DNA of 64,000 bases from assembly GCA_021798985.1 (NCBI GenBank), contig JAJZBI010000015.1:1-64000 (forward strand), written 5' to 3'. Position numbers and translations under genes: made by a program. This document shows positions 1 to 64,000 of the stretch, in pieces. Source of the DNA: Actinomycetes bacterium (GTDB lineage Bacteria > Actinomycetota > Acidimicrobiia > Acidimicrobiales > Bog-793). Every line of letters begins with the position of its first letter. Within the stretch, counting starts at the first letter, position 1. A model generated the notes under the pieces. It saw only the letters and a list, made by a program, of their open reading frames with translations. It was not told the origin of the DNA and ran no database searches.

Positions 1-58
1 CCGCGGCGTCCTTCCTGAACGCCTTCGGATAGCGGGTGCGCCGTCGCTCTGACCCGGG

Positions 59-790
59 ATGTTCTTCGGTCACTGCTGGCATGGATACCTCCTAGTCGAG
101 GTGTCCGGCCAGCGGGGGGATGGTCACATTGACATGAGCGAATATCTTGAGACTGACTACGCCTCCTACGATAGCTTCATCACTCGGACCATTGATCCAG
201 CACGGCGCCCGGTCACTCTCGATCCGACGACCCTCGTCGCGGTCGCGGACGCAAAACTCTTGGCCTATCCGGTGACGCCCGACGGCTGTATTCCGGTGAA
301 GCACACCTCTTACACGGTGACGGAGCTGTTGAGAGATGCCGGGCTCGCGGCGACCTACAACGGTGGGACGTGTCTGGTCTTCCGACTCGGAACGGAGGAC
401 TATCATCGATATTGCTTTGCGGACGACGGCGCAGTTAGCCGAGGGTACGCGATCAAGGGGATATTGCACTCCATACAGCCAATCTCCTCGAAGCGTTATC
501 GCGCGTTCAGTGAGAACCAGCGAGAATGCTCGATCATCGAGACGGTCAACTTCGGCACCATGGTGGTCGTCGAAGTCGGAGCGCTCCTGGTCGGAAAGAT
601 CCATAACCATGAGGTCACGACGTGTCGGCGTGGTCAAGAAAAGGGATATTTCAGCCTCGGTGGATCGACGATCCTGCTCCTGTTGTCACCGGGCATCATC
701 GCGATCGACTCCGACATCATGGAGTACTCAGCGCAACACATTGAGACCAGGGTTCGGCTGGGCGAACAGATCGGGGTAAGGTGCCGGTGA
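59..790 (+). CDS. psd: phosphatidylserine decarboxylase-like protein, N-terminally short
   Basis: Phosphatidylserine decarboxylase makes phosphatidylethanolamine with a pyruvoyl cofactor formed by self-cleavage. The family landmarks are visible: YDSFITRTIDPARRP (residues 37-51, equivalent to the FFxRxLxPgaRP motif), an Asp at 64 (usually in ADGxV, here ADAKL), DYHRY with His116, SENQR at 151-155, and LGGST at 200-204, whose Ser203 would become the pyruvoyl group. So the catalytic Asp, His and Ser are present. About 35 residues precede the FxxRxL motif where relatives have roughly 60-90, and an in-frame stop lies at 50-52, so the 5' end looks lost or shifted. The start is uncertain (ATG 59, GTG 101 or ATG 134). 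The gene is visibly less GC-rich than its neighbours, which suggests transfer. No pssA is seen nearby. Confidence 0.72.
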   Translation: MFFGHCWHGYLLVEVSGQRGDGHIDMSEYLETDYASYDSFITRTIDPARRPVTLDPTTLVAVADAKLLAYPVTPDGCIPVKHTSYTVTELLRDAGLAATYNGGTCLVFRLGTEDYHRYCFADDGAVSRGYAIKGILHSIQPISSKRYRAFSENQRECSIIETVNFGTMVVVEVGALLVGKIHNHEVTTCRRGQEKGYFSLGGSTILLLLSPGIIAIDSDIMEYSAQHIETRVRLGEQIGVRCR

Positions 791-1257
791 CGCGCTGCCA
801 CGATCCCAAGAGCGAGTCGATTGAGCGAGTGACCACTTCGACCTGATCGCTGCAACGCCCTTGATGGCAGCGACCCGGACACCGACCTCGTCGCAGCCGG
901 CGATCTCTGCGCGAACCGTTTACGCGGTCGCGCAGCGCCACCGCGCGCCAGGGTAGCGATACCGCCCTTCGCGCCACGGCGCGAGTTGGGAGCCGACCCG
1001 CGTTCGCTGGCTCGGCCACAGCGAGCTGGGCGATGGCGTCGCTGGCTCGCCGCCAGGAGGCGAGTGCTCCGAGCGCGAGGCCCGCTCGTTCTCCGTCACT
1101 CCCCGACCGGAGTCCGTCCCCGGCTACAACCTCTCGCATCCCATCAGCGCGGAATCGATCCGCGGGTGGCTTGCGGGCTCGTGCGACCTCGGATCGCTTG
1201 CGCGACCTCGTCCGAGCCCAAGGCCGCGCCAACTCAGCTGGCTGAGCTGGGGATTTA
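791..1257. other. gene-free stretch between psd-like gene and tRNA-Ile
   Basis: I see no convincing gene in either strand; open frames here are Arg/Ser/Pro-rich and have no recognisable motif. A short stem CTCAG/CTGAG at 1233-1246 lies just past the 3' end of tRNA-Ile and could help end its transcript. Confidence 0.5.
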
Positions 1258-1334
1258 TGGTGGGGCTAGCTGGAATCGAACCAGCGACCTCAGCATTATC
1301 AGTGCTGCGCTCTAACCGACTGAGCTATAGCCCC
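1258..1334 (-). tRNA. tRNA-Ile (GAT anticodon), CCA encoded
   Basis: Read on the minus strand, the acceptor stem GGGGCTA pairs with TAGCCCC, followed by discriminator A and an encoded CCA (1260-1258). The D arm GCTCAGTCGGTTAGAGC, the anticodon loop CTGATAA with GAT, and the T arm GGTTCGATTCC are all intact. It follows gyrA on the same strand, the same arrangement as ileT after gyrA in mycobacteria. Confidence 0.97.
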
Positions 1335-1388
1335 GGAGGCGAAGCTGCAGGCTATCGCGCCTGGCGGCTGGCCTGGACCAGAAAGATC

Positions 1389-3845
1389 CTACGCCTCCTC
1401 GTCAGCAGTGAGGGGCGCCACGGCGGCAACGCTCTGTCCCTCGTCCAGCTGCATGACCCGAACGCCTGTTGCGTCGCGTCCTTGAGCGGCGATCTCGCGC
1501 ACCGAAGTACGGATGACGATGCCCGACGAGGAGACAACGAGCAGCTCGTCGTCGAGGCCCGCCATGAGCGCAGCGACAACGTAGCCACGACGCTGGGTCA
1601 GGCGAATACCGCGCACCCCCTGTCCGCCCCGACCCTGCACACTGAAGTGCTCGAGCTTCGTCCGCTTGCCATAGCCGGCGTCGGTCACGATCAATAAGTC
1701 GGCGTCGTCGCGTCCCACGTCGCAGGAGACAACCTCGTCCCCCGGCCGGAGCCGCATGCCCCGCACGCCGGCAGCCGAGCGGCCCATCGCCCGCACCTCT
1801 GCTTCACCAAAGCGGATCGTGTTGCCGTTGCGCGAGACCATGAAGACGTCGTCGGCACCGCTGGTGGCGAGCACCCCGACGAGCTCGTCGCCCGCTTGCA
1901 GGTTGATGGCGATGAAGCCCTCGCGCCGCGACTTGTCGTACTCGGAGAAGGCCGTCTTCTTTACCGTCCCAGCCCGGGTCGCGAACAGCAGGTAGCGATC
2001 CGGGTCGAACTCGCGTGTCTGCACGATCGCCTGAATACGCTCCCCCGCCTCCAGTGAAACGAGGTTGACGATCGGCGTGCCGCGGGCGGTCCGCTCCTTG
2101 ATCGGGATCTCGTGCGCCCGCAGGCGATACACGCGACCACGGTTCGAAAACAACAGAATGTGCGCGAGCGCTGTGGTGTGGACGACCTGCTCGACCAGGT
2201 CCTCTTCCTTAAGGCGGGTTCCCTGCACGCCTCGACCGCCGCGCGACTGGGTACGGAAGGCACCAGCCTGAACAGCCTTCACATACCCTGCCCTGGTCAG
2301 GGTGACGACAAGGGGCTCATCTTCGATCAGGTCCTCCGCGCCGAGCTCGCCGGGATCGTGGACGATTCGGGTACGCCGCTCGTTGGCAAAGCGCTCTGAG
2401 ATCGCCCCAAGCTCATCGGAGATCACGGTGCGGAGGCGTCCCTCATCGGCGAGGATCGCTTCGAGCTCGGCGATCGTCGCGCGCAGTTCGGCCATCTCCG
2501 CTTCGAGCTCGGAACGACCGAGCCGGGTGAGCCGACCAAGTGTCATGTCCAAGATGTGACTCGCCTGCACCTCACTGAAGGAAAATGGTGCCGCCATCAG
2601 CGCGCTCCGGGCAGCGACGCGGTCCTCTGACCCACGGATCGTGGCGATCACCGCATCGAGCATGTCGATCGCCCGCAGGAGGCCCTCGACGATGTGGGCG
2701 CGGTCACGCGCCTTCTTCAGACGGAACTGCGTCCTTCGGGTGACAACCTCGACCTGGTGACGGATATAGGCGGTGAGCGCGTCACGCAGGTTGACCAGGC
2801 GAGGCACGCCATCGACCAGCGCCAGCATGTGTACGCCGAAGCTCGTCTGCAGCTGGGTGTACTTGTAGAGGTTGTTGAGCACGACGTTCGCATTCGCGTC
2901 GCGCTTCAAGGTGATGACGAGCCGCGTCTCGCGTCCCGCCGAGTGGTCCTCAGCGTTGGCGATGCCCGAGAGGTCGCCGCGCTCCACCGCGTCGGCAATC
3001 TGGGTGAGGATTCCTTCTCCCGAGGTCTGATAGGCGAGCTCGCTGACGATGATCTGGTCGATCCCGCCCTTGCCTTCGACGATCTCGGCGACCGCCCGTA
3101 GCTTCACCGATCCCCGGCCGGTGCGGTACATGTCGAGGATCCCGGATCGACCGAGGATCAAGGCCCCTGTCGGAAAGTCCGGACCCTTGACGAACTGCAT
3201 CAGCTCGTCCGGCGCGGCATCCGGGTTCGTGAGCAGGTGGCGCGTTGCCGCAATCACCTCACCGAGATTGTGCGGGGGGATGTTCGTCGCCATGCCGACG
3301 GCGATCCCCTGCGAGCCGTTGACCAAGAGGTTGGGGAAGCGTGCCGGCAAGACGACCGGTTCCTCGTCGGTCGAGGAGAAATTCGCCACCATATTGACGG
3401 TGTCTTCGTCGATGCCCTCCAACAAGCTGAGCGCGAGCGGGTGCAGTCGGCACTCGGTGTAGCGCATGGCTGCGGGACCGTCGTGGGGGCTCGGAGAGCC
3501 GAACTCGCCGTGGCCGTCGATGAGCGGATGGCGCAAACTGAAATCCTGCACCATTCGGGCCAGTGCGTCGTAGATCGCGCTGTCGCCGTGGGGGTGAAAG
3601 CGCGCCATCACATCGCCGACGACCGTGGCGCACTTCACGTAGGGACGGTCCGGGCGACGGCCGGTGTCCCACATCCCGTACAAGATGCGCCGATGGACTG
3701 GCTTGAGCCCGTCCCGTACGTCCGGGAGCGCTCGCGAGACGATCACCGACATCGAGTACTCGAGGAAGGATCGTTCCATCTCCTCTTGGATCTCGATCGG
3801 CTCGACCGCCCCTCCAGGAGGGCCGGGCGTCATCGTGTCGGTCAT
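1389..3845 (-). CDS. gyrA: DNA gyrase subunit A
   Basis: The A subunit of gyrase breaks and rejoins DNA to introduce negative supercoils. At 818 residues it has the usual length. The breakage-reunion domain opens with SFLEYSMSVIVSRALPD, and the active-site Tyr129 sits in AAMRYTE. The quinolone-determining stretch reads HPHGDSAIYD (residues 84-93) with Ser89 and Asp93, the residues normally linked to drug sensitivity. The C-terminal beta-pinwheel carries the GyrA box as QSRGGRG and later RGGQG repeats. It starts 9 bases after gyrB on the same strand, so the two are co-transcribed, and tRNA-Ile follows. Confidence 0.98.
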   Translation of the reverse strand: MTDTMTPGPPGGAVEPIEIQEEMERSFLEYSMSVIVSRALPDVRDGLKPVHRRILYGMWDTGRRPDRPYVKCATVVGDVMARFHPHGDSAIYDALARMVQDFSLRHPLIDGHGEFGSPSPHDGPAAMRYTECRLHPLALSLLEGIDEDTVNMVANFSSTDEEPVVLPARFPNLLVNGSQGIAVGMATNIPPHNLGEVIAATRHLLTNPDAAPDELMQFVKGPDFPTGALILGRSGILDMYRTGRGSVKLRAVAEIVEGKGGIDQIIVSELAYQTSGEGILTQIADAVERGDLSGIANAEDHSAGRETRLVITLKRDANANVVLNNLYKYTQLQTSFGVHMLALVDGVPRLVNLRDALTAYIRHQVEVVTRRTQFRLKKARDRAHIVEGLLRAIDMLDAVIATIRGSEDRVAARSALMAAPFSFSEVQASHILDMTLGRLTRLGRSELEAEMAELRATIAELEAILADEGRLRTVISDELGAISERFANERRTRIVHDPGELGAEDLIEDEPLVVTLTRAGYVKAVQAGAFRTQSRGGRGVQGTRLKEEDLVEQVVHTTALAHILLFSNRGRVYRLRAHEIPIKERTARGTPIVNLVSLEAGERIQAIVQTREFDPDRYLLFATRAGTVKKTAFSEYDKSRREGFIAINLQAGDELVGVLATSGADDVFMVSRNGNTIRFGEAEVRAMGRSAAGVRGMRLRPGDEVVSCDVGRDDADLLIVTDAGYGKRTKLEHFSVQGRGGQGVRGIRLTQRRGYVVAALMAGLDDELLVVSSSGIVIRTSVREIAAQGRDATGVRVMQLDEGQSVAAVAPLTADEEA

Positions 3846-3854
3846 CTGGCCGTC

Positions 3855-5771
3855 CTAGATATCAAGGAACCGCACGTCCTTCGCATTTTCTTGGATGAAG
3901 CGACGCCGCACCTCGACGTCGTCTCCCATCAAGATCGAGCACGCCTGGTCGGCGAGTGCCGCTTCTTCCATGGAGATCTGCAAGAGCGTTCGGCCACTCA
4001 CGGACATCGTGGTGTCACGAAGCTCATCCCAGTCCATCTCGCCAAGGCCCTTCAGCCGCTCGAAGGGCTTGTTGTGGTTGGGGTGCGCTGCCAGAAATAT
4101 TTCCCTGGCTGCATCGTCCTTTAGATACGTCTTCGACGTGCCCACCAGCGTCGAATACAGCGGTGGCTGGGCGACGTAGACGAATCCGGCTTCGACGAGC
4201 GGTCGCATCTGGCGGAGGAAGAACGTCAAGAGCAAGGTACGGATGTGGGAGCCGTCAACGTCAGCGTCCGCGAGGATGATGACCTTGTTGTAGCGGACCT
4301 TGGCGAGATCGAACTCGTCAGCCAAGCCGGCGCCGATCGCCATGATGAGTGCCTGGATCTCGGCGTTCTTCAACATCTTGTCGACGCGCGCCTTCTCGAC
4401 GTTCAAGATCTTGCCGCGGATCGGCAAGATCGCCTGGGTGCGCGGATCACGACCCCGCTTCGCGGACCCCGCGGCAGAGTTGCCCTCGACGATGAAGAGC
4501 TCGGACTCTTTGGCATTACGAGATGAGCAGTCGACGAGCTTGCCCGGGAGCCCAGCCCCGTCCAGCGCGCTCTTTCGTCGCGTGAGATCGCGTGCGTGGC
4601 GGGCGGCTACTCGTGCGCGCTGGGCGAGGAGTGCCTTTTGGACGATCTGGTTGCCTTCCTTCGGGCTTTCCTCGAGCCACTCGGCCAACTTCTCGTTCGT
4701 GGCACGCTCGACCAGCGAGCGCACGGAGACGTTACCGAGTTTTGCCTTCGTCTGGCCTTCGAACTGCGGGTTCGTGAGTCGGACCGAGATGATTGCCGTG
4801 AGGCCCTCGCGGATGTCCTCGCCCTGGAAGTTCGGATCGCTTTCCTTGAGAAGGTTGCGTGCCCGCGCGTAGCGGTTCACAGCGTTCGTAAGGGCTTTCT
4901 TGAAGCCCTCTTCGTGCATGCCGCCCTCGGTGGTGGCGATGCCGTTCGCGAATGAGAAGATCGCCTCGTGGTAGGAGCTCGTCCACTGCAGCGCGACTTC
5001 GACCTCTTGGTCTTCCTCGGATTGCCCGTAGTTGCAGACCTTCTTGAACAGTGGCTCTTTTGACTCATTCAGGTGGCGAACAAAGTCCTGGATACCGCCG
5101 TTGTAACGGTAGATCTGCTGCTGTTCGTGCTCCGGTCGCTGGTCAGCGAAGCGGATCTCGAGCCCGCGGTTCAAGAAGGCCATCATCTGCAGGCGCTCGA
5201 GGACAGTCTGGGCTCGGAACTCGACCTCGTCGAAGATGGTCTCGTCCGGCCAGAAGCGAACCGTCGTGCCCGTGCGGCTCCGGGGAGCGTCGCCGACGAC
5301 CTTCAACGGCCCGACCGCGTTGCCGCCCTTCTCGAAAGCGATGGCATGGCGCTTTCCCTCGCGATCGATCTCGAGCTCGAGCCGCATCGACAAGGCGTTG
5401 ACGACCGAGACGCCCACGCCATGCAGACCTCCTGACATCTTGTAGCCGTTGCCACCAAACTTGCCGCCAGCGTGCAGCGTCGTGAGGACGAGTTCGGCAG
5501 TCGACTTCGTCGGGTCGTGAGGGTGCGGCGCGACCGGGATACCACGTCCGTCATCGCGCACTTCACATCCACCATCGGCGAGCAGCGTCACGTCGATGCG
5601 CGTGCAGTAGCCGGCCATCGCCTCGTCGATCGCATTGTCGACGACCTCCCAGATCAGGTGGTGCAACCCACTCGATCCCGTGGAGCCGATGTACATGCCT
5701 GGCCGCACCCGAACGGGCTCGAGGCCCTCGAGAACGGTGATGTCAGAGGCGTCGTAGGTGCCGTCGCTCAT
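3855..5771 (-). CDS. gyrB: DNA gyrase subunit B
   Basis: The ATPase subunit of gyrase, 638 residues. The N-terminal GHKL ATPase domain shows EVVDNAIDEA, DDGRGIPV and GGLHGVGVSVVNAL. The central transducer domain is followed by the TOPRIM domain, with EGNSAAGSAKRGRD, the PIRGKILNVEKA segment and DADVDGSHIRTLLL, whose acidic residues bind Mg2+. The C-terminus carries the usual GEMDWDELRDTTM tail that contacts GyrA. ATG start at 5771. A 127-base spacer separates it from the upstream DUF721 gene, so it may have its own promoter. Confidence 0.98.
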   Translation of the reverse strand: MSDGTYDASDITVLEGLEPVRVRPGMYIGSTGSSGLHHLIWEVVDNAIDEAMAGYCTRIDVTLLADGGCEVRDDGRGIPVAPHPHDPTKSTAELVLTTLHAGGKFGGNGYKMSGGLHGVGVSVVNALSMRLELEIDREGKRHAIAFEKGGNAVGPLKVVGDAPRSRTGTTVRFWPDETIFDEVEFRAQTVLERLQMMAFLNRGLEIRFADQRPEHEQQQIYRYNGGIQDFVRHLNESKEPLFKKVCNYGQSEEDQEVEVALQWTSSYHEAIFSFANGIATTEGGMHEEGFKKALTNAVNRYARARNLLKESDPNFQGEDIREGLTAIISVRLTNPQFEGQTKAKLGNVSVRSLVERATNEKLAEWLEESPKEGNQIVQKALLAQRARVAARHARDLTRRKSALDGAGLPGKLVDCSSRNAKESELFIVEGNSAAGSAKRGRDPRTQAILPIRGKILNVEKARVDKMLKNAEIQALIMAIGAGLADEFDLAKVRYNKVIILADADVDGSHIRTLLLTFFLRQMRPLVEAGFVYVAQPPLYSTLVGTSKTYLKDDAAREIFLAAHPNHNKPFERLKGLGEMDWDELRDTTMSVSGRTLLQISMEEAALADQACSILMGDDVEVRRRFIQENAKDVRFLDI

Positions 5772-5898
5772 GCGCCCGTCCTCGCTCGGCTGCTGCTGAT
5801 CATGGGCGCGCCTCCTCAGCGACCGCGAAATAACCCGGCCGGCCCGGGCAACGCGTCATGGTGCCCAGGCGGCAGAACAACGCGGGTATTCTACCGCC

Positions 5899-6216
5899 TC
5901 AGGGGCGTCGGACGGTCGTTTCGACCCGCCGCGGGCATTCGGCACCGAGGCGATCGCCGAGGCGATCGAGCAGTTCGGGAGCGAGAAATGTGAGCTGCGC
6001 CGACCACGTCGCGTGGTCGACAGCCAGCACGAGAACCTCGCCTCGCAGCGCGAGGGGCTGGACGTGCGCAGCGACGTCAACTCCGACGACTTCGTCCCAG
6101 CACGCGCAGATCGCCGCGAGCGCGCGGGCTTGGCTCCACCCTTGGTCGTCCAAGAAGGCCTTTAAAGCCGAGTCCAAGCGACGCTCTCCTTGACCTGGCC
6201 GACGGGGCGGGCTCAC
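5899..6216 (-). CDS. DUF721 / DciA-like protein
   Basis: A 105-residue protein in the position held by Rv0004 in mycobacteria, between recF and gyrB. The DUF721 fold is recognisable from the WSQARALAAICACWDEVVG helix and the following segment LRGEVLVLAVDHATWSAQLTFL. The family is related to DciA, the widespread ancestral DnaB loader or recruiter. Loader activity here is inferred from family and position, though no dnaC or dnaI gene is visible in the window. It starts with GTG at 6216 and overlaps the recF stop codon by four bases (GTGA), so the two are translationally coupled. Confidence 0.85.
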   Translation of the reverse strand: MSPPRRPGQGERRLDSALKAFLDDQGWSQARALAAICACWDEVVGVDVAAHVQPLALRGEVLVLAVDHATWSAQLTFLAPELLDRLGDRLGAECPRRVETTVRRP

Positions 6217-7265
6217 GTCAACACCCCGCTCGCCAGCCTCCGAACGCTCGCCGGATGGCTGCCGACCGGCAACGCACCAGCGGTCGTGAGGATCGCCTGG
6301 CCGTCGGGGAGTTCGCCCAGCAAGCCGGCCGTCGCGGCGTCGTCGAGCTCGGAAAAGGCATCGTCCAAGAGCAACACTGGCCGGTTCCCGCGTCGCTCGG
6401 TGACGACCTCATGTGCGGCGAGTCGGAGCGCCAGAGTGGCGGCACGCTGCTGACCCTGAGACAGACGGCTGCGCGCGTCCAATGCGGCGCTGGCCAGGAA
6501 CAGGTCGTCACGCTGAGGGCCCATGGTGGTAACCCCTCGTCGGAGGTCCTCGTCCCGCGCAGCGACGAGCGCCTCGCCGAGCGTGCCGTCGTACGACCGT
6601 CGATAGGACAGCTCCAGTGGGTCGGGCAGCCGCGTCAGGCGACGGAAAGCTGCTGCGACATGGGGCGCGAGCTCGGTGACGAGGGCCTCGCGCGCCGTCA
6701 CGAGCGCCTCGCCCGCAGCCGCGAGCTGACGGTCCCACACCTCCAAGGTGGCGATGACTTCGCTCGAGGTGCGGCCGTTGGCTTGGCGCAACAGCGTGTT
6801 GCGCTGGCGCAGGACCCGTTCGACGTTGCGGCGGAGCACGCCGAATCGGCTGCTCGAGGCCTCGAGGACCTCATCGAGGTAGTCGCGGCGGTATTCGGGA
6901 GCGCCCTTGACGAGGACGAGGTCGTCCGGCGTGAAGACGGTCACCTGGAAGACGTCGAGCAGATCCTCGCTACGGGTCACGCGTTGGCGGTTGAGCAAGA
7001 CGCGGTCCCGACGCCCAGGAGTGAGCTCGATCTCCACGGTGATCCGCCGGGTGCCATCGGCGAGCTCGGCACGGATCCAGGCCTGGTCGCTCCCCCGTCG
7101 TACCAGTGCCTCGCGCGGGCTCCCCCGGAACGAGCGAAGGGTGGACAGGTAGCCGATCGCCTCGATGAGGCTCGTCTTGCCGGACCCGTTCTCGCCGACC
7201 ACGACGGTCATCGCGCCGCGGCTCGGGGAGAACTGGAGCTGATCGAGGTTGCGGAAGTCTCGCAC
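6213..7265 (-). CDS. recF: DNA replication and repair protein RecF
   Basis: RecF is an SMC-like ATPase that helps load RecA at gapped DNA. At 350 residues it is normal for the family. Walker A is GENGSGKTSL near the N-terminus, the signature segment is LSQGQQRAATLALRLA, and Walker B is PVLLLDDAFSELD. The GTG start at 7265 lies 20 bases after the dnaN stop. The order dnaA-dnaN-recF-DUF721-gyrB is the conserved actinobacterial arrangement. Confidence 0.96.
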   Translation of the reverse strand: MRDFRNLDQLQFSPSRGAMTVVVGENGSGKTSLIEAIGYLSTLRSFRGSPREALVRRGSDQAWIRAELADGTRRITVEIELTPGRRDRVLLNRQRVTRSEDLLDVFQVTVFTPDDLVLVKGAPEYRRDYLDEVLEASSSRFGVLRRNVERVLRQRNTLLRQANGRTSSEVIATLEVWDRQLAAAGEALVTAREALVTELAPHVAAAFRRLTRLPDPLELSYRRSYDGTLGEALVAARDEDLRRGVTTMGPQRDDLFLASAALDARSRLSQGQQRAATLALRLAAHEVVTERRGNRPVLLLDDAFSELDDAATAGLLGELPDGQAILTTAGALPVGSHPASVRRLASGVLT

Positions 7266-7285
7266 CTCGATCCCGACGACCTCGC

Positions 7286-8401
7286 TCAGGAGACCCTCAC
7301 CGGCATCAGCAGATAGCTGTACTCGTCCTCTCCGTCACCTCGCAGGGTGGCCGGTTTCGAGGCGTCGATGACCTGCAGCAAGACGGTTTCGGAGCGGATC
7401 GCCTCGACACCGTCGAGCAGATAACTCGGGTTGAACGCGACCGTCAGCTCGTCACCGCTGAAGCGCCCATCCACGCGTTCCACGGCTCGCCCGCTCTCGG
7501 CCGTGAGCACAGTGAGCTCGGCGCCTTCTGGTGAGAACGTCACTCGGACTGGCGTGGTGGCGTCCTTGGCGTCGCGCACCATCAGGCGAACACGGCGCAG
7601 TGCGCCGGCGAACTCCTCACGGTCGGTGGTGAGCGCATAGGGGTAGGACGGGGGAAGCAACCGCTGGTAGTCGGGGAACGGTCCGCGCAAGAGCCGCGTG
7701 GTGAGGCGCACCTCGCCGATCTCGAACACGGCGTCGAGCTCACTGTGGCGGAACACAAGGGGGGTGTCGTCCGTACCTGAGCCCACGAGGCGCTGGATCT
7801 CGGTGAGCGCTCGCGCCGGCACGAGCACCTCCGCGCCAGGCTCGAGAGCGCTCAGGCCCTCGAGATCGCGCAACGCCAGCCGGTAGGAGTCGGTCGCCAC
7901 CAGCCGCATGCCCGATTCGGTCGCCACCATCAGCACCCCGGTGAGCTGCGGAGCTCGCGTGTCGTCAGTCAGCGCTGCTCGCACGACCTGGCGGAGCCCC
8001 TCGGCAAAGCGCGCCGCCGGCAAGGTGATGCTCTCCCCTTCGAGCTGGGAGAGCCGGCTGATCTCAGCACCGACCGGAACGCGGACGACGAACTCGGCCC
8101 GACCGGAGCTGATGCGCACCTCCTCCTCGTCCGCCACGACGCCGACGGTGCCGGGCTCGAGCGCCCTCACGATGTCGCCGACCAGACGCGATGGCACCAG
8201 GGTGACCCCGTCGGCCTCTCCGACCACACCCGTTCGGACATCGATCACGAGGTCGGGATCGGACCCGGTTACCTCGAGCTGGTTGCCGCGCAGGCTGAGC
8301 TGGATGCTAGGCGACCCCATGCCTCCACCCCGTGATCCGGCGGCACGGCCCGCGGTCACCAGTGCTTCGAGCAAGCCGTCGCGCTCGGTGCGGAACTTCA
8401 C
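7286..8401 (-). CDS. dnaN: DNA polymerase III beta subunit (sliding clamp)
   Basis: The ring-shaped clamp that tethers DNA polymerase, 371 residues with the start used here. The three repeated clamp domains are recognisable: VKFRTERDGLLEALVTAGRA at the N-terminus, PQLTGVLM and RLVATDSYRLALRD in the middle, and the C-terminal SYLLMPVRVS that closes the peptide-binding pocket. I place the start at GTG 8401, because an AAGGGAG ribosome binding site precedes it at normal distance and the clamp fold begins there. The frame stays open upstream to 8590 but that part has no clamp similarity and overlaps the likely origin. Confidence 0.96.
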   Translation of the reverse strand: MKFRTERDGLLEALVTAGRAAGSRGGGMGSPSIQLSLRGNQLEVTGSDPDLVIDVRTGVVGEADGVTLVPSRLVGDIVRALEPGTVGVVADEEEVRISSGRAEFVVRVPVGAEISRLSQLEGESITLPAARFAEGLRQVVRAALTDDTRAPQLTGVLMVATESGMRLVATDSYRLALRDLEGLSALEPGAEVLVPARALTEIQRLVGSGTDDTPLVFRHSELDAVFEIGEVRLTTRLLRGPFPDYQRLLPPSYPYALTTDREEFAGALRRVRLMVRDAKDATTPVRVTFSPEGAELTVLTAESGRAVERVDGRFSGDELTVAFNPSYLLDGVEAIRSETVLLQVIDASKPATLRGDGEDEYSYLLMPVRVS

Positions 8402-8641
8402 CCCTGTGCTCCCTTCTCTGTCGAGGGATGGTGATGAACAAAGCAGTAGGAATAGGTGCTGGGGATTGTGGACCATGCGCGATCTGCGCTGCTCACACCG
8501 CCGAACACGATCCCGCAGGTTTCCACTTGCGGCCCACAGCCGCTCCGCGCGAACGGCGTTCGTGCTGTGGAGGGGCCGTTGGTTGTCCACCGGTCATGTG
8601 CGGTTGTCCACCGTCTCGTCCCCGACGTCCTGGGCGCCAGG
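8402..8641. other. dnaA-dnaN intergenic region, candidate oriC
   Basis: 240 bases with no gene in the place where actinobacterial oriC usually lies. It holds two identical DnaA-box-like 9-mers, TTGTCCACC, at 8583-8591 and 8604-8612, exactly 21 bases apart (two helical turns), and TGTGGACCA at 8467-8475 (one mismatch from inverted TTGTCCACA). Weaker relatives occur at 8565-8573. The stretch 8430-8456 is the least GC-rich part and could serve as the unwinding element. Function is inferred; box density is lower than in Streptomyces oriC. Confidence 0.6.
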
Positions 8642-10069
8642 TCACTCCCCATTGCGCACCCGTACGAGGAGCTCGGTCACCTGCTCGTAGACCTGACGGC
8701 GCTCTTTCATGAGCTTGGCGATTTTCTCGACGGCGTGGATCACCGTCGTGTGGTCGCGCCCACCGAACTCGCGAGCGATGGCCGGGTAGGAGAAGTCCGT
8801 GAGCTCGCGGAAGACGTACATGCCGATCTGGCGGGCCATGACGAGCGGTCGCCGCCGGCTCGGCCCACAGAGCTCGTCCACCCCGAAGCCGAAATGATCC
8901 GCGGTGGCCCTCAGGATCTGCTGGGCAGTGATGCGGCGGGGCTGGCGGCCGGCGACGAGATCGGCGAGGACGGTTTCCGCGAGCTCACGGGTGAGCGGCT
9001 GGCGCGTCAAGCTGGCGTAGGCGGTCACCCGGATCAGCGCCCCTTCGAGCTCGCGGATGTTGTCCTTGATGTTCGAGGCGATGAACTCGAGCACTTCATC
9101 ACCGACAAAGGTCTGCTCGTGCGCCGCCTTGGTCCGCAAGATGGCGATGCGGGTCTCAAGCTCGGGCGGCTGGATGTCGGCGATCAGTCCGGAGAGGAAA
9201 CGACTGCGCAGCCGGCTCTCCAAGGTCGCGATCGACCCAGGCGGACGATCGGAGGTCAAGACGAGCTGCTTGGAGGCCTCGTGCAGGCTGTTGAAGGTGT
9301 GGAAGAACTCCTCTTGGAGCGACTCTTTGCCCTCGATGAACTGGATGTCATCGATGAGCAGGACATCGCACTCCCGATAGCGCCGCTTGAAGGCGCCGGT
9401 TGCGTTCGTCCGGATCGCCTCGACGAACTCGTTCATGAACGTTTCGGTCGACACATATCGCACGTGCAGCCGAGGGAAGTTCTCGGTGACGTAGTTCCTG
9501 ATGGACTGCAGCAGATGCGTCTTTCCAAGGCCGACGGCACCGATGATGAACAGCGGGTTGTAGGCGCGTGCGGGGGACTCGGCGACCGAGAGTGCCGCAG
9601 CGTGCGCGAAGCGGTTCGACGGACCGATGACGAAGTCCTCGAAGGTGTGGCGGGAGCTGGTCCGTGGGCCGGTATCGCTCCCGAGGCGCTCCTCATTGAG
9701 CGCGAGGTCACCGACGACGTCGCCCGGGACCGGACGCGGTGGGACCGGGGCCCGTGTGGCCGGAGCCGGCAGGGGATCGTCTTCCAGCGCGCCCGCGCGC
9801 TCGTCGGCGCGGTCGCTCTCGGTCGCCACCACGTCGAAGCGAATCGGGAGCTCTGTCCCCAGCGCTTCAGCGACCGCGTCACGCAGCAGTCCCGCGAACC
9901 GGCTCTCGAGGCGTTCGCGGACGAGCACGTTCGGCACGGCGAGCACAAGGGTGCCGTTCACGACGGCCATGGGCTCTACCTGGGCGAACCACGTCATCCA
10001 GGCAGCATCCGATACCTGGGAACGGATCGCCGAAGCGCAGCTATCCCACAGTTGCTGGGCGTCGGTCAA
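8642..10069 (-). CDS. dnaA: chromosomal replication initiator DnaA
   Basis: DnaA binds origin boxes and opens oriC. Domain I begins [23 protein letters not shown]. The AAA+ core has [11 protein letters not shown] (Walker A), [14 protein letters not shown] (Walker B) and sensor motifs. Domain IV ends with [15 protein letters not shown], the DNA-binding signature. I chose TTG at 10069 because GGAGGG lies nine bases upstream and domain I starts at once, giving 475 residues. An ATG at 10153 in the same frame is the alternative (503 residues), but the extra residues have no domain I similarity and are encoded by a DnaA-box-like inverted repeat that fits a regulatory leader better. Confidence 0.95.
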
Positions 10070-10094
10070 CAGCTCGTGCCCTCCGGTCAGGAAG

Positions 10095-10124
10095 TTCTCC
10101 ACAGGAGGGTCCACATCTGTGGAC
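10095..10124. promoter_or_regulatory. DnaA-box-like cluster before dnaA
   Basis: TTCTCCACA at 10095-10103 is followed by the perfect inverted repeat GTCCACA-TC-TGTGGAC at 10109-10124. These match the TTGTCCACA core in both orientations. If dnaA starts at TTG 10069, they lie in its leader, where DnaA could repress its own gene. Inferred from sequence only. Confidence 0.5.
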
Positions 10125-10257
10125 GGTGGGGTCGCCCCTTTGGAGGTCGTCATCCTACAACGGTCCTCGACCCCGTCGCCGGTCCGATGGCCGAGGACTC
10201 TCTCCTCCCCCACGCGTGGGATTGCTAGCATCGAGGGTCATTTGTTGAAGGGGCGAG

Positions 10258-10392
10258 ATGAAGCGCACTTACCAGCCGAACAACCGCAAGCGGGCGAAGC
10301 GTCACGGGTTTCGCCACCGCATGGCCACTCGCGCCGGGCGCGCCGTGCTGAAGGCCCGGCGTCGCCGCGGGCGGGCTCGCCTCTCAGCCTGA
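10258..10392 (+). CDS. rpmH: 50S ribosomal protein L34
   Basis: A 44-residue, very basic protein, [20 protein letters not shown] and onward, which is the highly conserved L34 sequence. It is a structural component of the large ribosomal subunit. A GAAGGGGCGAG ribosome binding region precedes the ATG. It opens the plus-strand run and is divergent from dnaA, the classic origin arrangement. rnpA follows after 4 bases. Confidence 0.98.
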
Positions 10393-10396
10393 CCTG

Positions 10397-10741
10397 GTGG
10401 CCGGCCGCCCGCCAGCGGTGCGCGGTCGGGAGGCGTTCCGCCAGTTGCTCAGGAGCCGCCGCCGGGCGAGAAGTGGCCCGGTCACGGTACACTTCGTGCC
10501 GGCTGACGAGGCCGGCAGCGAGGTGCAGGTGGCCTATGCCGTCGGTCGCAACGTGGGTACCGCCGTGGCGCGCAATCGATGGCGGCGACGGCTCCGAGTG
10601 GTCGCGTCCGAGCTGAGCGGACAGGTGCAGCCGGGCAGGTACCTGATCGGGCTTGCGCCCGATGTCGGACGGCTCACCTTCGACGAGCTGAGAGAGCGAG
10701 TAGGCGACACCATGCGCAGGGCGAGCGGAGCACGGCAATGA
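10397..10741 (+). CDS. rnpA: ribonuclease P protein component
   Basis: The protein subunit of RNase P, which helps the catalytic RNA trim tRNA 5' ends. 114 residues with the family RNR motif region [15 protein letters not shown] at about 53-67. It starts with GTG four bases after rpmH, and its stop codon overlaps the ATG of yidD (ATGA). The rpmH-rnpA-yidD-yidC order is almost universal and confirms the call. Confidence 0.96.
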
Positions 10742-10968
10742 GCATCGCCACCCGCGCCGCGCGCCGCGCCGTGCTCACGGCGATCCACATCTACCAGGGA
10801 GTCCGCAGCGGGCGGCCCTCGCCGTGCCGCTTCGTTCCCTCCTGTTCCGCGTACGCCGCCGAGGCGGTCGAGACCCACGGCGTGCTGCGTGGTGGATGGC
10901 TCGCACTGCGTCGCCTTGGACGCTGCCGCCCCATGGGCGGCCGCGGCTTTGACCCCGTCCCGAGCTGA
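10738..10968 (+). CDS. yidD: membrane protein insertion efficiency factor YidD
   Basis: A 76-residue protein with the family pattern [19 protein letters not shown] followed by [15 protein letters not shown], including the three conserved cysteines and the C-terminal GxDPVP motif. YidD assists YidC-dependent membrane insertion, probably at the membrane face through an N-terminal amphipathic helix (IHIYQ segment). It overlaps the end of rnpA by four bases and is followed by yidC 8 bases on. Confidence 0.95.
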
Positions 10969-10976
10969 GGTCCCTG

Positions 10977-12089
10977 ATGCTGCTTGCCTCGACGATCGGC
11001 CAGATCGCCCATCCCTTCTACGTCGCCTTCGCCTGGCTGCTGGCGCTCTACTACAGCTGGGTCCCCAACTACATCTTCGCCATCGCCCTACTCACCATCA
11101 CCGTGATGGTGGTCGTCTTCCCCATCACCCAGCGCGGCACCCGATCGATGATGCGGATGCAGCTGCTCGCTCCGGAGATGAAGAAGCTCCAGGCGCGCTA
11201 CAAGGCACAGCCGGGCGCGACGACCCAGGAGAAAGCAGCGTCTCGCCAGCAACTGAACGAAGAGATGATGGCGCTGTACAAAGAGCATGGCGTCAGCCCG
11301 ACGGGCGGCTGCCTGCCGATGTTCCTGCAGTTCCCGATCTTCCTGATCCTCTACGGGACGATCGAGGGCCTGGTCCATCTGACCAAGACCGGCGCGCCGC
11401 AGCCCCTCTACATCGGGCACAGCACCCGGCTGTACCACGACGTCATCGCCGGCCACGGCAAGCTCATGTCCTTTGGCCTCAACCTGGCCGACTCGGCGTT
11501 GACGCACGGCATCACCGTTGGCGTCCGGATTGCGCTGGTCGGACTGATTCTGGTCGCCATCGTGCTGCAGTACGTGCAGATGAAGCAGGCGAGCGGCCGG
11601 AATCCCGCCGCGGCGCAGGCGAACCCGCAGATGCAGCAGATGCAGAAGATCTTCCCGATCGTCTTCGCCATCATCTACATCCGCATCTCTGCTGGCGTGA
11701 ACGTGTACTTCATCGTGTCGAGCCTCTTCCGAATCGCCCAGCAGGAGTACATGTACCGCCACGACCCCCAGATCACCGAGTCGCTCGCCAAGCTGCGCAG
11801 CCGCCAGAAAGCCGAGGACCCCAAGGTGCTGGAGGCCAAGGCGCGCCTCGCTGCGGCCGAGAAGCCGAAGGGATTCCGCGCGCGCCTCGCTGCGGCCGTC
11901 GGCATCGACCCTGCTGAGCTGGAAAAGCGCGGTGCCGCGCGCAAGCCCGAGGGGGAGGGCAAACCTCCGTCCCCTCGGCCGAAGACTCCTCCGACAAAGT
12001 CCCAGTCCGCCAAGCCGGTTGCGGCGACGGGAGCACCACGCCCGCAGCAGCAGCGCGCCCAGGGCAAGCGGCAGAGAAGGCCGCGCTGA
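10977..12089 (+). CDS. yidC: membrane protein insertase YidC
   Basis: The Oxa1/YidC/Alb3 insertase places proteins in the cytoplasmic membrane, alone or with SecYEG. 370 residues, without the large periplasmic domain of Gram-negative YidC. The first membrane segment is around residues 9-25 and the second at 33-50. The conserved loop GGCLPMFLQFPIFLILYG lies near 107-124, and further segments follow at about 180-200 and 225-250. The C-terminal tail (about 270-370) is long, basic and Pro/Lys-rich, suited to ribosome contact. jag starts one base after its stop. Confidence 0.96.
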   Translation: MLLASTIGQIAHPFYVAFAWLLALYYSWVPNYIFAIALLTITVMVVVFPITQRGTRSMMRMQLLAPEMKKLQARYKAQPGATTQEKAASRQQLNEEMMALYKEHGVSPTGGCLPMFLQFPIFLILYGTIEGLVHLTKTGAPQPLYIGHSTRLYHDVIAGHGKLMSFGLNLADSALTHGITVGVRIALVGLILVAIVLQYVQMKQASGRNPAAAQANPQMQQMQKIFPIVFAIIYIRISAGVNVYFIVSSLFRIAQQEYMYRHDPQITESLAKLRSRQKAEDPKVLEAKARLAAAEKPKGFRARLAAAVGIDPAELEKRGAARKPEGEGKPPSPRPKTPPTKSQSAKPVAATGAPRPQQQRAQGKRQRRPR

Positions 12090-12090
12090 G

Positions 12091-12999
12091 ATGGAGTGGG
12101 TCGAGACCACCGGCCGGACGGTCGCTGAGGCGCTCGAGTCCGCGCTCGACGAGCTCGGTGTCGACGAGCACGACGCGGAAGTTGTGATCGTCGCGCAGGC
12201 CCGGAGCGGCATCTTGGGGATTGGCCGGAGCGATGCCCGCGTCCGTGCCCGCGTGCGCCCGACGGCTCCACGGCCAAAGCGACCGCAGCGGGGACGCCAC
12301 CGCGACCAAAGCCGCTCGTCGCGTGCCAGCCGGGACGCGACCTCGGCGCCGGCGCCTGTGGAGAGTGTGCCAGGCGCTGCCGATCTGGAGGTCTCCCCGC
12401 CGCTGCCGGCACCGGCAGGCGCTAGTGGTACGCCGCGGCGTCGTCGTGGCGGCAAGGCAAAGAGCGTGGACAAGTCGGCGGATCGCCCGCGTCCCGAAGG
12501 AGAGGAAGCGATGAGTCTGGAACAGCAGGCCGAGACGGTCGGCGCGTTCGTGCGGGGCGTGGTCGAGCGATTCGGCTATGCGGATGCCTCGACGGCCGTG
12601 CGGGTGGAAGAGGACCAGATCGTCGTCGAGGTCGAGGGCGAGAACCTCGGCCTGCTCATCGGCCAGCGAGGTCGCACCCTCGACGCGCTCCAGGAGCTCA
12701 GTCGTACGGTCGTCCAGCGCCGAGGCGACGAGCCGAGCGCGCGCGTCATCGTTGACGTCGCCGGCTTTCGCGCCAAGCGGATCGCCGCCCTAGAGGCCTT
12801 CGTTCGCCGCACCGCTGAGGAGGTCATCGCCACCGGCGAACCTCAAGAGCTCGAGCCGATGTCGGCGGCCGACCGAAAGGTCGTGCACGATACGGTGAAT
12901 GCCATCGCGGGGGTGGAATCCACGTCGGAGGGCACAGATCCCGGCCGCTACGTAGTGCTGCGCCCAGCTGGGACAGCTCGCGAGGCAACGTCCGCCTGA
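12091..12999 (+). CDS. jag: Jag / KhpB-type RNA-binding protein
   Basis: 302 residues with three recognisable parts. The N-terminal Jag_N domain (about 1-50) is MEWVETTGRTVAEALESALDELG with the GILGIGR motif. A charged, low-complexity linker (about 55-140) follows. The C-terminus has a KH domain (LLIGQRGRTLDALQELSR) and an R3H domain (about 230-300). Homologues bind RNA and influence cell elongation and division in Gram-positive bacteria, and always sit next to yidC. The ATG lies one base after the yidC stop, so the pair is coupled. Confidence 0.94.
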   Translation: MEWVETTGRTVAEALESALDELGVDEHDAEVVIVAQARSGILGIGRSDARVRARVRPTAPRPKRPQRGRHRDQSRSSRASRDATSAPAPVESVPGAADLEVSPPLPAPAGASGTPRRRRGGKAKSVDKSADRPRPEGEEAMSLEQQAETVGAFVRGVVERFGYADASTAVRVEEDQIVVEVEGENLGLLIGQRGRTLDALQELSRTVVQRRGDEPSARVIVDVAGFRAKRIAALEAFVRRTAEEVIATGEPQELEPMSAADRKVVHDTVNAIAGVESTSEGTDPGRYVVLRPAGTAREATSA

Positions 13000-13091
13000 G
13001 CTCGACCACACCGCTCCCACCCACCCTGGCTGCCCTCCTCGTCGAGTCACAGCAGATCGGGGCGATCGGCGCGGCACCCCTGGAGACACAC

Positions 13092-13628
13092 GTGGCGCAG
13101 GCCCGTGCCTTCGTCCAGGCGGTGCGCTCGGCAATCGGCACACCGCGTCGGCTGCTCGATCTCGGGAGCGGAGGCGGCATTCCCGGGCTCGTCGCGGCGG
13201 CCGCACTCCCTGAGACGCATTGCACGCTACTCGACGGCCGTGACGAGCGCGCCCGTCTCTTGCTGGCCTATGTCCAGCGACTCGGCTGGGATGACCGCGT
13301 GGACGTGGTCGCGGCGCGGGCCGAGGTGGCGGCCCATGGAGAGCTGAGAGGCCAGTACGACGCCGTGCTCGCGCGCGGATTTGGAGCTCCGGCGGTGACG
13401 GCGGAGTGCGGCGCCCCCTTCTTGCGTCCCGGCGGTGTGCTCGTGGTCTCAGACCCTCCGGAGGGCGCCGGGGGCCGCTGGCCCCTGGAGGGTCTCTCGC
13501 GGCTCGGTCTCGCGCCGTTCCCCCTCCCCCCTCAGGCGTGGGCGCTCTCGGCATTCCAGCTCGTCACCCCGCTTGAGGACCGCTACCCCCGCCGCGTGGG
13601 CGTCCCTGGCAAGCGACCGCTCTTTTGA
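13092..13628 (+). CDS. rsmG: 16S rRNA (guanine-N7) methyltransferase RsmG
   Basis: RsmG methylates G527 of 16S rRNA with S-adenosylmethionine. The Rossmann motif I is LLDLGSGGGIPGLV, followed by acidic D (LLDGRDERA) and the RGFGAP segment. The GTG at 13092 is the only ordinary start codon in frame, but it leaves just 20 residues before motif I. Family-like sequence (AALLVESQQIGAIG) continues upstream to a CTG at 12996 that overlaps the jag stop. The real protein may therefore be about 210 residues with a CTG start. Loss of rsmG gives low-level streptomycin resistance in other bacteria. Confidence 0.9.
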   Translation: MAQARAFVQAVRSAIGTPRRLLDLGSGGGIPGLVAAAALPETHCTLLDGRDERARLLLAYVQRLGWDDRVDVVAARAEVAAHGELRGQYDAVLARGFGAPAVTAECGAPFLRPGGVLVVSDPPEGAGGRWPLEGLSRLGLAPFPLPPQAWALSAFQLVTPLEDRYPRRVGVPGKRPLF

Positions 13629-13634
13629 ATGCCC

Positions 13635-13658
13635 CAGCACCGCCCGCGCAGGGTGCTG
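13635..13658 (+). terminator. stem-loop after rsmG
   Basis: CAGCACC (13635-13641) pairs with GGTGCTG (13652-13658) around a 10-base loop, seven bases past the rsmG stop. There is no T-tract, as is usual for GC-rich actinobacterial terminators. Confidence 0.5.
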
Positions 13659-14550
13659 ATCGGGTGGTGAACCACGGGCCCCGCTCCCTGTCCGCGGTCG
13701 CGGGCGTCGGCAGCGGCGTCGCAACCACCGAGGCACGTCGACGCGCCCGATCGGCTGAAGATGGGCGAGTACCGGAACGACTCCCCGCCCACTGACCGCG
13801 GACGCGCGGGCAACGAGGACCGGTGTCGGCTGCCCAGGGATCACGACGTCCAGTGCCAGCGCCTTGCCGAGAAGGCCAGGGACGGGGCGCCCGCGCCAGG
13901 ATGCTCGATCCTCGTTCGGCCTCTGGTGGCGCTGGCTTGGTCCGCCTCGTTTCCCGTGGCGCTTCCGGGGCCCAACAGGCGGGCCCCCGGGTCCTCTCCG
14001 GTCGGTCGCTGAGCGGCGACCCCGCCAATGGTTGTGCCGGCGGTGGCGGTAGGAGCGGGGCCGCCGTACGGGCTCGGGGGCCGGGTCCGGCGGTCGATAT
14101 CGAGCAGCTTCTCACGCCAGTCTGGTCGCCCTGCGATGGGATCTGTCCGGGCGGTGTTCCCGGGGTCCCGCCATCTGCAGCGCCACACCCAGCGAGGGCG
14201 TCGACGATGAGGGAGCCGGCAGCGCCCGGTCGTGGTGAGGGGATGCATCCCCGTCACGAGTTCGTGCCGGCGTCGCAGGGCGAGCGAGCGCGTGCGCTGG
14301 ATGCTGGACGGCTCAGCCGAGCCTCTGGTTCGCCTGTTTGGCGACCCGGCGAGACCAGGTACTGGGACTGACCGCCTTGCGGCCGCGCCGCGACGGGCGT
14401 GGCGATGGCCCAGCCAGCAGGAGCCGGGCGTCCTGGTGGTGCTCGCTCTGGACGGAGCTGGGATCTCGTGCGGTAGCTGGGCAGTCTTTCCATCCGATGC
14501 CGGATGCTGCGGTGGGCTGGGGACTCCGGGGCCGTGAATCGGCCCCACTC

Positions 14551-14564
14551 GTTCCACGTGGAAC
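14551..14564. promoter_or_regulatory. parS: parS site 1
   Basis: GTTCCACGTGGAAC is a perfect 14-base palindrome and differs from the GTTTCACGTGAAAC core of the general parS consensus by one symmetric change. It lies about 240 bases before parA. ParB would load here and spread. Confidence 0.88.
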
Positions 14565-14606
14565 GGGGGGGCGAACCGTTGGCGACGGCGGATCGCACGA
14601 CGGGCC

Positions 14607-14622
14607 GGTTCCACGTGGAACC
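14607..14622. promoter_or_regulatory. parS: parS site 2
   Basis: GGTTCCACGTGGAACC is a perfect 16-base palindrome with the same core as site 1, 57 bases from core to core. Both copies share the T-to-C/A-to-G variation, so the local ParB probably prefers this version. Confidence 0.88.
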
Positions 14623-14799
14623 GCACGGCAATGCGCGCTCCTCGGCTGGTGCGCCGGCGTCCAGAATGCTGCAGCCGGGGGCAAGAAGTAGCGCCAGGTA
14701 GCGGGCTATGCTCAGCCGCTGCGCCACCCTTCCTCTCCAGGTTGCTGGTTGGCGCGCGGCGGGTGGCGAGGGGAGTGGCGTGCGCACCGAGTGGGAACG

Positions 14800-15642
14800 A
14801 TGAACGGCGCAGGCGACGCCGTCGCAATGGACGCCGAGTATCTGGGCAAGACCGTTGCACCGGCGGTCGGCCGTGGCCTCCCCCGCGTCTTCGCAGTTGC
14901 GAACCAAAAGGGCGGCGTCGGCAAGACCACCACCACGGTCAACCTTGGTGCGGCGCTCGCCGACCTCGGCCATCGGGTCCTGGTCGTGGATCTCGACCCG
15001 CAGGGGAATGCGACCACCGGCCTCGGTATCGACGCCCGCAATTTCGACGCCTCCGTCTATGACGTGCTGCTCCACGACGTCGCGCTGGAGGACTGCATCG
15101 AGCCCACCACGATCAAGAACCTGTTCGTCGCTCCGGCGACGATCGATCTGGCAGGCGCCGAAATCGAGCTGGTCCCGGCGTTTAGCCGGGAGTTGCGCTT
15201 GCGGCGGGCGATCGACGCCATCCGGGACGACTTCGCCTACGTCTTGATCGATTGCCCACCCTCGCTCGGCCTGATCACGGTGAACGGGTTGGCAGCGGCG
15301 GGGGAGGTGCTCGTTCCGATCCAGTGCGAGTACTACGCCCTGGAAGGTCTGGGCCAGCTTCTCCGCAACGTCGAGCTGGTCCGAAGCAACCTCAACACGG
15401 AGCTCGTGGTCACGACGATCGTGCTCACGATGTACGACGCTCGCACCAACCTGGCCGAGCAGGTGGTCTCCGAGGTCCGACAGCATTTCGGGCCGGCCGT
15501 GTGCCAGACGATCATCCCGCGCTCAGTGCGGATCTCGGAGGCGCCGTCGTTCGGTGAGCCGGTGACGGTGCACGATCCCTCGTCGCGCGGCGCCATCGCC
15601 TACCGCTCGCTTGCCAAGGAGGTCGCGAGTGCCTCGGCGTAG
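14800..15642 (+). CDS. parA: chromosome partitioning ATPase ParA (Soj)
   Basis: A deviant Walker-type ATPase that moves ParB-bound origins. About 280 residues from the ATG at 14800; in-frame GTGs upstream (14749, 14791) and ATG 14827 are alternatives. The P-loop KGGVGKTTTTVNLG has the signature lysine, then VVDLDPQGNATTGLG (switch I) and VLIDCPPSLG (Walker B) follow. It sits directly downstream of two parS sites and overlaps parB by 14 bases, giving a translationally coupled pair. Confidence 0.96.
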   Translation: MNGAGDAVAMDAEYLGKTVAPAVGRGLPRVFAVANQKGGVGKTTTTVNLGAALADLGHRVLVVDLDPQGNATTGLGIDARNFDASVYDVLLHDVALEDCIEPTTIKNLFVAPATIDLAGAEIELVPAFSRELRLRRAIDAIRDDFAYVLIDCPPSLGLITVNGLAAAGEVLVPIQCEYYALEGLGQLLRNVELVRSNLNTELVVTTIVLTMYDARTNLAEQVVSEVRQHFGPAVCQTIIPRSVRISEAPSFGEPVTVHDPSSRGAIAYRSLAKEVASASA

Positions 15643-16591
15643 CGGTCTTGGCCGGGGCCTCGGTGCCCTGATCCCGACCGAGATCAGTACGACAGCCTCG
15701 AACCTTCGGGAGATCCCGCTGTCTCGGGTGCGACCGAACCAGTTCCAGCCGCGCAAACAGTTCTCTGAGGAGGCGCTGGCCTCACTCGTGGATTCGATCC
15801 GTGCGGTCGGTGTGCTCCAGCCGGTGCTGGTTCGCGAGCACGAGGACGGAGAGTTCGAGCTCATTGCCGGCGAGCGGCGCTGCAGAGCGGCGCGCCGCGC
15901 CGGGTTGCAGACCATCCCCGCGTTGGTGCAAAGCGTCAGCGACGCCGTGAGTCTCGAGCAGGCCCTGATCGAGAACATCCAGCGGGAGCAGCTCAACCCG
16001 CTCGATGAAGCCGCTGCATACCAGCAGCTCATCGAGGAGTTTTCGCTCACCCACGAGGAGGTGGCTCGCCGCGTCGGTCGTAGCCGCGCTTCGATCAGCA
16101 ACGCGCTCCGGCTCTTCCAGTTGCCCCCGACGGTGCAGCGCCTCGTCCGCGATGAGCGGCTGAGCGCTGGCCACGCCCGAGCGCTCCTTGGTACCCCGGA
16201 TCGGGAGCTGCAAGAAGCCCTCGCGAACGAGGTTGTCGCGACCGGCCTCTCGGTGCGTGCCGTCGAGGAGCGGGTGCGCACCGCCGTGCGGGGGGACTCG
16301 GTGGACGACGTCGAAGCGCTCGAGGTACCAGCGCTCTCCGGGGATGGGGCGGGCCAGGGGAGTGCGCGCGCGCCGCTCGTGGCCACCGGCGATCCGGGCG
16401 GTGGTTTTGCCGCTCCTCCCACCCTCCGTCCACCCGGTGTCCTCGAGCTCGAGCAACTGCTCGCAGATCATCTCGACACCCGGGTGCGCGTCGAGATGGG
16501 GGCGAAGCACGGGCGCGTCGTCGTGGAATTCGCCACGCTGGAGGACCTCGAGCGCATCTATCGGGTCATGATCGCCGGCCGGCCGAGTTAG
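15629..16591 (+). CDS. parB: chromosome partitioning protein ParB (Spo0J)
   Basis: The parS-binding CTPase clamp, 320 residues. The N-terminus RRSGLGRGLGALIP is the ParA-stimulating box. The CTP-binding domain has FQPRKQF and the Arg patch AGERRCRAARRAG. The helix-turn-helix for parS is LTHEEVARRVGRSRASISNAL, and a C-terminal dimerisation domain follows. I start at GTG 15629, because AAGGAGG lies eight bases upstream inside the end of parA; the frame is open slightly further to 15611. Confidence 0.96.
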   Translation: MPRRSGLGRGLGALIPTEISTTASNLREIPLSRVRPNQFQPRKQFSEEALASLVDSIRAVGVLQPVLVREHEDGEFELIAGERRCRAARRAGLQTIPALVQSVSDAVSLEQALIENIQREQLNPLDEAAAYQQLIEEFSLTHEEVARRVGRSRASISNALRLFQLPPTVQRLVRDERLSAGHARALLGTPDRELQEALANEVVATGLSVRAVEERVRTAVRGDSVDDVEALEVPALSGDGAGQGSARAPLVATGDPGGGFAAPPTLRPPGVLELEQLLADHLDTRVRVEMGAKHGRVVVEFATLEDLERIYRVMIAGRPS

Positions 16592-16645
16592 CAGCTCCTC
16601 GACGTGCAGTGGAGCTTGAGCCGGGAGTTCAAGCACAGGTGAAGG

Positions 16646-16680
16646 ATGATCCACAACCTCGTGCACAGGTTGTGGATCAT
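16646..16680. repeat. perfect 14-bp inverted repeat between parB and the amidase-like gene
   Basis: ATGATCCACAACCT (16646-16659) and AGGTTGTGGATCAT (16667-16680) are exact complements around a 7-base loop. The place between converging genes fits a bidirectional terminator, but there is no T-tract. Each arm contains TGATCCACA, one base away from the DnaA box TTATCCACA, so a protein-binding role is also possible. Confidence 0.65.
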
Positions 16681-16704
16681 TCGGCCCACGTCCTGTGCGA
16701 TTCC

Positions 16705-17730
16705 TCAGCGGCTGGCGACCTGCCGGGGCGCGCCGAAGGTGGACCACTCCTGAACGGCTGCGACGAGGACATGAGCGACCTCGGCGGTCCGCTGGACGAC
16801 GATGGCGGGCGATCCGAGCCGTACGTCGACTGCCGGCATGCGGGTCTCGCGGAGCAGTGGGAGCGCCATCCCGTGGATCCCCCCGTCATCGAGTGAGAGG
16901 GCGGCCGGCAGCGTCGCCTGGACGAGCTCGGCGAGCCGGCGGCTTGTCGGGGACTCGTAGCGGAAGCCTCGGTAGAAAGCGGTCGAGCAGCTCCGCGTCT
17001 CGGCGTCGAGGGCAATGCTGAGCACGCAGTCGACCTCGGCGGCGTTCGCCTCTGCCGCCTGGCGGGAAGGATCGGGGTGTCGTAGCGGGACTGGGATCGC
17101 CCCGGCATCGCCGAGCGCGCGGCAGAGCGCCGCGAGGCCGGTGGCGAAGCCGCCCCCTTCGGCCACGCCGACGCGGCGGCCCTCGAGCCCCGGGTCGCGA
17201 CGGCGGAGGCGCTGCTCCTCGCGGACCAAGGAGACGAGCTCAGAGGTGCGCTGGTGCAAGAACAGCCGCTGCAGCTCGGCGATGCTGCGGTGGCCGCAAA
17301 GTCCGTCGGCCGAAAGCCCCACATTGCGCTGGAAGTCCAGCAGCGCAGCCGCCGTGTGGTCTCCGAAAATGCCGTCGATCCGCCCGCAATCGAAGCCGAA
17401 CGAGCTCAGTTGTCGCTGCAGCTCGGCGACGTCGTCGCCGCGGAGCATGGGCGCGGTCCGGTACAAAAGGCGATCACCAAGGCGATAGCCCGCCTCGACC
17501 AGCGCTTCCCACGTCAAAGTGTCACAGGTGCCGTCTTGGTGCAGCCCGCGCTGCGTCTGGAAGCTGCGAACAGCGGATTCGGTGCTCTGTCCGTACTCGC
17601 CGTCGGGATCGCTGATCTCGTGCTCGAGGGCGACCAATCTGAGCTGCAGGTCGGCGACTTGCGGTCCGCGGTCACCCGGACGCAGCGGCAGGATTCCCGG
17701 GTCGACCGACGGGCGTGGAGCGTCAGGCAT
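16705..17730 (-). CDS. cwlM: CwlM-like protein: two peptidoglycan-binding domains plus catalytically dead amidase_3 domain
   Basis: About 341 residues. Two PG_binding_1 repeats (about 15-75 and 90-150, with GEYGQSTESAVRSFQ and GIFGDHTAAALLDFQ) precede an amidase_3-like domain. In the catalytic part the usual DPGHGG His is replaced by VAEGGG, the SIHxNA His by SIALDA, and the last vExGF Glu by VRLGS, so the zinc ligands and catalytic Glu all appear lost. Mycobacterial CwlM, in the same genomic place, is a cytoplasmic regulator of MurA rather than a hydrolase; the same role is inferred here. No signal peptide. I start at ATG 17730, seven bases after a TAGCAT -10 box (leaderless); ATG 17739 is the alternative. 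Confidence 0.85.
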   Translation of the reverse strand: MPDAPRPSVDPGILPLRPGDRGPQVADLQLRLVALEHEISDPDGEYGQSTESAVRSFQTQRGLHQDGTCDTLTWEALVEAGYRLGDRLLYRTAPMLRGDDVAELQRQLSSFGFDCGRIDGIFGDHTAAALLDFQRNVGLSADGLCGHRSIAELQRLFLHQRTSELVSLVREEQRLRRRDPGLEGRRVGVAEGGGFATGLAALCRALGDAGAIPVPLRHPDPSRQAAEANAAEVDCVLSIALDAETRSCSTAFYRGFRYESPTSRRLAELVQATLPAALSLDDGGIHGMALPLLRETRMPAVDVRLGSPAIVVQRTAEVAHVLVAAVQEWSTFGAPRQVASR

Positions 17731-17747
17731 CCGGGTCATGCTAGGCG

Positions 17748-17790
17748 GCCCCCACCGCCGTACGCCGCGGTATGGCGTGGCGGTGGGGGC
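17748..17790 (-). terminator. strong GC-rich hairpin after trxA
   Basis: GCCCCCACCGCC (17748-17759) pairs perfectly with GGCGGTGGGGGC (17779-17790), and the loop contains a second ACGCC/GGCGT stem. It lies between trxA and the next minus-strand gene, so it probably ends the trx transcript. No T-tract. Confidence 0.65.
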
Positions 17791-17819
17791 AAGAGCGCCG
17801 AGAAGCGGCGGTCTTGTTC

Positions 17820-18143
17820 CTACAGGTGTGGCTCGATCTCCGAGAGGAGCGCGGACTTCGAGCGGGCCCCGACCATGCGGGCCTTCACCTCACCGCCCTT
17901 GAACAAGATGATCGTCGGGATGCTCATGACCTCGAAGCGCTGCGCGGTCCGCACGTTGTCATCGACGTTCAGCTTGGCGACGCGCAGCGCGCCGCCCTTC
18001 TCCTTGGCGATCTCGTCGAGGACGGGAGCGACCATCTTGCAGGGGCCACACCACTCAGCCCAGAAGTCCACGAGGACGGGGACGTCGGCCAGCTGCACCT
18101 GCTCGTCGAAGCTGTCGTCGCTCACCACAAACGTGTCTGCCAT
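17820..18143 (-). CDS. trxA: thioredoxin
   Basis: A 107-residue cytoplasmic thioredoxin with the redox site WCGPCK (Cys32, Cys35) and the cis-proline region SIPTIILFKGG. It reduces protein disulfides and is recycled by TrxB. ATG start at 18143, with a GGAGGCAG ribosome binding site just upstream; the open frame continues upstream without thioredoxin similarity. It is 90 bases downstream of trxB on the same strand. Confidence 0.97.
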   Translation of the reverse strand: MADTFVVSDDSFDEQVQLADVPVLVDFWAEWCGPCKMVAPVLDEIAKEKGGALRVAKLNVDDNVRTAQRFEVMSIPTIILFKGGEVKARMVGARSKSALLSEIEPHL

Positions 18144-18233
18144 TGCTGCCTCCTTGCGGTCGCCCGACCGCGTCCAGGCCAACGCCGCGACGGCGCGACG
18201 CATTCCCTACAGTGCCGAGGCGCCGCAGGTGGC

Positions 18234-19310
18234 TCAGTGTTCTGCGAGCGCCTCGAGGTAGCGCTCGGCGTCGATCGCCGCCATGCAACCGGATCCGGCG
18301 GCGGTGATCGCCTGACGATAGACGTGGTCCTGGACGTCACCGCAGGCGAAGACGCCCGGGACGTTTGTGTGGGTGCCCGGACCGGTGATGAGATACCCGT
18401 TCTCTTCCATGTCGAGCTGGCCGGTGAACAAGGTGGTGTTGGGCGCATGCCCGATCGCCACGAAGCAGCCGTCGACGGCGATGTCCTCCACCTCGCCGGT
18501 GTGCACGTCTTGCACCCGGATTCCGCTGACCTTGCTGTCACCGAGGACCTCGGTCACCACCGAGTCCCACCGGAAGGAGATCTTCGGGTTGGAGAGCGCA
18601 CGGTCCTGCATGATCTTCGAGGCGCGCAGCTCCTTGCGGCGGTGGATGATCAACACCGACGAGGCGAACTTGGAGAGAAAGATCGCCTCTTCGAGTGCCG
18701 AATCACCGCCGCCCACGACCACGATCGGCTGGCCCCGGAAGAAGAAGCCGTCGCAGGTCGCGCAGGTCGAGACGCCGTGGCCGAGCAGGCGGTCCTCGCC
18801 GGGCACCCCGAGCATCAGTGACCGCGCCCCGGTGGCGACGATCACGCTGCGGGCGAGGTAGGTCGGCTCGCCCGCCTGGGCTGCAGCGGTCCAGATGCCG
18901 AACGGGCGGCGGGACAAGTCCACACGAGCCGCTCGCTCCGTGATGATCTCTGCGCCGAAGCGCTCCGCCTGGGCGCGGAAGGCGCCCATGAGCTCGGGTC
19001 CCATTACCCCCTCAACGAATCCTGGGAAGTTCTCGACCTCAGTCGTGAGCATCAGCTGACCCCCGGGCTGGTCGCTCGTCGAGGACGGCTCGCCCTCGAT
19101 GACGAGCGGCTGCAGGTCTGCCCGCGCCGTGTAGATCGCCGCGGTCAGCCCGGCGGGACCTGAACCGACGATCACGACGTCGCGCACGGCCTGGTCGCGC
19201 GGCGGCCGACGCTCTGCGGCCTCAGCACGTTGTTCGGCGTCGAGTGGCGCCGAGAGCACCTCGGACAGCGAGTCGAGCGGCGCAACGGCGCTCGGTCGTT
19301 CTTCAGGCAT
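18234..19310 (-). CDS. trxB: thioredoxin-disulfide reductase
   Basis: FAD- and NADPH-dependent reductase of thioredoxin, 358 residues. FAD site GSGPAGLTAAIYTARA (about 49-64), redox pair CATC (Cys183, Cys186), NADPH site VVGGGDSALEEA, and a second FAD segment GVFACGDVQDHVYRQAITAAGSG. The first 42 residues are an acidic extension not needed for the fold, so a later start is possible, although no better one is seen. It overlaps the upstream two-TM gene by 8 bases. Confidence 0.96.
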   Translation of the reverse strand: MPEERPSAVAPLDSLSEVLSAPLDAEQRAEAAERRPPRDQAVRDVVIVGSGPAGLTAAIYTARADLQPLVIEGEPSSTSDQPGGQLMLTTEVENFPGFVEGVMGPELMGAFRAQAERFGAEIITERAARVDLSRRPFGIWTAAAQAGEPTYLARSVIVATGARSLMLGVPGEDRLLGHGVSTCATCDGFFFRGQPIVVVGGGDSALEEAIFLSKFASSVLIIHRRKELRASKIMQDRALSNPKISFRWDSVVTEVLGDSKVSGIRVQDVHTGEVEDIAVDGCFVAIGHAPNTTLFTGQLDMEENGYLITGPGTHTNVPGVFACGDVQDHVYRQAITAAGSGCMAAIDAERYLEALAEH

Positions 19311-19638
19311 GGCGCGGCTCCCTTCCGACGCGACGGCTCACGCCGAGCAGGACGATCCCGAGCAGGCTCACAAGCCCGCCGACGACGAAGTCGCTGACCC
19401 ACACCCGGCCACCGAAGGCGTCGGCGGTGAGGACGCGAATGATCCCGACGATCCCGAGGACAAAGGCGAGGGTCCCGAGCCCGGCTCCGAGCACCGCGAT
19501 GAGCAGGATGCGCAGCACGGTCAGCGCGGGACGCAGTGAATGGTCGCGGACGATGGTGACGACGGACTCGATCGCTCCGGTCGCCTTGGCGGCCCAGTCC
19601 TCGCCGCCCTCGGGCGGCGACGTGGCATCGGTGGTCAT
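19303..19638 (-). CDS. small membrane protein with two transmembrane segments
   Basis: 111 residues, not assigned to a family. An acidic cytoplasmic start (residues 1-20) leads into a hydrophobic segment at about 43-66 (LLIAVLGAGLGTLAFVLGIVG) and a second at about 82-100, ending in a basic tail. The stop overlaps the start of trxB, so it is coupled to the thioredoxin genes. In mycobacteria the same place between murJ and trxB holds sigM and its anti-sigma gene; this protein resembles neither. Function unknown. Confidence 0.75.
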   Translation of the reverse strand: MTTDATSPPEGGEDWAAKATGAIESVVTIVRDHSLRPALTVLRILLIAVLGAGLGTLAFVLGIVGIIRVLTADAFGGRVWVSDFVVGGLVSLLGIVLLGVSRRVGREPRHA

Positions 19639-19647
19639 GAGCGAAGA

Positions 19648-20517
19648 CTACCGCTGGGATCCGCCCTCGCCGCCGGCGACGGCACGTTGCGCACAGATCG
19701 CGACGGTACCCGGCCCGGTATGGGCGCCCACGACGGGTCCGATCGTGGCGACGAGGATCTCCTCGCGGGGGTGCAGGCGCGACGCGAGCTCGACGAACTG
19801 GTCGATGTCGGGGGCTGCCGCGTGCACGACGGCGAGTCGCTGGAACGGCCCGCTCGCCGCGACCTTCTCGACGACGTAGGCGAGCGAGCGCCCGCGGGTC
19901 CGCTGGCGGGACTCGCCGGCGACGACGCCGTCGGCGATCTGGATCACGGGCTTGACCGACAACAACGCGCCGAAGAAGGCCTGAGCGGAGCCGATCCTGC
20001 CCCCGCGCCGCAGGTTCTCGAGCGTGTCGAGCGTGCCGACCGCCACGATCTCGGTGATGCAGCGGCGCACGGCGGTCACGACTTCGCCGAAGCTCGCGCC
20101 CTTGGCCGCGCGCGCCGCGGCATCGAGCACGATGAGGCCCTCGCCCATTGTGGCGCTGCGGGAGTCGATGACCTCGACGGGGATCTGCGCGCTGACCGAC
20201 GCGGCGGCGCTCGCGGCGGCCTGGTACGTCGCGGACAGCTCGGACGACAGCGTCACGCAGACGACGCCGTCTTCGCCCCGCGCCTTGGCATCGAGGAACG
20301 CCCGTTGGAAGTCTCCCGGCGAGGGCGCCGACGTCTCGGGCAGCGCCGTGGTTGCTGCGCACGCCTGCCAGAACGCTTCCGGCGACATCTTCTGGGTGTC
20401 TGCCGGCCCGAGCTCGCCGAGGCGGACGTCGAGTGGCACCACCGTGACGGGCAGCTCACCGATCAGCGCGGGGGTGAGGTCGCTCGCCCCGTCAGTGACG
20501 AGCCGAATACCTGCCAC
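19648..20517 (-). CDS. DegV family protein (fatty-acid-binding, FakB-like)
   Basis: 289 residues with the family hallmarks: TDGASDL near the N-terminus (Ser/Thr contacts lipid carboxylate), TLSSELSATYQAA, and the C-terminal half with RRGGRIGSAQAF and VVGAHTGPGTVAI. DegV/FakB proteins hold a fatty acid for transfer to a FakA-type kinase; no FakA is visible in the window. The start is GTG 20517, six bases after AAGGAGG. The first 26 bases overlap the end of murJ, which suggests coupling to cell-wall export. Confidence 0.92.
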   Translation of the reverse strand: MAGIRLVTDGASDLTPALIGELPVTVVPLDVRLGELGPADTQKMSPEAFWQACAATTALPETSAPSPGDFQRAFLDAKARGEDGVVCVTLSSELSATYQAAASAAASVSAQIPVEVIDSRSATMGEGLIVLDAAARAAKGASFGEVVTAVRRCITEIVAVGTLDTLENLRRGGRIGSAQAFFGALLSVKPVIQIADGVVAGESRQRTRGRSLAYVVEKVAASGPFQRLAVVHAAAPDIDQFVELASRLHPREEILVATIGPVVGAHTGPGTVAICAQRAVAGGEGGSQR

Positions 20518-22180
20518 GGAGCCTCCTTGGGTCAGCGGCCGCCGCTGGGCCGCGCCGGGAAGTCTGCCAGCCGGAGACCGTGCCCGCGATCCCCGCCCCG
20601 CCGAGGTAGACGACGGCGCCGGCCCCGACCGAGCAGAAGAGGTCGAACCAGCCCGAGAGCCCCGCGTCACGGTTGCCGATGACCGCGGAGACGACCGCCA
20701 CCGCGAACGCCATCAAGACGCTGAGCACGAAGCAGCGCGTGCTCGAGGTGGCGAGGGCACGGCCCCCGATGGTGCCGGTGCGCTCTCGCAGCACCACCAG
20801 TCCGACCATGGTGGCGAGCGTGTAGGCGCCCGAGTAGGCGAGCGCCAGGCCGCGGACACCGAGCGGGTGGTAGAGGAGGGCGGCGAGCAGCACGTTCGCA
20901 CCGTTCTCGAGCACGTAGAGGACGAAGGCCGTCCGCGTGTCCTGCATCGCCTGGAACGCGCGCGTGATGAGCAAGAAGACACAAAAGCCCGGGAGGCCGA
21001 GCGCGAACATCACGAGGACCGATGCCGTGAGTCGTGCCGACGCGCCGGTCTCGGCGTGGTGGCGGAGCAGCAGGCTCACGATGGGCTGGGCGAGCAGCAA
21101 GAACCCCACCGCCGCGGGGAGAACGAGCGCCAACGTCCGCCGGGTCGCGGTGCCGAAGCGACGTCCGAGGCCCATGAGGTCGCCCCGTGCCCAGGCGCGG
21201 GCGAGATCAGGGGAGGCGACGTTGATCACTGAGACGGCTACGACGCCGAAGGGGAACGTGAAGAACTGGAACGCGTACGTGTAGGCGCTGACGCTTCCCG
21301 GCACGGTGTTGCTGAGGTGCACCTCCAGCGCCAGCACGATGAACAGTGCGATCTGGTTGGCCACCACGAAGCCGAAGGTCCAGCCCGAGAGCGAGAGGAT
21401 GCGGCGGACCGCTGGGTCGCGGGGTCGCCAGTGCAGACGGAGCCGGGCGCCGCTCGCCCGAAGCGCCGGCAAGAGCGCGAGCGCCTGCACGGCGACGCCC
21501 GCGGTCGTCCCCGCGCCGAGCAGCAGCAAGAGGCCCTGGTGGTGCACGACCCCGGCCGGGGTCACCGAGTGCGTGGCCGTCACCGCGAAGACGACGAGCA
21601 CGGCGATCGCCACGATGTTGTTGAGGACGGGAACCACACCGACGGCAACGAAGCGGTCGCGCGTGGCGAGGACCGCCGAGATCACGCTGATCAGCCCGTA
21701 GAAGAGCACCTGGGGGGCAAAGAGACGGAGCAAGTCAACGGCGAGCGCGCGCTCGTCTGGCGGGATCGCGCGACCGCCGTAGAGGTCGACGATCGGCCCG
21801 GCCGCGAGGATGCACGCGACGGTGGCGCCGACGAGCACACTGAGCGCCAACGTGAAGACGGCCGATGTCGAGTCCTCGGCCTCGCGCGCGCTCCGGGCAG
21901 CCATCCGCTCGATGATCACGGGGATGAATGTCGCCGACAGGACCCCGTCGAGGACGAGGTCGTGCACCATGTTCGGGGTGTTGTTGGCGAGGTTGAAGGC
22001 GTCTGCGACGTGCCGCCCGCCGAGGGCGGCGGCGACGGCGATCAGGCGGAGCAGGCCCGTCAGGCGCGAGAGCAGGGTCCCGAGCGCCGTCCCGAGCGAG
22101 GCGCGCGCCAGCCGGTCCCGGCGCGACGTGCTGCCGGGACCGGCCGCCCTCGTGCGAAGGGACGGCTGGGTCGTGCTCAT
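20492..22180 (-). CDS. murJ: lipid II flippase MurJ
   Basis: 562 residues of the MOP/MVF family, which flip lipid II across the membrane for peptidoglycan synthesis. Many hydrophobic segments are spread through the protein. The first helix region carries TLLSRLTGLLRLIAVA and then FNLANNTPNMVHDLVLDGVLSATFIP, typical of MurJ. A basic C-terminal tail ends it, without the kinase-like domain of the M. tuberculosis homologue. ATG 22180 follows the DUF6049 gene with a four-base ATGA overlap. An in-frame upstream extension to 22249 has no similarity. Confidence 0.94.
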   Translation of the reverse strand: MSTTQPSLRTRAAGPGSTSRRDRLARASLGTALGTLLSRLTGLLRLIAVAAALGGRHVADAFNLANNTPNMVHDLVLDGVLSATFIPVIIERMAARSAREAEDSTSAVFTLALSVLVGATVACILAAGPIVDLYGGRAIPPDERALAVDLLRLFAPQVLFYGLISVISAVLATRDRFVAVGVVPVLNNIVAIAVLVVFAVTATHSVTPAGVVHHQGLLLLLGAGTTAGVAVQALALLPALRASGARLRLHWRPRDPAVRRILSLSGWTFGFVVANQIALFIVLALEVHLSNTVPGSVSAYTYAFQFFTFPFGVVAVSVINVASPDLARAWARGDLMGLGRRFGTATRRTLALVLPAAVGFLLLAQPIVSLLLRHHAETGASARLTASVLVMFALGLPGFCVFLLITRAFQAMQDTRTAFVLYVLENGANVLLAALLYHPLGVRGLALAYSGAYTLATMVGLVVLRERTGTIGGRALATSSTRCFVLSVLMAFAVAVVSAVIGNRDAGLSGWFDLFCSVGAGAVVYLGGAGIAGTVSGWQTSRRGPAAAADPRRLRGRYSARH

Positions 22181-24264
22181 GTCGCCGCCGGGTCGCTCGG
22201 GGCGTGGGAGCGGCCGGCGCGTCGTCGCCGCCGGAACGAGCGGGCCCACCAGATCGCGAGCACGGCGAGCGCCCCGATGGACAGCGCGACAGCGACGCCC
22301 GAGAGCGCCGTCGAGCGGATCGAGAGCCGTCCCTGCTCGAGGACGGGCGCACCGCTCGGCCCGCGCAGGGTCACTTGGAGGGTCGTGACGCCCGAGGTCA
22401 ACGTGCGAACGGGGATCCGGACGGTCTGGAACGGGTGCGGTCCGGCGAGGTGGATCGCAAAGCGGGTGCCGCCGGGAAAGGTCAGGTCCGTGCTCCGTAC
22501 GTGCATCACCAGATCGAGCGGATAGTGGTACTGCGACGACACGGTGATGGGGACGGACCCTGAGCGCGCGGTGAGGGTGATGGTGTGGATCCCGCCGAGC
22601 GACAACGACCGGGCCACCAGGCCGAGCGCATGGGCGGGTGCGCCAAAGTAGGCGGCGCGCCGTGAGCTGTCGAAGCGGGCGCTCTCGGCAAGGAGCACGG
22701 ACTCCTCGACGGGGATCGTGAGTGCCGGCGAGCCGGGCACGATGCGCGCGAGCGCAGCGAGCTCGCTTCGCGCCGACTTGACCGCCGCCGCCGAGGGCCC
22801 ACCCGTTGGCTCCTCGTTCATTAGGTGCGCACCTGGGAGATGGGGATCATTGCGGTACAGCTCGAAGAGCGTGTCGAGGTCAACGCCGTTGAGCAGCGGG
22901 CTGTCCCGCAGCCCGGCGCCCACCTCGCGCAGGAACGAGGCGTTCGGGCCATCGGTGCTCGGGGCGATCACCACGGCCCGGCGGGTGCTCAGAAAGGGTT
23001 GCTCGAAGTAGACCACGGCGAGCTCGGCGAGTAGCTGTTCGGCAGCGAGCGCCGCGTCGCTCGTCGTGTCGTCGAACCGGGCGCCGAGACCAGCGTCGGC
23101 GGCAAAGACGACGGAGCCGGCGTCGGGCGAGCCTGGGATGAGGCGGTAGGGCGTGACGGTCGTGGTCGTCGGGGCTGGCCCGGCGAGGCTGGCGGCCGGG
23201 ACGACGAGCTCGTGGGCCCCAGCCGTGGCGAGCGCCTGCAGTCCGGCGGGGCCGAGTGGGGTGGTGTCCACCGCCGGTGAGGGCGGCGGCTCGAGGCCGA
23301 GCGTCGAGGAGTCGACGCGCCGGGAGACCCCGAACTGGGTCGCCACCTCGGCGCTGAGCCCGGCGCGCGCGAGCGCAGTCGGGTCGATGGCGCTGAAGGG
23401 CGCAGCAACGAGCTGCTCGCTCGGGGTCGTGCCGCCGAGCGCGTGGGCGAGGCGCGCGACGACCCCGCGGGCGGCGGGGCGGCGATTCCGGGCGAGGGCG
23501 GCCAGCAGTTGACCGTGCACCGCCACGCTCAAGGTCCCGGGCGCGAACGCGTCGAGCACGTTGCCCATGGCCGTCAGGGCGTTGAGGCGCTGCGCGCCGA
23601 GCAGGCTGGCGCCGCGTGCTCCGAGCGCCGGCTGGTAGCCGAGCGGGAGCACCATGGCGACATCGAGCTTGAGCGCACCAGTCTGGGGTGGCGCGTAGAC
23701 CAGGTAGGTCGTGAGCGCGGCCAACTGGGTGCCGAGTTCGGTGTCGAACAGCACGAACTCGAGCGGGTAGACGCCTGGGCAGTACGTCGTGCAGTCGAGC
23801 GAGAGCACGGGCGAGGTCGTGCTCCCGTTGCTCGAGTTGCCCGTGTCGACCGGCAGGTGGAGGTCGACCTTGCCGCCGTGTTCAATGCCGGCGAGGGGAA
23901 TGGTCCCTCCCGCCGGTACCGAGTCGATCGGCACCTCGCTCGCCGGCTCGGCCCCGCGCAGCGTCGCTTCGAAGGCGTCACGCGTCGTTGTCTCGGAGTA
24001 CAGGACGACCTTCAGGCCGAGCCGGGACGCCGGCAGCGGTGAGTCGATGCCGAGGCGGAGCCGGAGGCCGGCAGAGCTCTCGACCCAGGGCTGCTGGTAG
24101 ATAAGCGACATCGTGCTGCGCACCGCAGCGGTCGTGGCCGGGATGGCGGCGGCGCGGGCGCTGCTCGCGAGCGGTCCGGTGAGAGTCGCGATGACGAGCG
24201 CAACCCACGCCGCCAGCAGCCGGGCGGCGGGTCGATGTGGCACGGTGGTTCGGAGCCCTTCCAT
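22177..24264 (-). CDS. DUF6049-type exported, membrane-anchored protein
   Basis: 695 residues. A signal peptide (about 1-38, ending SSARA) leads into a large extracytoplasmic part, and one transmembrane helix near the C-terminus (GVAVALSIGALAVLAIWW) is followed by an Arg-rich cytoplasmic tail. It occupies the Rv3909 position directly before murJ, and the four-base overlap with murJ suggests the two work together at the envelope. The outer region is rich in Ala, Gly, Pro and Thr and lacks catalytic motifs that I recognise. A TAGGCT -10 candidate lies at 24280-24285. Confidence 0.82.
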   Translation of the reverse strand: MEGLRTTVPHRPAARLLAAWVALVIATLTGPLASSARAAAIPATTAAVRSTMSLIYQQPWVESSAGLRLRLGIDSPLPASRLGLKVVLYSETTTRDAFEATLRGAEPASEVPIDSVPAGGTIPLAGIEHGGKVDLHLPVDTGNSSNGSTTSPVLSLDCTTYCPGVYPLEFVLFDTELGTQLAALTTYLVYAPPQTGALKLDVAMVLPLGYQPALGARGASLLGAQRLNALTAMGNVLDAFAPGTLSVAVHGQLLAALARNRRPAARGVVARLAHALGGTTPSEQLVAAPFSAIDPTALARAGLSAEVATQFGVSRRVDSSTLGLEPPPSPAVDTTPLGPAGLQALATAGAHELVVPAASLAGPAPTTTTVTPYRLIPGSPDAGSVVFAADAGLGARFDDTTSDAALAAEQLLAELAVVYFEQPFLSTRRAVVIAPSTDGPNASFLREVGAGLRDSPLLNGVDLDTLFELYRNDPHLPGAHLMNEEPTGGPSAAAVKSARSELAALARIVPGSPALTIPVEESVLLAESARFDSSRRAAYFGAPAHALGLVARSLSLGGIHTITLTARSGSVPITVSSQYHYPLDLVMHVRSTDLTFPGGTRFAIHLAGPHPFQTVRIPVRTLTSGVTTLQVTLRGPSGAPVLEQGRLSIRSTALSGVAVALSIGALAVLAIWWARSFRRRRRAGRSHAPSDPAAT

Positions 24265-24330
24265 CGGGGGGACCAGCGGAGCCTAGTTGGAGGTCGACGG
24301 CGCGAACCCGCAGGTAATCTCGACGCAGGG

Positions 24331-25371
24331 ATGTCGATCCTCCTTGCTCACCATCAAGCCTGTGCGCTCCACGACCCGGGTGCTGATCACCCCGAGCGAC
24401 CCGAGCGGCTCCAGGCGGTCGCGGACGGGGCGCGCCTTGCTGGCGTCGGCGACGCGCTGGTCGAGTTCACCCCGCGCGCCGCAAATCGCGAGGAGCTCGC
24501 CCGGGTGCACGATCTGGACTACCTCGCGCGAGTGGAGTGGCGGAGCCTGCGCGGCGAGGCGCTCGAGCCGGAGACGATGGTCGGACCCGCCTCCTTCGAA
24601 GCGGCGAGGCGGGCGGCGGGAGCGGGCCTCGACGCGCTCGAGCGGCTCGACGCGGGAGGCGCCTCGGCCGCCTTCTTGGCGGTGCGCCCGCCTGGCCATC
24701 ACGCGATGTATGGCCAGGCGATGGGCTTCTGCCTGTTCAACAACATTGCCGTGACCGCCGCTGCGCTCGTCGCGCGCGGCGAGCGCGTGCTGATCGTCGA
24801 CTGGGATGCCCACCACGGCAACGGCACCCAGGCGACCTTTTATGACGAGGCGAACGTGCTCTTCGTCTCGATGCACCAGTACCCGGCGTACCCCGGGACC
24901 GGGGCGCTCGACGAGATCGGCGACGGTGCCGGCCGGGGCGCGACCATCAACCTGCCCTTCGCGCCAGGGGCCACCGGCGACAGCTATCGGCGCGCCTTCG
25001 ACACGGTGATCGTTCCGGCCGCGGAACGCTTCGCCGCGAGCTGGCTCCTAGTCTCTGCGGGCTTCGACGCCCACCGGGCGGATCCGCTCACCGACCTCGG
25101 GCTGTCCGCGGGCGACTTTGCGGACCTGACGGCGCGGGCGATGCAGCTCGCACCCCCCGGGCGCCGCATCTTCTTCTTGGAGGGGGGCTACGACCTCGAG
25201 GCGTTGGCGGCGAGCGTGGCGGCGACGCTCGCCGCCCTGGCCGGTGAGAAGGTGCAGCCCGAGCCGCCGAGTCGCTCTTCGTTCAGTCAGCGAGCGACGG
25301 CGAGCGACGCCACGGCCGCCAAGGTCTGCGACGCCGCCATCGCCGCGCACGAGGATGCGCTCTCGCGCTGA
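24331..25371 (+). CDS. histone deacetylase family (AcuC-like) deacetylase
   Basis: 346 residues. The arginase/deacetylase zinc site is intact: PPGHHA (catalytic His pair), DWDAHHGNGT (Asp and His ligands), SAGFDAHRADPL (third ligand Asp) and the late GGYDLEAL with the transition-state Tyr. Bacterial members remove acetyl groups from lysines (AcuC) or from polyamines; the substrate cannot be told from sequence. ATG 24331 lies ten bases after TAATCT, which could be a -10 box for a very short leader. It is divergent from the DUF6049-murJ operon. Confidence 0.93.
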   Translation: MSILLAHHQACALHDPGADHPERPERLQAVADGARLAGVGDALVEFTPRAANREELARVHDLDYLARVEWRSLRGEALEPETMVGPASFEAARRAAGAGLDALERLDAGGASAAFLAVRPPGHHAMYGQAMGFCLFNNIAVTAAALVARGERVLIVDWDAHHGNGTQATFYDEANVLFVSMHQYPAYPGTGALDEIGDGAGRGATINLPFAPGATGDSYRRAFDTVIVPAAERFAASWLLVSAGFDAHRADPLTDLGLSAGDFADLTARAMQLAPPGRRIFFLEGGYDLEALAASVAATLAALAGEKVQPEPPSRSSFSQRATASDATAAKVCDAAIAAHEDALSR

Positions 25372-25420
25372 GCCCCGTCGGCTTCGAAGCGGGCCGGTGC
25401 GGCGCGGGTACCCTCGGTCG

Positions 25421-26857
25421 GTGAGCTCGTCCGCCCACTCCACGATGCCCGACCGCCTGCGCGCGGTCGTCGAAGAGGCCGGGGCGCTTGCCGAGCGCTT
25501 CGCCCAGGCAGGTCATCGCGTCTACCTCGTCGGCGGCAGCGTTCGTGACGCCCTCGTCGGACGCCCGGGGGGGTCGCCAGACAGCGGGCTCGCACCCGAC
25601 GCCGACCTGGACTTCACGACCCCGGCGCGCCCTGAGGAGATCGAGCGCATCGTGCGCGGTTGGGCCGACGCCGTGTGGACCCACGGCAAGGAGTACGGGA
25701 CCATCGGCTGTCGTTACCAGGGGCGCCAGTACGAGATCACGACCTTTCGCGCCGAGGCGTACCGGCCAGAGTCGAGAAAGCCCGAGGTGGCCTACGGTCA
25801 CGAGCTCGAGGTCGACCTGTCGCGGCGCGACTTCACCGTCAATGCCATGGCGCTCTCGCTGCCCGACCCGGAACTGATCGACCCCTTCGGAGGACTCGCC
25901 GATCTTGCCGCCCAGCGCCTGAGGACCCCGCTCGATCCGGCGACCTCGTTCACCGACGACCCGCTGCGCATGCTTCGTGCCGCGCGCTTCCTTGCCGGCT
26001 ACCGGCTCGAGCCGGCGCCCGAGCTTCTAGACGCCGCCCGGGAGCTTGCCGAGCGCCTGAGCATCGTCTCGGCCGAGCGGGTCCGTGACGAGCTCGACAA
26101 GCTCATCGTCCTGCCGGACCCTTCCGCCGGGCTCTGGTTTCTCGTCGAGACAGGGCTCGCCGACCAGTTCCTTCCCGAGCTGCCGGCGCTGCGACTCGAG
26201 CAGGACCCCATCCAGCGGCACAAGGACGTGCTCGCCCACACGATCGCCGTGGTCGCCAAGACCCGCCCGGACAAGATCCTGCGCCTCGCCGCGCTACTCC
26301 ACGACATCGGCAAGCCAAGGACGCGCGCCTATGGCCCCGACGGTGTCTCCTTCCACCACCACGACGTCGTGGGGGCTCGGATGACGAGGGCGCGACTCGA
26401 GGCGCTGCGCTATTCGAGCGCCGACATCGAGCAGGTGAGCCGGCTCGTCGAGCTGCACCTGCGCTTCCACACCTACCGACTGGGCTGGACCGACTCGGCG
26501 TTGCGTCGCTATGCCCGCGACGCCGGCCCGCTCCTCGAGCGGCTCAACCTGCTGACCCGTGCCGACTGCACGACGCGCAACCAGAACCGCGCCCGCACCC
26601 TCGAGCGTCGCATGGACGAGCTTGAGGCGCGACTCGCGGAGCTACGCGAGCGCGAAGAGCTCGAGGCGATCCGCCCCGAGCTCGACGGCAACGAGGTGAT
26701 GGCCGAGCTCGGGCTCGCTCCCGGCCGCGACGTGGGACGGGCGCTCGCCTTCTTGCTCGAGCTCCGCCTCGAAGAGGGGGTCCTTGGACCCGACGAGGCC
26801 CGCCGCCGGCTCCATCGGTGGTGGGAGCGCGCCTACACGCCAGACGCGCCAGCCTGA
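25421..26857 (+). CDS. pcnA: CCA tRNA nucleotidyltransferase / polyA polymerase family with HD domain
   Basis: 478 residues from GTG 25421. The head domain has YLVGGSVRDAL and DLDFTT (metal-binding Asp pair), then SRRDFTVNAMAL and DDPLRMLRAARF. A C-terminal HD domain (LLHDIGKP, HHHDVVG) supplies phosphatase or phosphodiesterase activity. The mycobacterial homologue Rv3907c holds the same place. The enzyme adds or repairs the CCA end of tRNAs. I chose GTG 25421 because TACCCT sits six bases before it, a leaderless pattern; ATG 25445 is the alternative. Confidence 0.94.
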   Translation: MSSSAHSTMPDRLRAVVEEAGALAERFAQAGHRVYLVGGSVRDALVGRPGGSPDSGLAPDADLDFTTPARPEEIERIVRGWADAVWTHGKEYGTIGCRYQGRQYEITTFRAEAYRPESRKPEVAYGHELEVDLSRRDFTVNAMALSLPDPELIDPFGGLADLAAQRLRTPLDPATSFTDDPLRMLRAARFLAGYRLEPAPELLDAARELAERLSIVSAERVRDELDKLIVLPDPSAGLWFLVETGLADQFLPELPALRLEQDPIQRHKDVLAHTIAVVAKTRPDKILRLAALLHDIGKPRTRAYGPDGVSFHHHDVVGARMTRARLEALRYSSADIEQVSRLVELHLRFHTYRLGWTDSALRRYARDAGPLLERLNLLTRADCTTRNQNRARTLERRMDELEARLAELREREELEAIRPELDGNEVMAELGLAPGRDVGRALAFLLELRLEEGVLGPDEARRRLHRWWERAYTPDAPA

Positions 26858-26871
26858 GCCCTCGTGGGGCC

Positions 26872-27960
26872 TCAGTCGTGGTCGGGCAACGCGGCGAACT
26901 CTTCAACCATGCGCTGGGCGTCCTGGTCGCGGTGCTGCACCGGCGGCGACTTCATGAAGTAGGCGCACGGCCCCTCGAGTGGCCCGCCGATGCCGCGGTC
27001 GAGCCCGATCTTGGCGCACCGAAGCGCGTCGATGATCACGCCCGCGGAGTTGGGCGAGTCCCAGACTTCGAGCTTGAGCTCGACGTTGAGCGGCACGTCG
27101 CCGAAATTGCGACCCTCGAGACGGATGTAGGCCCACTTGCGGTCCTCGAGCCACGCCACGTGGTCCGACGGCCCGATGTGCACGGAGTCCTCAGCGATCG
27201 CGGTGTCCAGCTGGCTCGTGACGGCCCGGGTCTTGGAGATCTTCTTGGATTCAAGGCGCGTGCGCTCGAGCATGTTCTTGAAGTCCATGTTCCCGCCCAC
27301 GTTCAGCTGGTAGGTGCGGTCGAGCACCGTGCCGCGGTCCTCGAACAAGCGCGCCAGCATCCGGTGCAGAATCGTCGCGCCGACTTGGCTCTTGATGTCG
27401 TCTCCGACGATTGGGACCCCCGCGGCGCGGAAACGTTCGGCCCACTCCGGGTCGCTCGCGATGAAGACCGGGATCGCATTGACGAAGGCGACCTTGGCGT
27501 CGAGCGCGCAGGAGGCGTAGTAGCGCTGCGCCTCCTCTGAGCCAACGGGCAGGTAGGAGACGAGCACGTCGGCGCCGCTCTCCCGCAGCACCGCGGCAAC
27601 GTCGACCGGCGCGGCGGGTGACTCGACGATCGCCTCGCGGTAGTACTGGCCAAGGCCGTCGAGCGTCGGGCCGCGCTGCACGTTGACCCCGAGATCGGGG
27701 ACCTCGGCGAATCGGATCGTGTTGTTCCGGCCGGCGAGCAGCGCCTTGGCGAGGTCGAGGCCGACCTTGTCGGCATCGACGTCGAAGGCGGCGACGAACT
27801 CGACGTCACCGACGTGGTAGCCACCGAGCACGACGTGCATCAGGCCCGGCACGCGCTCGGCCGGGTCGGCACCTCGGTAGTACTCGACTCCCTGGACGAG
27901 GGCACTGGCGCAGTTGCCAACGCCGGCAATTGCGACCTTGATGGGTGTGCGAGCGGTCAT
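26872..27960 (-). CDS. ino1: myo-inositol-1-phosphate synthase
   Basis: 362 residues of the short, actinobacterial/archaeal inositol-3-phosphate synthase type. It turns glucose 6-phosphate into inositol 1-phosphate with NAD, the first step towards phosphatidylinositol, mannosides and mycothiol. The NAD-binding start is [21 protein letters not shown]; the catalytic core contains [15 protein letters not shown] and [10 protein letters not shown]. Its start overlaps the padR stop by four bases, so the regulator is in the same transcript, as with Rv0046c/Rv0047c. Confidence 0.96.
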
Positions 27961-28646
27961 GGCGTGCTCTTCCTTCCCGTGGGACTCACAGCTGCAGAGG
28001 ATCGGTGGTGCGGCGCATTGCGCTCGGCCTCCCCGGCCGAGCGCTGCTCAATGGCGAGCAGGTTGTCGATCCAGGAGAGCTCGAGCGCGAGCGCATCCCG
28101 GGCGTGCTCGGCGAGCGAGCGCTCATAGCGGTCGAGCTCGCGCCGTGGCGCCGCGAGGGAATCGCTGGCGCGCCGAAGGCGGTCGCTGACCTCTAGCTTC
28201 CGGTGCTCGAGTAGGCGCAGCCGCGCCGGCGCGCTGAGATGACGGGCGAAAGCCAGCTTGAGCGAGAAGGCGCGGCCGTCCTCGCCGCCCCGGTCGGTCG
28301 CCTCGAGCAGCTGCTCGAAGAGCTCCTCCCCGCGCCGGGTGATCTCGTAGACCTTGCGGGCCCGGGTGCTTCGCCCGCCGAGCTTGGCGGTTGCCCGGCG
28401 GGCGACCAGGGCGGCGCGCTCGCCGCTGATCGAGCCGGTCAGGGGCAAGGCAGCCGGCGCGGCCACAGGGGAGTCGGCCACCACCGCCTGCACCGCGCCG
28501 GCCGCCTCGAGGCGCGCGAGCGCCGGATACAGCGACCCGAAGGAGAGGTTGGCGAGCGCTCCGGCGTCCTCGCGTAGCCGCTTGCGCAGGTCGTAGCCGT
28601 GCATCGGCCGCTCCTTGAGCAGGCCCAGCAACGCGAGTTCGAGCAC
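27957..28646 (-). CDS. PadR family transcriptional regulator
   Basis: 229 residues. The winged-helix domain (about 1-110) begins [23 protein letters not shown], typical of PadR, and includes [18 protein letters not shown]. The C-terminal domain (about 140-200) is helical and charged, for dimerisation. It lies upstream of and overlaps ino1, so it most likely controls inositol synthesis and itself. The GTG start is six bases after a TACCAT -10 box with no ribosome binding site, which indicates a leaderless mRNA. A candidate operator is at 28664-28690. Confidence 0.93.
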
Positions 28647-28663
28647 ACCTGAATGGTATCACC

Positions 28664-28690
28664 GATGTATCGAGACGATATGTCGAGACG
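28664..28690. promoter_or_regulatory. candidate PadR operator
   Basis: GATGTATCG-AGA-CGATATGTC (28664-28684) is an imperfect palindrome (7 of 9 positions), and TATCGAGACG/TGTCGAGACG at 28668 and 28681 form a 13-base-spaced direct repeat. It lies upstream of the padR -10 box and between the divergent padR and DUF5318 genes. Confidence 0.5.
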
Positions 28691-28763
28691 TCAGTTCTTT
28701 CCCCGGAATTGGTGACGTCTGGCGTGCGGCGCTCTCCCGGGGCGGCAGGTAGCCTGCGAAGCG

Positions 28764-29180
28764 ATGGCGAGCGGTCCGTTGTTCTCCCCCGGGCGGCCGG
28801 CGACGACCGGCCTCGGCCAGGTCGAGTACCGGCTGGCTCGCGACGCGCTCATCCGCGAGCACCGCCGCGGTCGTCTGTCGCGCCTCGATATCTGCGACGC
28901 CCAGCCCGAGCTCTTGCGGGTGGCGCGCAACCTGGGTCGGCCGACCGACGAGGACTGCCCGATCTGTGAGGAGGAGAAGCTCCAGCACGTCTTCTTCGCC
29001 TTCGGCCCGCGGCTGCCGGCCAGTGGCCGGGCGCTTGCCGGCGAGAGCGAGCTGCGTGCGCTCGCCCGAGGGCGCCAGGACGTCACCTTCTACATCGTCG
29101 AGGTCTGCACCGCCTGCTCGTGGAACCACTTGGTGCGGATGTTCAACGGCTCGGTTGCCGCCAAGCGTTCCCGCAGCTGA
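28764..29180 (+). CDS. DUF5318 family zinc-ribbon-like protein
   Basis: 138 residues. Two cysteine pairs, CPIC (about 68-71) and CTAC (about 116-119), suggest a zinc ribbon; the surrounding EEEKLQHVFFAFGPRLP and VEVCTACSWNHLVRMF segments match the actinobacterial DUF5318 family (Rv0049 position). Function unknown. The ATG lies eight bases after TAGCCT with no ribosome binding site, so it may be leaderless. It precedes the rpsF operon by 170 bases. Confidence 0.85.
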   Translation: MASGPLFSPGRPATTGLGQVEYRLARDALIREHRRGRLSRLDICDAQPELLRVARNLGRPTDEDCPICEEEKLQHVFFAFGPRLPASGRALAGESELRALARGRQDVTFYIVEVCTACSWNHLVRMFNGSVAAKRSRS

Positions 29181-29352
29181 AGCCGCCATTGCCAGGCGCG
29201 CTGTGACACCCCCCGAGCAGGATCTGTGCCCGAGGAAGGACGACGAAGACCAGATCGCCGGCGCCGGCTAAACTACGACGGTCCATTTTCCCCCTGCCCC
29301 AAATGCTGGGGCCCCGAGCGTTTCGCGCCGGGTCCAGAGGAGGTGAGCCGCA
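29181..29352 (+). promoter_or_regulatory. promoter and leader of the rpsF operon
   Basis: TAAACT at 29269-29274 is a good -10 box, giving a leader of about 70 bases. In the leader GCCCC/GGGGC (29296-29312) forms a hairpin with a 7-base loop, followed by a CCG-containing GC-rich segment. S6:S18-binding leaders occur before rpsF in many bacteria; this may be one, but I cannot verify the motif. AGGAGGTGA precedes the TTG start. Confidence 0.45.
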
Positions 29353-29700
29353 TTGCGGCCCTATGAAATCGTCGTGATTTTCGACGCCAGCCTCGAGGAG
29401 AGCGATATCCGAGGCTTCACCGACCGGGTGGTCGAGCACGTGCGCGCCAAGGGCGGCACGCCTGGCCGTATCGACCGGTGGGGTCGTCGCACCTTCGCCT
29501 ACGAGCTGAAGCACCGCACCGAGGGCTACTACGTCTTCATCGAGGCGGTCGCCGAGCCCGCGACCATGGCGGAGGTCGACCGGATGCTCACCCTGTCAGA
29601 CGAGGTGCTGCGCCACCGGGTCATTCGCCAGCCCGAGCGTGCCGCAGGTCGCAAGACCCCGCGGCCCGCCGAGCCGGAGACCGCCCCGGCCGCGCCGTAG
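29353..29700 (+). CDS. rpsF: 30S ribosomal protein S6
   Basis: 115 residues, starting with TTG. RPYEIVVIFDASLEE at the N-terminus and WGRRTFAYELKHRTEGYYVFIEAVAEP in the middle are typical of S6, which pairs with S18 on the small subunit platform. The start is fixed by AGGAGGTGA just upstream. The last 25 residues are a Pro/Ala/Glu-rich tail. First gene of the rpsF-ssb-rpsR-rplI operon. Confidence 0.97.
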   Translation: MRPYEIVVIFDASLEESDIRGFTDRVVEHVRAKGGTPGRIDRWGRRTFAYELKHRTEGYYVFIEAVAEPATMAEVDRMLTLSDEVLRHRVIRQPERAAGRKTPRPAEPETAPAAP

Positions 29701-29718
29701 AGCGAACGGAGACCGGAC

Positions 29719-30183
29719 ATGTCCAATGGCAACACCGTGGTGATCGTGGGCAACGTCACCCGTGACCCCGAGCTGCGCTTCACCCCGAACGGTCAGGCGA
29801 CCGCCAGCTTTGGCCTGGCCGTCAACCGCCGCTGGCAGAACCGCCAGACCCAGGAGTGGGAGGAGTCCACGTCGTTTTTCGACGTGGTCTGCTGGCGTGA
29901 GATGGCCGAGAACGTGAGCGAGAGCCTGAGCCGCGGCGCCCGGGTGATCGTGAGCGGCCGGCTCGAGCAGCGCAGCTGGGAGACCCCCGAGGGCGAGCGC
30001 CGCTCGCGCGTGGAGATCATCGCCGACGAGCTCGGGCCGAGCCTTCGGTGGGCCACCGCACAGGTGGTGAAGAACGAGCGCCGCGGACCAGCGGGTGATG
30101 GCGGTGCGGCGGGCGGGAGCCCGGCGCCGCGTAGCGCCCCACCCGCAGCGGCGACCTACGGTGACGACGAGGAGCCCTTCTAA
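29719..30183 (+). CDS. ssb: single-stranded DNA-binding protein
   Basis: 154 residues. The OB fold (about 1-108) shows [23 protein letters not shown] and [18 protein letters not shown] flexible Gly/Pro/Ala linker leads to the acidic tip DDEEPF, which docks replication and repair partners. Its stop codon shares a base with the rpsR ATG (TAATG), so translation is coupled. Confidence 0.97.
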
Positions 30184-30611
30184 TGGCACGAAGCAACGAC
30201 CGCGACCGCTCGAGCCGGCGCGCCCCCAAAGAAGCGGCGCGCCGGACCAAGAAGAAGGTCTGCATCTTCTGCAAGGATCACATCGACTACGTCGACTTCA
30301 AGGACATCGGGCTGCTGCGCAAGTTCATGTCTGACCGCGGCAAGATCCGGGCCCGTCGCGTCTCGGGCAACTGCGCCCAGCACCAGCGGGCGGTGGCGGT
30401 CGCCATCAAGACCGCCCGTGAGCTTGCTCTGCTGCCCTACACCCAGCGCACGACGACCGAGCGTCCCGGCGGGCGTGGCGGGCGTGGCGGGCGTGGCGGT
30501 GCTCCGTCGGCGCCGCGTGCCGAGGCGCCTGAGGCTGCCGAGGGCGCTGCGGGCGAGGAGCTCGCTGGCGTCGCCGCCGCTGCGGCGGAAGAAGGCGAGG
30601 ACGCAGAATGA
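30183..30611 (+). CDS. rpsR: 30S ribosomal protein S18 with long C-terminal tail
   Basis: 142 residues, while S18 is normally 70-90. The S18 core (about 20-85) keeps a zinc-type pattern CIFC...CAQH and the [20 protein letters not shown] segment. After the [12 protein letters not shown] end of the core comes a three-fold GRG repeat (nine-base DNA repeat) and an Ala/Glu-rich acidic tail of about 45 residues. The tail is unlike standard S18. It overlaps rplI by four bases. The C+ (zinc) form of S18 is often paired with a zinc-free paralogue induced in zinc starvation; none is seen here. Confidence 0.95.
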
Positions 30612-31054
30612 AGCTGGTGCTGCGCCGGGACGTCTCCGGCATCGGGAAGCGCGGTGACATCGTCGAGGTCGCCGATGGGCATGCCCGCAACCACCTCGTC
30701 CCCTCGGGACTTGCGATCAGGGCGAGCAGTGGCGTCGCCCATCAGGCGGCGTCGATGCGCCGCTCGCGTGACGTCAAGGACGCCAAGGATCGGGAGGCCG
30801 CTGAGTCCGTCGCGCAGAAGCTCGTGCCGATCGTGATCACGATCCCGGCCCGCGCCGGGCGCGAGGGACGCCTGTTCGGCTCGGTCACCCAGGGCGACGT
30901 GGTCGACGCGGTCGAGCAGCAGTCGGGCATCGCCCTCGACCGGCACCGGTTCCTCGCCTTCGAGCCGATCAAGACGCTCGGCAACCACGAGGTGCGGGTG
31001 CGGCTTCACCCCGAAGTCGAGTTCTCGTTGACGATCGAGGTCGTGTCGGGCTGA
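30608..31054 (+). CDS. rplI: 50S ribosomal protein L9
   Basis: 148 residues. [36 protein letters not shown] is the conserved N-terminal domain (first 36 residues), joined by a long helix to a C-terminal domain ending [16 protein letters not shown]9 helps keep the reading frame. Last gene of the operon, followed by a strong stem-loop. Confidence 0.97.
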
Positions 31055-31089
31055 GCCCGCGTCGGCCAGTTCTGTTTCCGACGCGACCC

Positions 31090-31117
31090 GTGCCGCACGG
31101 TCTTGGCCGTGCGGCAC
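31090..31117 (+). terminator. stem-loop terminator after rplI
   Basis: GTGCCGCACGG (31090-31100) and CCGTGCGGCAC (31107-31117) form a perfect 11-base stem with a 6-base loop, 36 bases past the rplI stop. No T-tract follows. Confidence 0.75.
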
Positions 31118-31347
31118 GATCGCGCCCGGCCCCCCGATTGGGCTGATACAGGGTCGCGTCATGCTGTTGCCATGACGAACCGAGGCGCATGTTGCGCCCC
31201 CGCCGGAGGGACCGGAAGAACGTTGCCCACAGGCTTGGGCTGCACCGCCGGTGGTCATCCACCTCCCCTCGGCACTTCTCCACAGCGAAATCCAAAGCTT
31301 TGGGGTCTTGCAAGCCCCATGGATGGGCGACAACGGTGAACCCCGCC

Positions 31348-32715
31348 ATGTTGCAGCCCATCGATGAAGCTCGGCGCAAGGTCCGCCAGGGTCCCGCCGC
31401 CACCCCCCGAATCCCCCCGCACAACCTCGAGGCCGAGGAGTCCTTGCTCGGCGCGATGCTCTTGTCGCGCGACGCCATCGCGGCGGCCCTCGAGCACTGC
31501 TCGGCCGGGGACTTCTACAAGCCGTCGCACGCGCACATCTTCGAGGCGATCACCGCCCTGTACGCCGCCGGTGAGCCGGCGGACACGGTGACCGTGGCCG
31601 ACGAGCTGCGGCGGGCGGGCGCGCTCGAGGAGGTCGGGGGCCCCGCCGGGCTCGTCGCGTTACAGGCGAACACGCCGGCGATCTCGAGCGCGGCGCGCTA
31701 CGCGGGAATCGTCGAAGAGCACGCGCTGCTCCGAAGATTGATCGGCGTCGCCGGCGAGATCTCTGAGCTCGGCTACAGCCTCCCCGACGACGTCGTGGGC
31801 ACGATCGACCGGGCGGAGTCCATGGTCTTCGAGGTGGCCCAGCGCCGGACCGCCGACTCGATCGCCCCGCTCGAGGAGCTGCTCAGCAAGAGCCTCGATC
31901 GCCTTGAGGAGCTCTACGACCGGGGCGAGGCGATCACCGGCGTGCCGACGGGCTTCCATGACCTCGACGAGCTGCTCGCCGGCTTGCAGCCCTCGAACCT
32001 CGTGGTCGTCGGTGCCCGCCCCTCGATGGGCAAGACGGCCTTCGCGCTCGGTATGGCCGCCGCGGCCGCCGTGTCCAACGTCCCCGTGCTGTTCTTCTCG
32101 CTCGAGATGAGCCACCTCGAGATTGCCCAGCGCGTCCTTTGCGCCGAGGCGCGAGTCGACGCCACGCGGATGCGCAACGGGCGGCTGCACGAGGACGACT
32201 GGAGCAAGATCAGCCACGCGATCGGCCGCCTCGGAAGCGCGCCATTGCACATCGACGACAACCCCAACGTGACCATCATGGACATCCGCGCCAAGGCGAG
32301 GCGGATGAAGAGCCGTGGTGGGCTCGGCCTCGTCGTGATCGACTATCTCCAGCTCATGACGGGTCGCACCTCGGCGGAGAACCGCCAGGTCGAGATCTCT
32401 GAGATCAGCCGCGGGCTGAAGCTCCTCGCCCGCGAGCTCGAGATCCCGGTGATCGCGCTCAGCCAGCTGTCGCGGACCCTTGAGAGCCGCGCCGACAAGC
32501 GGCCGATGCTCGCCGACCTGCGTGAGAGCGGCGCCATCGAGCAGGACGCCGACGTCGTGATGTTCCTCTACCGGGACGAGGTCTACAACGCCGAGTCGCC
32601 GGACCGCGGCACCGCCGAGGTGCTCGTCGCCAAGCACCGCAACGGCCCGACGGGCGTCGTGCAGCTGGCGTTCGTCGCGAACTACGCGCGCTTTGCCAAC
32701 ATGGCACGGGTGTGA
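31348..32715 (+). CDS. dnaB: replicative DNA helicase DnaB
   Basis: 455 residues, no intein (mycobacterial DnaB often has one). The N-terminal domain begins IPPHNLEAEESLLGAMLLS. The RecA-like motor has GARPSMGKTAFAL (Walker A), VVIDYLQLM (Walker B) and the SQLSRTLESRADKRPMLADLRESG loop. It unwinds DNA at the fork. ATG 31348 is chosen because the family sequence starts there; the open frame extends to 31189 without similarity. A separate promoter region follows the rplI terminator. Confidence 0.97.
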   Translation: MLQPIDEARRKVRQGPAATPRIPPHNLEAEESLLGAMLLSRDAIAAALEHCSAGDFYKPSHAHIFEAITALYAAGEPADTVTVADELRRAGALEEVGGPAGLVALQANTPAISSAARYAGIVEEHALLRRLIGVAGEISELGYSLPDDVVGTIDRAESMVFEVAQRRTADSIAPLEELLSKSLDRLEELYDRGEAITGVPTGFHDLDELLAGLQPSNLVVVGARPSMGKTAFALGMAAAAAVSNVPVLFFSLEMSHLEIAQRVLCAEARVDATRMRNGRLHEDDWSKISHAIGRLGSAPLHIDDNPNVTIMDIRAKARRMKSRGGLGLVVIDYLQLMTGRTSAENRQVEISEISRGLKLLARELEIPVIALSQLSRTLESRADKRPMLADLRESGAIEQDADVVMFLYRDEVYNAESPDRGTAEVLVAKHRNGPTGVVQLAFVANYARFANMARV

Positions 32716-33103
32716 GAGCGAGTGCGAGCCGTGAGCCTGGGTGCGGGCGGCGGGTGAGCGCGCCGTCCGCACGATCGAGTTCGCCGGAGGTATCGGCCGC
32801 GCCGAGCTCGGTGTCGAGGCCGCGGTGGTCAGGGTCGCCGTCGCCTTCGAGGAGCGGTGTGCGGCCCCCGTCGACTTCTGGCTCGACACCGCCAATCGGC
32901 GCGCCCGGCGCAACGAGCGGCTGCGCGGCGCCCGTTCTCCGCCGGGGTGCGCGCCCGGCAAAGGGGTGCCGGCGCCAAGCGCGGGCGCTCGACGACCGCG
33001 TGCTCGACGGTCTTGGCGCGACGCCCTGGCCGCGGCCGCCAGGCGCTTGTGGCCCCGCTGTGGTAGAGGCTGCAGGTCGGTGGCGGCGGGTAGAGACGAC
33101 GTG
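32716..33103. other. gap between dnaB and the aspartyl-protease-like gene
   Basis: About 390 bases without a convincing gene. One plus-strand frame is continuous with the next gene but lacks similarity and has no clear start. I see no repeat or RNA structure worth naming. Confidence 0.4.
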
Positions 33104-34105
33104 GTGACGCGACGCCTCTCCTTGCGACGAAGTGCCGCAGGCGCTCTGTGTCTCGCGAGCGTGGCGTACGCGGGCGCCGCGGGGCTCGCCACCACGCCGG
33201 CGGCGGCTACTGCGGCAGTCCGCCCGCGCGCAGCGGTCTCCTGCGCGGTGGCGCGCGCGCTGCCGGAGCCGATCCCCGTAGCGGTGCACCGTGTGGGGCG
33301 CGGGACCGTGTTCGTGGCCGGTGTGTGCATTGACGGGCGCGGCCCGTTCCCCTTCATCGTCGACTCCGGGTCGGTGCAGAGCGTCGTCGCCACCGCGCTC
33401 GCACGGCGCCTGCGGCTCGCGAGCGCCGGTCCCGCCTTACAGGCCGAGGGGATCTCGTGTCGCGAGACGGTGCACCCCGCCCGGATTGGGCCCTGGTCAC
33501 TCGGGCCGATCGCCCTCGCCCCTCAAGAGGTGCTGACGGCGGTCCTGCCCCGCCTCTTCGGCATCCGCATCGACGGGCTCCTCGGCTCGGACGTCCTCAG
33601 CCGCTTTGGCGCCGTGCGCCTCGACGCCACCCGCCACGCGCTCTTCGTCGCCGGACCCGAGCGCAGCTTCGCTGTTGCGGCGCGCGTCCGGCTGCCCTCC
33701 GCGCTTGCCCGCGGGAGCGTGACGCGGGTCCCGCTCGCCGTGGTGCGCCGGGGTGGACGGGTGATCGCTCTCACCGACGTGGTCTTCGGCAGCGACGACA
33801 GCCAGTTCGTCGTCGACACGGGGGCGGTCGTCTCAGTGGTGTCGGCGGCCACCGCCGCCGCGGCAAGACTGTCCGCCGCTCCCGGACACCTCGAGCTCGC
33901 CGCGGTCGGCTGCACCGCCCGCCTCGGTGAGGTGCACAGCGGGCGCTGGCGCCTCTCAGGCACGACGCTGCGGCCGGAGCGGCTCGGGCGACTGCGGCCC
34001 GGAGGGATCGGCGTCGCCGGTCTCCTCGGCTCGGACGTGCTGCTTGCCCACGGTGCGGCGGTGCTCGACTACGCCGGGCATGCCCTCATGCTGGCGCGGG
34101 GCTGA
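33104..34105 (+). CDS. exported retropepsin-like (twin aspartyl) protein
   Basis: 333 residues from GTG 33104 (GTG 33101 is equally possible). A Tat-like or Sec signal (RRLSLRRSAAGALCLASVAYAGAAGLA) precedes two similar halves. Each half has an aspartyl-protease motif, VDSGS (Asp87) and VDTGA (Asp238), each followed by GLLGSDVL (about 158-165 and 309-316). This is the pattern of single-chain, internally duplicated retropepsin-like proteases (clan AA). Substrate unknown. No obvious operon partner. Confidence 0.8.
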   Translation: MTRRLSLRRSAAGALCLASVAYAGAAGLATTPAAATAAVRPRAAVSCAVARALPEPIPVAVHRVGRGTVFVAGVCIDGRGPFPFIVDSGSVQSVVATALARRLRLASAGPALQAEGISCRETVHPARIGPWSLGPIALAPQEVLTAVLPRLFGIRIDGLLGSDVLSRFGAVRLDATRHALFVAGPERSFAVAARVRLPSALARGSVTRVPLAVVRRGGRVIALTDVVFGSDDSQFVVDTGAVVSVVSAATAAAARLSAAPGHLELAAVGCTARLGEVHSGRWRLSGTTLRPERLGRLRPGGIGVAGLLGSDVLLAHGAAVLDYAGHALMLARG

Positions 34106-34227
34106 TAGTGGCGTACACACCCGCAGAAGACCGGTTGGGGCGGCGCGGCACATTCGAGGCGCGCATTTTGGACGCCACGGTTCTCCGTGTTGGGCCGCTG
34201 AGGTAGCCGGAGCCGCTCGCCCTCGGC

Positions 34228-35400
34228 TCAATCGATCGCGTCGGGGGTGACGAAGATCGGCTCCGCGAGCGCTGGGCCACGCCAGTTCGCCAGGCGTTCG
34301 AGCAGGCTCTCCGTGACGACGTAGCCGCGGCTGATGATGAGGCGGCCCGAGCCGTCATAGACGTCCTCTTCGATCCTCCAGCCGACTTGGAGGTCGGCGG
34401 CGACGACGGGTCGCGGCTGGCCCGGCACGCCCCCCCCTCCGGGGTCCTCGATGAAGCAGGCGAGGAGCTCGGGGTCGTAGTCGTCCACGTCGCGTGCCAA
34501 GGCGCCGAGCGCATTGCGGCGGGCGACGCCGCCCGCCTCGAGGTGCTCGAGGGCCGTGGCCACCCGCAGCATCTGGCCACCGAGCGCGATCGACGAGCGG
34601 GGCTCGCCGTAGCGACAGCGCGCGTAGGGCACCTGCTGGTTGCGGATGATCTGGCGGACCGCCTCGAGGCGCGGAATGGAGGAGAGCAGACGGTCGCTCA
34701 GCCGCGGGAGCTCGTCGACCTGTGCCCGCTCGTCGTCCTCGAGCGGCAGCCCGCGGTGCAACTTGTCCACCGTCTCGGGAGCAAGGACGACCGTGCCGAG
34801 CTGCGCCAGCATCGCCGCGACCTCGATCTGCCAGGCGTCTTGGGGCTGGAGCGCCTCGATGAGGTGGCGCACGAGCGCTTGGATGCGGGTCGCCCGGGCG
34901 AACGCGACCGGATTCGCGAGGGCGAGCGCGTCGGTGAGCGCCGCCACGCTGCCGCGCAGGGTCTGCTCGAGGAGCTCGCGCTCGGCCGTCACGGCACGGT
35001 GGAGGGCCACCGCATCGTTGAGCGCCGCCCGGAGCTCGGCGCCGCTGCAGGGCTTGGTGAGGAACCGGAAGATGTTTCCCCGGTTGACCGCCGCGATCGC
35101 AGCGGAGAGGTCCGCCTGGCCGGTGAGCAGGATGCGGGTCGTGTCCGGGCGAAGCGACCGGGCATGGGTCAAGACCTCGGCGCCGTCCATCTCGGGCATC
35201 CGCATGTCGCACACGAGGACCGCAAATTCTGCCGACGTCTCGAGCAGGCCAAGTGCGGCGGCACCCGACGTCACGCCGGTCACCTCGAAGAGTGCGTGCA
35301 GCTGGCGCGCCAGCGCGTCGACGACCGCTTGCTCGTCGTCGACGCAGAGGATCTTCGGCAATGTCTTGATGGCCGTTCCCGCCGGAATCGACAAGGTCAT
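34228..35400 (-). CDS. response regulator: REC plus degenerate HD-GYP-like domain
   Basis: 390 residues. REC domain (about 14-130): ILCVDDEQ, phosphoacceptor Asp65 in VCDMRMPEMDG, FLTKP with the conserved Lys. A helical link leads to a domain (about 165-330) with the layout of HD-GYP phosphodiesterases, but the metal-binding His-Asp is replaced (AQLGTVVLAPETVDKLH), and the GYP position reads RYGEP. It is therefore probably not a c-di-GMP hydrolase. A tail of about 60 residues ends it. The start overlaps the REC-HDOD gene by four bases (ATGA), so it is the last gene of a three-gene operon. Confidence 0.82.
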   Translation of the reverse strand: MTLSIPAGTAIKTLPKILCVDDEQAVVDALARQLHALFEVTGVTSGAAALGLLETSAEFAVLVCDMRMPEMDGAEVLTHARSLRPDTTRILLTGQADLSAAIAAVNRGNIFRFLTKPCSGAELRAALNDAVALHRAVTAERELLEQTLRGSVAALTDALALANPVAFARATRIQALVRHLIEALQPQDAWQIEVAAMLAQLGTVVLAPETVDKLHRGLPLEDDERAQVDELPRLSDRLLSSIPRLEAVRQIIRNQQVPYARCRYGEPRSSIALGGQMLRVATALEHLEAGGVARRNALGALARDVDDYDPELLACFIEDPGGGGVPGQPRPVVAADLQVGWRIEEDVYDGSGRLIISRGYVVTESLLERLANWRGPALAEPIFVTPDAID

Positions 35401-36560
35401 GGCTCCTCCTCGAACAGTCGGCTCGCCGCGAGCTTCCAGCGGCGCAGCTCGGGATGATGGATTGCGGCGGCGAGGTCCTCGTGACCGGGGACCGCCGACA
35501 GTTCGGCGTCGAGCGCGTCGGCGACCGCGAGCACCTGGTGGGCCCCTGCCGGTGAGGCGAACGCCGCCACGGGCATCGGCAGGGCTCGCCGTGCCCGCTC
35601 GACCAGCTCGCAGACGCCGCTCGGCAAGCCCCACAGTTTGAGCAGGTACTGACCGATTCGCGCGTTCTCGGCGAGCTGCGTCTCGCCGTTGCCCGGCGCC
35701 GCCCCACACAGCACCGTGGCCGCGAGCACCCCGACGTCGTGCAGCTGGCAGGCAAGCTGGAGCTCGGGGGACGGCGGAGTGCCCTGGAGGTAGCCGACGA
35801 GCCGGCTCACGCGCCGGGCGTGCGCGGCCAGCTTGCCGGCCACGATGCCGACCGGTGTGGGCGCGGCCACCGCGAGCGTGCCGATCTCCATGAGGGTGCG
35901 CAGGTTCTGCGTGCCGACGCGCTCGAAGGCCGCCGGCACTGAGCTGAGGCCCGTGAGGAGGCCGAAGAAGGCGCTGCTCGCGAGCTGCAGCACCTTTGCG
36001 CTGATGCCGACATCGCAGGCGATCGCGCTCGCCACGTCAAGGGGCGGCTCGTCGCTCGAAAGCGCAGCGCGCAGGTGCCGGCAGGTGGCGGCGGGGCTCG
36101 GTAGGCAGTCCATGCGTCCGAGCTCCCCGCGCACCGCAGCATCGGCCACGTGGCCCTGGGCGGCGACGATGTCGCGGATGACGCCGGCGAGCGCGTCTGC
36201 TCCGATCGGCTTGCTCAAGAACCGGTGCGCCAGGCCCGAGCTGACCAGGGCGGCGTGCGCGTCGGTCTGCCCGGAGAGCACGACCCGAGCGGCACCGGGC
36301 GCTTCGGTGCGGGCGTGCGCCAGCAGGCTCGCCCCGTCCATCTCGGGCATCCGCATGTCGGAGAAGACGGCGTCGACGCGCCGCGCCCTGAGGACTTCGA
36401 GCGCGGCCGCACCCGAGCTCGCAAAGACGAGCTCGCAGCCGGCGCGGCCCCGCGACAGGGCGCGGCGCAGCCCGGCGAGAACGTTCTCGTCGTCGTCGAC
36501 GAAAAGGATTGTCTTCGGCTCGCCTTCCGGGGTCGGCGCGCCGGCGCGGGACGTGTTCAC
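35397..36560 (-). CDS. response regulator: REC plus HDOD domain
   Basis: 387 residues. REC (about 16-135) has ILFVDDDENV, Asp68 in FSDMRMPEMDG and the RFLSKP lysine. The HDOD domain (about 150-350) shows CLPSPAATCRHL, the DVGISAKVLQLASSAFFG helix and CQLHDVGVL. HDOD domains are non-hydrolytic relatives of HD domains used in signal output. Its start overlaps the upstream kinase by four bases and its stop overlaps the next gene, so all three are coupled. It is a likely phosphorylation target of that kinase. Confidence 0.88.
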   Translation of the reverse strand: MNTSRAGAPTPEGEPKTILFVDDDENVLAGLRRALSRGRAGCELVFASSGAAALEVLRARRVDAVFSDMRMPEMDGASLLAHARTEAPGAARVVLSGQTDAHAALVSSGLAHRFLSKPIGADALAGVIRDIVAAQGHVADAAVRGELGRMDCLPSPAATCRHLRAALSSDEPPLDVASAIACDVGISAKVLQLASSAFFGLLTGLSSVPAAFERVGTQNLRTLMEIGTLAVAAPTPVGIVAGKLAAHARRVSRLVGYLQGTPPSPELQLACQLHDVGVLAATVLCGAAPGNGETQLAENARIGQYLLKLWGLPSGVCELVERARRALPMPVAAFASPAGAHQVLAVADALDAELSAVPGHEDLAAAIHHPELRRWKLAASRLFEEEP

Positions 36561-39500
36561 GCGATCGTGGCCTTCGCGGCGCCGTTGCGGGCGGTCGGGG
36601 GAACGAGGGGTAGCCAGAGCGTGAACTGGGTGCCAGACGTCGAGGTGTCGACGTCGATGCGGCCGTGGTGACGGTCGACGACGGTGCTCCAGGCGAGGGC
36701 CAGGCCCTGGCCGGTTCCCTGCCCGATCGGCTTGGTGGTGAAGAAGGGCTCGAAGATGTGGGGCAGGACGTCATCGGCGATCCCCGGGCCGCTGTCTGAC
36801 ACCGTGATGGTCGCGAACCCGGTGCTGGTCCCCGTCGCCACGGCGATCTGGCCCCGCTCGCCCGGCTGGTTCGTCTGCGTCACGGCGTGCGCGGCGTTGA
36901 CGATGAGGTTCAACAGAACCTGGCCGACCGCCCCGGGATAGCAGGTCACCGTCGGAAGCTCGCCGAGCGAGAGGTCGAGCTCCGCGACGTACTTCGTCTC
37001 GTTGCGGGCCACGGTGACCGTGTTCGCGACCACTTCGTTGAGGTCCACCGGCTCGGGGTCCTCGCGGTCGGGATGTCCAAAGGCCTTCATCGCCCGCACG
37101 ATGCGGGCGACTCGCTCGACGCCCTCGAGGCTCTGGGTGATCGCGGCGGGGACCTCGTCGAGGATGAAGCGGAGGTCCGTGGCGTCATCGGCCCGAGGCG
37201 CCGTCGGCATCTCCCCATCAGGCCGCCCTCCAGAGGCGAGGGCGGCTTGGACGGCGGGCCACGAGTCGGAGAGGAACGTCAGATTGTCGGCGATGAACTG
37301 GGTCGGCGTGTTGATCTCGTGGGCGATCCCCGCCGCCAGGCGGCCGAGGGACTCAAGCTCTTGAGCACGGCGCAGGTCTCCCTCGAGCCGCAAGCGATCG
37401 GTGACGTCCTCGACGACGGCGACGCGCGAGGCGCCGCTCCCTGAGCCGTCGAGGACGTGCACGCCGGTGACCCGCACGATGCGGGCGGCTCCGTCGGAGC
37501 GGTACAAGACGTGCTGCTGGCTCCGGGCGCGGTCCGCGGCGGGAAGGTGAGGCAGGCTCGGGCCCGGCGCTTCGACGGCACGATCGAACAGCGCGTCGAG
37601 CGGCTGGCCGTAGAGTTCCTCGCTCGGCCGGTCAATGATGCGGCAGAAGGCCGGGTTGACATCGACAATTCGGCCCGAAGCATCCAGCCGGTAGATGCCG
37701 AGCGGGACCTGCTCGAGGAGGCTCTCGAATCGGCGCTGGCTCTCGGCAAGGGCGCGCTGGGCCAAGTGGCGCGTCGTGATGTCGAGGTGGGCGACCACCG
37801 CCATCCCGACGTGTCCGGCGAGCGGTGAGGCGACGAGGAGGAACTGGCGTTCCTCCGTCGGGCTGTTGCACGGGTACTCGAGGGAGAAGGCGTCCCTGCT
37901 CCCGCCGAGGACGGCGCGGATCCCGCGCCCGGCGAGCTCCGCGATCTCGGCGCCCTCGCCTCGAGACGAGGCGCACACCGACAAGTAGTTCGTGCCCACC
38001 CCGCAGCGGCCGGCGTCGCCGCCGTTGTCCAGCGCGAAGCGCTGCCAGGCGACGTTGGTGGCGACGATCGTGCCGTCCGCGTCGATCACGGCGGCGGAGA
38101 TGGGCAGCGAGTCGAGGACCGCCCAGCCGACCTCGCGCGAGCGAACCGAGAGGCTGAGGGGATCCACCGGTGTCGGGCAGCGAGGCTTGCTCGGCAGCGC
38201 CCCTTGGCGTTCGGCGAGGAATTCGCTGAACTCGAGGGGCGGGAGCGGCTTGGAGAACAGGTAGCCCTGCGACAGCGAGCAGCCGAGCTGGCGCAGCGCG
38301 TCCAGCTGCGCGGAGTTCTCGACGCCCTCGGCGGTCGTCACGAGCCCGAGGTCCCGTGCCAGCGCCACGATCGCCCGTACGAGCGCGGTCGCCCCCGGGT
38401 CACGGCTCAGTCCGGCGACGAACTGCTTGTCGATCTTGATGGCGTCGATCGGGAACTTCTCGAGGTAGGCGAGGGAGGAGTAGCCCGTGCCGAAGTCGTC
38501 CAGCGACACGTGGGCACCCATGCGGCGCAGCGCCAGCAGCGTCTTGAGCGCCGTGTCGGTGTCTCGCACGAGCGCCGTCTCGGTCACTTCCAGGTTGAGG
38601 CAGCCGGGGTCAATCGCCGAGCGCTCGATCGCCTCGGCCAGCACGCCCACGATCCTGGCGTCGGCGAGATCGGTCGCCGAGAGGTTGATCCCCACGCGAA
38701 AGTCCGGCGGCACGGCGCCGCTGCGCCGCCACTCGGCGAGCTGGTCGCACACGTGGTCGACGATGCGGCGCGTGAGCGCCTGGATCGTCCCGATCGACGT
38801 CGCCGCCTCGATGAAGGTGTCGGGTGGAACGGGACCCCGGGTGGGATGGACCCAGCGAGCGAGCGCCTCGCATCCCACGCATCGGCCGTCGCCGACCTGG
38901 ACGACGGGCTGGTAGGCGACCTCGATCTGGTCGAGCTCCACGGCCCGGCGCAGGTCGTGCTCGAGCTCGAGGCGGTCGCGCAGTGCCGCGAGGTCGCGGT
39001 CTTCGAACAAGACGGTGTGCCCGCCGCCGGCGCTCTTGGCGCGGTGGAGCGCGAGGTCCGCGTTGCGCAGCAGGCTCTCGGCGCTCGCCACGGCGCCGGC
39101 CGTCGCCACCCCGGCGCTCGAGGTGAGGTAGATCCGCTTCTGGTGGACGAGGAGATCCCCCGAGGCGGCGTTCGCCAGCCGGTGCGCCACGTCGAGTACC
39201 TCCTCGACGGCGTGGCAGTTCTCGAGGAGCACGCCGAAGGTGTCACCGCCGATTCGGGCGACGGTCATGCCGCCGCTCACGGACTCGAGGCGGTGTCCGA
39301 CGCTGCAGAGCAGGTCGTCGCCGAGCGCGAAGCCGTAGCTGTCGTTGACGGAGTTGAAGGCGTCGACGTTCACGGCGACGAGCGCCACGATCGCGTTGCC
39401 GAGCGCCTGGGAGCGCACCAGCGCCTGGCCGATCCGGTCGCACAACAGCGCCCGGTTCGGGAGCTTGGTGAGGGGATCGAGCAGCGTGAGCTGGGCGAGC

Positions 39501-40279
39501 GCCTCGGTGGCGCGCCGCTGCTCGGTGATGTCGGCGAGCGTGGTGACGACCCGGATGTCGGTCGGCGCGCCCGCCGAGGGGACGGCGATGGCGTTCACTG
39601 AGAGCCAGCGCACGCTGTCGTCGGGCTGGATCACGCCGATCACGCTGCCGCGGATGGCGCGCCCGCTCTCGAATGCCTCGCGGGAGGGGTGCTCGCGCGG
39701 CGGCAGCGGCGTGCCGTCGCTCCGCACGAGGAGGTGCGGCGGCTCTTCGAGGAGCTCGTCGACCGTTCTCGGGCGGTAGCCGAGCAGGCGCCGAGCCGCT
39801 TCGTTGAAGTACAGGACGCGCCCGGTGCGGTCGTGGATCGCGACGCCCTCGTGCAACGCGTCGACCGCCCATGCGAACTGCAGGTCGCGGGCGCCGAGAC
39901 GCTGATGGGCGCTGCGCCGCTCGATGGCGTGGCGGACCGCGGTCACCACGTTGCCCGGCGAGGTCCGCGAGGCGACGAGGTAGTCGTCGGCACCGAGCCC
40001 GATCGCGTGGCTCGCCGCGTGCTCGTCGTCGAGCTCGCCCACCACGACGACCGCCGGTCGGGCTTGGGCGCCGGGGATCCACGCGAGCGCCGATTCGTCG
40101 CCGCGCAGGTGGACCACGACGCAGTCAACGGGTCGAGCTGCGAGCAGCTTGGCGGCCGTTTCGACATCGGTCACCGCGCAGACCGCGAGGTCGCCCGCCG
40201 CTTCGAGGTGCTGGCGCGCCCGGGTCGCGTCCGGACAGTCCTCAAGGACGAACACCATCGATACCGCAGCGACTTCCAT
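36557..40279 (-). CDS. composite sensor: REC-like, PAS, degenerate GGDEF, EAL, PAS, PAS, histidine kinase
   Basis: 1240 residues from ATG 40279. In order: REC-like (about 8-118, with LEDCPD but no clear phosphoacceptor), PAS (about 135-255), GGDEF (about 264-430) with the site degenerate as GGDTF (344-348), EAL (about 436-690), PAS (about 718-838), PAS (about 848-965), HisKA with [12 protein letters not shown] (His at about 987) and HATPase_c ([26 protein letters not shown]). The EAL site looks complete: [27 protein letters not shown] and QGYLFSKP, so it can probably hydrolyse c-di-GMP, while GGDTF is unlikely to make it. It forms an operon with two REC output proteins. A TATAAT box lies at 40402-40407. 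Cytoplasmic; no membrane segment seen. Confidence 0.88.
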
Positions 40280-40401
40280 GCACCGCTCCACTCGCACACC
40301 GGCGCAGCGGACCGGTTCCCTTGGCTGCCGGAGCGTCTTGCCCGCGACAACACCGCGCCGCGCAAAGACGGGAGCGCCACACGGCAACCGCGCTACGTAA
40401 C

Positions 40402-40421
40402 ATTATAACCACGTACCGTGG
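40402..40421 (-). promoter_or_regulatory. promoter with palindrome upstream of the signalling operon
   Basis: On the minus strand a perfect -10 box TATAAT (40402-40407) lies about 125 bases before the sensor start. There is no -35 match; instead the inverted repeat CCACG-TAC-CGTGG (40409-40421) abuts it, which would suit an activator or repressor. The rest of 40280-40625 holds an AT-rich patch around 40508-40528 (TAAATATTACG) that could be the promoter for the divergent gene at 40626, and nothing else I recognise. Confidence 0.5.
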
Positions 40422-40625
40422 CGATGGGATGGCTGGCCCGCGCTAGCTCCGGCGCGCGGACCGCCGCAATGGGGCGCCAGGACCGAACCATCCCGACGGC
40501 ATGCCACTAAATATTACGAAGTGATAACAGGCCGCGCGTCCGCGGCCCATAGGCGGTCCCCATGATGGGGGCACCGGGTGCCCGGACGTGGCGACCCGGG
40601 GGAGCTCACGGAGAAGGGGGCAGCA

Positions 40626-41375
40626 ATGACGGGACGGACCTTCATCAAGCTGGCCGCGCTGAGCGCGTTCGCCGCCGGTGCGGCGGTGGTGGTCGCGGCG
40701 CCGTCTCCGAGCGCCGGCGCAACGCGACCCGCTGGCGAGCGCCCGGCGTTCTCCGCCATGCAGCACTCGCTCGAGACCCAGCTCGCCCGGCGCCAGGTCC
40801 AGCTCGCCCGGCGCCAGGTCCAGCTCGTCCACCTCTCCGCGGACCTCACCGCGGCGACGTCGTTGACCGCTGCCAACGCCGCGCTGCTGCGTGGGCGACT
40901 CGCGGCGGAGACGGCCGCGATCAACGCGCTTGCGGCCAAGGCGCCGAATGACCGCAGCATTGCCCAGCTCAAGGCGGAGCGGCGGGCGATGATCCGCCAG
41001 AGCCGCGTCTACGCGGTGATGACCCCGCAGGTCTTCCAGGTGATCGAGGCGGCCTCGGCGTCGGTGCAGCTCGCCGGACTCCAGGCCCAACAGAGCGCCC
41101 TCGCCACAGCGGTCGGCGCGCTGATCGGCCAGCCCGGTGCGGCGACCGCCAGCCGCCACTACCGCGACTTCGTCGCCCGGCTGCAGGTGGCGGCGCGTGC
41201 GACGGCTGAGGTCGACACCACGGTGCTCGCCCAGGTCCCCGAGGACTTTCCCCGCGACACCCACGTGTTCGTGGCCGCCGGGCGCCGGTTGCTCGCCGCC
41301 GAGGTGTCCCTCGCTCGGGCGGACTACGACGCCACCGTCATCAACCTGGCGAGCGGTGGCTACCAGGGCGCGTAG
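40626..41375 (+). CDS. exported coiled-coil protein of unknown function
   Basis: 249 residues. A signal peptide (about 1-32, ending PSAGA) is followed by an Ala/Gln/Leu-rich, probably coiled-coil body. A seven-residue unit LARRQVQ occurs twice in a row (about 55-68), encoded by an exact 21-base duplication. No catalytic motif is seen. AGAAGGGGG precedes the ATG at normal distance. It is divergent from the signalling operon and shares its intergenic region, so it may be a regulated output. Confidence 0.72.
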   Translation: MTGRTFIKLAALSAFAAGAAVVVAAPSPSAGATRPAGERPAFSAMQHSLETQLARRQVQLARRQVQLVHLSADLTAATSLTAANAALLRGRLAAETAAINALAAKAPNDRSIAQLKAERRAMIRQSRVYAVMTPQVFQVIEAASASVQLAGLQAQQSALATAVGALIGQPGAATASRHYRDFVARLQVAARATAEVDTTVLAQVPEDFPRDTHVFVAAGRRLLAAEVSLARADYDATVINLASGGYQGA

Positions 41376-41429
41376 CCGGGACGCCGCGACCGCCGACGGG
41401 AGGCGGCGGCATGCGGGCAGGATTGGGCG

Positions 41430-42305
41430 ATGCGCACCAATCGCGACTGGGTCGCGGCACTCCCCGAGTCGCTTTCGGCGCAACGGCGCCTGCTCGCCAG
41501 CTTCCTCGATCAGTGCGAGCGCGCCCGGGCGGTGCGCTGGCTGTTCGTCGGGTGCTCGTTCGGCCGCGGGGCGGCCGACGCGCTCTCGGACCTCGACCTT
41601 GCCATCGGGCTCGACCCCGAGGGGTTCCGCGGTCCCGACGACGACCTGCGCTTCGCGCTCGCCTCGCTCGGTGAGCTGGTCGCGTGCTTCGTCCAGGACT
41701 GGCCCGCAAGCCGTCCGGTGCGTCGCTACTTCGCGCTGTACCGAGACCGGACCCAGATCGACCTCACGGTCAGCGAGGCCAGTGGCACCGTGCACCTTCC
41801 CGCCGGCGTCGTGCTCTACGACCCCGGCGGCCTCGTGGAGGTCGTGAGCGACGCGGTCCTCGCTCCGCGTCCCGAAGAGGTCCAGCGATGGGCCGCGAGC
41901 GCATGGGAAGCCCTGCTCAATCTGGGCAAGTACGTGCGCCGCGGCTCGCCGTGGGAGGCGCGTCGCCAGCTCGAGGAGGCGCGCGCCCTGCTGTTCCAGC
42001 TGTGGGCGCACGCCGAGGGCGTGGCGCAGGCCCGCTATGGCATCACGGCGCTGTTCGATCTGGAGCCGCCGCGCCTGCCGGCGGGGATCGAGCGCACGCT
42101 CGCCGGCCTTCGCCTTGCCGAGCTGGTCGCTGCGGGCCGCGCGCTCGGCGAGCTGCTCGAAGCGACCCAGGAGCGGCTGGTTGTGGCGGGTACAAGGCTC
42201 CCCGGCGAGCTGGCGAGCTTCGTCCTGGGCGACCTCGCTCAGCTCGAGGGCGCCGGGCGCTCGCTGAGCACGCGTCCCGCCAGCCGGTCGACGCCGGGGG
42301 GATAG
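41430..42305 (+). CDS. nucleotidyltransferase domain protein
   Basis: 291 residues. The polymerase-beta-like core has VGCSFGRGAADALSDLDLAIGL with metal-binding Asp54 and Asp56, and a third acidic residue at about 111 in QIDLTV. A helical C-terminal half (about 150-280) resembles aminoglycoside adenylyltransferases (ANT(6)-like), but key substrate contacts cannot be judged, so resistance should not be assumed. The last 67 bases overlap the convergent Nudix gene. Confidence 0.78.
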   Translation: MRTNRDWVAALPESLSAQRRLLASFLDQCERARAVRWLFVGCSFGRGAADALSDLDLAIGLDPEGFRGPDDDLRFALASLGELVACFVQDWPASRPVRRYFALYRDRTQIDLTVSEASGTVHLPAGVVLYDPGGLVEVVSDAVLAPRPEEVQRWAASAWEALLNLGKYVRRGSPWEARRQLEEARALLFQLWAHAEGVAQARYGITALFDLEPPRLPAGIERTLAGLRLAELVAAGRALGELLEATQERLVVAGTRLPGELASFVLGDLAQLEGAGRSLSTRPASRSTPGG

Positions 42306-42697
42306 AGGGGGAGCACGGCACCAGCGGCGAGCTCGCGCCAGTGCCCGTCGACCGGATCGGCCTCGATCCCCGCCAGGTGCTCGCGGTCGTAGACGGCGGG
42401 ATCGACAAAGCGCGCCTCGAGCACGAACGCGATCTCGTGACCCGGTCGTCCCGCGAAGCTGAAGAGGTTCTCCAGGACCCCGACCACTCCATCGACGACG
42501 ATGTCGAGCCCGAGCTCTTCGCGCAGCTCGCGCCGGATCGCTTCGGCGGCGCGCTCACCAAAGTCCACGCCACCGCCGAGGAGCCGCTCGAAGCCAGCTC
42601 CGGTCGCGGGGTCGCGGCTAGAGGAGACGAGGATGGCGTGCCGCCGTGGGTGCACGATCAGCGCCAGCGCGAGCACGCGGATGCGCGGGCCGCTCAT
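42239..42697 (-). CDS. Nudix hydrolase
   Basis: 152 residues. A complete Nudix box runs from about 42 to 64, GGVDFGERAAEAIRRELREE followed by LGL, with the catalytic RExxEE. Nudix enzymes cleave nucleoside diphosphates linked to another group; the substrate is unknown. It converges on and overlaps the nucleotidyltransferase gene by 67 bases. A gap of 227 bases without visible features separates it from the DyP gene. Confidence 0.9.
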   Translation of the reverse strand: MSGPRIRVLALALIVHPRRHAILVSSSRDPATGAGFERLLGGGVDFGERAAEAIRRELREELGLDIVVDGVVGVLENLFSFAGRPGHEIAFVLEARFVDPAVYDREHLAGIEADPVDGHWRELAAGAVLPLYPPGVDRLAGRVLSERPAPSS

Positions 42698-42924
42698 CGG
42701 GGCCTACCGGCACATTCCCGCCGAGAGGCCTGTCGGCTCGAAGCCTTCAAGCGCACGGGCATCTCATCGCCCCGCAACCCCGTGACGCCGGCGCCAGGAG
42801 CCGACCGCGGTGCTGGGCGCGAGGGCGTCCCAGCACGGAGCGAGCGCGCCCGGCGGTGGGTGCGCGGAGCACGGCGGAGGGAAGGCTCGCATCCTTCGTC
42901 GGGTGTTGGCATCGACGGCCTCGC

Positions 42925-43875
42925 TCAGTCCGGCAGCGGTGGGTCCTCGAGGAAGTCGGCCGTCGGGACGAAGAACAACGACCCGGTGACCGCCCGCGAG
43001 AAGTCGAGGATCCGGTCGCTGTTGCCCGGGGGGTCGCCGATGAACATGCGCTCGAGCATCGTCTCGGTGATCCGGGGCGAGCGCGAGTAGCCGATGAAGT
43101 AGGTGCCGAACTCGCGCGACCCGAGCCGGCCAAAGGGCATGTTGTCGCGCAGGATCTGGAGCTCCTCGCCGTCGGGCCCCTCGATGACGTTCAGCGCGAC
43201 GTGCGCGTTGGCGGCCTTGACCTCGTCGGGCAGCTCGACGTTGGAGAGCTTGGTGCGGCCGATCGCCCGCTCTTGCTCCTCGACGCTCAGCGCGTTCCAT
43301 GCGTCGAGGTCGTGCAGGTACTTCTGCACGATGACGTAGCTCGATCCGGCAAAGTGCGGATCCTCCTCGCCGACGGTGACGGCCGCTGCGGCGCCGTCGC
43401 CCACCGGGTTCTCCGTGCCGTCGACGAAGCCAAGGAGGTCGCGGACCTCGAAGTACTTGAAGCCGTGCACCTCGTCGACGACCTCGACCGCTCCCGCGAG
43501 GCGGTCCATGATCTGGCTCGCGAGCTCGAAGCACAGATCAATCTGCTCGGCGCGGATGTGGAAGAGGAGATCTCCAGGCGTCGAAGGGGCATGGTGGCGC
43601 TCGCCGTTGAGGGCGCGGAATGGGTGCAGCTCGGCGGGCTTCGGCCCCCCGTACAGGCGGTGAAAGACGGCATCGCCCACGCCCGCCACCACGGCGAGGC
43701 GGCCTTCGGGGACGCGAAAGCCGACCGTCCGCTGCAGGCCAGCGAGGTCGGCGAGCAGGTCGCGCACGGTCGCCGCTTGGCCCCCATGCACCGTCGCGAC
43801 GAGAAAGATCGCGTTCGTCGTGAGCGGCGTGAGCACCGGCTGGCGGAGCGGGCGGGATGCTTCAGTCGGGCTCAT
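42925..43875 (-). CDS. DyP-type heme peroxidase
   Basis: 316 residues from ATG 43875. Family marks are GFVDGTENP (distal Asp of the GxxDG motif), NAHVALNVI (proximal heme His) and FGTYFIGYSR (distal Arg). DyP peroxidases oxidise dyes, phenols or porphyrins with hydrogen peroxide. There is no twin-arginine signal, so it is cytoplasmic, and no encapsulin gene lies nearby. GAGG precedes the start; the frame extends upstream without similarity. Confidence 0.92.
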   Translation of the reverse strand: MSPTEASRPLRQPVLTPLTTNAIFLVATVHGGQAATVRDLLADLAGLQRTVGFRVPEGRLAVVAGVGDAVFHRLYGGPKPAELHPFRALNGERHHAPSTPGDLLFHIRAEQIDLCFELASQIMDRLAGAVEVVDEVHGFKYFEVRDLLGFVDGTENPVGDGAAAAVTVGEEDPHFAGSSYVIVQKYLHDLDAWNALSVEEQERAIGRTKLSNVELPDEVKAANAHVALNVIEGPDGEELQILRDNMPFGRLGSREFGTYFIGYSRSPRITETMLERMFIGDPPGNSDRILDFSRAVTGSLFFVPTADFLEDPPLPD

Positions 43876-44540
43876 CGACACCTCGGCTCTCTGGGCGAAG
43901 GAACGGCCAGACACTACTGGCGCTCACCGGCCGAGCCGATGTGACCATTGGGGGCGCTTGTTCCCGCCCGCAGCCCGGGCCGGCAGGTCGTCGAGCTCGC
44001 CGGCTGGTCCAGGGCGCGCTCCTGGTGCTCGCCTCAAGGAGCATGCCGGCCCATCCCCATTCCCCCTCCGCCGCTCGAGCGTTCGCAACCCCGTGGACGC
44101 TCCAAGGCTCGGCAGGGAGCGCTGCGGATGGTTCGCGACCAGTCCGCGTCGATACTCCTCGACCGGCGAGGCGCCCGGCGCCTCGCCCGTGGGGCCCTTG
44201 CGCCATCGTCGAGCGGGCAGGCAAAGCGGCGCCAGTGCGCGCCCTTGGGCGAGGCACCGGCCTCGTGGGCAAGGACGCCCGCGCGGCCCGCAGGGACGAC
44301 CACCGAGGCGATCGCTCGCGCGTCCACCAGCTCGCGTCGCGCTGCGCCGCAGTGCGCGCCGAGCGCGATTTGTCCGGGCCGGGACCTGATCCTCGTCGTC
44401 CCGCGACCTGGCGCTTATGCTCTAGGCCTTGACGGCGCATCCCGTTGTCCCCCCGGTTCGGCACTGGCCGCGGCCAGCTCCCGGTCGCCTGGGTGGTCAC
44501 GCGCGCTCGAGGTCGAGACTCGAGAACACGAGGAGGCTTG
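43876..44540. other. 665-base region without a convincing gene
   Basis: Long frames exist on both strands but are Arg/Pro/Ala-rich with no domain. TATGCT at 44414-44419 and TTGACG at 44430 could belong to a promoter for the NCS1 permease, though their spacing is not canonical. I see no known riboswitch. Confidence 0.4.
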
Positions 44541-46043
44541 GTGGCTGTCTCAACGCAGCGTGAGTCGCCCTTTGCGAGCGCGGCTTTGCCCGAGGGCGAT
44601 CAGCCGTTCCGCATCGAGCAGCACGGCGTCGACTTCATCCCTTTGAGCGAGCGCTGGGCGCGGCCCCGCGACGTCGCGTCGATGTGGGCGGGCGCGAGCG
44701 TCCAGATCGAGTACTTCATCTATGGCGCCGTGCTGATGACGTTCGGCTTCAGCTTCGCGCAGGCGCTCAGCCTCATCATCATCGGCAACCTCTCGTACTT
44801 TTTGCTCGGCATTTGCAGCCTTCAAGGGCCAAAGACCGGGACCACGGTCTTCGGGATCAACCGCGCGAGCTACGGCCCGAACGGCTCGCGGGTGGTCGCC
44901 TTCTTCAACTGGCTCACCCAGATCGGCTTCGAGGTCGAGGGGCTCATCTTGATCGTCGGTGCTGCCCTCGTCTTGCAGTCCAAGGCGGGCTTCACGGCGG
45001 GCACACCGGCCAAGGTCATCTTCGTGCTGCTCGCGGTGGCGATCCAGGCGGTGCTCCCCTTCCTCGGCCACGCCACGATCGTCCGCACGCTGCGCCTCCT
45101 CGCCATCCCCTTCCTCGTGCTCTTCGCGGTGCTCCTCGCCTTCGCGCTCCCGCACGCCACCACCACGGGCGTCGCGCACGGCGCTGACTGGCAGACCTAC
45201 ATGGAGGGGCTGGCCTTTACGATCACCCTGAGCGGCCTCGGCTGGGCGGAGTGCGGCAACGACTACACCCGCTACTGCCGCCCCGACACCTCGCCCAAGG
45301 CGATCGTCGGCTGGGTCTTCCTTGCGACCGCGGTGCCCGAGATCTTGATCATGACGCTCGGGGCAGCCGTCGGCACCTTCCTCCCCTCGGTGGGCAAGGC
45401 GAGTAACGCCTTCTTGCCCTTCGCCCACCAGCACTTCATCCCTGCGTGGTTCGTCGTCGTCTTCTTGATCTTCTCGATCGTCCAGCTGTTCGCGATCAAC
45501 AGCTTGGACATGTACTCCTCGGGCGTCACCTTGCAGGCGATGGGCGTGCACGTGAAGCGCTACGTCGCGGTGCTGATCGACTGCGTTATCGCCCTCGGCG
45601 TGACGCTGTACGCGATCTTCGCGTCGTCCTTTGGGACGTACCTGAAGGACTTCGTGGATGTGGTGATCGTCTGGATCGCACCCTGGGCCGCGATCTTCCT
45701 CACCGACTGGGCGATGCGCCGCTTCCGCTACGTGCCCCGCGAGCTGCAGCGCACCGGCCGTGCCAGCCTCTACTACCGCGAGAGCGGAGTCTTCTGGCCG
45801 GCGATCGTCGCCCAGGTCGTCGGCATGTACGCGGCGATCTCTGCCCTCGCGGCAACGTTCCCGCTGCCGAGGTGGCTCAACGAGCTCACCTACGCCACGC
45901 GGGACGCGTACGGCTACGGCGCCGACTTCAGCGTCTTCTTGGGTCCCGCCGTCGCGGCGCTCGTCTACCTCGTGCTCGGCTGGCGGGGGGTGCGGCACCA
46001 GGCGGCGGCCCAGGACGCGGCGCTCGCCGAGTCGGCGGCGTGA
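44541..46043 (+). CDS. codB: NCS1-family cytosine/purine permease
   Basis: About 500 residues with twelve or so hydrophobic segments. The NCS1 pattern shows SVQIEYFIYGAVLM near the first helix, GPKTGTTVFGINRASYGPNG in the loop after helix 2, and GLGWAECGNDYTRYC. Its partner downstream is a cytosine deaminase, so cytosine is the likely substrate, taken up with a cation. AGGAGG lies just before the GTG at 44541; TTG 44538 is possible. Confidence 0.88.
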   Translation: MAVSTQRESPFASAALPEGDQPFRIEQHGVDFIPLSERWARPRDVASMWAGASVQIEYFIYGAVLMTFGFSFAQALSLIIIGNLSYFLLGICSLQGPKTGTTVFGINRASYGPNGSRVVAFFNWLTQIGFEVEGLILIVGAALVLQSKAGFTAGTPAKVIFVLLAVAIQAVLPFLGHATIVRTLRLLAIPFLVLFAVLLAFALPHATTTGVAHGADWQTYMEGLAFTITLSGLGWAECGNDYTRYCRPDTSPKAIVGWVFLATAVPEILIMTLGAAVGTFLPSVGKASNAFLPFAHQHFIPAWFVVVFLIFSIVQLFAINSLDMYSSGVTLQAMGVHVKRYVAVLIDCVIALGVTLYAIFASSFGTYLKDFVDVVIVWIAPWAAIFLTDWAMRRFRYVPRELQRTGRASLYYRESGVFWPAIVAQVVGMYAAISALAATFPLPRWLNELTYATRDAYGYGADFSVFLGPAVAALVYLVLGWRGVRHQAAAQDAALAESAA

Positions 46044-46062
46044 GCACGGTCCGGGGCGGTCG

Positions 46063-46527
46063 ATGAGCCCGGCTCCCCTCAGTGCCCGCGAGTGCGAGGC
46101 GATGCTCGCGGTGGCGCTCGAGGAGGCGCGCCTCGGCCTCGGCAGCGGTGGCATCCCGATCGGCGCCGCGCTCTTCCAGCGCGACGGGAGCCTGCTCGGG
46201 CGCGGGCACAACCGGCGGGTGCAAGACGGCGATCCGTCAGTGCACGCCGAGACGGCGGCGTTCCGGGCGGCCGGGCGGCGGCGTGACTACGGCGAGACCG
46301 TCATGGTCACGACACTGTCGCCGTGCTGGTACTGCAGTGGGCTCGTCCGCCAGTTCGGCATCGGCGCCCTCGTCATCGGCGAGTCCCGCAACTTCACGGG
46401 TGGCCACGACTGGCTCGCGGAGCTGGGGGTCGAGCTGCACGTGCTCGACGACCCCGCTGCGGTCGACCTGCTCGGCCGCTTCATCGCCGAGCACCCCGAG
46501 CTGTGGAACGAGGACATCGGCCGCTGA
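46063..46527 (+). CDS. yeast-type (zinc) cytosine deaminase
   Basis: 154 residues of the CDA/dCMP deaminase superfamily. The zinc site is HAE (His61, Glu63) with PCWYC (Cys88, Cys91). The C-terminal LWNEDIGR resembles the WFEDIGE end of the fungal enzyme Fcy1, and the length matches (158). It converts cytosine to uracil. It lies 19 bases after the NCS1 permease on the same strand, so uptake and deamination are probably one operon. It is unrelated to the larger bacterial amidohydrolase CodA. Confidence 0.9.
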   Translation: MSPAPLSARECEAMLAVALEEARLGLGSGGIPIGAALFQRDGSLLGRGHNRRVQDGDPSVHAETAAFRAAGRRRDYGETVMVTTLSPCWYCSGLVRQFGIGALVIGESRNFTGGHDWLAELGVELHVLDDPAAVDLLGRFIAEHPELWNEDIGR

Positions 46528-46587
46528 TCGCCCTCCCCCGAGGGCCTGCGCCGTCCCCGCTCGTCGCCCGCTCCCGGGCGCCCGTGG

Positions 46588-47157
46588 TCAGGGGGTGGCT
46601 GCCGACTCGCCCTCGGTGCTCGCCAGCTCGTGCCCGGTAGCGAGCGCCTGGAGGCGGCGCAGCGCGCCGCTGAGTGCGGCTTCGTAGCGGTCGGGCTCGC
46701 CGAGCCGTTCGACCATGCCCGGCGAGGCCGCCGTCGACCAATCGAAGGTCGCGGTCACGACGGTCTCCTCCTCGGCACCGGCCGCTAGCTCGAAGCGCCA
46801 GCGCTGGCCGGTCGCCGGGGCCCAGGCGATGCGCCGCCCCTCCTCGAACTCGACGACGGTGAAGTGGGCGCGCGGCGGGCCAAGGCGGCGCACGAGGAGG
46901 CTGAACTGCACGCCGCGCCCAAGGCGGGTCGGCACCGGCTCGGCGATCCCCGTGACCGTGCCCGTGACATCGAGCTCGACCTGGCGCCGCGGATCGACGA
47001 GCACGGCGAAGACCTTGGTCGGGGGAGCGGCGATCGTCTGGGTCCGGCTGCGGACATGGTGCCCGTCGAGCTCTGGCGTGCGCTCGAGTGGAGGCTGCAG
47101 GGCGCGGGGCAGCTTGGACTTCAACATCTGGACGACCTGGTCAGGCTTTGGCGGCAC
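46588..47157 (-). CDS. SRPBCC / polyketide-cyclase-like protein
   Basis: 189 residues. The middle part (about 35-170) follows the START/SRPBCC pattern with SRTQTIAAPPTKVFAVLVDP at its start and TATFDWSTAASPGMVERLG near its end, a hydrophobic-pocket fold for lipids or small molecules. Function unknown. The GTG start is seven bases after TACACT, a leaderless pattern. It converges with the cytosine deaminase gene. Confidence 0.82.
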   Translation of the reverse strand: MPPKPDQVVQMLKSKLPRALQPPLERTPELDGHHVRSRTQTIAAPPTKVFAVLVDPRRQVELDVTGTVTGIAEPVPTRLGRGVQFSLLVRRLGPPRAHFTVVEFEEGRRIAWAPATGQRWRFELAAGAEEETVVTATFDWSTAASPGMVERLGEPDRYEAALSGALRRLQALATGHELASTEGESAATP

Positions 47158-47254
47158 GCCGGGAAGTGTAGGACGGGCCTCCTGGCGCCGGGATCACATC
47201 GACCAAACAGGTCGCTCACAGCCAGAGCACAGCGCTGGCGCGCATGATGGCCGC

Positions 47255-47953
47255 GTGGAGAGCGCGCTCAATCGGGTCCTCGTCGTGGACGACGAGCCGA
47301 ACATCACCGATCTCGTCGCCACGGCGCTGCGCTACGAGGGCTTCGAGGTGGACACGGCGGCGACCGGCCGGGGGGCGCTCGACAAGGCGGTGAGCTCCCG
47401 GCCCCACCTGCTCGTCCTCGACGTGATGCTCCCCGATCTCGACGGCTTCGAGGTGGCGCGGCGCCTTCGCCAGGAGGGCCGGCGGATCCCGATTCTGTTC
47501 CTGACGGCCCGCGACGCCACCGAGGACAAGGTGCGCGGCCTCACCCTCGGCGGAGACGACTACGTCACCAAGCCCTTCAGCCTCGAGGAGCTCCTCGCGC
47601 GGGTGCGAGCGGTGCTCCGCCGCGTCGCCGACACCTCGGAGGCCTCCTCCAAGCTCGTCTTCGCCGACCTTGAGCTCGACGAGGAGACTCGCGAGGTCTT
47701 CCGCGGCGACCACCCCATCGATTTGACCCCGACGGAGTTCAAGCTGCTGCGCTATTTGATGATGAACCCCCGCAGGGTGCTCTCCAAGGCGCAGATCCTC
47801 GACCACGTGTGGGAGTACGACTTCGGCGGCGACGCGAACGTGGTCGAGACCTACATCAGCTACCTCCGCAAGAAGATCGACAGCCTGGGACCGCCGTTGA
47901 TCCACACGCTGCGCGGCGCCGGCTACAGCCTGCGGGTCCCCGTCGCGAGCTGA
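47255..47953 (+). CDS. OmpR-family response regulator
   Basis: 232 residues. REC domain (about 7-120) with VVDDEPN, Asp56 in LVLDVMLPDLDG, LTARD and TKPFS. The C-terminal winged helix (about 135-230) shows DLTPTEFKLLRYLMMNPRRV and VETYISYLRKKID. It lies seven bases before a histidine kinase gene. Similar pairs in mycobacteria are PrrA/PrrB and MprA/MprB; the exact orthologue is uncertain. GTG start at 47255. Confidence 0.95.
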   Translation: MESALNRVLVVDDEPNITDLVATALRYEGFEVDTAATGRGALDKAVSSRPHLLVLDVMLPDLDGFEVARRLRQEGRRIPILFLTARDATEDKVRGLTLGGDDYVTKPFSLEELLARVRAVLRRVADTSEASSKLVFADLELDEETREVFRGDHPIDLTPTEFKLLRYLMMNPRRVLSKAQILDHVWEYDFGGDANVVETYISYLRKKIDSLGPPLIHTLRGAGYSLRVPVAS

Positions 47954-47960
47954 GGCTGCC

Positions 47961-49544
47961 GTGGCGCTCGGACGGTCGCTGCGGACCTTGGCAGCGGCGC
48001 TGCGGCGGCTGTCTCGGAGGCTCTCGCTCCAGTCCCGGCTCCTGCTCGGCCTGCTGGCGGTGGCGACCGTGGGCCTGCTCGTCGCCGACTTCGCCGTCTA
48101 TGGCCAGATCCGCTCCTATGTGCGGGGCCAAGCGAGCAACGAGCTCGTCGCCAACGCCGACGCCGCCGTGCGGGTCTTCGCGCACTACCAGGTCGAGAAC
48201 GTCACGGGCCGGCTCCCGCTCGGCACCGCGATCGAGGTCGTGACCCAGAGCGGCCAGGTGGTCGTGGCGAGCCCGGCGAACTTCCACCTGCTCGATGCCG
48301 GCGACGCGATCGCCGCGGTGGAGAGCGGGCAGACCTTCACCTTGCAGGGCCGAACTGGCACGTCGACGGCGACTTACATCGTCAGCCCGCGCAGCGTCGG
48401 CGTCTGCCCCGTCCAGATCGGCATCTTCGGTTGCCCCCAGAGCGCGCAGATCCCCGGGGTCGCGCTCGTCGCGCTGCCGCTCACGCAGGTGAACGACACC
48501 CTGACGCACCTGCTGCTCACCGAGTTCCTCGTCTCCCTCGCCGTGCTGGCGGTGATCGGCCTCCTCGGGTACTTCGTGGTCCAAGTCGGCCTGCGCCCAC
48601 TCACCGACATCGAGGAGACAGCCGGCAAGATCGCAGCGGGCGACCTCTCCCGACGGGTGGAGCGAGACGAGCAGAGCACCGAGGTGGGCCGCCTCGGCGG
48701 TGCCCTCAACGCCATGCTCGGGACCATCGAGCGGTCCTTCGCGGCCCAGCGCGCCTCGGAGGACCGCCTGCGGCGCTTCCTCGCCGATGCCTCGCACGAG
48801 CTGCGCACGCCGGTGACCTCGATCCGGGGCTACGCCGAGCTGTTTCGCCGCGGCGCCGCCGCGCGCCCCGAGGACCTGGCGCAGGCGATGCGCCGGATCG
48901 AGGACGAGTCGACCCGCATGGGTGGCCTCGTCGAGGACCTGCTCTTGCTGGCGCGCCTCGACCAGGGACGTCCGCTCGCCCGGGAGCGGGTCGACCTCTC
49001 GGCGCTGGCGATCGACGCGGCCGCCGACGCGCAGGTCCTCGCGCCCGACCGGGAGGTGACCATCGCTGCCGAGGAGCCCGTCGTCGTGCTCGGCGACGAG
49101 GCCCGCCTGCGCCAGGTCGTCGGCAACCTCGTGCAGAACGCGCTGCGCCACACCCCCCCAGGCAGTCCGGTCACCGTGGCGGTCGCCCTCGTCGAGGGGC
49201 GCGCCCGCCTGTCGGTGCGCGACGAGGGCCCGGGCCTCGCGCCCGAGGAGGCCGCTCGGGTCTTCGAGCGCTTCTATCGCGCCGACCCCTCGCGGACTCG
49301 AGCGAGCGGTGGCGCCGGCCTCGGGCTGTCGATCGTGGCGTCGATCGCCGCGGCCCATGGCGGCACCGCTCGCGTCGAGACGAGCCTTGGCAAGGGGGCG
49401 GAGTTCATCGTCGAGCTCCCGCTGGCGGGAGCGGCACCGGACCCCGCGGCGCGCCCGCCTGCGCCGAGGGATCCCGGTGCGGCGCCCCACGATCCCGAGT
49501 TGCCCGAGGCGCTGCGCGCTGGGCGGCAGCCGAGCTCGGGCTGA
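47961..49544 (+). CDS. membrane sensor histidine kinase
   Basis: 527 residues. Transmembrane helices at about 27-48 and 187-208 frame an external sensor of about 140 residues with a Cys pair (VGVCPVQIGIFGC). HAMP follows (about 210-262), then HisKA with ADASHELRTPVTS (His279) and HATPase_c with NLVQNALRHTPP, DEGPGLAPE and GAGLGLSIV. A Pro/Ala-rich tail ends it. It is the cognate kinase of the regulator just upstream. GTG start. The paired cysteines in the sensor could respond to redox or metals; this is a guess. Confidence 0.94.
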   Translation: MALGRSLRTLAAALRRLSRRLSLQSRLLLGLLAVATVGLLVADFAVYGQIRSYVRGQASNELVANADAAVRVFAHYQVENVTGRLPLGTAIEVVTQSGQVVVASPANFHLLDAGDAIAAVESGQTFTLQGRTGTSTATYIVSPRSVGVCPVQIGIFGCPQSAQIPGVALVALPLTQVNDTLTHLLLTEFLVSLAVLAVIGLLGYFVVQVGLRPLTDIEETAGKIAAGDLSRRVERDEQSTEVGRLGGALNAMLGTIERSFAAQRASEDRLRRFLADASHELRTPVTSIRGYAELFRRGAAARPEDLAQAMRRIEDESTRMGGLVEDLLLLARLDQGRPLARERVDLSALAIDAAADAQVLAPDREVTIAAEEPVVVLGDEARLRQVVGNLVQNALRHTPPGSPVTVAVALVEGRARLSVRDEGPGLAPEEAARVFERFYRADPSRTRASGGAGLGLSIVASIAAAHGGTARVETSLGKGAEFIVELPLAGAAPDPAARPPAPRDPGAAPHDPELPEALRAGRQPSSG

Positions 49545-49557
49545 GGCCGCTCAGGCG

Positions 49558-50238
49558 TCAGTCTTCGAGGTGGGCCGTGTCGTTGAAGCGCCGCAGCACC
49601 CAGCGGTCACCCGAAACGACGATCGTCGAGATCGAGGCGTTGTCGCCGCCCACGAACGACATCGGGGTGGAGCCCGTGGCCTGGGCGAGGACCGCCGAGA
49701 TCGACACGGCGTGGGCGACCGCCACGACGAGGCCGTCGGGGTGGCGCTCGGCGATGCGGCGGATCGCTGCGGCCGTGCGGGAAAAGAGCACCTCGTTGGA
49801 CTCGGCGCCCGGGATGACGTCCCAGCGCTCCTGCTCGAAGACCTTGGTGGCGAGCGGGTCGCGCTCGCTCACCTTCTTGCGGTAGAGGCCACCTTCCCAT
49901 TCGCCCATGTGGATCTCGACCAGGCCCTCTTCGACGAAGGGCTCGAGGCCGAGTTCGTTCAGCAGCGGGCCGGCCGTCTCGCGCGTCCGGCACAAGGGGG
50001 TGACGTAGACGGCCTCGATGGGATAGCGGGCGAGGCGGGCCCCGAGGCGCTTGGCCTGCGCGCGGCCCTCTGGCGACAGTGCTGGGTCGCCGCGGCCCTC
50101 CACGAGCACGAAGGGCTTGTCCGGGTCGGCGACCGCCGACTCGCCATGGCGCACGAGCAAGATCTCTGTCGAGCCCGGAGGGCGCTCGAAGCGCACCTGG
50201 CGGTAGGTGCGGGCGGATCCCGCTGGTTCGCTCGGCAC
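49558..50238 (-). CDS. histidine phosphatase (phosphoglycerate mutase-like)
   Basis: 226 residues. The phosphohistidine motif is LLVRHGES (about 27-34), the acid/base Glu region is EIHMGEWEG, and the second His is in VAVAHAVSISA. Substrates in the family range from phosphosugars to nucleotides and cannot be told apart here. The GTG start is six bases after TAGGCT with no ribosome binding site, a leaderless pattern. It converges with the histidine kinase gene. Confidence 0.92.
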   Translation of the reverse strand: MPSEPAGSARTYRQVRFERPPGSTEILLVRHGESAVADPDKPFVLVEGRGDPALSPEGRAQAKRLGARLARYPIEAVYVTPLCRTRETAGPLLNELGLEPFVEEGLVEIHMGEWEGGLYRKKVSERDPLATKVFEQERWDVIPGAESNEVLFSRTAAAIRRIAERHPDGLVVAVAHAVSISAVLAQATGSTPMSFVGGDNASISTIVVSGDRWVLRRFNDTAHLED

Positions 50239-50308
50239 GCAGCGAGCCTAGTGGCGCAGCCTTTGGCTGACGGGTCGCCCGTCACTCGCGCAGCGGTGAT
50301 CGCGCCCA

Positions 50309-50929
50309 TCACTCGAGCGACGGGGCGCGCTGCAGCAGGCACGCCGTGGCCGGAAGGTCGTAACAGACGCTGGTCGAATCGGCCGGCCCGGGCGCGCGCG
50401 GGATCCAAAAGCGGAGCTTGCCGTGCCGCTCGTCCTCGAGCAGCCCGCCGTTGGCCTGGATCACCCTGCGGGAGCCGACGTTGGTGACGTCGCAGGTGAT
50501 GAGCACGGCGTCGATGCCAACCGCGCGGACGAGCGGCAGCAGCGCCGCGAGCATCGCCGTCGCGTTCCCGCGCCGCCGGGCGCTCGGTCGGACCTCGTAG
50601 CCGATGTGGCCGGCAATCTCGAGCAGCTCCTCGTTGAGGTGGTGGCGCAGGGCGATGCGCCCCAGATACTCCTCGCCCTCCACCCACCACCACGTGGTGC
50701 TCGTGACGAGCCCGTGGGGGCGGGCGCGAAGGGGGTCGGACTCGGCGCGCAGCTCCTCGACGAAGGTCGAGAAGCCATCTTCGCTCTCCCAGATACCCGA
50801 CCAGGTCCTGATCTGGCGCGCCGTGTTCGAGCGGTCACCAGGAGCGCCGCAGCCCTCGGCGGCGAACTCGGAGATCGCCGCGAGGTACGAGCGGCGCAGC
50901 CTCACGTCGGGGACGCGTAGCTCGGCCAC
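50309..50929 (-). CDS. GNAT family N-acetyltransferase
   Basis: 206 residues. The acetyl-CoA motif is GYEVRPSARRRGNATAML (about 120-137), with the R-x-x-x-G-N/x-A pattern, followed by VLITCDVTNVGSRRVIQANGG, a common GNAT strand-turn. Relatives include ribosomal protein or small-molecule acetyltransferases. GTG 50929 is chosen; the open frame extends much further without similarity. Confidence 0.85.
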   Translation of the reverse strand: MAELRVPDVRLRRSYLAAISEFAAEGCGAPGDRSNTARQIRTWSGIWESEDGFSTFVEELRAESDPLRARPHGLVTSTTWWWVEGEEYLGRIALRHHLNEELLEIAGHIGYEVRPSARRRGNATAMLAALLPLVRAVGIDAVLITCDVTNVGSRRVIQANGGLLEDERHGKLRFWIPRAPGPADSTSVCYDLPATACLLQRAPSLE

Positions 50930-51040
50930 GAGATCATCTTGCCGGGCCACCGGCGCGCACCGTCGCGCGCTCGCGGAGCTATACCGGGGCCGTGCCGGCG
51001 CGCGCCGGCACCCCGGGGATCGAGGAGAGGACACAGGGCG

Positions 51041-51805
51041 ATGTGGAACGCGTTTCGCACCGACGGGGAGCTGTCGCTCCAAGCCGACATCATCACCTTC
51101 CCCGGAGGAGGTGGTGATCCCATCCACGCCTATTACGCCCGGCCGACGGGGGACTCGCCCATGCCGGCGCTGGTCTTCATGCACCACATGCCTGGCTTTG
51201 ACGAGTTCACCTTCGAGGCCGTCGAGCGACTCGCCCGTCACGGGTATCGCGTGGTTTGCCCCGACCTGTACTGTCGCTTCGGGCACGGCTCGCCTGATGA
51301 TGTCGCGGCGACCGCTCGTTCCAATGGCGGCGTGGCGGACGACAGCGTCGTCGCCGACGCCGAGGCCGCGCTGGCGTTCTTGCACTCGAGCGCCCCGACC
51401 ACCAAGGTCGGCGTGCTCGGCCCGTGCTCGGGGGGACGCCACGCCCTCCTCGTCGCCTCGCGGGTCCCTGGCTTCTCGGCGGTCGCTGACCTGTGGGGCG
51501 GGGGCGTCATCGCCGGGCCCGAGGAGCTCACTGCGCAGCGGCCGGTGGCGGTCATCGACTACAGCCCTGAGCTCGACGTGCCCCTGCTCGGGCTGTTCGG
51601 CAACGAGGACTCGCATCCCTCACCCGAGCAGGTCGACCACCACGAGGCCGAGCTCCGGCGCCTCGGAAAGGACTACGAATTCCACCGCTACGACGGAGCG
51701 GGGCACGGCTTCATCTACTACCACACCCCGATGTACCGCCCCGAGCAAGCGATGGACGCCTGGAGTCGGATCTTCGGCTTCTTCGGCGACAAGCTCGGCG
51801 CGTAG
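51041..51805 (+). CDS. dienelactone hydrolase family protein
   Basis: 254 residues, alpha/beta hydrolase. The nucleophile motif is GPCSGG (Cys as in dienelactone hydrolase), with an acid loop NEDSHPSPEQ and the late catalytic His in GAGHGFIYY. In pathways with chlorocatechols such enzymes open dienelactone; stand-alone members often have other substrates. GAGGAGAGG precedes the ATG. No aromatic pathway is seen nearby. Confidence 0.9.
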   Translation: MWNAFRTDGELSLQADIITFPGGGGDPIHAYYARPTGDSPMPALVFMHHMPGFDEFTFEAVERLARHGYRVVCPDLYCRFGHGSPDDVAATARSNGGVADDSVVADAEAALAFLHSSAPTTKVGVLGPCSGGRHALLVASRVPGFSAVADLWGGGVIAGPEELTAQRPVAVIDYSPELDVPLLGLFGNEDSHPSPEQVDHHEAELRRLGKDYEFHRYDGAGHGFIYYHTPMYRPEQAMDAWSRIFGFFGDKLGA

Positions 51806-51841
51806 CGCGCGGGGGGTCGCCCCGATTCCGGCTGGGTGGGC

Positions 51842-52732
51842 TTAGGGCGCTTGGCCGCTGCGGCGCGCGTGCCCGCCGTGCCGGGGGAGGAACCTGATCC
51901 GCGCCCCCGGTCGGGCTTGGCCGAGGCGCCAGACGTCTGGCTCGGGGACGACGCCGATGACGGGGTAGCCGCCGGTCACGGGGTGGTCGGCGAGGAAGAC
52001 GAGCGGCTCGCCGCTCGGCGGCACCTGCACGGCGCCGAGCACGAGCCCCTCGCTCGGGAGCTCGCCGCGACGTAGCGCCAGTGCCGGGCCGCCGAGGCGG
52101 AGCGCGATGCGGTTGCTCGCCGACTGCACCACCCAGGCGGTCCTCCCCAAGGCGGCGCGCCCGGCGGTGAGCAGCCAGTCCTCGCGCGGTCCAAGGAGGC
52201 ACCGCACGACTAGCTCGTCCTCGGGCGCAGGGAAGGGCGCGAACCCGACCGGCGGGGGCGGCTCGCCCGGGGCGCCGAGCGCGAGCTCGTCGCCGGCACG
52301 AAGCGGCGCTGGGCCGAGGCCGGACAGCACGTCGCTCGCCCGGCTGCCAAGCGTCTCGGGCACGGCGATGGCGCCGCTGATCGCGAGGTAGCTGCGGACG
52401 CCGGCGCTCGCCGGGCCAATTTCCACGACGGACCCAGCGCGCACGCCGAATCCAGCCGCCCATGGGGCGGGGCGCCCGTCGACACGGACGGGCGCGGGCG
52501 CGCCCGTGACGGCGGCGTAGGCGTCCGCGAGAAAGCGGAGCGCCACCCCGTCGAGCGTCGTCTCGAGGCCGGCGGCCGGTTCGGGATTGCCGACGAGCCG
52601 GTTGGCGAGCCGGAGGGCCGGCTCGTCGCAGGCACCGGAGCGACCGACGCCAAGGTGCGCAAAGCCCGGGCGTCCGAGATCCTGCACCGTCGTGAGCGCG
52701 CCGGGGCGCACGACGGTGACCGTCCGGCTCAC
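51842..52732 (-). CDS. pxpC: 5-oxoprolinase subunit C (biotin-dependent carboxyltransferase-like)
   Basis: About 296 residues from GTG 52732. VVRPGALTTVQDLGRPGFAHLGVGRSGACD is typical of the KipA/AHS2 family (first 31 residues or so), and the C-terminus has FLADHPVTGGYPVIGVV. With PxpA and PxpB it forms an ATP-dependent enzyme that opens 5-oxoproline to glutamate. Its start overlaps the pxpB stop (GTGA). Homologues are also annotated KipA, a sporulation kinase regulator, but the pxpA and pyroglutamyl peptidase genes beside it support oxoprolinase. Confidence 0.92.
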   Translation of the reverse strand: MSRTVTVVRPGALTTVQDLGRPGFAHLGVGRSGACDEPALRLANRLVGNPEPAAGLETTLDGVALRFLADAYAAVTGAPAPVRVDGRPAPWAAGFGVRAGSVVEIGPASAGVRSYLAISGAIAVPETLGSRASDVLSGLGPAPLRAGDELALGAPGEPPPPVGFAPFPAPEDELVVRCLLGPREDWLLTAGRAALGRTAWVVQSASNRIALRLGGPALALRRGELPSEGLVLGAVQVPPSGEPLVFLADHPVTGGYPVIGVVPEPDVWRLGQARPGARIRFLPRHGGHARRSGQAP

Positions 52733-53382
52733 GCGGCTGCGGGGACGAAGCGGACGCGGTCGCCAGGCGCAAAGCGCGCCGGCGACTGGCGGTCGAGGTC
52801 CCACAGCCAGGCGTCGCAGCGGCCGATGAGCTGCCAGCCACCCGGCGAGGCGCGCGGGTAGATGCCGGTGTACTCGTCGGCGACGCCCACGCTGCCGGCC
52901 TCGACGCGCGTGCGGGGGGTGCTGCGGCGCGCCACTCGGTGGGGCGCGAGCCCCGCGAGGTAGGCGAAGCCGGGAGCGAAGCCCAAGAACGCCACTCGGT
53001 GCTCGCGCGCGCAGTGCAGCTCGATGAAGGCCTCCCGCCCCATCCCGAGCTGCTCGGCGACGACCTCGAGGTCCTCCCCGTCGTAACGGATTTCCAGCTC
53101 GTGGAGCCGGCCCGAGCTGGCCGCGGCCGGATCGGGCGACCAGCTGGCGAGCTCGTCGCAGAAGGCCGCCGGATCCGCCAGGCCGTCGAACAACACGGTG
53201 CGCGCTCCGGCCACGATGTCGCTCGCCGGCCCGAGCTGGCCGGCCGCCCGCCGGCGCATCGCTTCGGCGGCGTAGGCCCAGACCTGCTCGAGACCGTCGA
53301 GCTCGAGGAGCACGGCGTGGGTTCCCACCACGCGCGATGCCGCTCCGCCGGCCGATGGGCGTGGCGAGCGCTCGGTCTCCAC
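52729..53382 (-). CDS. pxpB: 5-oxoprolinase subunit B
   Basis: 217 residues of the KipI/AHS1 family. Key segments are HELEIRYDGEDLEVVAEQLG, AFLGFAPGFAYLAGL (conserved GFxPGFxYL) and SPGGWQLIGRCDAWLWDLD. It pairs with PxpC, with a four-base overlap. The GTG start is six bases after GATAAT (53389-53394), with no ribosome binding site, a leaderless start. The frame extends much further upstream, but only this part has family similarity. It is divergent from pcp-pxpA with only 39 bases between starts. Confidence 0.92.
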   Translation of the reverse strand: METERSPRPSAGGAASRVVGTHAVLLELDGLEQVWAYAAEAMRRRAAGQLGPASDIVAGARTVLFDGLADPAAFCDELASWSPDPAAASSGRLHELEIRYDGEDLEVVAEQLGMGREAFIELHCAREHRVAFLGFAPGFAYLAGLAPHRVARRSTPRTRVEAGSVGVADEYTGIYPRASPGGWQLIGRCDAWLWDLDRQSPARFAPGDRVRFVPAAA

Positions 53383-53421
53383 GGGAGAATTATCCTGCAG
53401 CCGGCGAGAGGGCGGGAGGCC

Positions 53422-54045
53422 ATGGCGACGACGGTGCTCTTGACCGGCTTCGGGCCGTTCGGCGCGGTGCGCGAGAACCCGAGCGCCGCGCTGGTGGCGC
53501 GACTCGACGGTGAGGAGATCGCCGGCGCGACCGTGCGCGGCGTGATTCTCGACGTCGCGACCGAGCGCGTCGGCGGCCAGCTCACCGCTGCCATCGCCGC
53601 CCACCGTCCCGCCATGGTGCTCGGCACCGGTGTGGCGGCGGGGCGCTGCGCGCTGGCGTTCGAGCGGGTGGCGGTGAACCTCCGCGACTTCGCGATCGCC
53701 GATGTCGATGGCGCGCAGCCCTGCGACGTGAGTGTCGTCGAGGGCGCCCCCGACGGCTTGCTCGCCACCTTGCCCCTGCGGGCGATGCTCACGGCGTGCC
53801 GCGACGCCGCCGTGCCGGCCTACCTGTCCCTCACCGCCGGTGCCTACGTCTGCAACCAGCTCTTCTACCTCGCCGTCCTCGCGGGGCGGCGGGACGGCTT
53901 TGCCGCCGGCTTCCTCCACCTGCCGCTCGCCCCGTCCTCGGTGCCGCCAGGCAGCGAGGCTCCGGTTCCGACGATGGAGCTGGAGACGATGGAGCGAGGC
54001 CTTCGTGCCGCGCTCCTCGCCGCCCTCGCACCGAGCGGCGGCTAG
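53422..54045 (+). CDS. pcp: pyroglutamyl-peptidase I
   Basis: 207 residues, family C15. LLTGFGPFGAVRENPS is the N-terminal signature. The catalytic triad is Glu81 (ALAFERVAVN), Cys144 (AYVCNQLFY) and His166 (GFLHLPLAP). It removes pyroglutamate from peptide N-termini in the cytoplasm. The product is the substrate of the PxpABC complex encoded next to it. GGGAGG precedes the ATG. Confidence 0.95.
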   Translation: MATTVLLTGFGPFGAVRENPSAALVARLDGEEIAGATVRGVILDVATERVGGQLTAAIAAHRPAMVLGTGVAAGRCALAFERVAVNLRDFAIADVDGAQPCDVSVVEGAPDGLLATLPLRAMLTACRDAAVPAYLSLTAGAYVCNQLFYLAVLAGRRDGFAAGFLHLPLAPSSVPPGSEAPVPTMELETMERGLRAALLAALAPSGG

Positions 54046-54054
54046 CGGGCCGCC

Positions 54055-54819
54055 GTGGAGCGCGCGATCGACCTCAACGCCGATCTCGGCGAGGGCTACG
54101 GAGCCTTCGAGAAGGGCGACGACGCCGCCCTGCTCGAGATCGTGACGAGCGCCAACGTCGCCTGCGGCTTCCACGCCGGGGACCCGGCGCGCATGGCGCG
54201 CACCGCCCGACTCGCCGCCGCGCGCGGCGTCGTCATCGGCGCGCACGTCGCCTATCCGGACTTGCGCGGCTTCGGGCGCCGCCACGTGGCACTCACGAGC
54301 GAGGAGCTGCGCGCCGACGTCACCTACCAGATCGGCGCGCTGTCGGCGATCTGCGCGGCGGTCGGCACTCGGGTCGCCTTCGTCAAGGCGCACGGTGCCC
54401 TCTACAACGACGCGGCCGATGACGCCCGCGTGGCCGGCGACCTCGTCGAGGCGGTTGCCCGCCTCGACGGTCACCTCGGCATCGTGGCGCTCGCCGGCAG
54501 CGTCCTTGCGGACCTCGCCGGGGCCCGCGGCTGCCCGGTGGTGCGCGAGGGGTTCCCCGACCGCGCCTATCTGGCCACGGGGCGACTCGCCCCGCGCGAC
54601 CGGCCCGGTGCGTGCATCGAGGAGGCCGGCGAGATCGCGGCTCGCGCCATCGCGATCGCACGGGGCGACGAGATCGATTCGATCGATGGCTCGCCCCTCT
54701 CGCTCGAGGCCGACACCATCTGCGTGCACGGGGACGCTCCCGGAGCCGTCACTGCGGCCCGGGCGATTCGCGAGGCCCTGGCGGAGGCCGGCGTCATGCT
54801 GCGGCCAGCGCTCGCGTGA
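54055..54819 (+). CDS. pxpA: 5-oxoprolinase subunit A (LamB/YcsF family)
   Basis: 254 residues. IDLNADLGEGYGAF at the N-terminus, SANVACGFHAGDP, GAHVAYPDLRGFGRR and FVKAHGALYN are all typical YcsF motifs. PxpA together with PxpB/PxpC uses ATP to hydrolyse 5-oxoproline to glutamate. GTG start nine bases after pcp. Having pcp and pxpA on one strand and pxpB-pxpC on the other, with a shared control region, makes a compact pathway. Confidence 0.93.
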   Translation: MERAIDLNADLGEGYGAFEKGDDAALLEIVTSANVACGFHAGDPARMARTARLAAARGVVIGAHVAYPDLRGFGRRHVALTSEELRADVTYQIGALSAICAAVGTRVAFVKAHGALYNDAADDARVAGDLVEAVARLDGHLGIVALAGSVLADLAGARGCPVVREGFPDRAYLATGRLAPRDRPGACIEEAGEIAARAIAIARGDEIDSIDGSPLSLEADTICVHGDAPGAVTAARAIREALAEAGVMLRPALA

Positions 54820-54858
54820 AGCGCCGCCCTGGCCTCGCCGGGCTGGTAGACAGCGGGC

Positions 54859-55659
54859 ATGCCAGCCGAAAAGCGAACAGGAGAGACCGTGGTCGTGGTG
54901 ACGGGCGCCGCCCGCGGTCTTGGGCGTAGCACCGCCGAGAAGCTGGCGGCCCCGGGGGTGCGGCTCGTCCTCGTGGACGTCGCCGACCAGTCGGCCACCG
55001 TCGCGGCGGTGCGGGGGCGTGGCGCGACGGCCGACGCCGTGCAGGTGGACGTCTCGAGCGAGGACCAAGTGGTTGGGCTCGCCCGCACCCTCGCCGCCGC
55101 CCACGGGGCGCCCGACGTGCTCGTCAACAACGCCGGGATCTCGCTGCTTCGTCGGGCCGAGGAGACCTCCCTTGCGCAGTGGCACGACGTACTCGCCGTC
55201 AACCTCACCGGCCCTTTCCTTTGTTGCCGGGAGCTCGGGGCGCTGATGCTGGCGCGCGGCGCCGGCTCGATCGTCAACGTGGCCTCGGTCGCCGGCCTGC
55301 GTGCCGTGGCGGACCGCGCTGCGTACAACGCCTCCAAGCACGGCTTGATCGGCCTCACCGTGACCCTCGCGGCCGAATGGGGCGGGCGCGGCGTGCGCGT
55401 CAACGCCGTCTGCCCGGGGTGGATCAAGACCGAGATGGACGAAGCAGACCAGGCGAGCGGTGCGTACCGCGACGAGGACATCGAAAACCAGGTGCCGATG
55501 GGGCGCTTCGCGTCGCCGGGCGATGTCGCCGAGGCCATTGCCTTCCTCGCCGATCCCGCAAAGAGCGCTTTTGTGAACGGGGTCGCCCTCCCGGTCGACG
55601 GTGGCTGGGTCGCCGACGCCAGCTGGACCTCGCTGCGCCTCGCGGCACGCGGGCGCTAG
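54859..55659 (+). CDS. short-chain dehydrogenase/reductase
   Basis: 266 residues of the classical SDR family. Cofactor motif TGAARGLG (about 15-22), NNAG (about 93-96), catalytic Ser in NVASVAG and YNASK (Tyr/Lys pair), and the PGWIKTEM lid. The substrate cannot be predicted. It follows pxpA by 39 bases and may be co-transcribed, but a metabolic link is not evident. AACAGGAGAG occurs after the ATG, so the start could be later by a few codons. Confidence 0.92.
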   Translation: MPAEKRTGETVVVVTGAARGLGRSTAEKLAAPGVRLVLVDVADQSATVAAVRGRGATADAVQVDVSSEDQVVGLARTLAAAHGAPDVLVNNAGISLLRRAEETSLAQWHDVLAVNLTGPFLCCRELGALMLARGAGSIVNVASVAGLRAVADRAAYNASKHGLIGLTVTLAAEWGGRGVRVNAVCPGWIKTEMDEADQASGAYRDEDIENQVPMGRFASPGDVAEAIAFLADPAKSAFVNGVALPVDGGWVADASWTSLRLAARGR

Positions 55660-55665
55660 CCCGCG

Positions 55666-55700
55666 CCACCGCCGAGTCGCACCGCCGAGTCGCACCGCCG
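55666..55700. repeat. short tandem repeat after the SDR gene
   Basis: CACCGCCGAGTCG occurs twice in a row and partly a third time. It is a small GC-rich tandem repeat of unknown role between the SDR gene and the next small gene. Confidence 0.5.
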
Positions 55701-55800
55701 TTCGGACCAGCCCGGCCATCGCGACCCCAGGCTGCCCGCTCCACTGCCCGAAGGGTCCGCCGCGCTGTGCCCGGCGCGCCACTTGGCCGAAGGAGAGGGG

Positions 55801-56061
55801 GTGACCCTCGCCGTTGTCTCGAACGCCCGCCGAGCGCTCGCTGATGCCCCGTGCCCCTTGCCGCGCATCGCCCATCTCGGGACCGACGAGCACGGTCCGG
55901 TCGTGGTCGTGGTCACCGACGCCTTCTGCCGCCCCGGCCAAGGGGTCGTCGCTCGGCTGGGGGCCGACGGCCGGGTCGGCTCGACGCTCGCCTCGGCGCG
56001 CCTGCGTCTCGACGCCGTCCGCTACCACCTGCCCCATCGCCCGCTGCCGCGCGAGTCATGA
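55801..56061 (+). CDS. small protein of unknown function
   Basis: 86 residues; not recognised. A beta-rich middle section (HLGTDEHGPVVVVVTDAFCRPG) with a Gly-rich turn resembles no family I can name. AAGGAGAGGGG lies right before the GTG at 55801, which supports translation. It converges with the small minus-strand gene at 56092. Confidence 0.6.
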   Translation: MTLAVVSNARRALADAPCPLPRIAHLGTDEHGPVVVVVTDAFCRPGQGVVARLGADGRVGSTLASARLRLDAVRYHLPHRPLPRES

Positions 56062-56091
56062 GCCGAGCGTCTCGCCGGGCGGGCGCTCTTA

Positions 56092-56298
56092 TCACCAGCC
56101 GCTCGTGAGGGCCGCCCGCCGACGCCACATGGCGAGCGGCGCGGCCACGTGGCGACGCTCGGTGAAGAGCGCCGTCAGGCGCCGCCGGGTGCGGGTGCGC
56201 CCGAGCGAGTCACCCTCGACGCCGCGCCGCGCCGCGCCGGCCGACAGGAGCTCGCGGCGGTGCTGTGCGGCGAGGTCCTTGACGAAGTAGGGGTTCAT
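56092..56298 (-). CDS. small basic protein divergent from the Crp-like gene
   Basis: 68 residues, MNPYFVKDLAAQHRRELLSA then an Arg-rich C-terminal part with RRRLTALFTERRH. A strong GGAGGAG site sits right before the ATG, so it is likely translated. The pattern of a short N-terminal helix followed by Arg-rich sequence recalls small actinobacterial proteins of unknown function. Divergent from the Crp-like gene with a shared palindrome at 56393-56410, so probably under its control. Confidence 0.68.
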   Translation of the reverse strand: MNPYFVKDLAAQHRRELLSAGAARRGVEGDSLGRTRTRRRLTALFTERRHVAAPLAMWRRRAALTSGW

Positions 56299-56392
56299 GG
56301 CGCTCCTCCTGGCATCGGCTCGGTGGCGTCGACCGCCCGGTCCAAGGATGCGCTCGGCCGCGCCGGCGACTTGTCGGCGAGCGGACCGTCGC

Positions 56393-56410
56393 TGTGACAA
56401 GTTTGCGACA
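56393..56410. promoter_or_regulatory. Crp/Fnr-like operator palindrome
   Basis: TGTGACAAGTTTGCGACA is an imperfect 18-base palindrome (TGTGACAAG against TGTCGCAAA, 6 of 9 matching) that contains the TGTGA half-site. It lies between the divergent small gene and the Crp-like gene, 48 bases before the latter. Confidence 0.6.
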
Positions 56411-56457
56411 CGGCGATGCGGCGATCGCCGGTGCGGAGGAGACCGAGAGGAGTCGAG

Positions 56458-57135
56458 GTGCCTGACCAGCCCGCCGGCGAGGTGCTCCGTGCCAGTTCGC
56501 TGTTCGGTGCGCTCGATGACGCGTCGCTCGCGGCCCTCCTTCAGGCCGGCCGCCGGCGCACCGTGCAGCGTGGTGGATTCCTCTTCTTCGAAGGCGACGA
56601 CTCCACCTCGCTGGTCGTGCTCGTCGCCGGACGCCTCAAGCTCGTGGTGACCTCTCCTGGCGGCGAGCAGTTGCTGCTCGGCACGCTCGAGCCCCCCGCC
56701 GTGCTCGGGGAGATCGGGGTGATCGACGGTGGCCCGCGTTCGGCGACCGCTGAGGTCCTCGAGGATGCGACCGTGCTCATGTTCCCGGCGGCAGAGATCT
56801 GGCGACTGCTGCGCGCGGACTTCGTCTTCGTCGAGGCGATGCTCACGCATCTCACCCGGCGTACCCGGACGCTCACCAAGACCACCGCCGATCTGGTCTT
56901 CTTGGACCTGCCGGGTCGCCTCGCTCGCCTCCTTGCCGAGACGACCGCGGGGGATGCCGCCGGGGGGCTGCGCGGTCTCAGCCAGGCCGAGCTCGGCCAG
57001 CGGGTCGGGGCCAGCCGCCAGAGCGTCAACGCGGCGCTTCAGATGTTCGCCCGCCGCCGCTGGGTAGAGCTCTCGCGCCAGCAAGTCAGCGTGCTCGACG
57101 CCGAGGCGCTCGAGCGATTTGCTGTTGAGCGCTGA
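56458..57135 (+). CDS. Crp/Fnr family transcriptional regulator
   Basis: 225 residues. Cyclic-nucleotide-binding fold (about 10-125): LFGALDDASLAALLQAG, FFEGDDSTSLVVLVAGRLKLV, and LGEIGVIDGGPRSATAEVLED, the last with the Glu and Arg-Ser pattern seen in cAMP binders. Long dimer helix, then a helix-turn-helix (about 175-205) with LSQAELGQRVGASRQSVNAAL. No Fnr-type cysteine cluster. It probably senses cAMP, but this is inferred. GTG start with AGAGGAG upstream. Confidence 0.93.
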   Translation: MPDQPAGEVLRASSLFGALDDASLAALLQAGRRRTVQRGGFLFFEGDDSTSLVVLVAGRLKLVVTSPGGEQLLLGTLEPPAVLGEIGVIDGGPRSATAEVLEDATVLMFPAAEIWRLLRADFVFVEAMLTHLTRRTRTLTKTTADLVFLDLPGRLARLLAETTAGDAAGGLRGLSQAELGQRVGASRQSVNAALQMFARRRWVELSRQQVSVLDAEALERFAVER

Positions 57136-57254
57136 TGGCGCATTGCGCCGGCCCGGACGACCGCTGAGCCTCGCCGATCGGCGAGGGCCGCTCGATAGCG
57201 TGCCGGTGGGCGGCCGCGCGAGATGGCCGGACCGGCGCGAAGCGAGGTGCAGCC

Positions 57255-58793
57255 ATGGCGCACGAGACGAACGAACCATCGGCGAGCGAGCGCCGACCCC
57301 TCGCTGGGAGCGAGCGCCCCTTGCCGAGCGACGAGATGGTCGGCGAGATCGATGCCGCCGAGCCCGCCGTCGTCTCGGTCTACGTCCGCGGCGAGATCCC
57401 CGCTCCGGGTGGGCGCACCCGCGAGGAGCTCGCCGAGGCCTTTGGAGCCGCCACCGCTGATCTCGAGGCGGTGCGGGCCTTTGCCGAGCGGGCAGGGCTC
57501 ACCGTCACCGACGTCGACCGGGCTCGCCGGCGAGTCGAACTGCGCGCGAGTGCGGGCGCGCTCGCGGCGGCCTTCGGCGCAACGCTCCGCCGCCACCGCC
57601 GCACCGATGGCACGACCTACCGCGCCCAGCACGGGCCCGTCTACCTCCCCGATGAGCTCCACCAGATCGTGACCGGGGTCTTCGGCCTCGACGAGCGTCG
57701 TGCTGCCGAGCCGCACTTCCGGCCGAAGAAGGATGCGACGCGCGTGTACAGCCCGATCGAGGTCGCCACGGCGTACGCCTTCCCGGCCGGAGCCTCCGGC
57801 GCCGGAGAGTGCATCGGCCTCGTCGAGCTGGGCGGGGGGTTTCGGACCGCAGACCTCGAGGCCTACTTCGCGGACCTCAAGGTCTCGGCGCCTTCGGTCA
57901 CCGCCATTTCCGTCGATGGAGCGACCAACCAGCCCGGCACCCCGAACGGCCCGGACGGCGAGGTGATGCTCGATATCGAGGTGGCGGGCGCGGTCGCGCC
58001 GGGAGCGCGCATCGCCGTGTACTTCGCGCCCAACACCGACCAGGGGTTCCTCGATGCGGTCAGCGCGGCGGTGCACGACACCGGCAACCGGCCCTCGGTG
58101 ATCTCGATCAGCTGGGGCAGCGCCGAGAGCACCTGGAGCGCCCAGGCGATGGCCGAGATGGACCGGGCGATCGCCGCCGCCGCGGCGATCGGGGTGAGCG
58201 TGACCGTGGCGGCGGGGGACAACGGATCGAGCGACGGCCAGAGTGACGGTCTTGCCCACGTCGACTTCCCGGCATCGTCCCCCCACGCGCTGGCGTGCGG
58301 GGGCACACGCCTTGAAGCCCAAGGTGCCGTGATCTCGAGCGAGGTCGTGTGGAACGACGGACCGGGTCTTGGTGCGACGGGCGGCGGGGTGAGCGCGGTC
58401 TTCCCGGTGCCCAGCTATCAAGACGGTGCCGGCGTTCCGCCGTCGGTCAATCCCGGAGCCCACCGCGGCCGTGGCGTCCCCGACGTCGCCGGGGACGCGG
58501 ACCCCGACACGGGCTATCGCGTGCAGGTCGACGGCGAGGTGCTGCCGATCGGTGGGACGAGCGCCGTGGCGCCGCTGTGGGCGGGCCTGATCGCCTGCCT
58601 CAACCAACAGCTGGGACGGCCGGTCGGGCTGCTCCAGCCGTTCTTGTATGCCAAGGGCGCCTCGAGCCTCCACGACATCACGAGTGGTTCCAACGGTGCC
58701 TATAGCGCCGGTCCGGGATGGGATGCCTGCACCGGGCTTGGCTCGCCCGACGGCACAGCGCTCGTCGCAGCGCTGCGGGCGGCGGGGACCTAG
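57255..58793 (+). CDS. S53 family serine-carboxyl peptidase (kumamolisin/sedolisin-like)
   Basis: 512 residues. The prodomain (about 35-150) is followed by the catalytic domain, with Glu236 and Asp240 in GEVMLDIEV, oxyanion Asp322 in AAGDNG and nucleophile Ser436 in IGGTSAVAPLW. A calcium site HDITSGSNGAY...GWDACTGLG ends it. Members are active at acid pH and are usually exported. I see no typical signal peptide at the N-terminus, as in kumamolisin. It follows the Crp-like gene by 119 bases. The family is common in acid-tolerant bacteria. Confidence 0.95.
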   Translation: MAHETNEPSASERRPLAGSERPLPSDEMVGEIDAAEPAVVSVYVRGEIPAPGGRTREELAEAFGAATADLEAVRAFAERAGLTVTDVDRARRRVELRASAGALAAAFGATLRRHRRTDGTTYRAQHGPVYLPDELHQIVTGVFGLDERRAAEPHFRPKKDATRVYSPIEVATAYAFPAGASGAGECIGLVELGGGFRTADLEAYFADLKVSAPSVTAISVDGATNQPGTPNGPDGEVMLDIEVAGAVAPGARIAVYFAPNTDQGFLDAVSAAVHDTGNRPSVISISWGSAESTWSAQAMAEMDRAIAAAAAIGVSVTVAAGDNGSSDGQSDGLAHVDFPASSPHALACGGTRLEAQGAVISSEVVWNDGPGLGATGGGVSAVFPVPSYQDGAGVPPSVNPGAHRGRGVPDVAGDADPDTGYRVQVDGEVLPIGGTSAVAPLWAGLIACLNQQLGRPVGLLQPFLYAKGASSLHDITSGSNGAYSAGPGWDACTGLGSPDGTALVAALRAAGT

Positions 58794-58839
58794 GCTCTCG
58801 CCCCGTCCTCGCTGCGCTCGTGGCGAGCGCGGCGAGCGC

Positions 58840-59775
58840 TCAGCCGACGGTGGCGAGGGCCGAGCCGTTGAGCGCGGCGACGAGGACCGCGAGCACGCGC
58901 TCGGCGTCCTCGTGGGGGAGCTGGCACGTGCCGGCGTTGCGGTGACCCCCGCCCGCGTAGGTGAGCATGAGCGCCCCGATGTCTGAGGGGTTCGAGCGGT
59001 TGAGGATGGACTTTCCCGCGGCGAGCACCGTGTTCTGGCGTTGGCGGCCCCACAGGACGTGCACCGAGACGCTGGCGGAGGGGAAGAGCGCGTAGACCAT
59101 GAAGCGGTTGCCGGCGTAGATGGTCTCTTCGCCGCGCAGGTCCACGATCGCGACCTCGCCCTCGAGGCGGGTGCAGCGCCGGAGCTGCTCGATGAAGCGC
59201 GCGGACTGCTCGCGATAGAGCAAGACGCGCTCGGCGACGTCCGGCAGCGCCAGCACCTCCTCGACGTCATGGGAGGCGCAGTAGTCGATGAGCTCCATCA
59301 TCAAGTCGTAGTTGGAGATCGCGAAGTCGTGGAACCGTCCGAGGCCGGTGCGCGGGTCCATGATGAAGTTGAGGAGAGTCCAGCCCGTCGGCTCGAGGAT
59401 CTCCTCGATCGTGTAGTCGGCCGAGTCCGCCTGGTCGACGGCGCGCATCAGCTCGTCGCTCACCGCCGGGAAGGCGGCGCGCCCGCCGAAGTGCTCATAG
59501 ACGACCCGCGCCGCCGAGGGCGCCGCCGCGTCGATGACGTAGTTGTGGTGCCGGTCGCCGTTGCGCTGGACCTCGCTCGAGTGGTGGTCGAAGACAAGGT
59601 GCGCCTCGGGCCGGTAGGGGAGGTTGGTCGTGATGTCGCGACCGGTGAGTTGGACCGTACCTTCTTGGACGTCCTTGGGGTGTACGAAGGTGATCTCGTC
59701 GATCATGCCGAGCTGCTTCAGCAACATGGCACAGACCAGGCCGTCGAAGTCGCTGCGCGTCACCAGTCGGTACAT
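58840..59775 (-). CDS. DHH family phosphoesterase
   Basis: 311 residues from ATG 59775, with GGAGGAGGA upstream. The metal-binding motifs are TRSDFDGLV (DxD-like), VFDHH and DQADSADY, and the DHHA1 tail motif is GGGHRNAG. DHH enzymes include exopolyphosphatases, nanoRNases and c-di-AMP hydrolases; this one matches the exopolyphosphatase-related type, but the substrate is uncertain. It converges with the S53 peptidase. Confidence 0.9.
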   Translation of the reverse strand: MYRLVTRSDFDGLVCAMLLKQLGMIDEITFVHPKDVQEGTVQLTGRDITTNLPYRPEAHLVFDHHSSEVQRNGDRHHNYVIDAAAPSAARVVYEHFGGRAAFPAVSDELMRAVDQADSADYTIEEILEPTGWTLLNFIMDPRTGLGRFHDFAISNYDLMMELIDYCASHDVEEVLALPDVAERVLLYREQSARFIEQLRRCTRLEGEVAIVDLRGEETIYAGNRFMVYALFPSASVSVHVLWGRQRQNTVLAAGKSILNRSNPSDIGALMLTYAGGGHRNAGTCQLPHEDAERVLAVLVAALNGSALATVG

Positions 59776-59981
59776 CGGGTGGGGTCCTCCTCCGGCGAGC
59801 ACGCGGCGCCGTCGTTGCACCTATCGGCACCGTGGATTTCGGACTGAACCGAGATCGCCCGATCGACACGACGCCAGGCTCGGGACGCCGAGGTCCCGTG
59901 CCAGGCCGAGGCTCGCCCTGACTCCGGCGACCGGTCCGAGGTAGCGAGCGCCGCGCCGCCCGGGCGCTAGCGTGCGCTCCG

Positions 59982-60254
59982 ATGCTGATCATCGCGCTGC
60001 ATCGCTCCTATGAGCGGACGTGTCGTTCGTGCGGCTACACCTGGACGGTCACCCGGCGTCAGGCACAGCTGCACGTCACGCGCTCTCGGGCGGCGGCTCG
60101 CGTGCGCGGCTCGCAGAACTACTACGTCGAGAACGCCATCGAAGCCGCGGCAGCAGACGAAACGGCGCAGGTCGAACGCGCCGAGCAGTTCCGTCGCTGC
60201 GCCCGCTGCGGGCTCGACGACTTCGAGCAGCGCCGGCTTCGCCGGCGCGCGTAG
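59982..60254 (+). CDS. small zinc-ribbon-like protein
   Basis: 90 residues with two Cys pairs, CRSC (14-17) and CARC (about 73-76), separated by an Arg/Ala-rich and a Glu-rich part, which suggests a zinc finger or rubredoxin-like knuckle. Function unknown. TAGCGT lies eight bases before the ATG and no ribosome binding site is seen, so it may be leaderless. Confidence 0.7.
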   Translation: MLIIALHRSYERTCRSCGYTWTVTRRQAQLHVTRSRAAARVRGSQNYYVENAIEAAAADETAQVERAEQFRRCARCGLDDFEQRRLRRRA

Positions 60255-60465
60255 GCGATCGATCGGGCACCGGGGGTCCTCGGGCCACCGGCTATCGTCG
60301 CGATCGCCTCCTCGATGCCAGGCCTGTCCGGCGGCTCCAGCCTCACCGGGCGGGCATTGGAACCGGGGGGCGGGTCCGGTGCCGATCAGGTGGCGGGGCA
60401 CGTGCCGGCCGCAGGGCGCGATGATCACGGGAGCGGGGCGCAGGCGATGGGGCGGGCGGGGCACT

Positions 60466-60477
60466 TGAACCGGTTCA
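60466..60477. promoter_or_regulatory. palindromic operator candidate upstream of the MFS gene
   Basis: TGAACCGGTTCA is a perfect 12-base palindrome 74 bases before the MFS start, in a gene-free stretch (60255-60550). It resembles TetR-type operators, but no TetR gene is in the window. The rest of that stretch shows nothing I recognise. Confidence 0.5.
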
Positions 60478-60550
60478 CACCTCGGACGAGGTGGTGCGCC
60501 ACGCCGGCGGGTTCCGGGCGGAGACCGACCGGTGATCGCGATTGCCGGTG

Positions 60551-61975
60551 ATGCGCGCTGATCCTGGCAGCACGCGCTCGTGGCGTGTCCTCGCCCTCTT
60601 GGTCGCCGGGGCCTTTTTCATGGAGAACCTCGACGGCACGATCGTCGTCACGGCGACCGACAAGATGGCGAGCACGTTTCACGTCGCGCCAGCGGACTTG
60701 AACATCACGATCGCCGCGTACCTGCTCACGCTGGCGGTCTTCATTCCGGTCAGCGGCTGGATCGCCGACCGATTCGGGGCGCGCCGCGTGTTCGCGGCGG
60801 CAATCGGCGTCTTCACCGTGGCCTCGGCCCTGTGCGCCTTGAGCACGAGCCTCCCCGAGCTCACGGCGACCCGGGTGCTGCAGGGCATCGGCGGGGCGAT
60901 GATGGTGCCCGTCGGTCGGCTGGTGGTCCTCCGAGCCACCGAGAAGCGTGACCTCATCGCCGCGGTCGCCTACTTGACCTGGCCCGGGCTGGCGGCTCCG
61001 ATGATCGCCCCGGCGATCGGCGGCCTCCTCACCACCTACGCCTCGTGGCGATGGATCTTCATCGTCAACCTGCCGCTCGGCGTGGCGGCCTTGTTGTTCG
61101 CGGTGCGGCTCGTGCCCGACCTCCGGGCCGACGAGCGCCATCGGCTGGACTGGTGGGGCTTCGCGCTGAGCGGCCTCGGGCTGGCGAGCTTCGTCGGGGG
61201 AATCGAGGCCGTGACCGACGGCGCCAAGGCCAGCCTCGCGATCGCGACCCTCGCTGCGGGCGGCGTCTTGCTGGCGCTCGCCGTGCGTCATTTCCGGCAC
61301 AGCGCCCGACCGCTCATCGACCTCCGGGTCTTCTCGGTGCCCACGTTCCGGGTGACGAACCTCGGCGGCTCGTGCTTTCGCATGGCGATCGGCGCGGCAC
61401 CCTTCTTGCTGCCGTTGATGTTCCAGGAGGCGTTCGGTTGGAACGCCTTTCATGCGGGCTTGATCGTGATCCCCGTGTTCGTCGGCAACATCGGGATCAA
61501 GCCGCTCACGACGCCGATCCTGCACCGCTACCGCTTCCGCAGCGTGCTCGCGGTCTCGGCGCTGGCCGTCGCGGTGACGCTTGCGCTGTGCGCCACCTTC
61601 GGGTCGATGCCGCTTCCCCTCGTGGTGGTCGTGCTCCTCCTCAGTGGCATCTTCCGGTCGATCGGCTTCAGCGGCTACAACACCATCGTCTATGCCGACG
61701 TGCCCGACCGTGAGATGGCGAACGCCAACACGTTGACGAGCACGATCCAGCAGCTGACGATGGGCCTCGGGGTGGCGGCCGGCGCGCTGGCGCTCTCGGT
61801 GGGGCGGCCGATCGCCCGGGCGTTCGGTGCGTCCGGTCTCGGCAAGGATCCCTTTGCCGTCGCGTTCTTGCTCATCGCCGTGCTTCCGCTGCTCGCGGTG
61901 GCAGAGTCGCTCACCCTTGCCCACCATGCCGGCTCGGCCCTCACGACGCCGCGGGCAAAGCGCGCGAGCGCCTGA
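60551..61975 (+). CDS. MFS drug/solute exporter (DHA2-like)
   Basis: 474 residues, about 12-14 hydrophobic segments. The first helix carries AFFMENLDGTIVVTATDKMA, typical of the EmrB/QacA group, and motif A-like GWIADRFGARRVF follows helix 2. RVLQGIGGAMMVPVGRLVVLR is also diagnostic. It would export drugs or small molecules with protons. ATG 60551 is chosen; TTG 60542 would add three residues. Confidence 0.92.
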   Translation: MRADPGSTRSWRVLALLVAGAFFMENLDGTIVVTATDKMASTFHVAPADLNITIAAYLLTLAVFIPVSGWIADRFGARRVFAAAIGVFTVASALCALSTSLPELTATRVLQGIGGAMMVPVGRLVVLRATEKRDLIAAVAYLTWPGLAAPMIAPAIGGLLTTYASWRWIFIVNLPLGVAALLFAVRLVPDLRADERHRLDWWGFALSGLGLASFVGGIEAVTDGAKASLAIATLAAGGVLLALAVRHFRHSARPLIDLRVFSVPTFRVTNLGGSCFRMAIGAAPFLLPLMFQEAFGWNAFHAGLIVIPVFVGNIGIKPLTTPILHRYRFRSVLAVSALAVAVTLALCATFGSMPLPLVVVVLLLSGIFRSIGFSGYNTIVYADVPDREMANANTLTSTIQQLTMGLGVAAGALALSVGRPIARAFGASGLGKDPFAVAFLLIAVLPLLAVAESLTLAHHAGSALTTPRAKRASA

Positions 61976-61999
61976 GCACCGCCGCACCCGCGAGCGTGC

Positions 62000-62899
62000 T
62001 TAGTCCTCGTCGGGCACGCCCGCCAGGTCGACGATGACGACCAGCTCCTCGACGCCACGGACCACGTCGAGCTCGACGACGTCGCTCGTCGCTGCCGCTT
62101 CCAGCAGGCTGGCCAGCCCATCCACGCTCCGCACCGCTTGGCCGGCGAGCGAGATGATCAGGTCGCCTTCGCGCAAGCCGGCGCGCGCGCCGGGACTGCC
62201 GTCCTCGACGGCGCGCACGAGCAGCCCCTCTCTTGGCGGGAGGCCGACGGCGCTGCGCAGCCGGTCGGCGACCCCGCTCGGCGCGACGGCGACGCCAAGG
62301 CGGGGCCGGACGGCCCGCTCGCCGCGCGCCAGGCGTTCGAGTCCGCGTTGGAGCGCCGGGTCGGCGGTGATCGCGCGGTAGAAGCCCTCGCCTTGTCGGC
62401 TCGTGTTGATGCCGAGAAGCCGACCGGCGACGTCGGTGACCGGACCGCCGGACGAGCCGTGTCGCAGCGGGGCGGTGTGCTCGATCGCCCCGCCGATCCG
62501 CTGGCCCGCCGGACCGGTGAAGCCCACGTCGAGCGCGGCGACGTTGCCGAGGCTCACCCGGACCCCGCGCCCGCCGGGATGCGCGAAGGCGATCACCAGC
62601 TGGCCGAGTTGGGCGGGCGCGGCAGACCAGGCGATCGCCGGGACGCCCGGAGTCTCCAGGGCGAGCACCGCCAGGTCGCCGGCCACGTCGACGCCGGCGA
62701 CGGTCGAGGTGCGCCGAGCGCCGTCGGCGAAGGTGACGATCGGGTCCTCCCCGGCGCGCAGGTTGTGGGCGTTGGTCGCTACCAGCCCGGCGGCGAGGAC
62801 GAATCCGCTTCCGCTCGCCCCGACTCCGACCACCGAGGGCGCGACCTTGGCGGCCACCGCCTCGATCGCCTCGCTGAGCTCCTGCATCGTCCCGGCCAT
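62000..62899 (-). CDS. trypsin-like serine protease with PDZ domain (HtrA-like), cytoplasmic
   Basis: 299 residues. The protease domain (about 15-190) has His in VATNAHNL, Asp in VAGDLAVLAL and the nucleophile in RHGSSGGPV. A PDZ domain (about 205-295) includes GVAVAPSG, GARAGLREGDLIISL and a carboxylate-binding loop. It lacks a signal peptide and membrane anchor, unlike most HtrA/DegP proteins. GAGGAGCAGGC precedes the ATG. It is divergent from the HxlR regulator and shares a 92-base control region. Confidence 0.9.
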   Translation of the reverse strand: MAGTMQELSEAIEAVAAKVAPSVVGVGASGSGFVLAAGLVATNAHNLRAGEDPIVTFADGARRTSTVAGVDVAGDLAVLALETPGVPAIAWSAAPAQLGQLVIAFAHPGGRGVRVSLGNVAALDVGFTGPAGQRIGGAIEHTAPLRHGSSGGPVTDVAGRLLGINTSRQGEGFYRAITADPALQRGLERLARGERAVRPRLGVAVAPSGVADRLRSAVGLPPREGLLVRAVEDGSPGARAGLREGDLIISLAGQAVRSVDGLASLLEAAATSDVVELDVVRGVEELVVIVDLAGVPDED

Positions 62900-62919
62900 G
62901 CCTGCTCCTCGGGTAGTCT

Positions 62920-62934
62920 CTTGCAAGAAACAAG
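62920..62934. promoter_or_regulatory. candidate HxlR operator
   Basis: CTTGCAAG (62920-62927) is a perfect 8-base palindrome, and CTTG...CAAG (62920-62934) forms a second inverted pair. It sits between the PDZ protease and HxlR starts. Confidence 0.45.
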
Positions 62935-62991
62935 TTAGCCGCCGACGGCGGGACGCGCTCGTGGTAGGGCGTTGGCGGGAGGGCTGCGAAG

Positions 62992-63471
62992 ATGGACGCC
63001 ATGGCGCTGCACGGGAGGGCCGGCGAAGCTGAAGGGCGCCGGGGAGAAGGCGAGCGGCCCTCGAACCCGGCCCTCGACCTGGCGATGGCGCGCGTCGGAG
63101 ATCGTTGGAGCCTGCTCATCGTTGACGCGCTACTCGAGCAACCCCGGCGCTTCTCCGACCTGCAGGGGGCGATCCCCGGGCTTGCCCCGAATGTCTTGAG
63201 CGCGAGGCTGCGGCGCCTCGAAGCGGCCGAGCTGATCGTCGGCGTGCCCTACTCGGACCGTCCCCTGCGACTCGAGTACCAGGCGACCGAGCTCTCTCGC
63301 TCGCTTGCCGGCGCGTTGCGCCTGCTCGCCCACTGGGGCGCGTCCGCGAATGCCGATGGCGGATCGCTCCCGCGCCACGGCGCCTGCGGGACGCACCTCG
63401 AGGCGCGCTGGTACTGCCCGAGTTGCGACCACGTCACCGACCCGGTCGACGGCGGGGCCGTCTGGATCTGA
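62992..63471 (+). CDS. HxlR family transcriptional regulator with C-terminal zinc ribbon
   Basis: 159 residues. The winged helix (about 22-110) has ARVGDRWSLLIVDALLEQPRRFSDLQ and LAPNVLSARLRRLEAAELI. The C-terminus has CGTH...CPSC, three Cys and one His, which suggests a zinc ribbon seen in some actinobacterial members. GGAGGG lies upstream of the ATG. It most likely controls the divergent PDZ protease and itself. Confidence 0.93.
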   Translation: MDAMALHGRAGEAEGRRGEGERPSNPALDLAMARVGDRWSLLIVDALLEQPRRFSDLQGAIPGLAPNVLSARLRRLEAAELIVGVPYSDRPLRLEYQATELSRSLAGALRLLAHWGASANADGGSLPRHGACGTHLEARWYCPSCDHVTDPVDGGAVWI

Positions 63472-63599
63472 AGGCGAGCTTCCGCCCGCAGGCGCCACCG
63501 GGAGGAGCGGCCGCGGCCCGAGCCGCGCCGACTCGGGTGAATGACGCCGGCGTACGCGTGAGCGGCTCTCGCGTCCCCGAGGGGCAGAATCCGCTCTGG
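63472..63599. other. gap between HxlR gene and broken gene
   Basis: Under 130 bases with no gene visible. The frame of the downstream broken gene stays open through here but loses its repeat pattern. Confidence 0.35.
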
Positions 63600-63944
63600 C
63601 ATCTCGCTTAGCGCCTTCTTGTGGATCGCCTCGGCCAGGTAGCCAGCGCCCAGAGCGAGGCACTCGCGCACGTACTAGAAGTTCTCGGCGCTGGTCATCG
63701 ATGCGACGCCTGCGTCGCACAACGCCCGCTTTGTCGGGAGCTTCGAGAGGTGCCCAGCCCCGAACCAGAGACACGGCACGACGTACCAAAACTGCTCTGC
63801 TGCCTTCAGCACGAGCCGAGCAGGCCCCGTGCCGGGAGCATGGGGCAGCGCGGCTCGCTGCGAGGGCGGTGGAGCATCCTTGGGATCTGCTATGGCCTGC
63901 TGGCTCGGCTCTGTAGGCAATGCAGAACCCGCGTCCTCTTCCAT
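63600..63944 (-). pseudogene. repeat-containing gene interrupted by an in-frame TAG
   Basis: The minus-strand frame encodes two similar units of about 27 residues. The first is AEQFWYVVPCLWFGAGHLSK followed by LPTKRAL; the second begins AENF, then TAG at 63675-63677, and continues YVRECLALGAGYLAEAIHKK and ALSEM. The stop stands exactly where the first unit has Trp (TGG), so a single base change broke the gene. The frame downstream is intact but has no fixed end. The ATG at 63944 is a possible start, with earlier ones to 63983. The family is not known to me. An alternative is amber readthrough, which I consider unlikely. Confidence 0.72.
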
Positions 63945-64000
63945 CGCCCACCTACCGTCGAGGTGGCATGCACGGTTGCACACCTCGGTATGGATCGCAA

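Follow-up and report, generated by a model that had tools for sequence, protein, structure and literature searches.

HnoD, a response regulator with a degenerate HD-GYP domain, is without phosphodiesterase activity; it keeps the EAL enzyme HnoB suppressed until the kinases act (reviewed in PMC6335343 and PMC8846402). NosR, also a degenerate HD-GYP regulator, is phosphorylated by NosK (PMC12570481). The HDOD response regulators DVU0330 from Desulfovibrio and GsmR from Xanthomonas have been assayed, and no c-di-GMP activity was found (PMC4114195). Fusions of a kinase with an EAL domain are already known as well, among them the HisKA-EAL proteins of Caulobacterales (PMC9756655). Here we describe an operon in which parts of these kinds are found together, located in a 64,000 nucleotide stretch of DNA (the window) from an actinobacterium of the order Acidimicrobiales.

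Organization of the locus

By ORF reading of the window, the operon consists of three minus strand genes (40279-34228), each junction being a four-base overlap (GTGA and ATGA). In brief, gene 1 (36557..40279, 1240 aa) encodes a protein with the domain order pseudo-receiver, PAS, degenerate GGDEF (GGDTF), intact EAL, PAS, PAS, HisKA (HEINTPTQ) and HATPase_c. Gene 2 (35397..36560, 387 aa) encodes a REC-HDOD response regulator; its GTG start lies in a 4-base overlap with the stop of gene 1, and the junction reads gcGTGAac. Gene 3 (34228..35400, 390 aa) encodes a REC domain followed by a metal-site-less, HD-GYP-derived domain and a conserved C-terminal extension; its ATG start lies in a 4-base overlap with the stop of gene 2, the junction reading gccATGAcc. 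The preliminary description had named a 1240-residue sensor, a REC-HDOD protein and a second REC protein, this one with a degenerate HD-GYP, and had linked them by four-base overlaps. Coordinates and junction sequences bear out the overlaps, and the domains were found as claimed. The overlaps suggest translational coupling, which we count in favour of one relay.

The sequence GAGGAGGA is located immediately 5' of gene 3, and GTGGAG directly 5' of the gene 1 ATG. The region upstream of gene 1 (40280..40577, minus strand) extends to a divergent plus strand ORF with its start at 40578; it contains TATAAT at about 40400 and no full promoter consensus. No promoter- or terminator-like sites matching a simple consensus were found between the three genes, and this is weak evidence for one unit, because promoters of this lineage may not match that consensus.

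In the downstream flank, opposite strand genes converge on the operon and were recognized by eye as a DnaB-like and a protease-like ORF. The ORF at 32741-34105 (plus strand), convergent with the operon, carries by eye two aspartyl-protease-like motifs (FIVDSGS and FVVDTGA) and appears retropepsin-like and internally duplicated. A Dyp-type peroxidase gene, also assigned by eye, is located at 42925-43914 on the minus strand.

The sensor kinase

Pfam matches in gene 1 include GGDEF (4e-29), EAL (1e-72), several PAS domains and HATPase_c (1e-20), and the N-terminal REC is sub-threshold at 16.7 bits. The phospho-Asp position of this REC is occupied by H (VVVHLRGD); judged by this residue, the first domain is an Asp-less pseudo-receiver. 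The GGDEF domain is degenerate: its active site reads GGDTF and not the GG(D/E)EF of diguanylate cyclases, and an RxxD I-site is absent from it. The H-box His and the N, G1 and G2 boxes are all present, identifying gene 1 as a histidine kinase. No transmembrane stretch was seen in gene 1 by eye.

The EAL domain (38246..38956, minus strand) has every catalytic and metal-binding residue of the motif set (EALARW, NLS, EVTE, DDFG, KIDK, EGVE and QGY) and is likely to be catalytically active. No other domain encoded in the operon is predicted to act on c-di-GMP, since the GGDEF domain is degenerate and the HD-GYP-derived domain of gene 3 is without a metal site. The removal of c-di-GMP that the preliminary description placed in the same chain would fall to this domain, whose intact motif set is the evidence for it.

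The two response regulators

Gene 2 scores 65.6 bits for REC and 50.6 bits for HDOD (gathering score 22.9), which classifies it as an HDOD response regulator. Direct reading of the gene 2 and gene 3 receivers showed that both retain the DD acidic pocket, the phospho-Asp D and the S/T and K positions. In the HDOD domain of gene 2 the first His and the HD are retained and the later HD ligands are lost. We considered that the paired HDOD might always be a second dead domain and rejected this, as all six HD ligands are retained in 37/84 paired or related HDOD domains, though not in gene 2. In a PDB sequence search, genes 2 and 3 matched receiver domains, and 3m1t was returned for HDOD. When the predicted structures of gene 3 and gene 2 (pLDDT 91 and 89) were compared by fold, the matches were almost exclusively receiver domains; the comparison was uninformative on the output domains, which were for this reason judged by sequence profiles.

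Gene 3 comprises REC, HD_5 (1.7e-19) and a C-terminal extension some 65 residues long. The metal ligands are gone, the HD column having become A-Q and the HH column Q-Q, and the GYP motif is absent. It does not classify as an HD-GYP phosphodiesterase, and calling it a degenerate HD-GYP was correct. Its anatomy is of the HnoD type, an intact REC phosphorylation site joined to a catalytically dead HD-GYP. The gene 3 family aligns with intact-site HD-GYPs over 243 columns, the C-terminal extension included (hhalign E 1.9e-38), indicating shared descent. The HD parts of REC-HDOD and gene 3 match weakly (hhalign probability 54%), which weakens the idea that the two are recent duplicates.

Of 65 HD sequences aligned together, 16 have an intact HD pair, and the genes paired directly with REC-HDOD are without intact HD and HH pairs. 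The only intact REC-HD-GYP seen near a REC-HDOD is located two genes further on, in Methylomonas (L060). Other positions are strongly kept in the gene 3 family, namely an invariant W, R and G, TLxGS, AAMLSQIG, NIPRLE and the C-terminal extension. Because these are kept while the metal site is lost, the family appears to be conserved for a role other than c-di-GMP hydrolysis. The window's gene 3 is among the most degenerate members, with the GYP loop lost too. Elsewhere, one gene 3 homologue (L045:8480-10948) runs on into a weak GGDEF (92 bits), a further fusion type, and in two loci (L185 and L186) one REC-HDOD gene is followed by two gene 3 homologues in tandem.

Conservation of the gene set

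A scan of gene 2 against 84,980 species genomes returned 80 loci. Neighbours within 2.5 kb were counted for the 52 REC-HDOD genes that had 2.5 kb or more of sequence on either side, excluding the window's own; same-order loci were included, as were a few loci that contributed two REC-HDOD genes. A REC-HD partner was present for 37/52, a kinase for 41/52 and both for 32/52. The titles of the full-set loci name Planctomycetes and Phycisphaerae, Lentisphaerae, Acidobacteria/Terriglobia, Desulfobacterota, Clostridia, Alpha- and Gammaproteobacteria, Myxococcales, Fimbriimonadaceae, Anaerolineaceae and Actinomycetota. The set of kinase, REC-HDOD and REC-pseudo-HD recurs across about ten bacterial phyla.

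The ranking of the gene 2 scan may gain slightly from the neighbouring receiver, and we therefore also approached the set in reverse, from gene 3. A profile built from its HD and C-terminal parts, leaving out the receiver, was searched against 395 genomes from the class and 396 from the phylum, and 17 loci were fetched. REC-HDOD directly adjoins gene 3 in 16 of these 17 actinobacterial loci, and a kinase is located beside the pair in 12. The exception (L201) is a 3.6 kb contig with just 2.1 kb available upstream. The preliminary description had left it to a search of other genomes whether the set is conserved outside this strain; it is, by the 32/52 as well as the 16/17 loci.

The clusters L095-L117, mostly beta- and gammaproteobacterial, contain GGDEF-EAL-REC, a stand-alone HDOD, a kinase and a REC-HD-GYP that is often partly degenerate. 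They are a parallel arrangement of the same parts.

At the phospho-His, HEINTPxQ was found in 48/66 kinase matches within 300 bases of the pair vs 11/33 further away; several of the misses arose because the search pattern truncated the box, and many of the more distant matches belong to the same cluster. The gene 1 kinase carries an H-box of this type (HEINTPTQ). Tree distances for 45 loci correlated at 0.61 for HDOD and kinase, 0.47 for pseudo-HD and kinase and 0.41 for HDOD and pseudo-HD, values reached by 0/2000 permutations. This is support and not proof, because shared ancestry alone can yield such values and transfer also confounds mirror-tree comparison.

EAL domains fused or linked to the set

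Searching the 395 genomes of the class with gene 1 gave only one other near-full-length case (G015), from the same order and 41% identical over residues 217-1231. At its locus (L028) the three genes are together despite rearranged strands, and the EAL catalytic residues are complete as in the window. A MAG filed as Micromonosporaceae (L055) encodes the REC-HDOD/REC-pseudo-HD pair followed by a GGDEF-EAL-kinase in which both GGDEF and EAL are dead and the kinase is intact. Kinases fused to GGDEF-EAL are rare, occurring in the window, this one same-order relative and the MAG with the dead EAL. The fusion at L055:2350-6360 has a hydrophobic N-terminus, which is probably membrane-embedded.

Separate EAL genes were also found beside the set, as REC-EAL in L071 and L078, as GGDEF-EAL in L049 and L200, and as REC-GGDEF-EAL convergent with the set in four Sedimenticola loci. 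An EAL gene is present within 2.5 kb in 8/52 REC-HDOD neighbourhoods, several of them from one genus, and the association of EAL with the set is modest. Since an EAL gene is missing from the vicinity of most loci of the set, a linked EAL cannot be a requirement of the core relay, and the fusion need not be enzymatic, because the fused GGDEF-EAL of L055 is catalytically dead.

Proposed function and alternatives

We suggest that gene 1 is a soluble sensor kinase that would take its input via the Asp-less pseudo-receiver and the PAS domains and phosphorylate the REC domains of both gene 2 and gene 3. That both are phosphorylated by gene 1 is likely; we infer the match of kinase and receivers from gene order, and kinase type and conservation also point to it. 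One relay, from PAS domains and kinase to two REC proteins, had been proposed in the preliminary description; conservation of the set strengthens this proposal, with phosphotransfer itself as its predicted step. The EAL in the gene 1 polypeptide would hydrolyse c-di-GMP. Gene 3 would be a non-enzyme, switched by phosphorylation and acting by binding a partner, as HnoD does and NosR presumably does; the likeliest partner is the gene 1 EAL. That gene 3 regulates an EAL enzyme is a tentative proposal, with a somewhat less than even chance of being right. Gene 2 would serve as a second, protein-binding output. As a whole, our best explanation is a single two-component relay that ends in two receiver proteins, with a kinase-PDE fusion and a binding partner for gene 3, and we put its prospects at about even. 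It is unlikely, though worth stating, that the locus belongs to an unnamed widespread relay in which one HEINTPxQ kinase drives two HD-superfamily receivers, an HDOD and an obligately dead HD-GYP, the latter serving as phospho-switched inhibitor of an EAL phosphodiesterase that is here fused to the kinase. If this is true, kinase, enzyme and inhibitor would form a closed feedback unit in this organism.

The main rival, suggested by SgmT, treats GGDEF-EAL as an input: binding of c-di-GMP or GTP, with slow turnover, would tune the kinase, which would report the c-di-GMP state to the receivers, and the targets of gene 3 would be unrelated to the EAL. Inputs are usually located N-terminal to the kinase. 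GGDEF-EAL precedes the kinase in gene 1, and this position of the EAL counts against reading it as an output. The GGDEF of gene 1 is moreover degenerate, and in L055 an intact kinase follows a GGDEF and an EAL that are both dead. SgmT itself is a histidine kinase with a GGDEF domain as c-di-GMP receptor (PMC3509222), but it uses the RxxD I-site that the window's GGDEF is without. The gene 1 EAL also keeps all its catalytic residues, unlike the pure receptor LapD (PMC3509222), and we regard the input reading as somewhat unlikely.

The outputs of the core relay might also lie outside c-di-GMP signalling, for example in protein-protein control of motility or stress proteins, with the EAL fusion an accidental recent addition of little bearing on the receivers. 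Most core-set loci are without a nearby EAL gene, the tested HDOD regulators DVU0330 and GsmR had no c-di-GMP phosphodiesterase activity (PMC4114195), and the whole genome to which the window belongs (G000) gave no PilZ match despite 22 GGDEF and 17 EAL matches. The organism thus probably relies on c-di-GMP receptors of types other than PilZ. We nevertheless consider outputs of this sort quite unlikely, given that the GGDEF-EAL-kinase fusion occurs in a pair of same-order genomes as well as a distant MAG, and given the separate EAL genes linked to the set in unrelated lineages and the HD-GYP ancestry of gene 3. A genome this rich in such genes, with 3 HD_5 matches besides those of GGDEF and EAL, could place a c-di-GMP enzyme next to two response regulators with no common pathway. 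The four-base overlaps speak against such chance neighbours, and the same set in many phyla already contradicts them, which makes this explanation highly improbable.

Comparison with known systems

We found no description of the three-gene set in the open-access literature searched, which leaves out most subscription journals. The relay is apparently undescribed as a set across phyla, the window holding a kinase-PDE fusion variant of it. The undescribed system announced in the preliminary description holds in this sense for the set; kinase-controlled degenerate HD-GYP proteins (HnoD, NosR) and HDOD regulators (DVU0330, GsmR) were known.

The studied proteins closest to gene 3, likened to it by function, are HnoD and NosR, degenerate HD-GYP regulators of nitric-oxide circuits. 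In the HnoK/HnoB/HnoC/HnoD network of Shewanella oneidensis, as proposed here, a kinase feeds several response regulators, one of them a degenerate HD-GYP (HnoD), and an EAL (HnoB) is part of the circuit. Unlike in that network, EAL and kinase share one polypeptide in the window, the EAL is without a REC that could be phosphorylated, and a REC-HDOD protein is present in the operon. The NosP-NosK-NosR system of Burkholderia likewise combines a kinase with an operon-encoded REC/degenerate HD-GYP regulator. Gene 3 matches the NosR model (NF053512) at 192.5 bits, below the curated cut-off of 400, and is thus not filed as NosR, which itself reads HG-GTP. The published nosRPK differs from the window's operon in having a FIST sensor and no HDOD regulator (PMC12570481).

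Like DVU0330 and GsmR, gene 2 is an HDOD-type response regulator; unlike gene 2, whose HDOD has lost its later ligands, these two are not described in a set with a degenerate HD-GYP regulator (PMC4114195). Gene 1 resembles SgmT of Myxococcus and the HisKA-EAL proteins of Caulobacterales in joining c-di-GMP domains and a histidine kinase in one polypeptide (PMC3509222, PMC9756655). Unlike gene 1, SgmT has just a C-terminal GGDEF with an I-site (PMC3509222), and in the passages considered a REC-HDOD/REC-pseudo-HD pair is not reported with either type of protein (PMC3509222, PMC9756655).

Most of what is known of degenerate HD-GYP regulators comes from nitric-oxide circuits, and here a whole metal-site-less family travels with REC-HDOD and a distinctive kinase through about ten phyla. 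A non-enzymatic role of such regulators becomes testable by comparison of loci, and the kinase-EAL fusion offers a compact setting for testing the control of EAL enzymes by degenerate HD-GYP regulators. Kinase-EAL fusions, degenerate HD-GYP regulators and HDOD regulators are each already known singly; their combination as a conserved three-gene set is apparently the new part.
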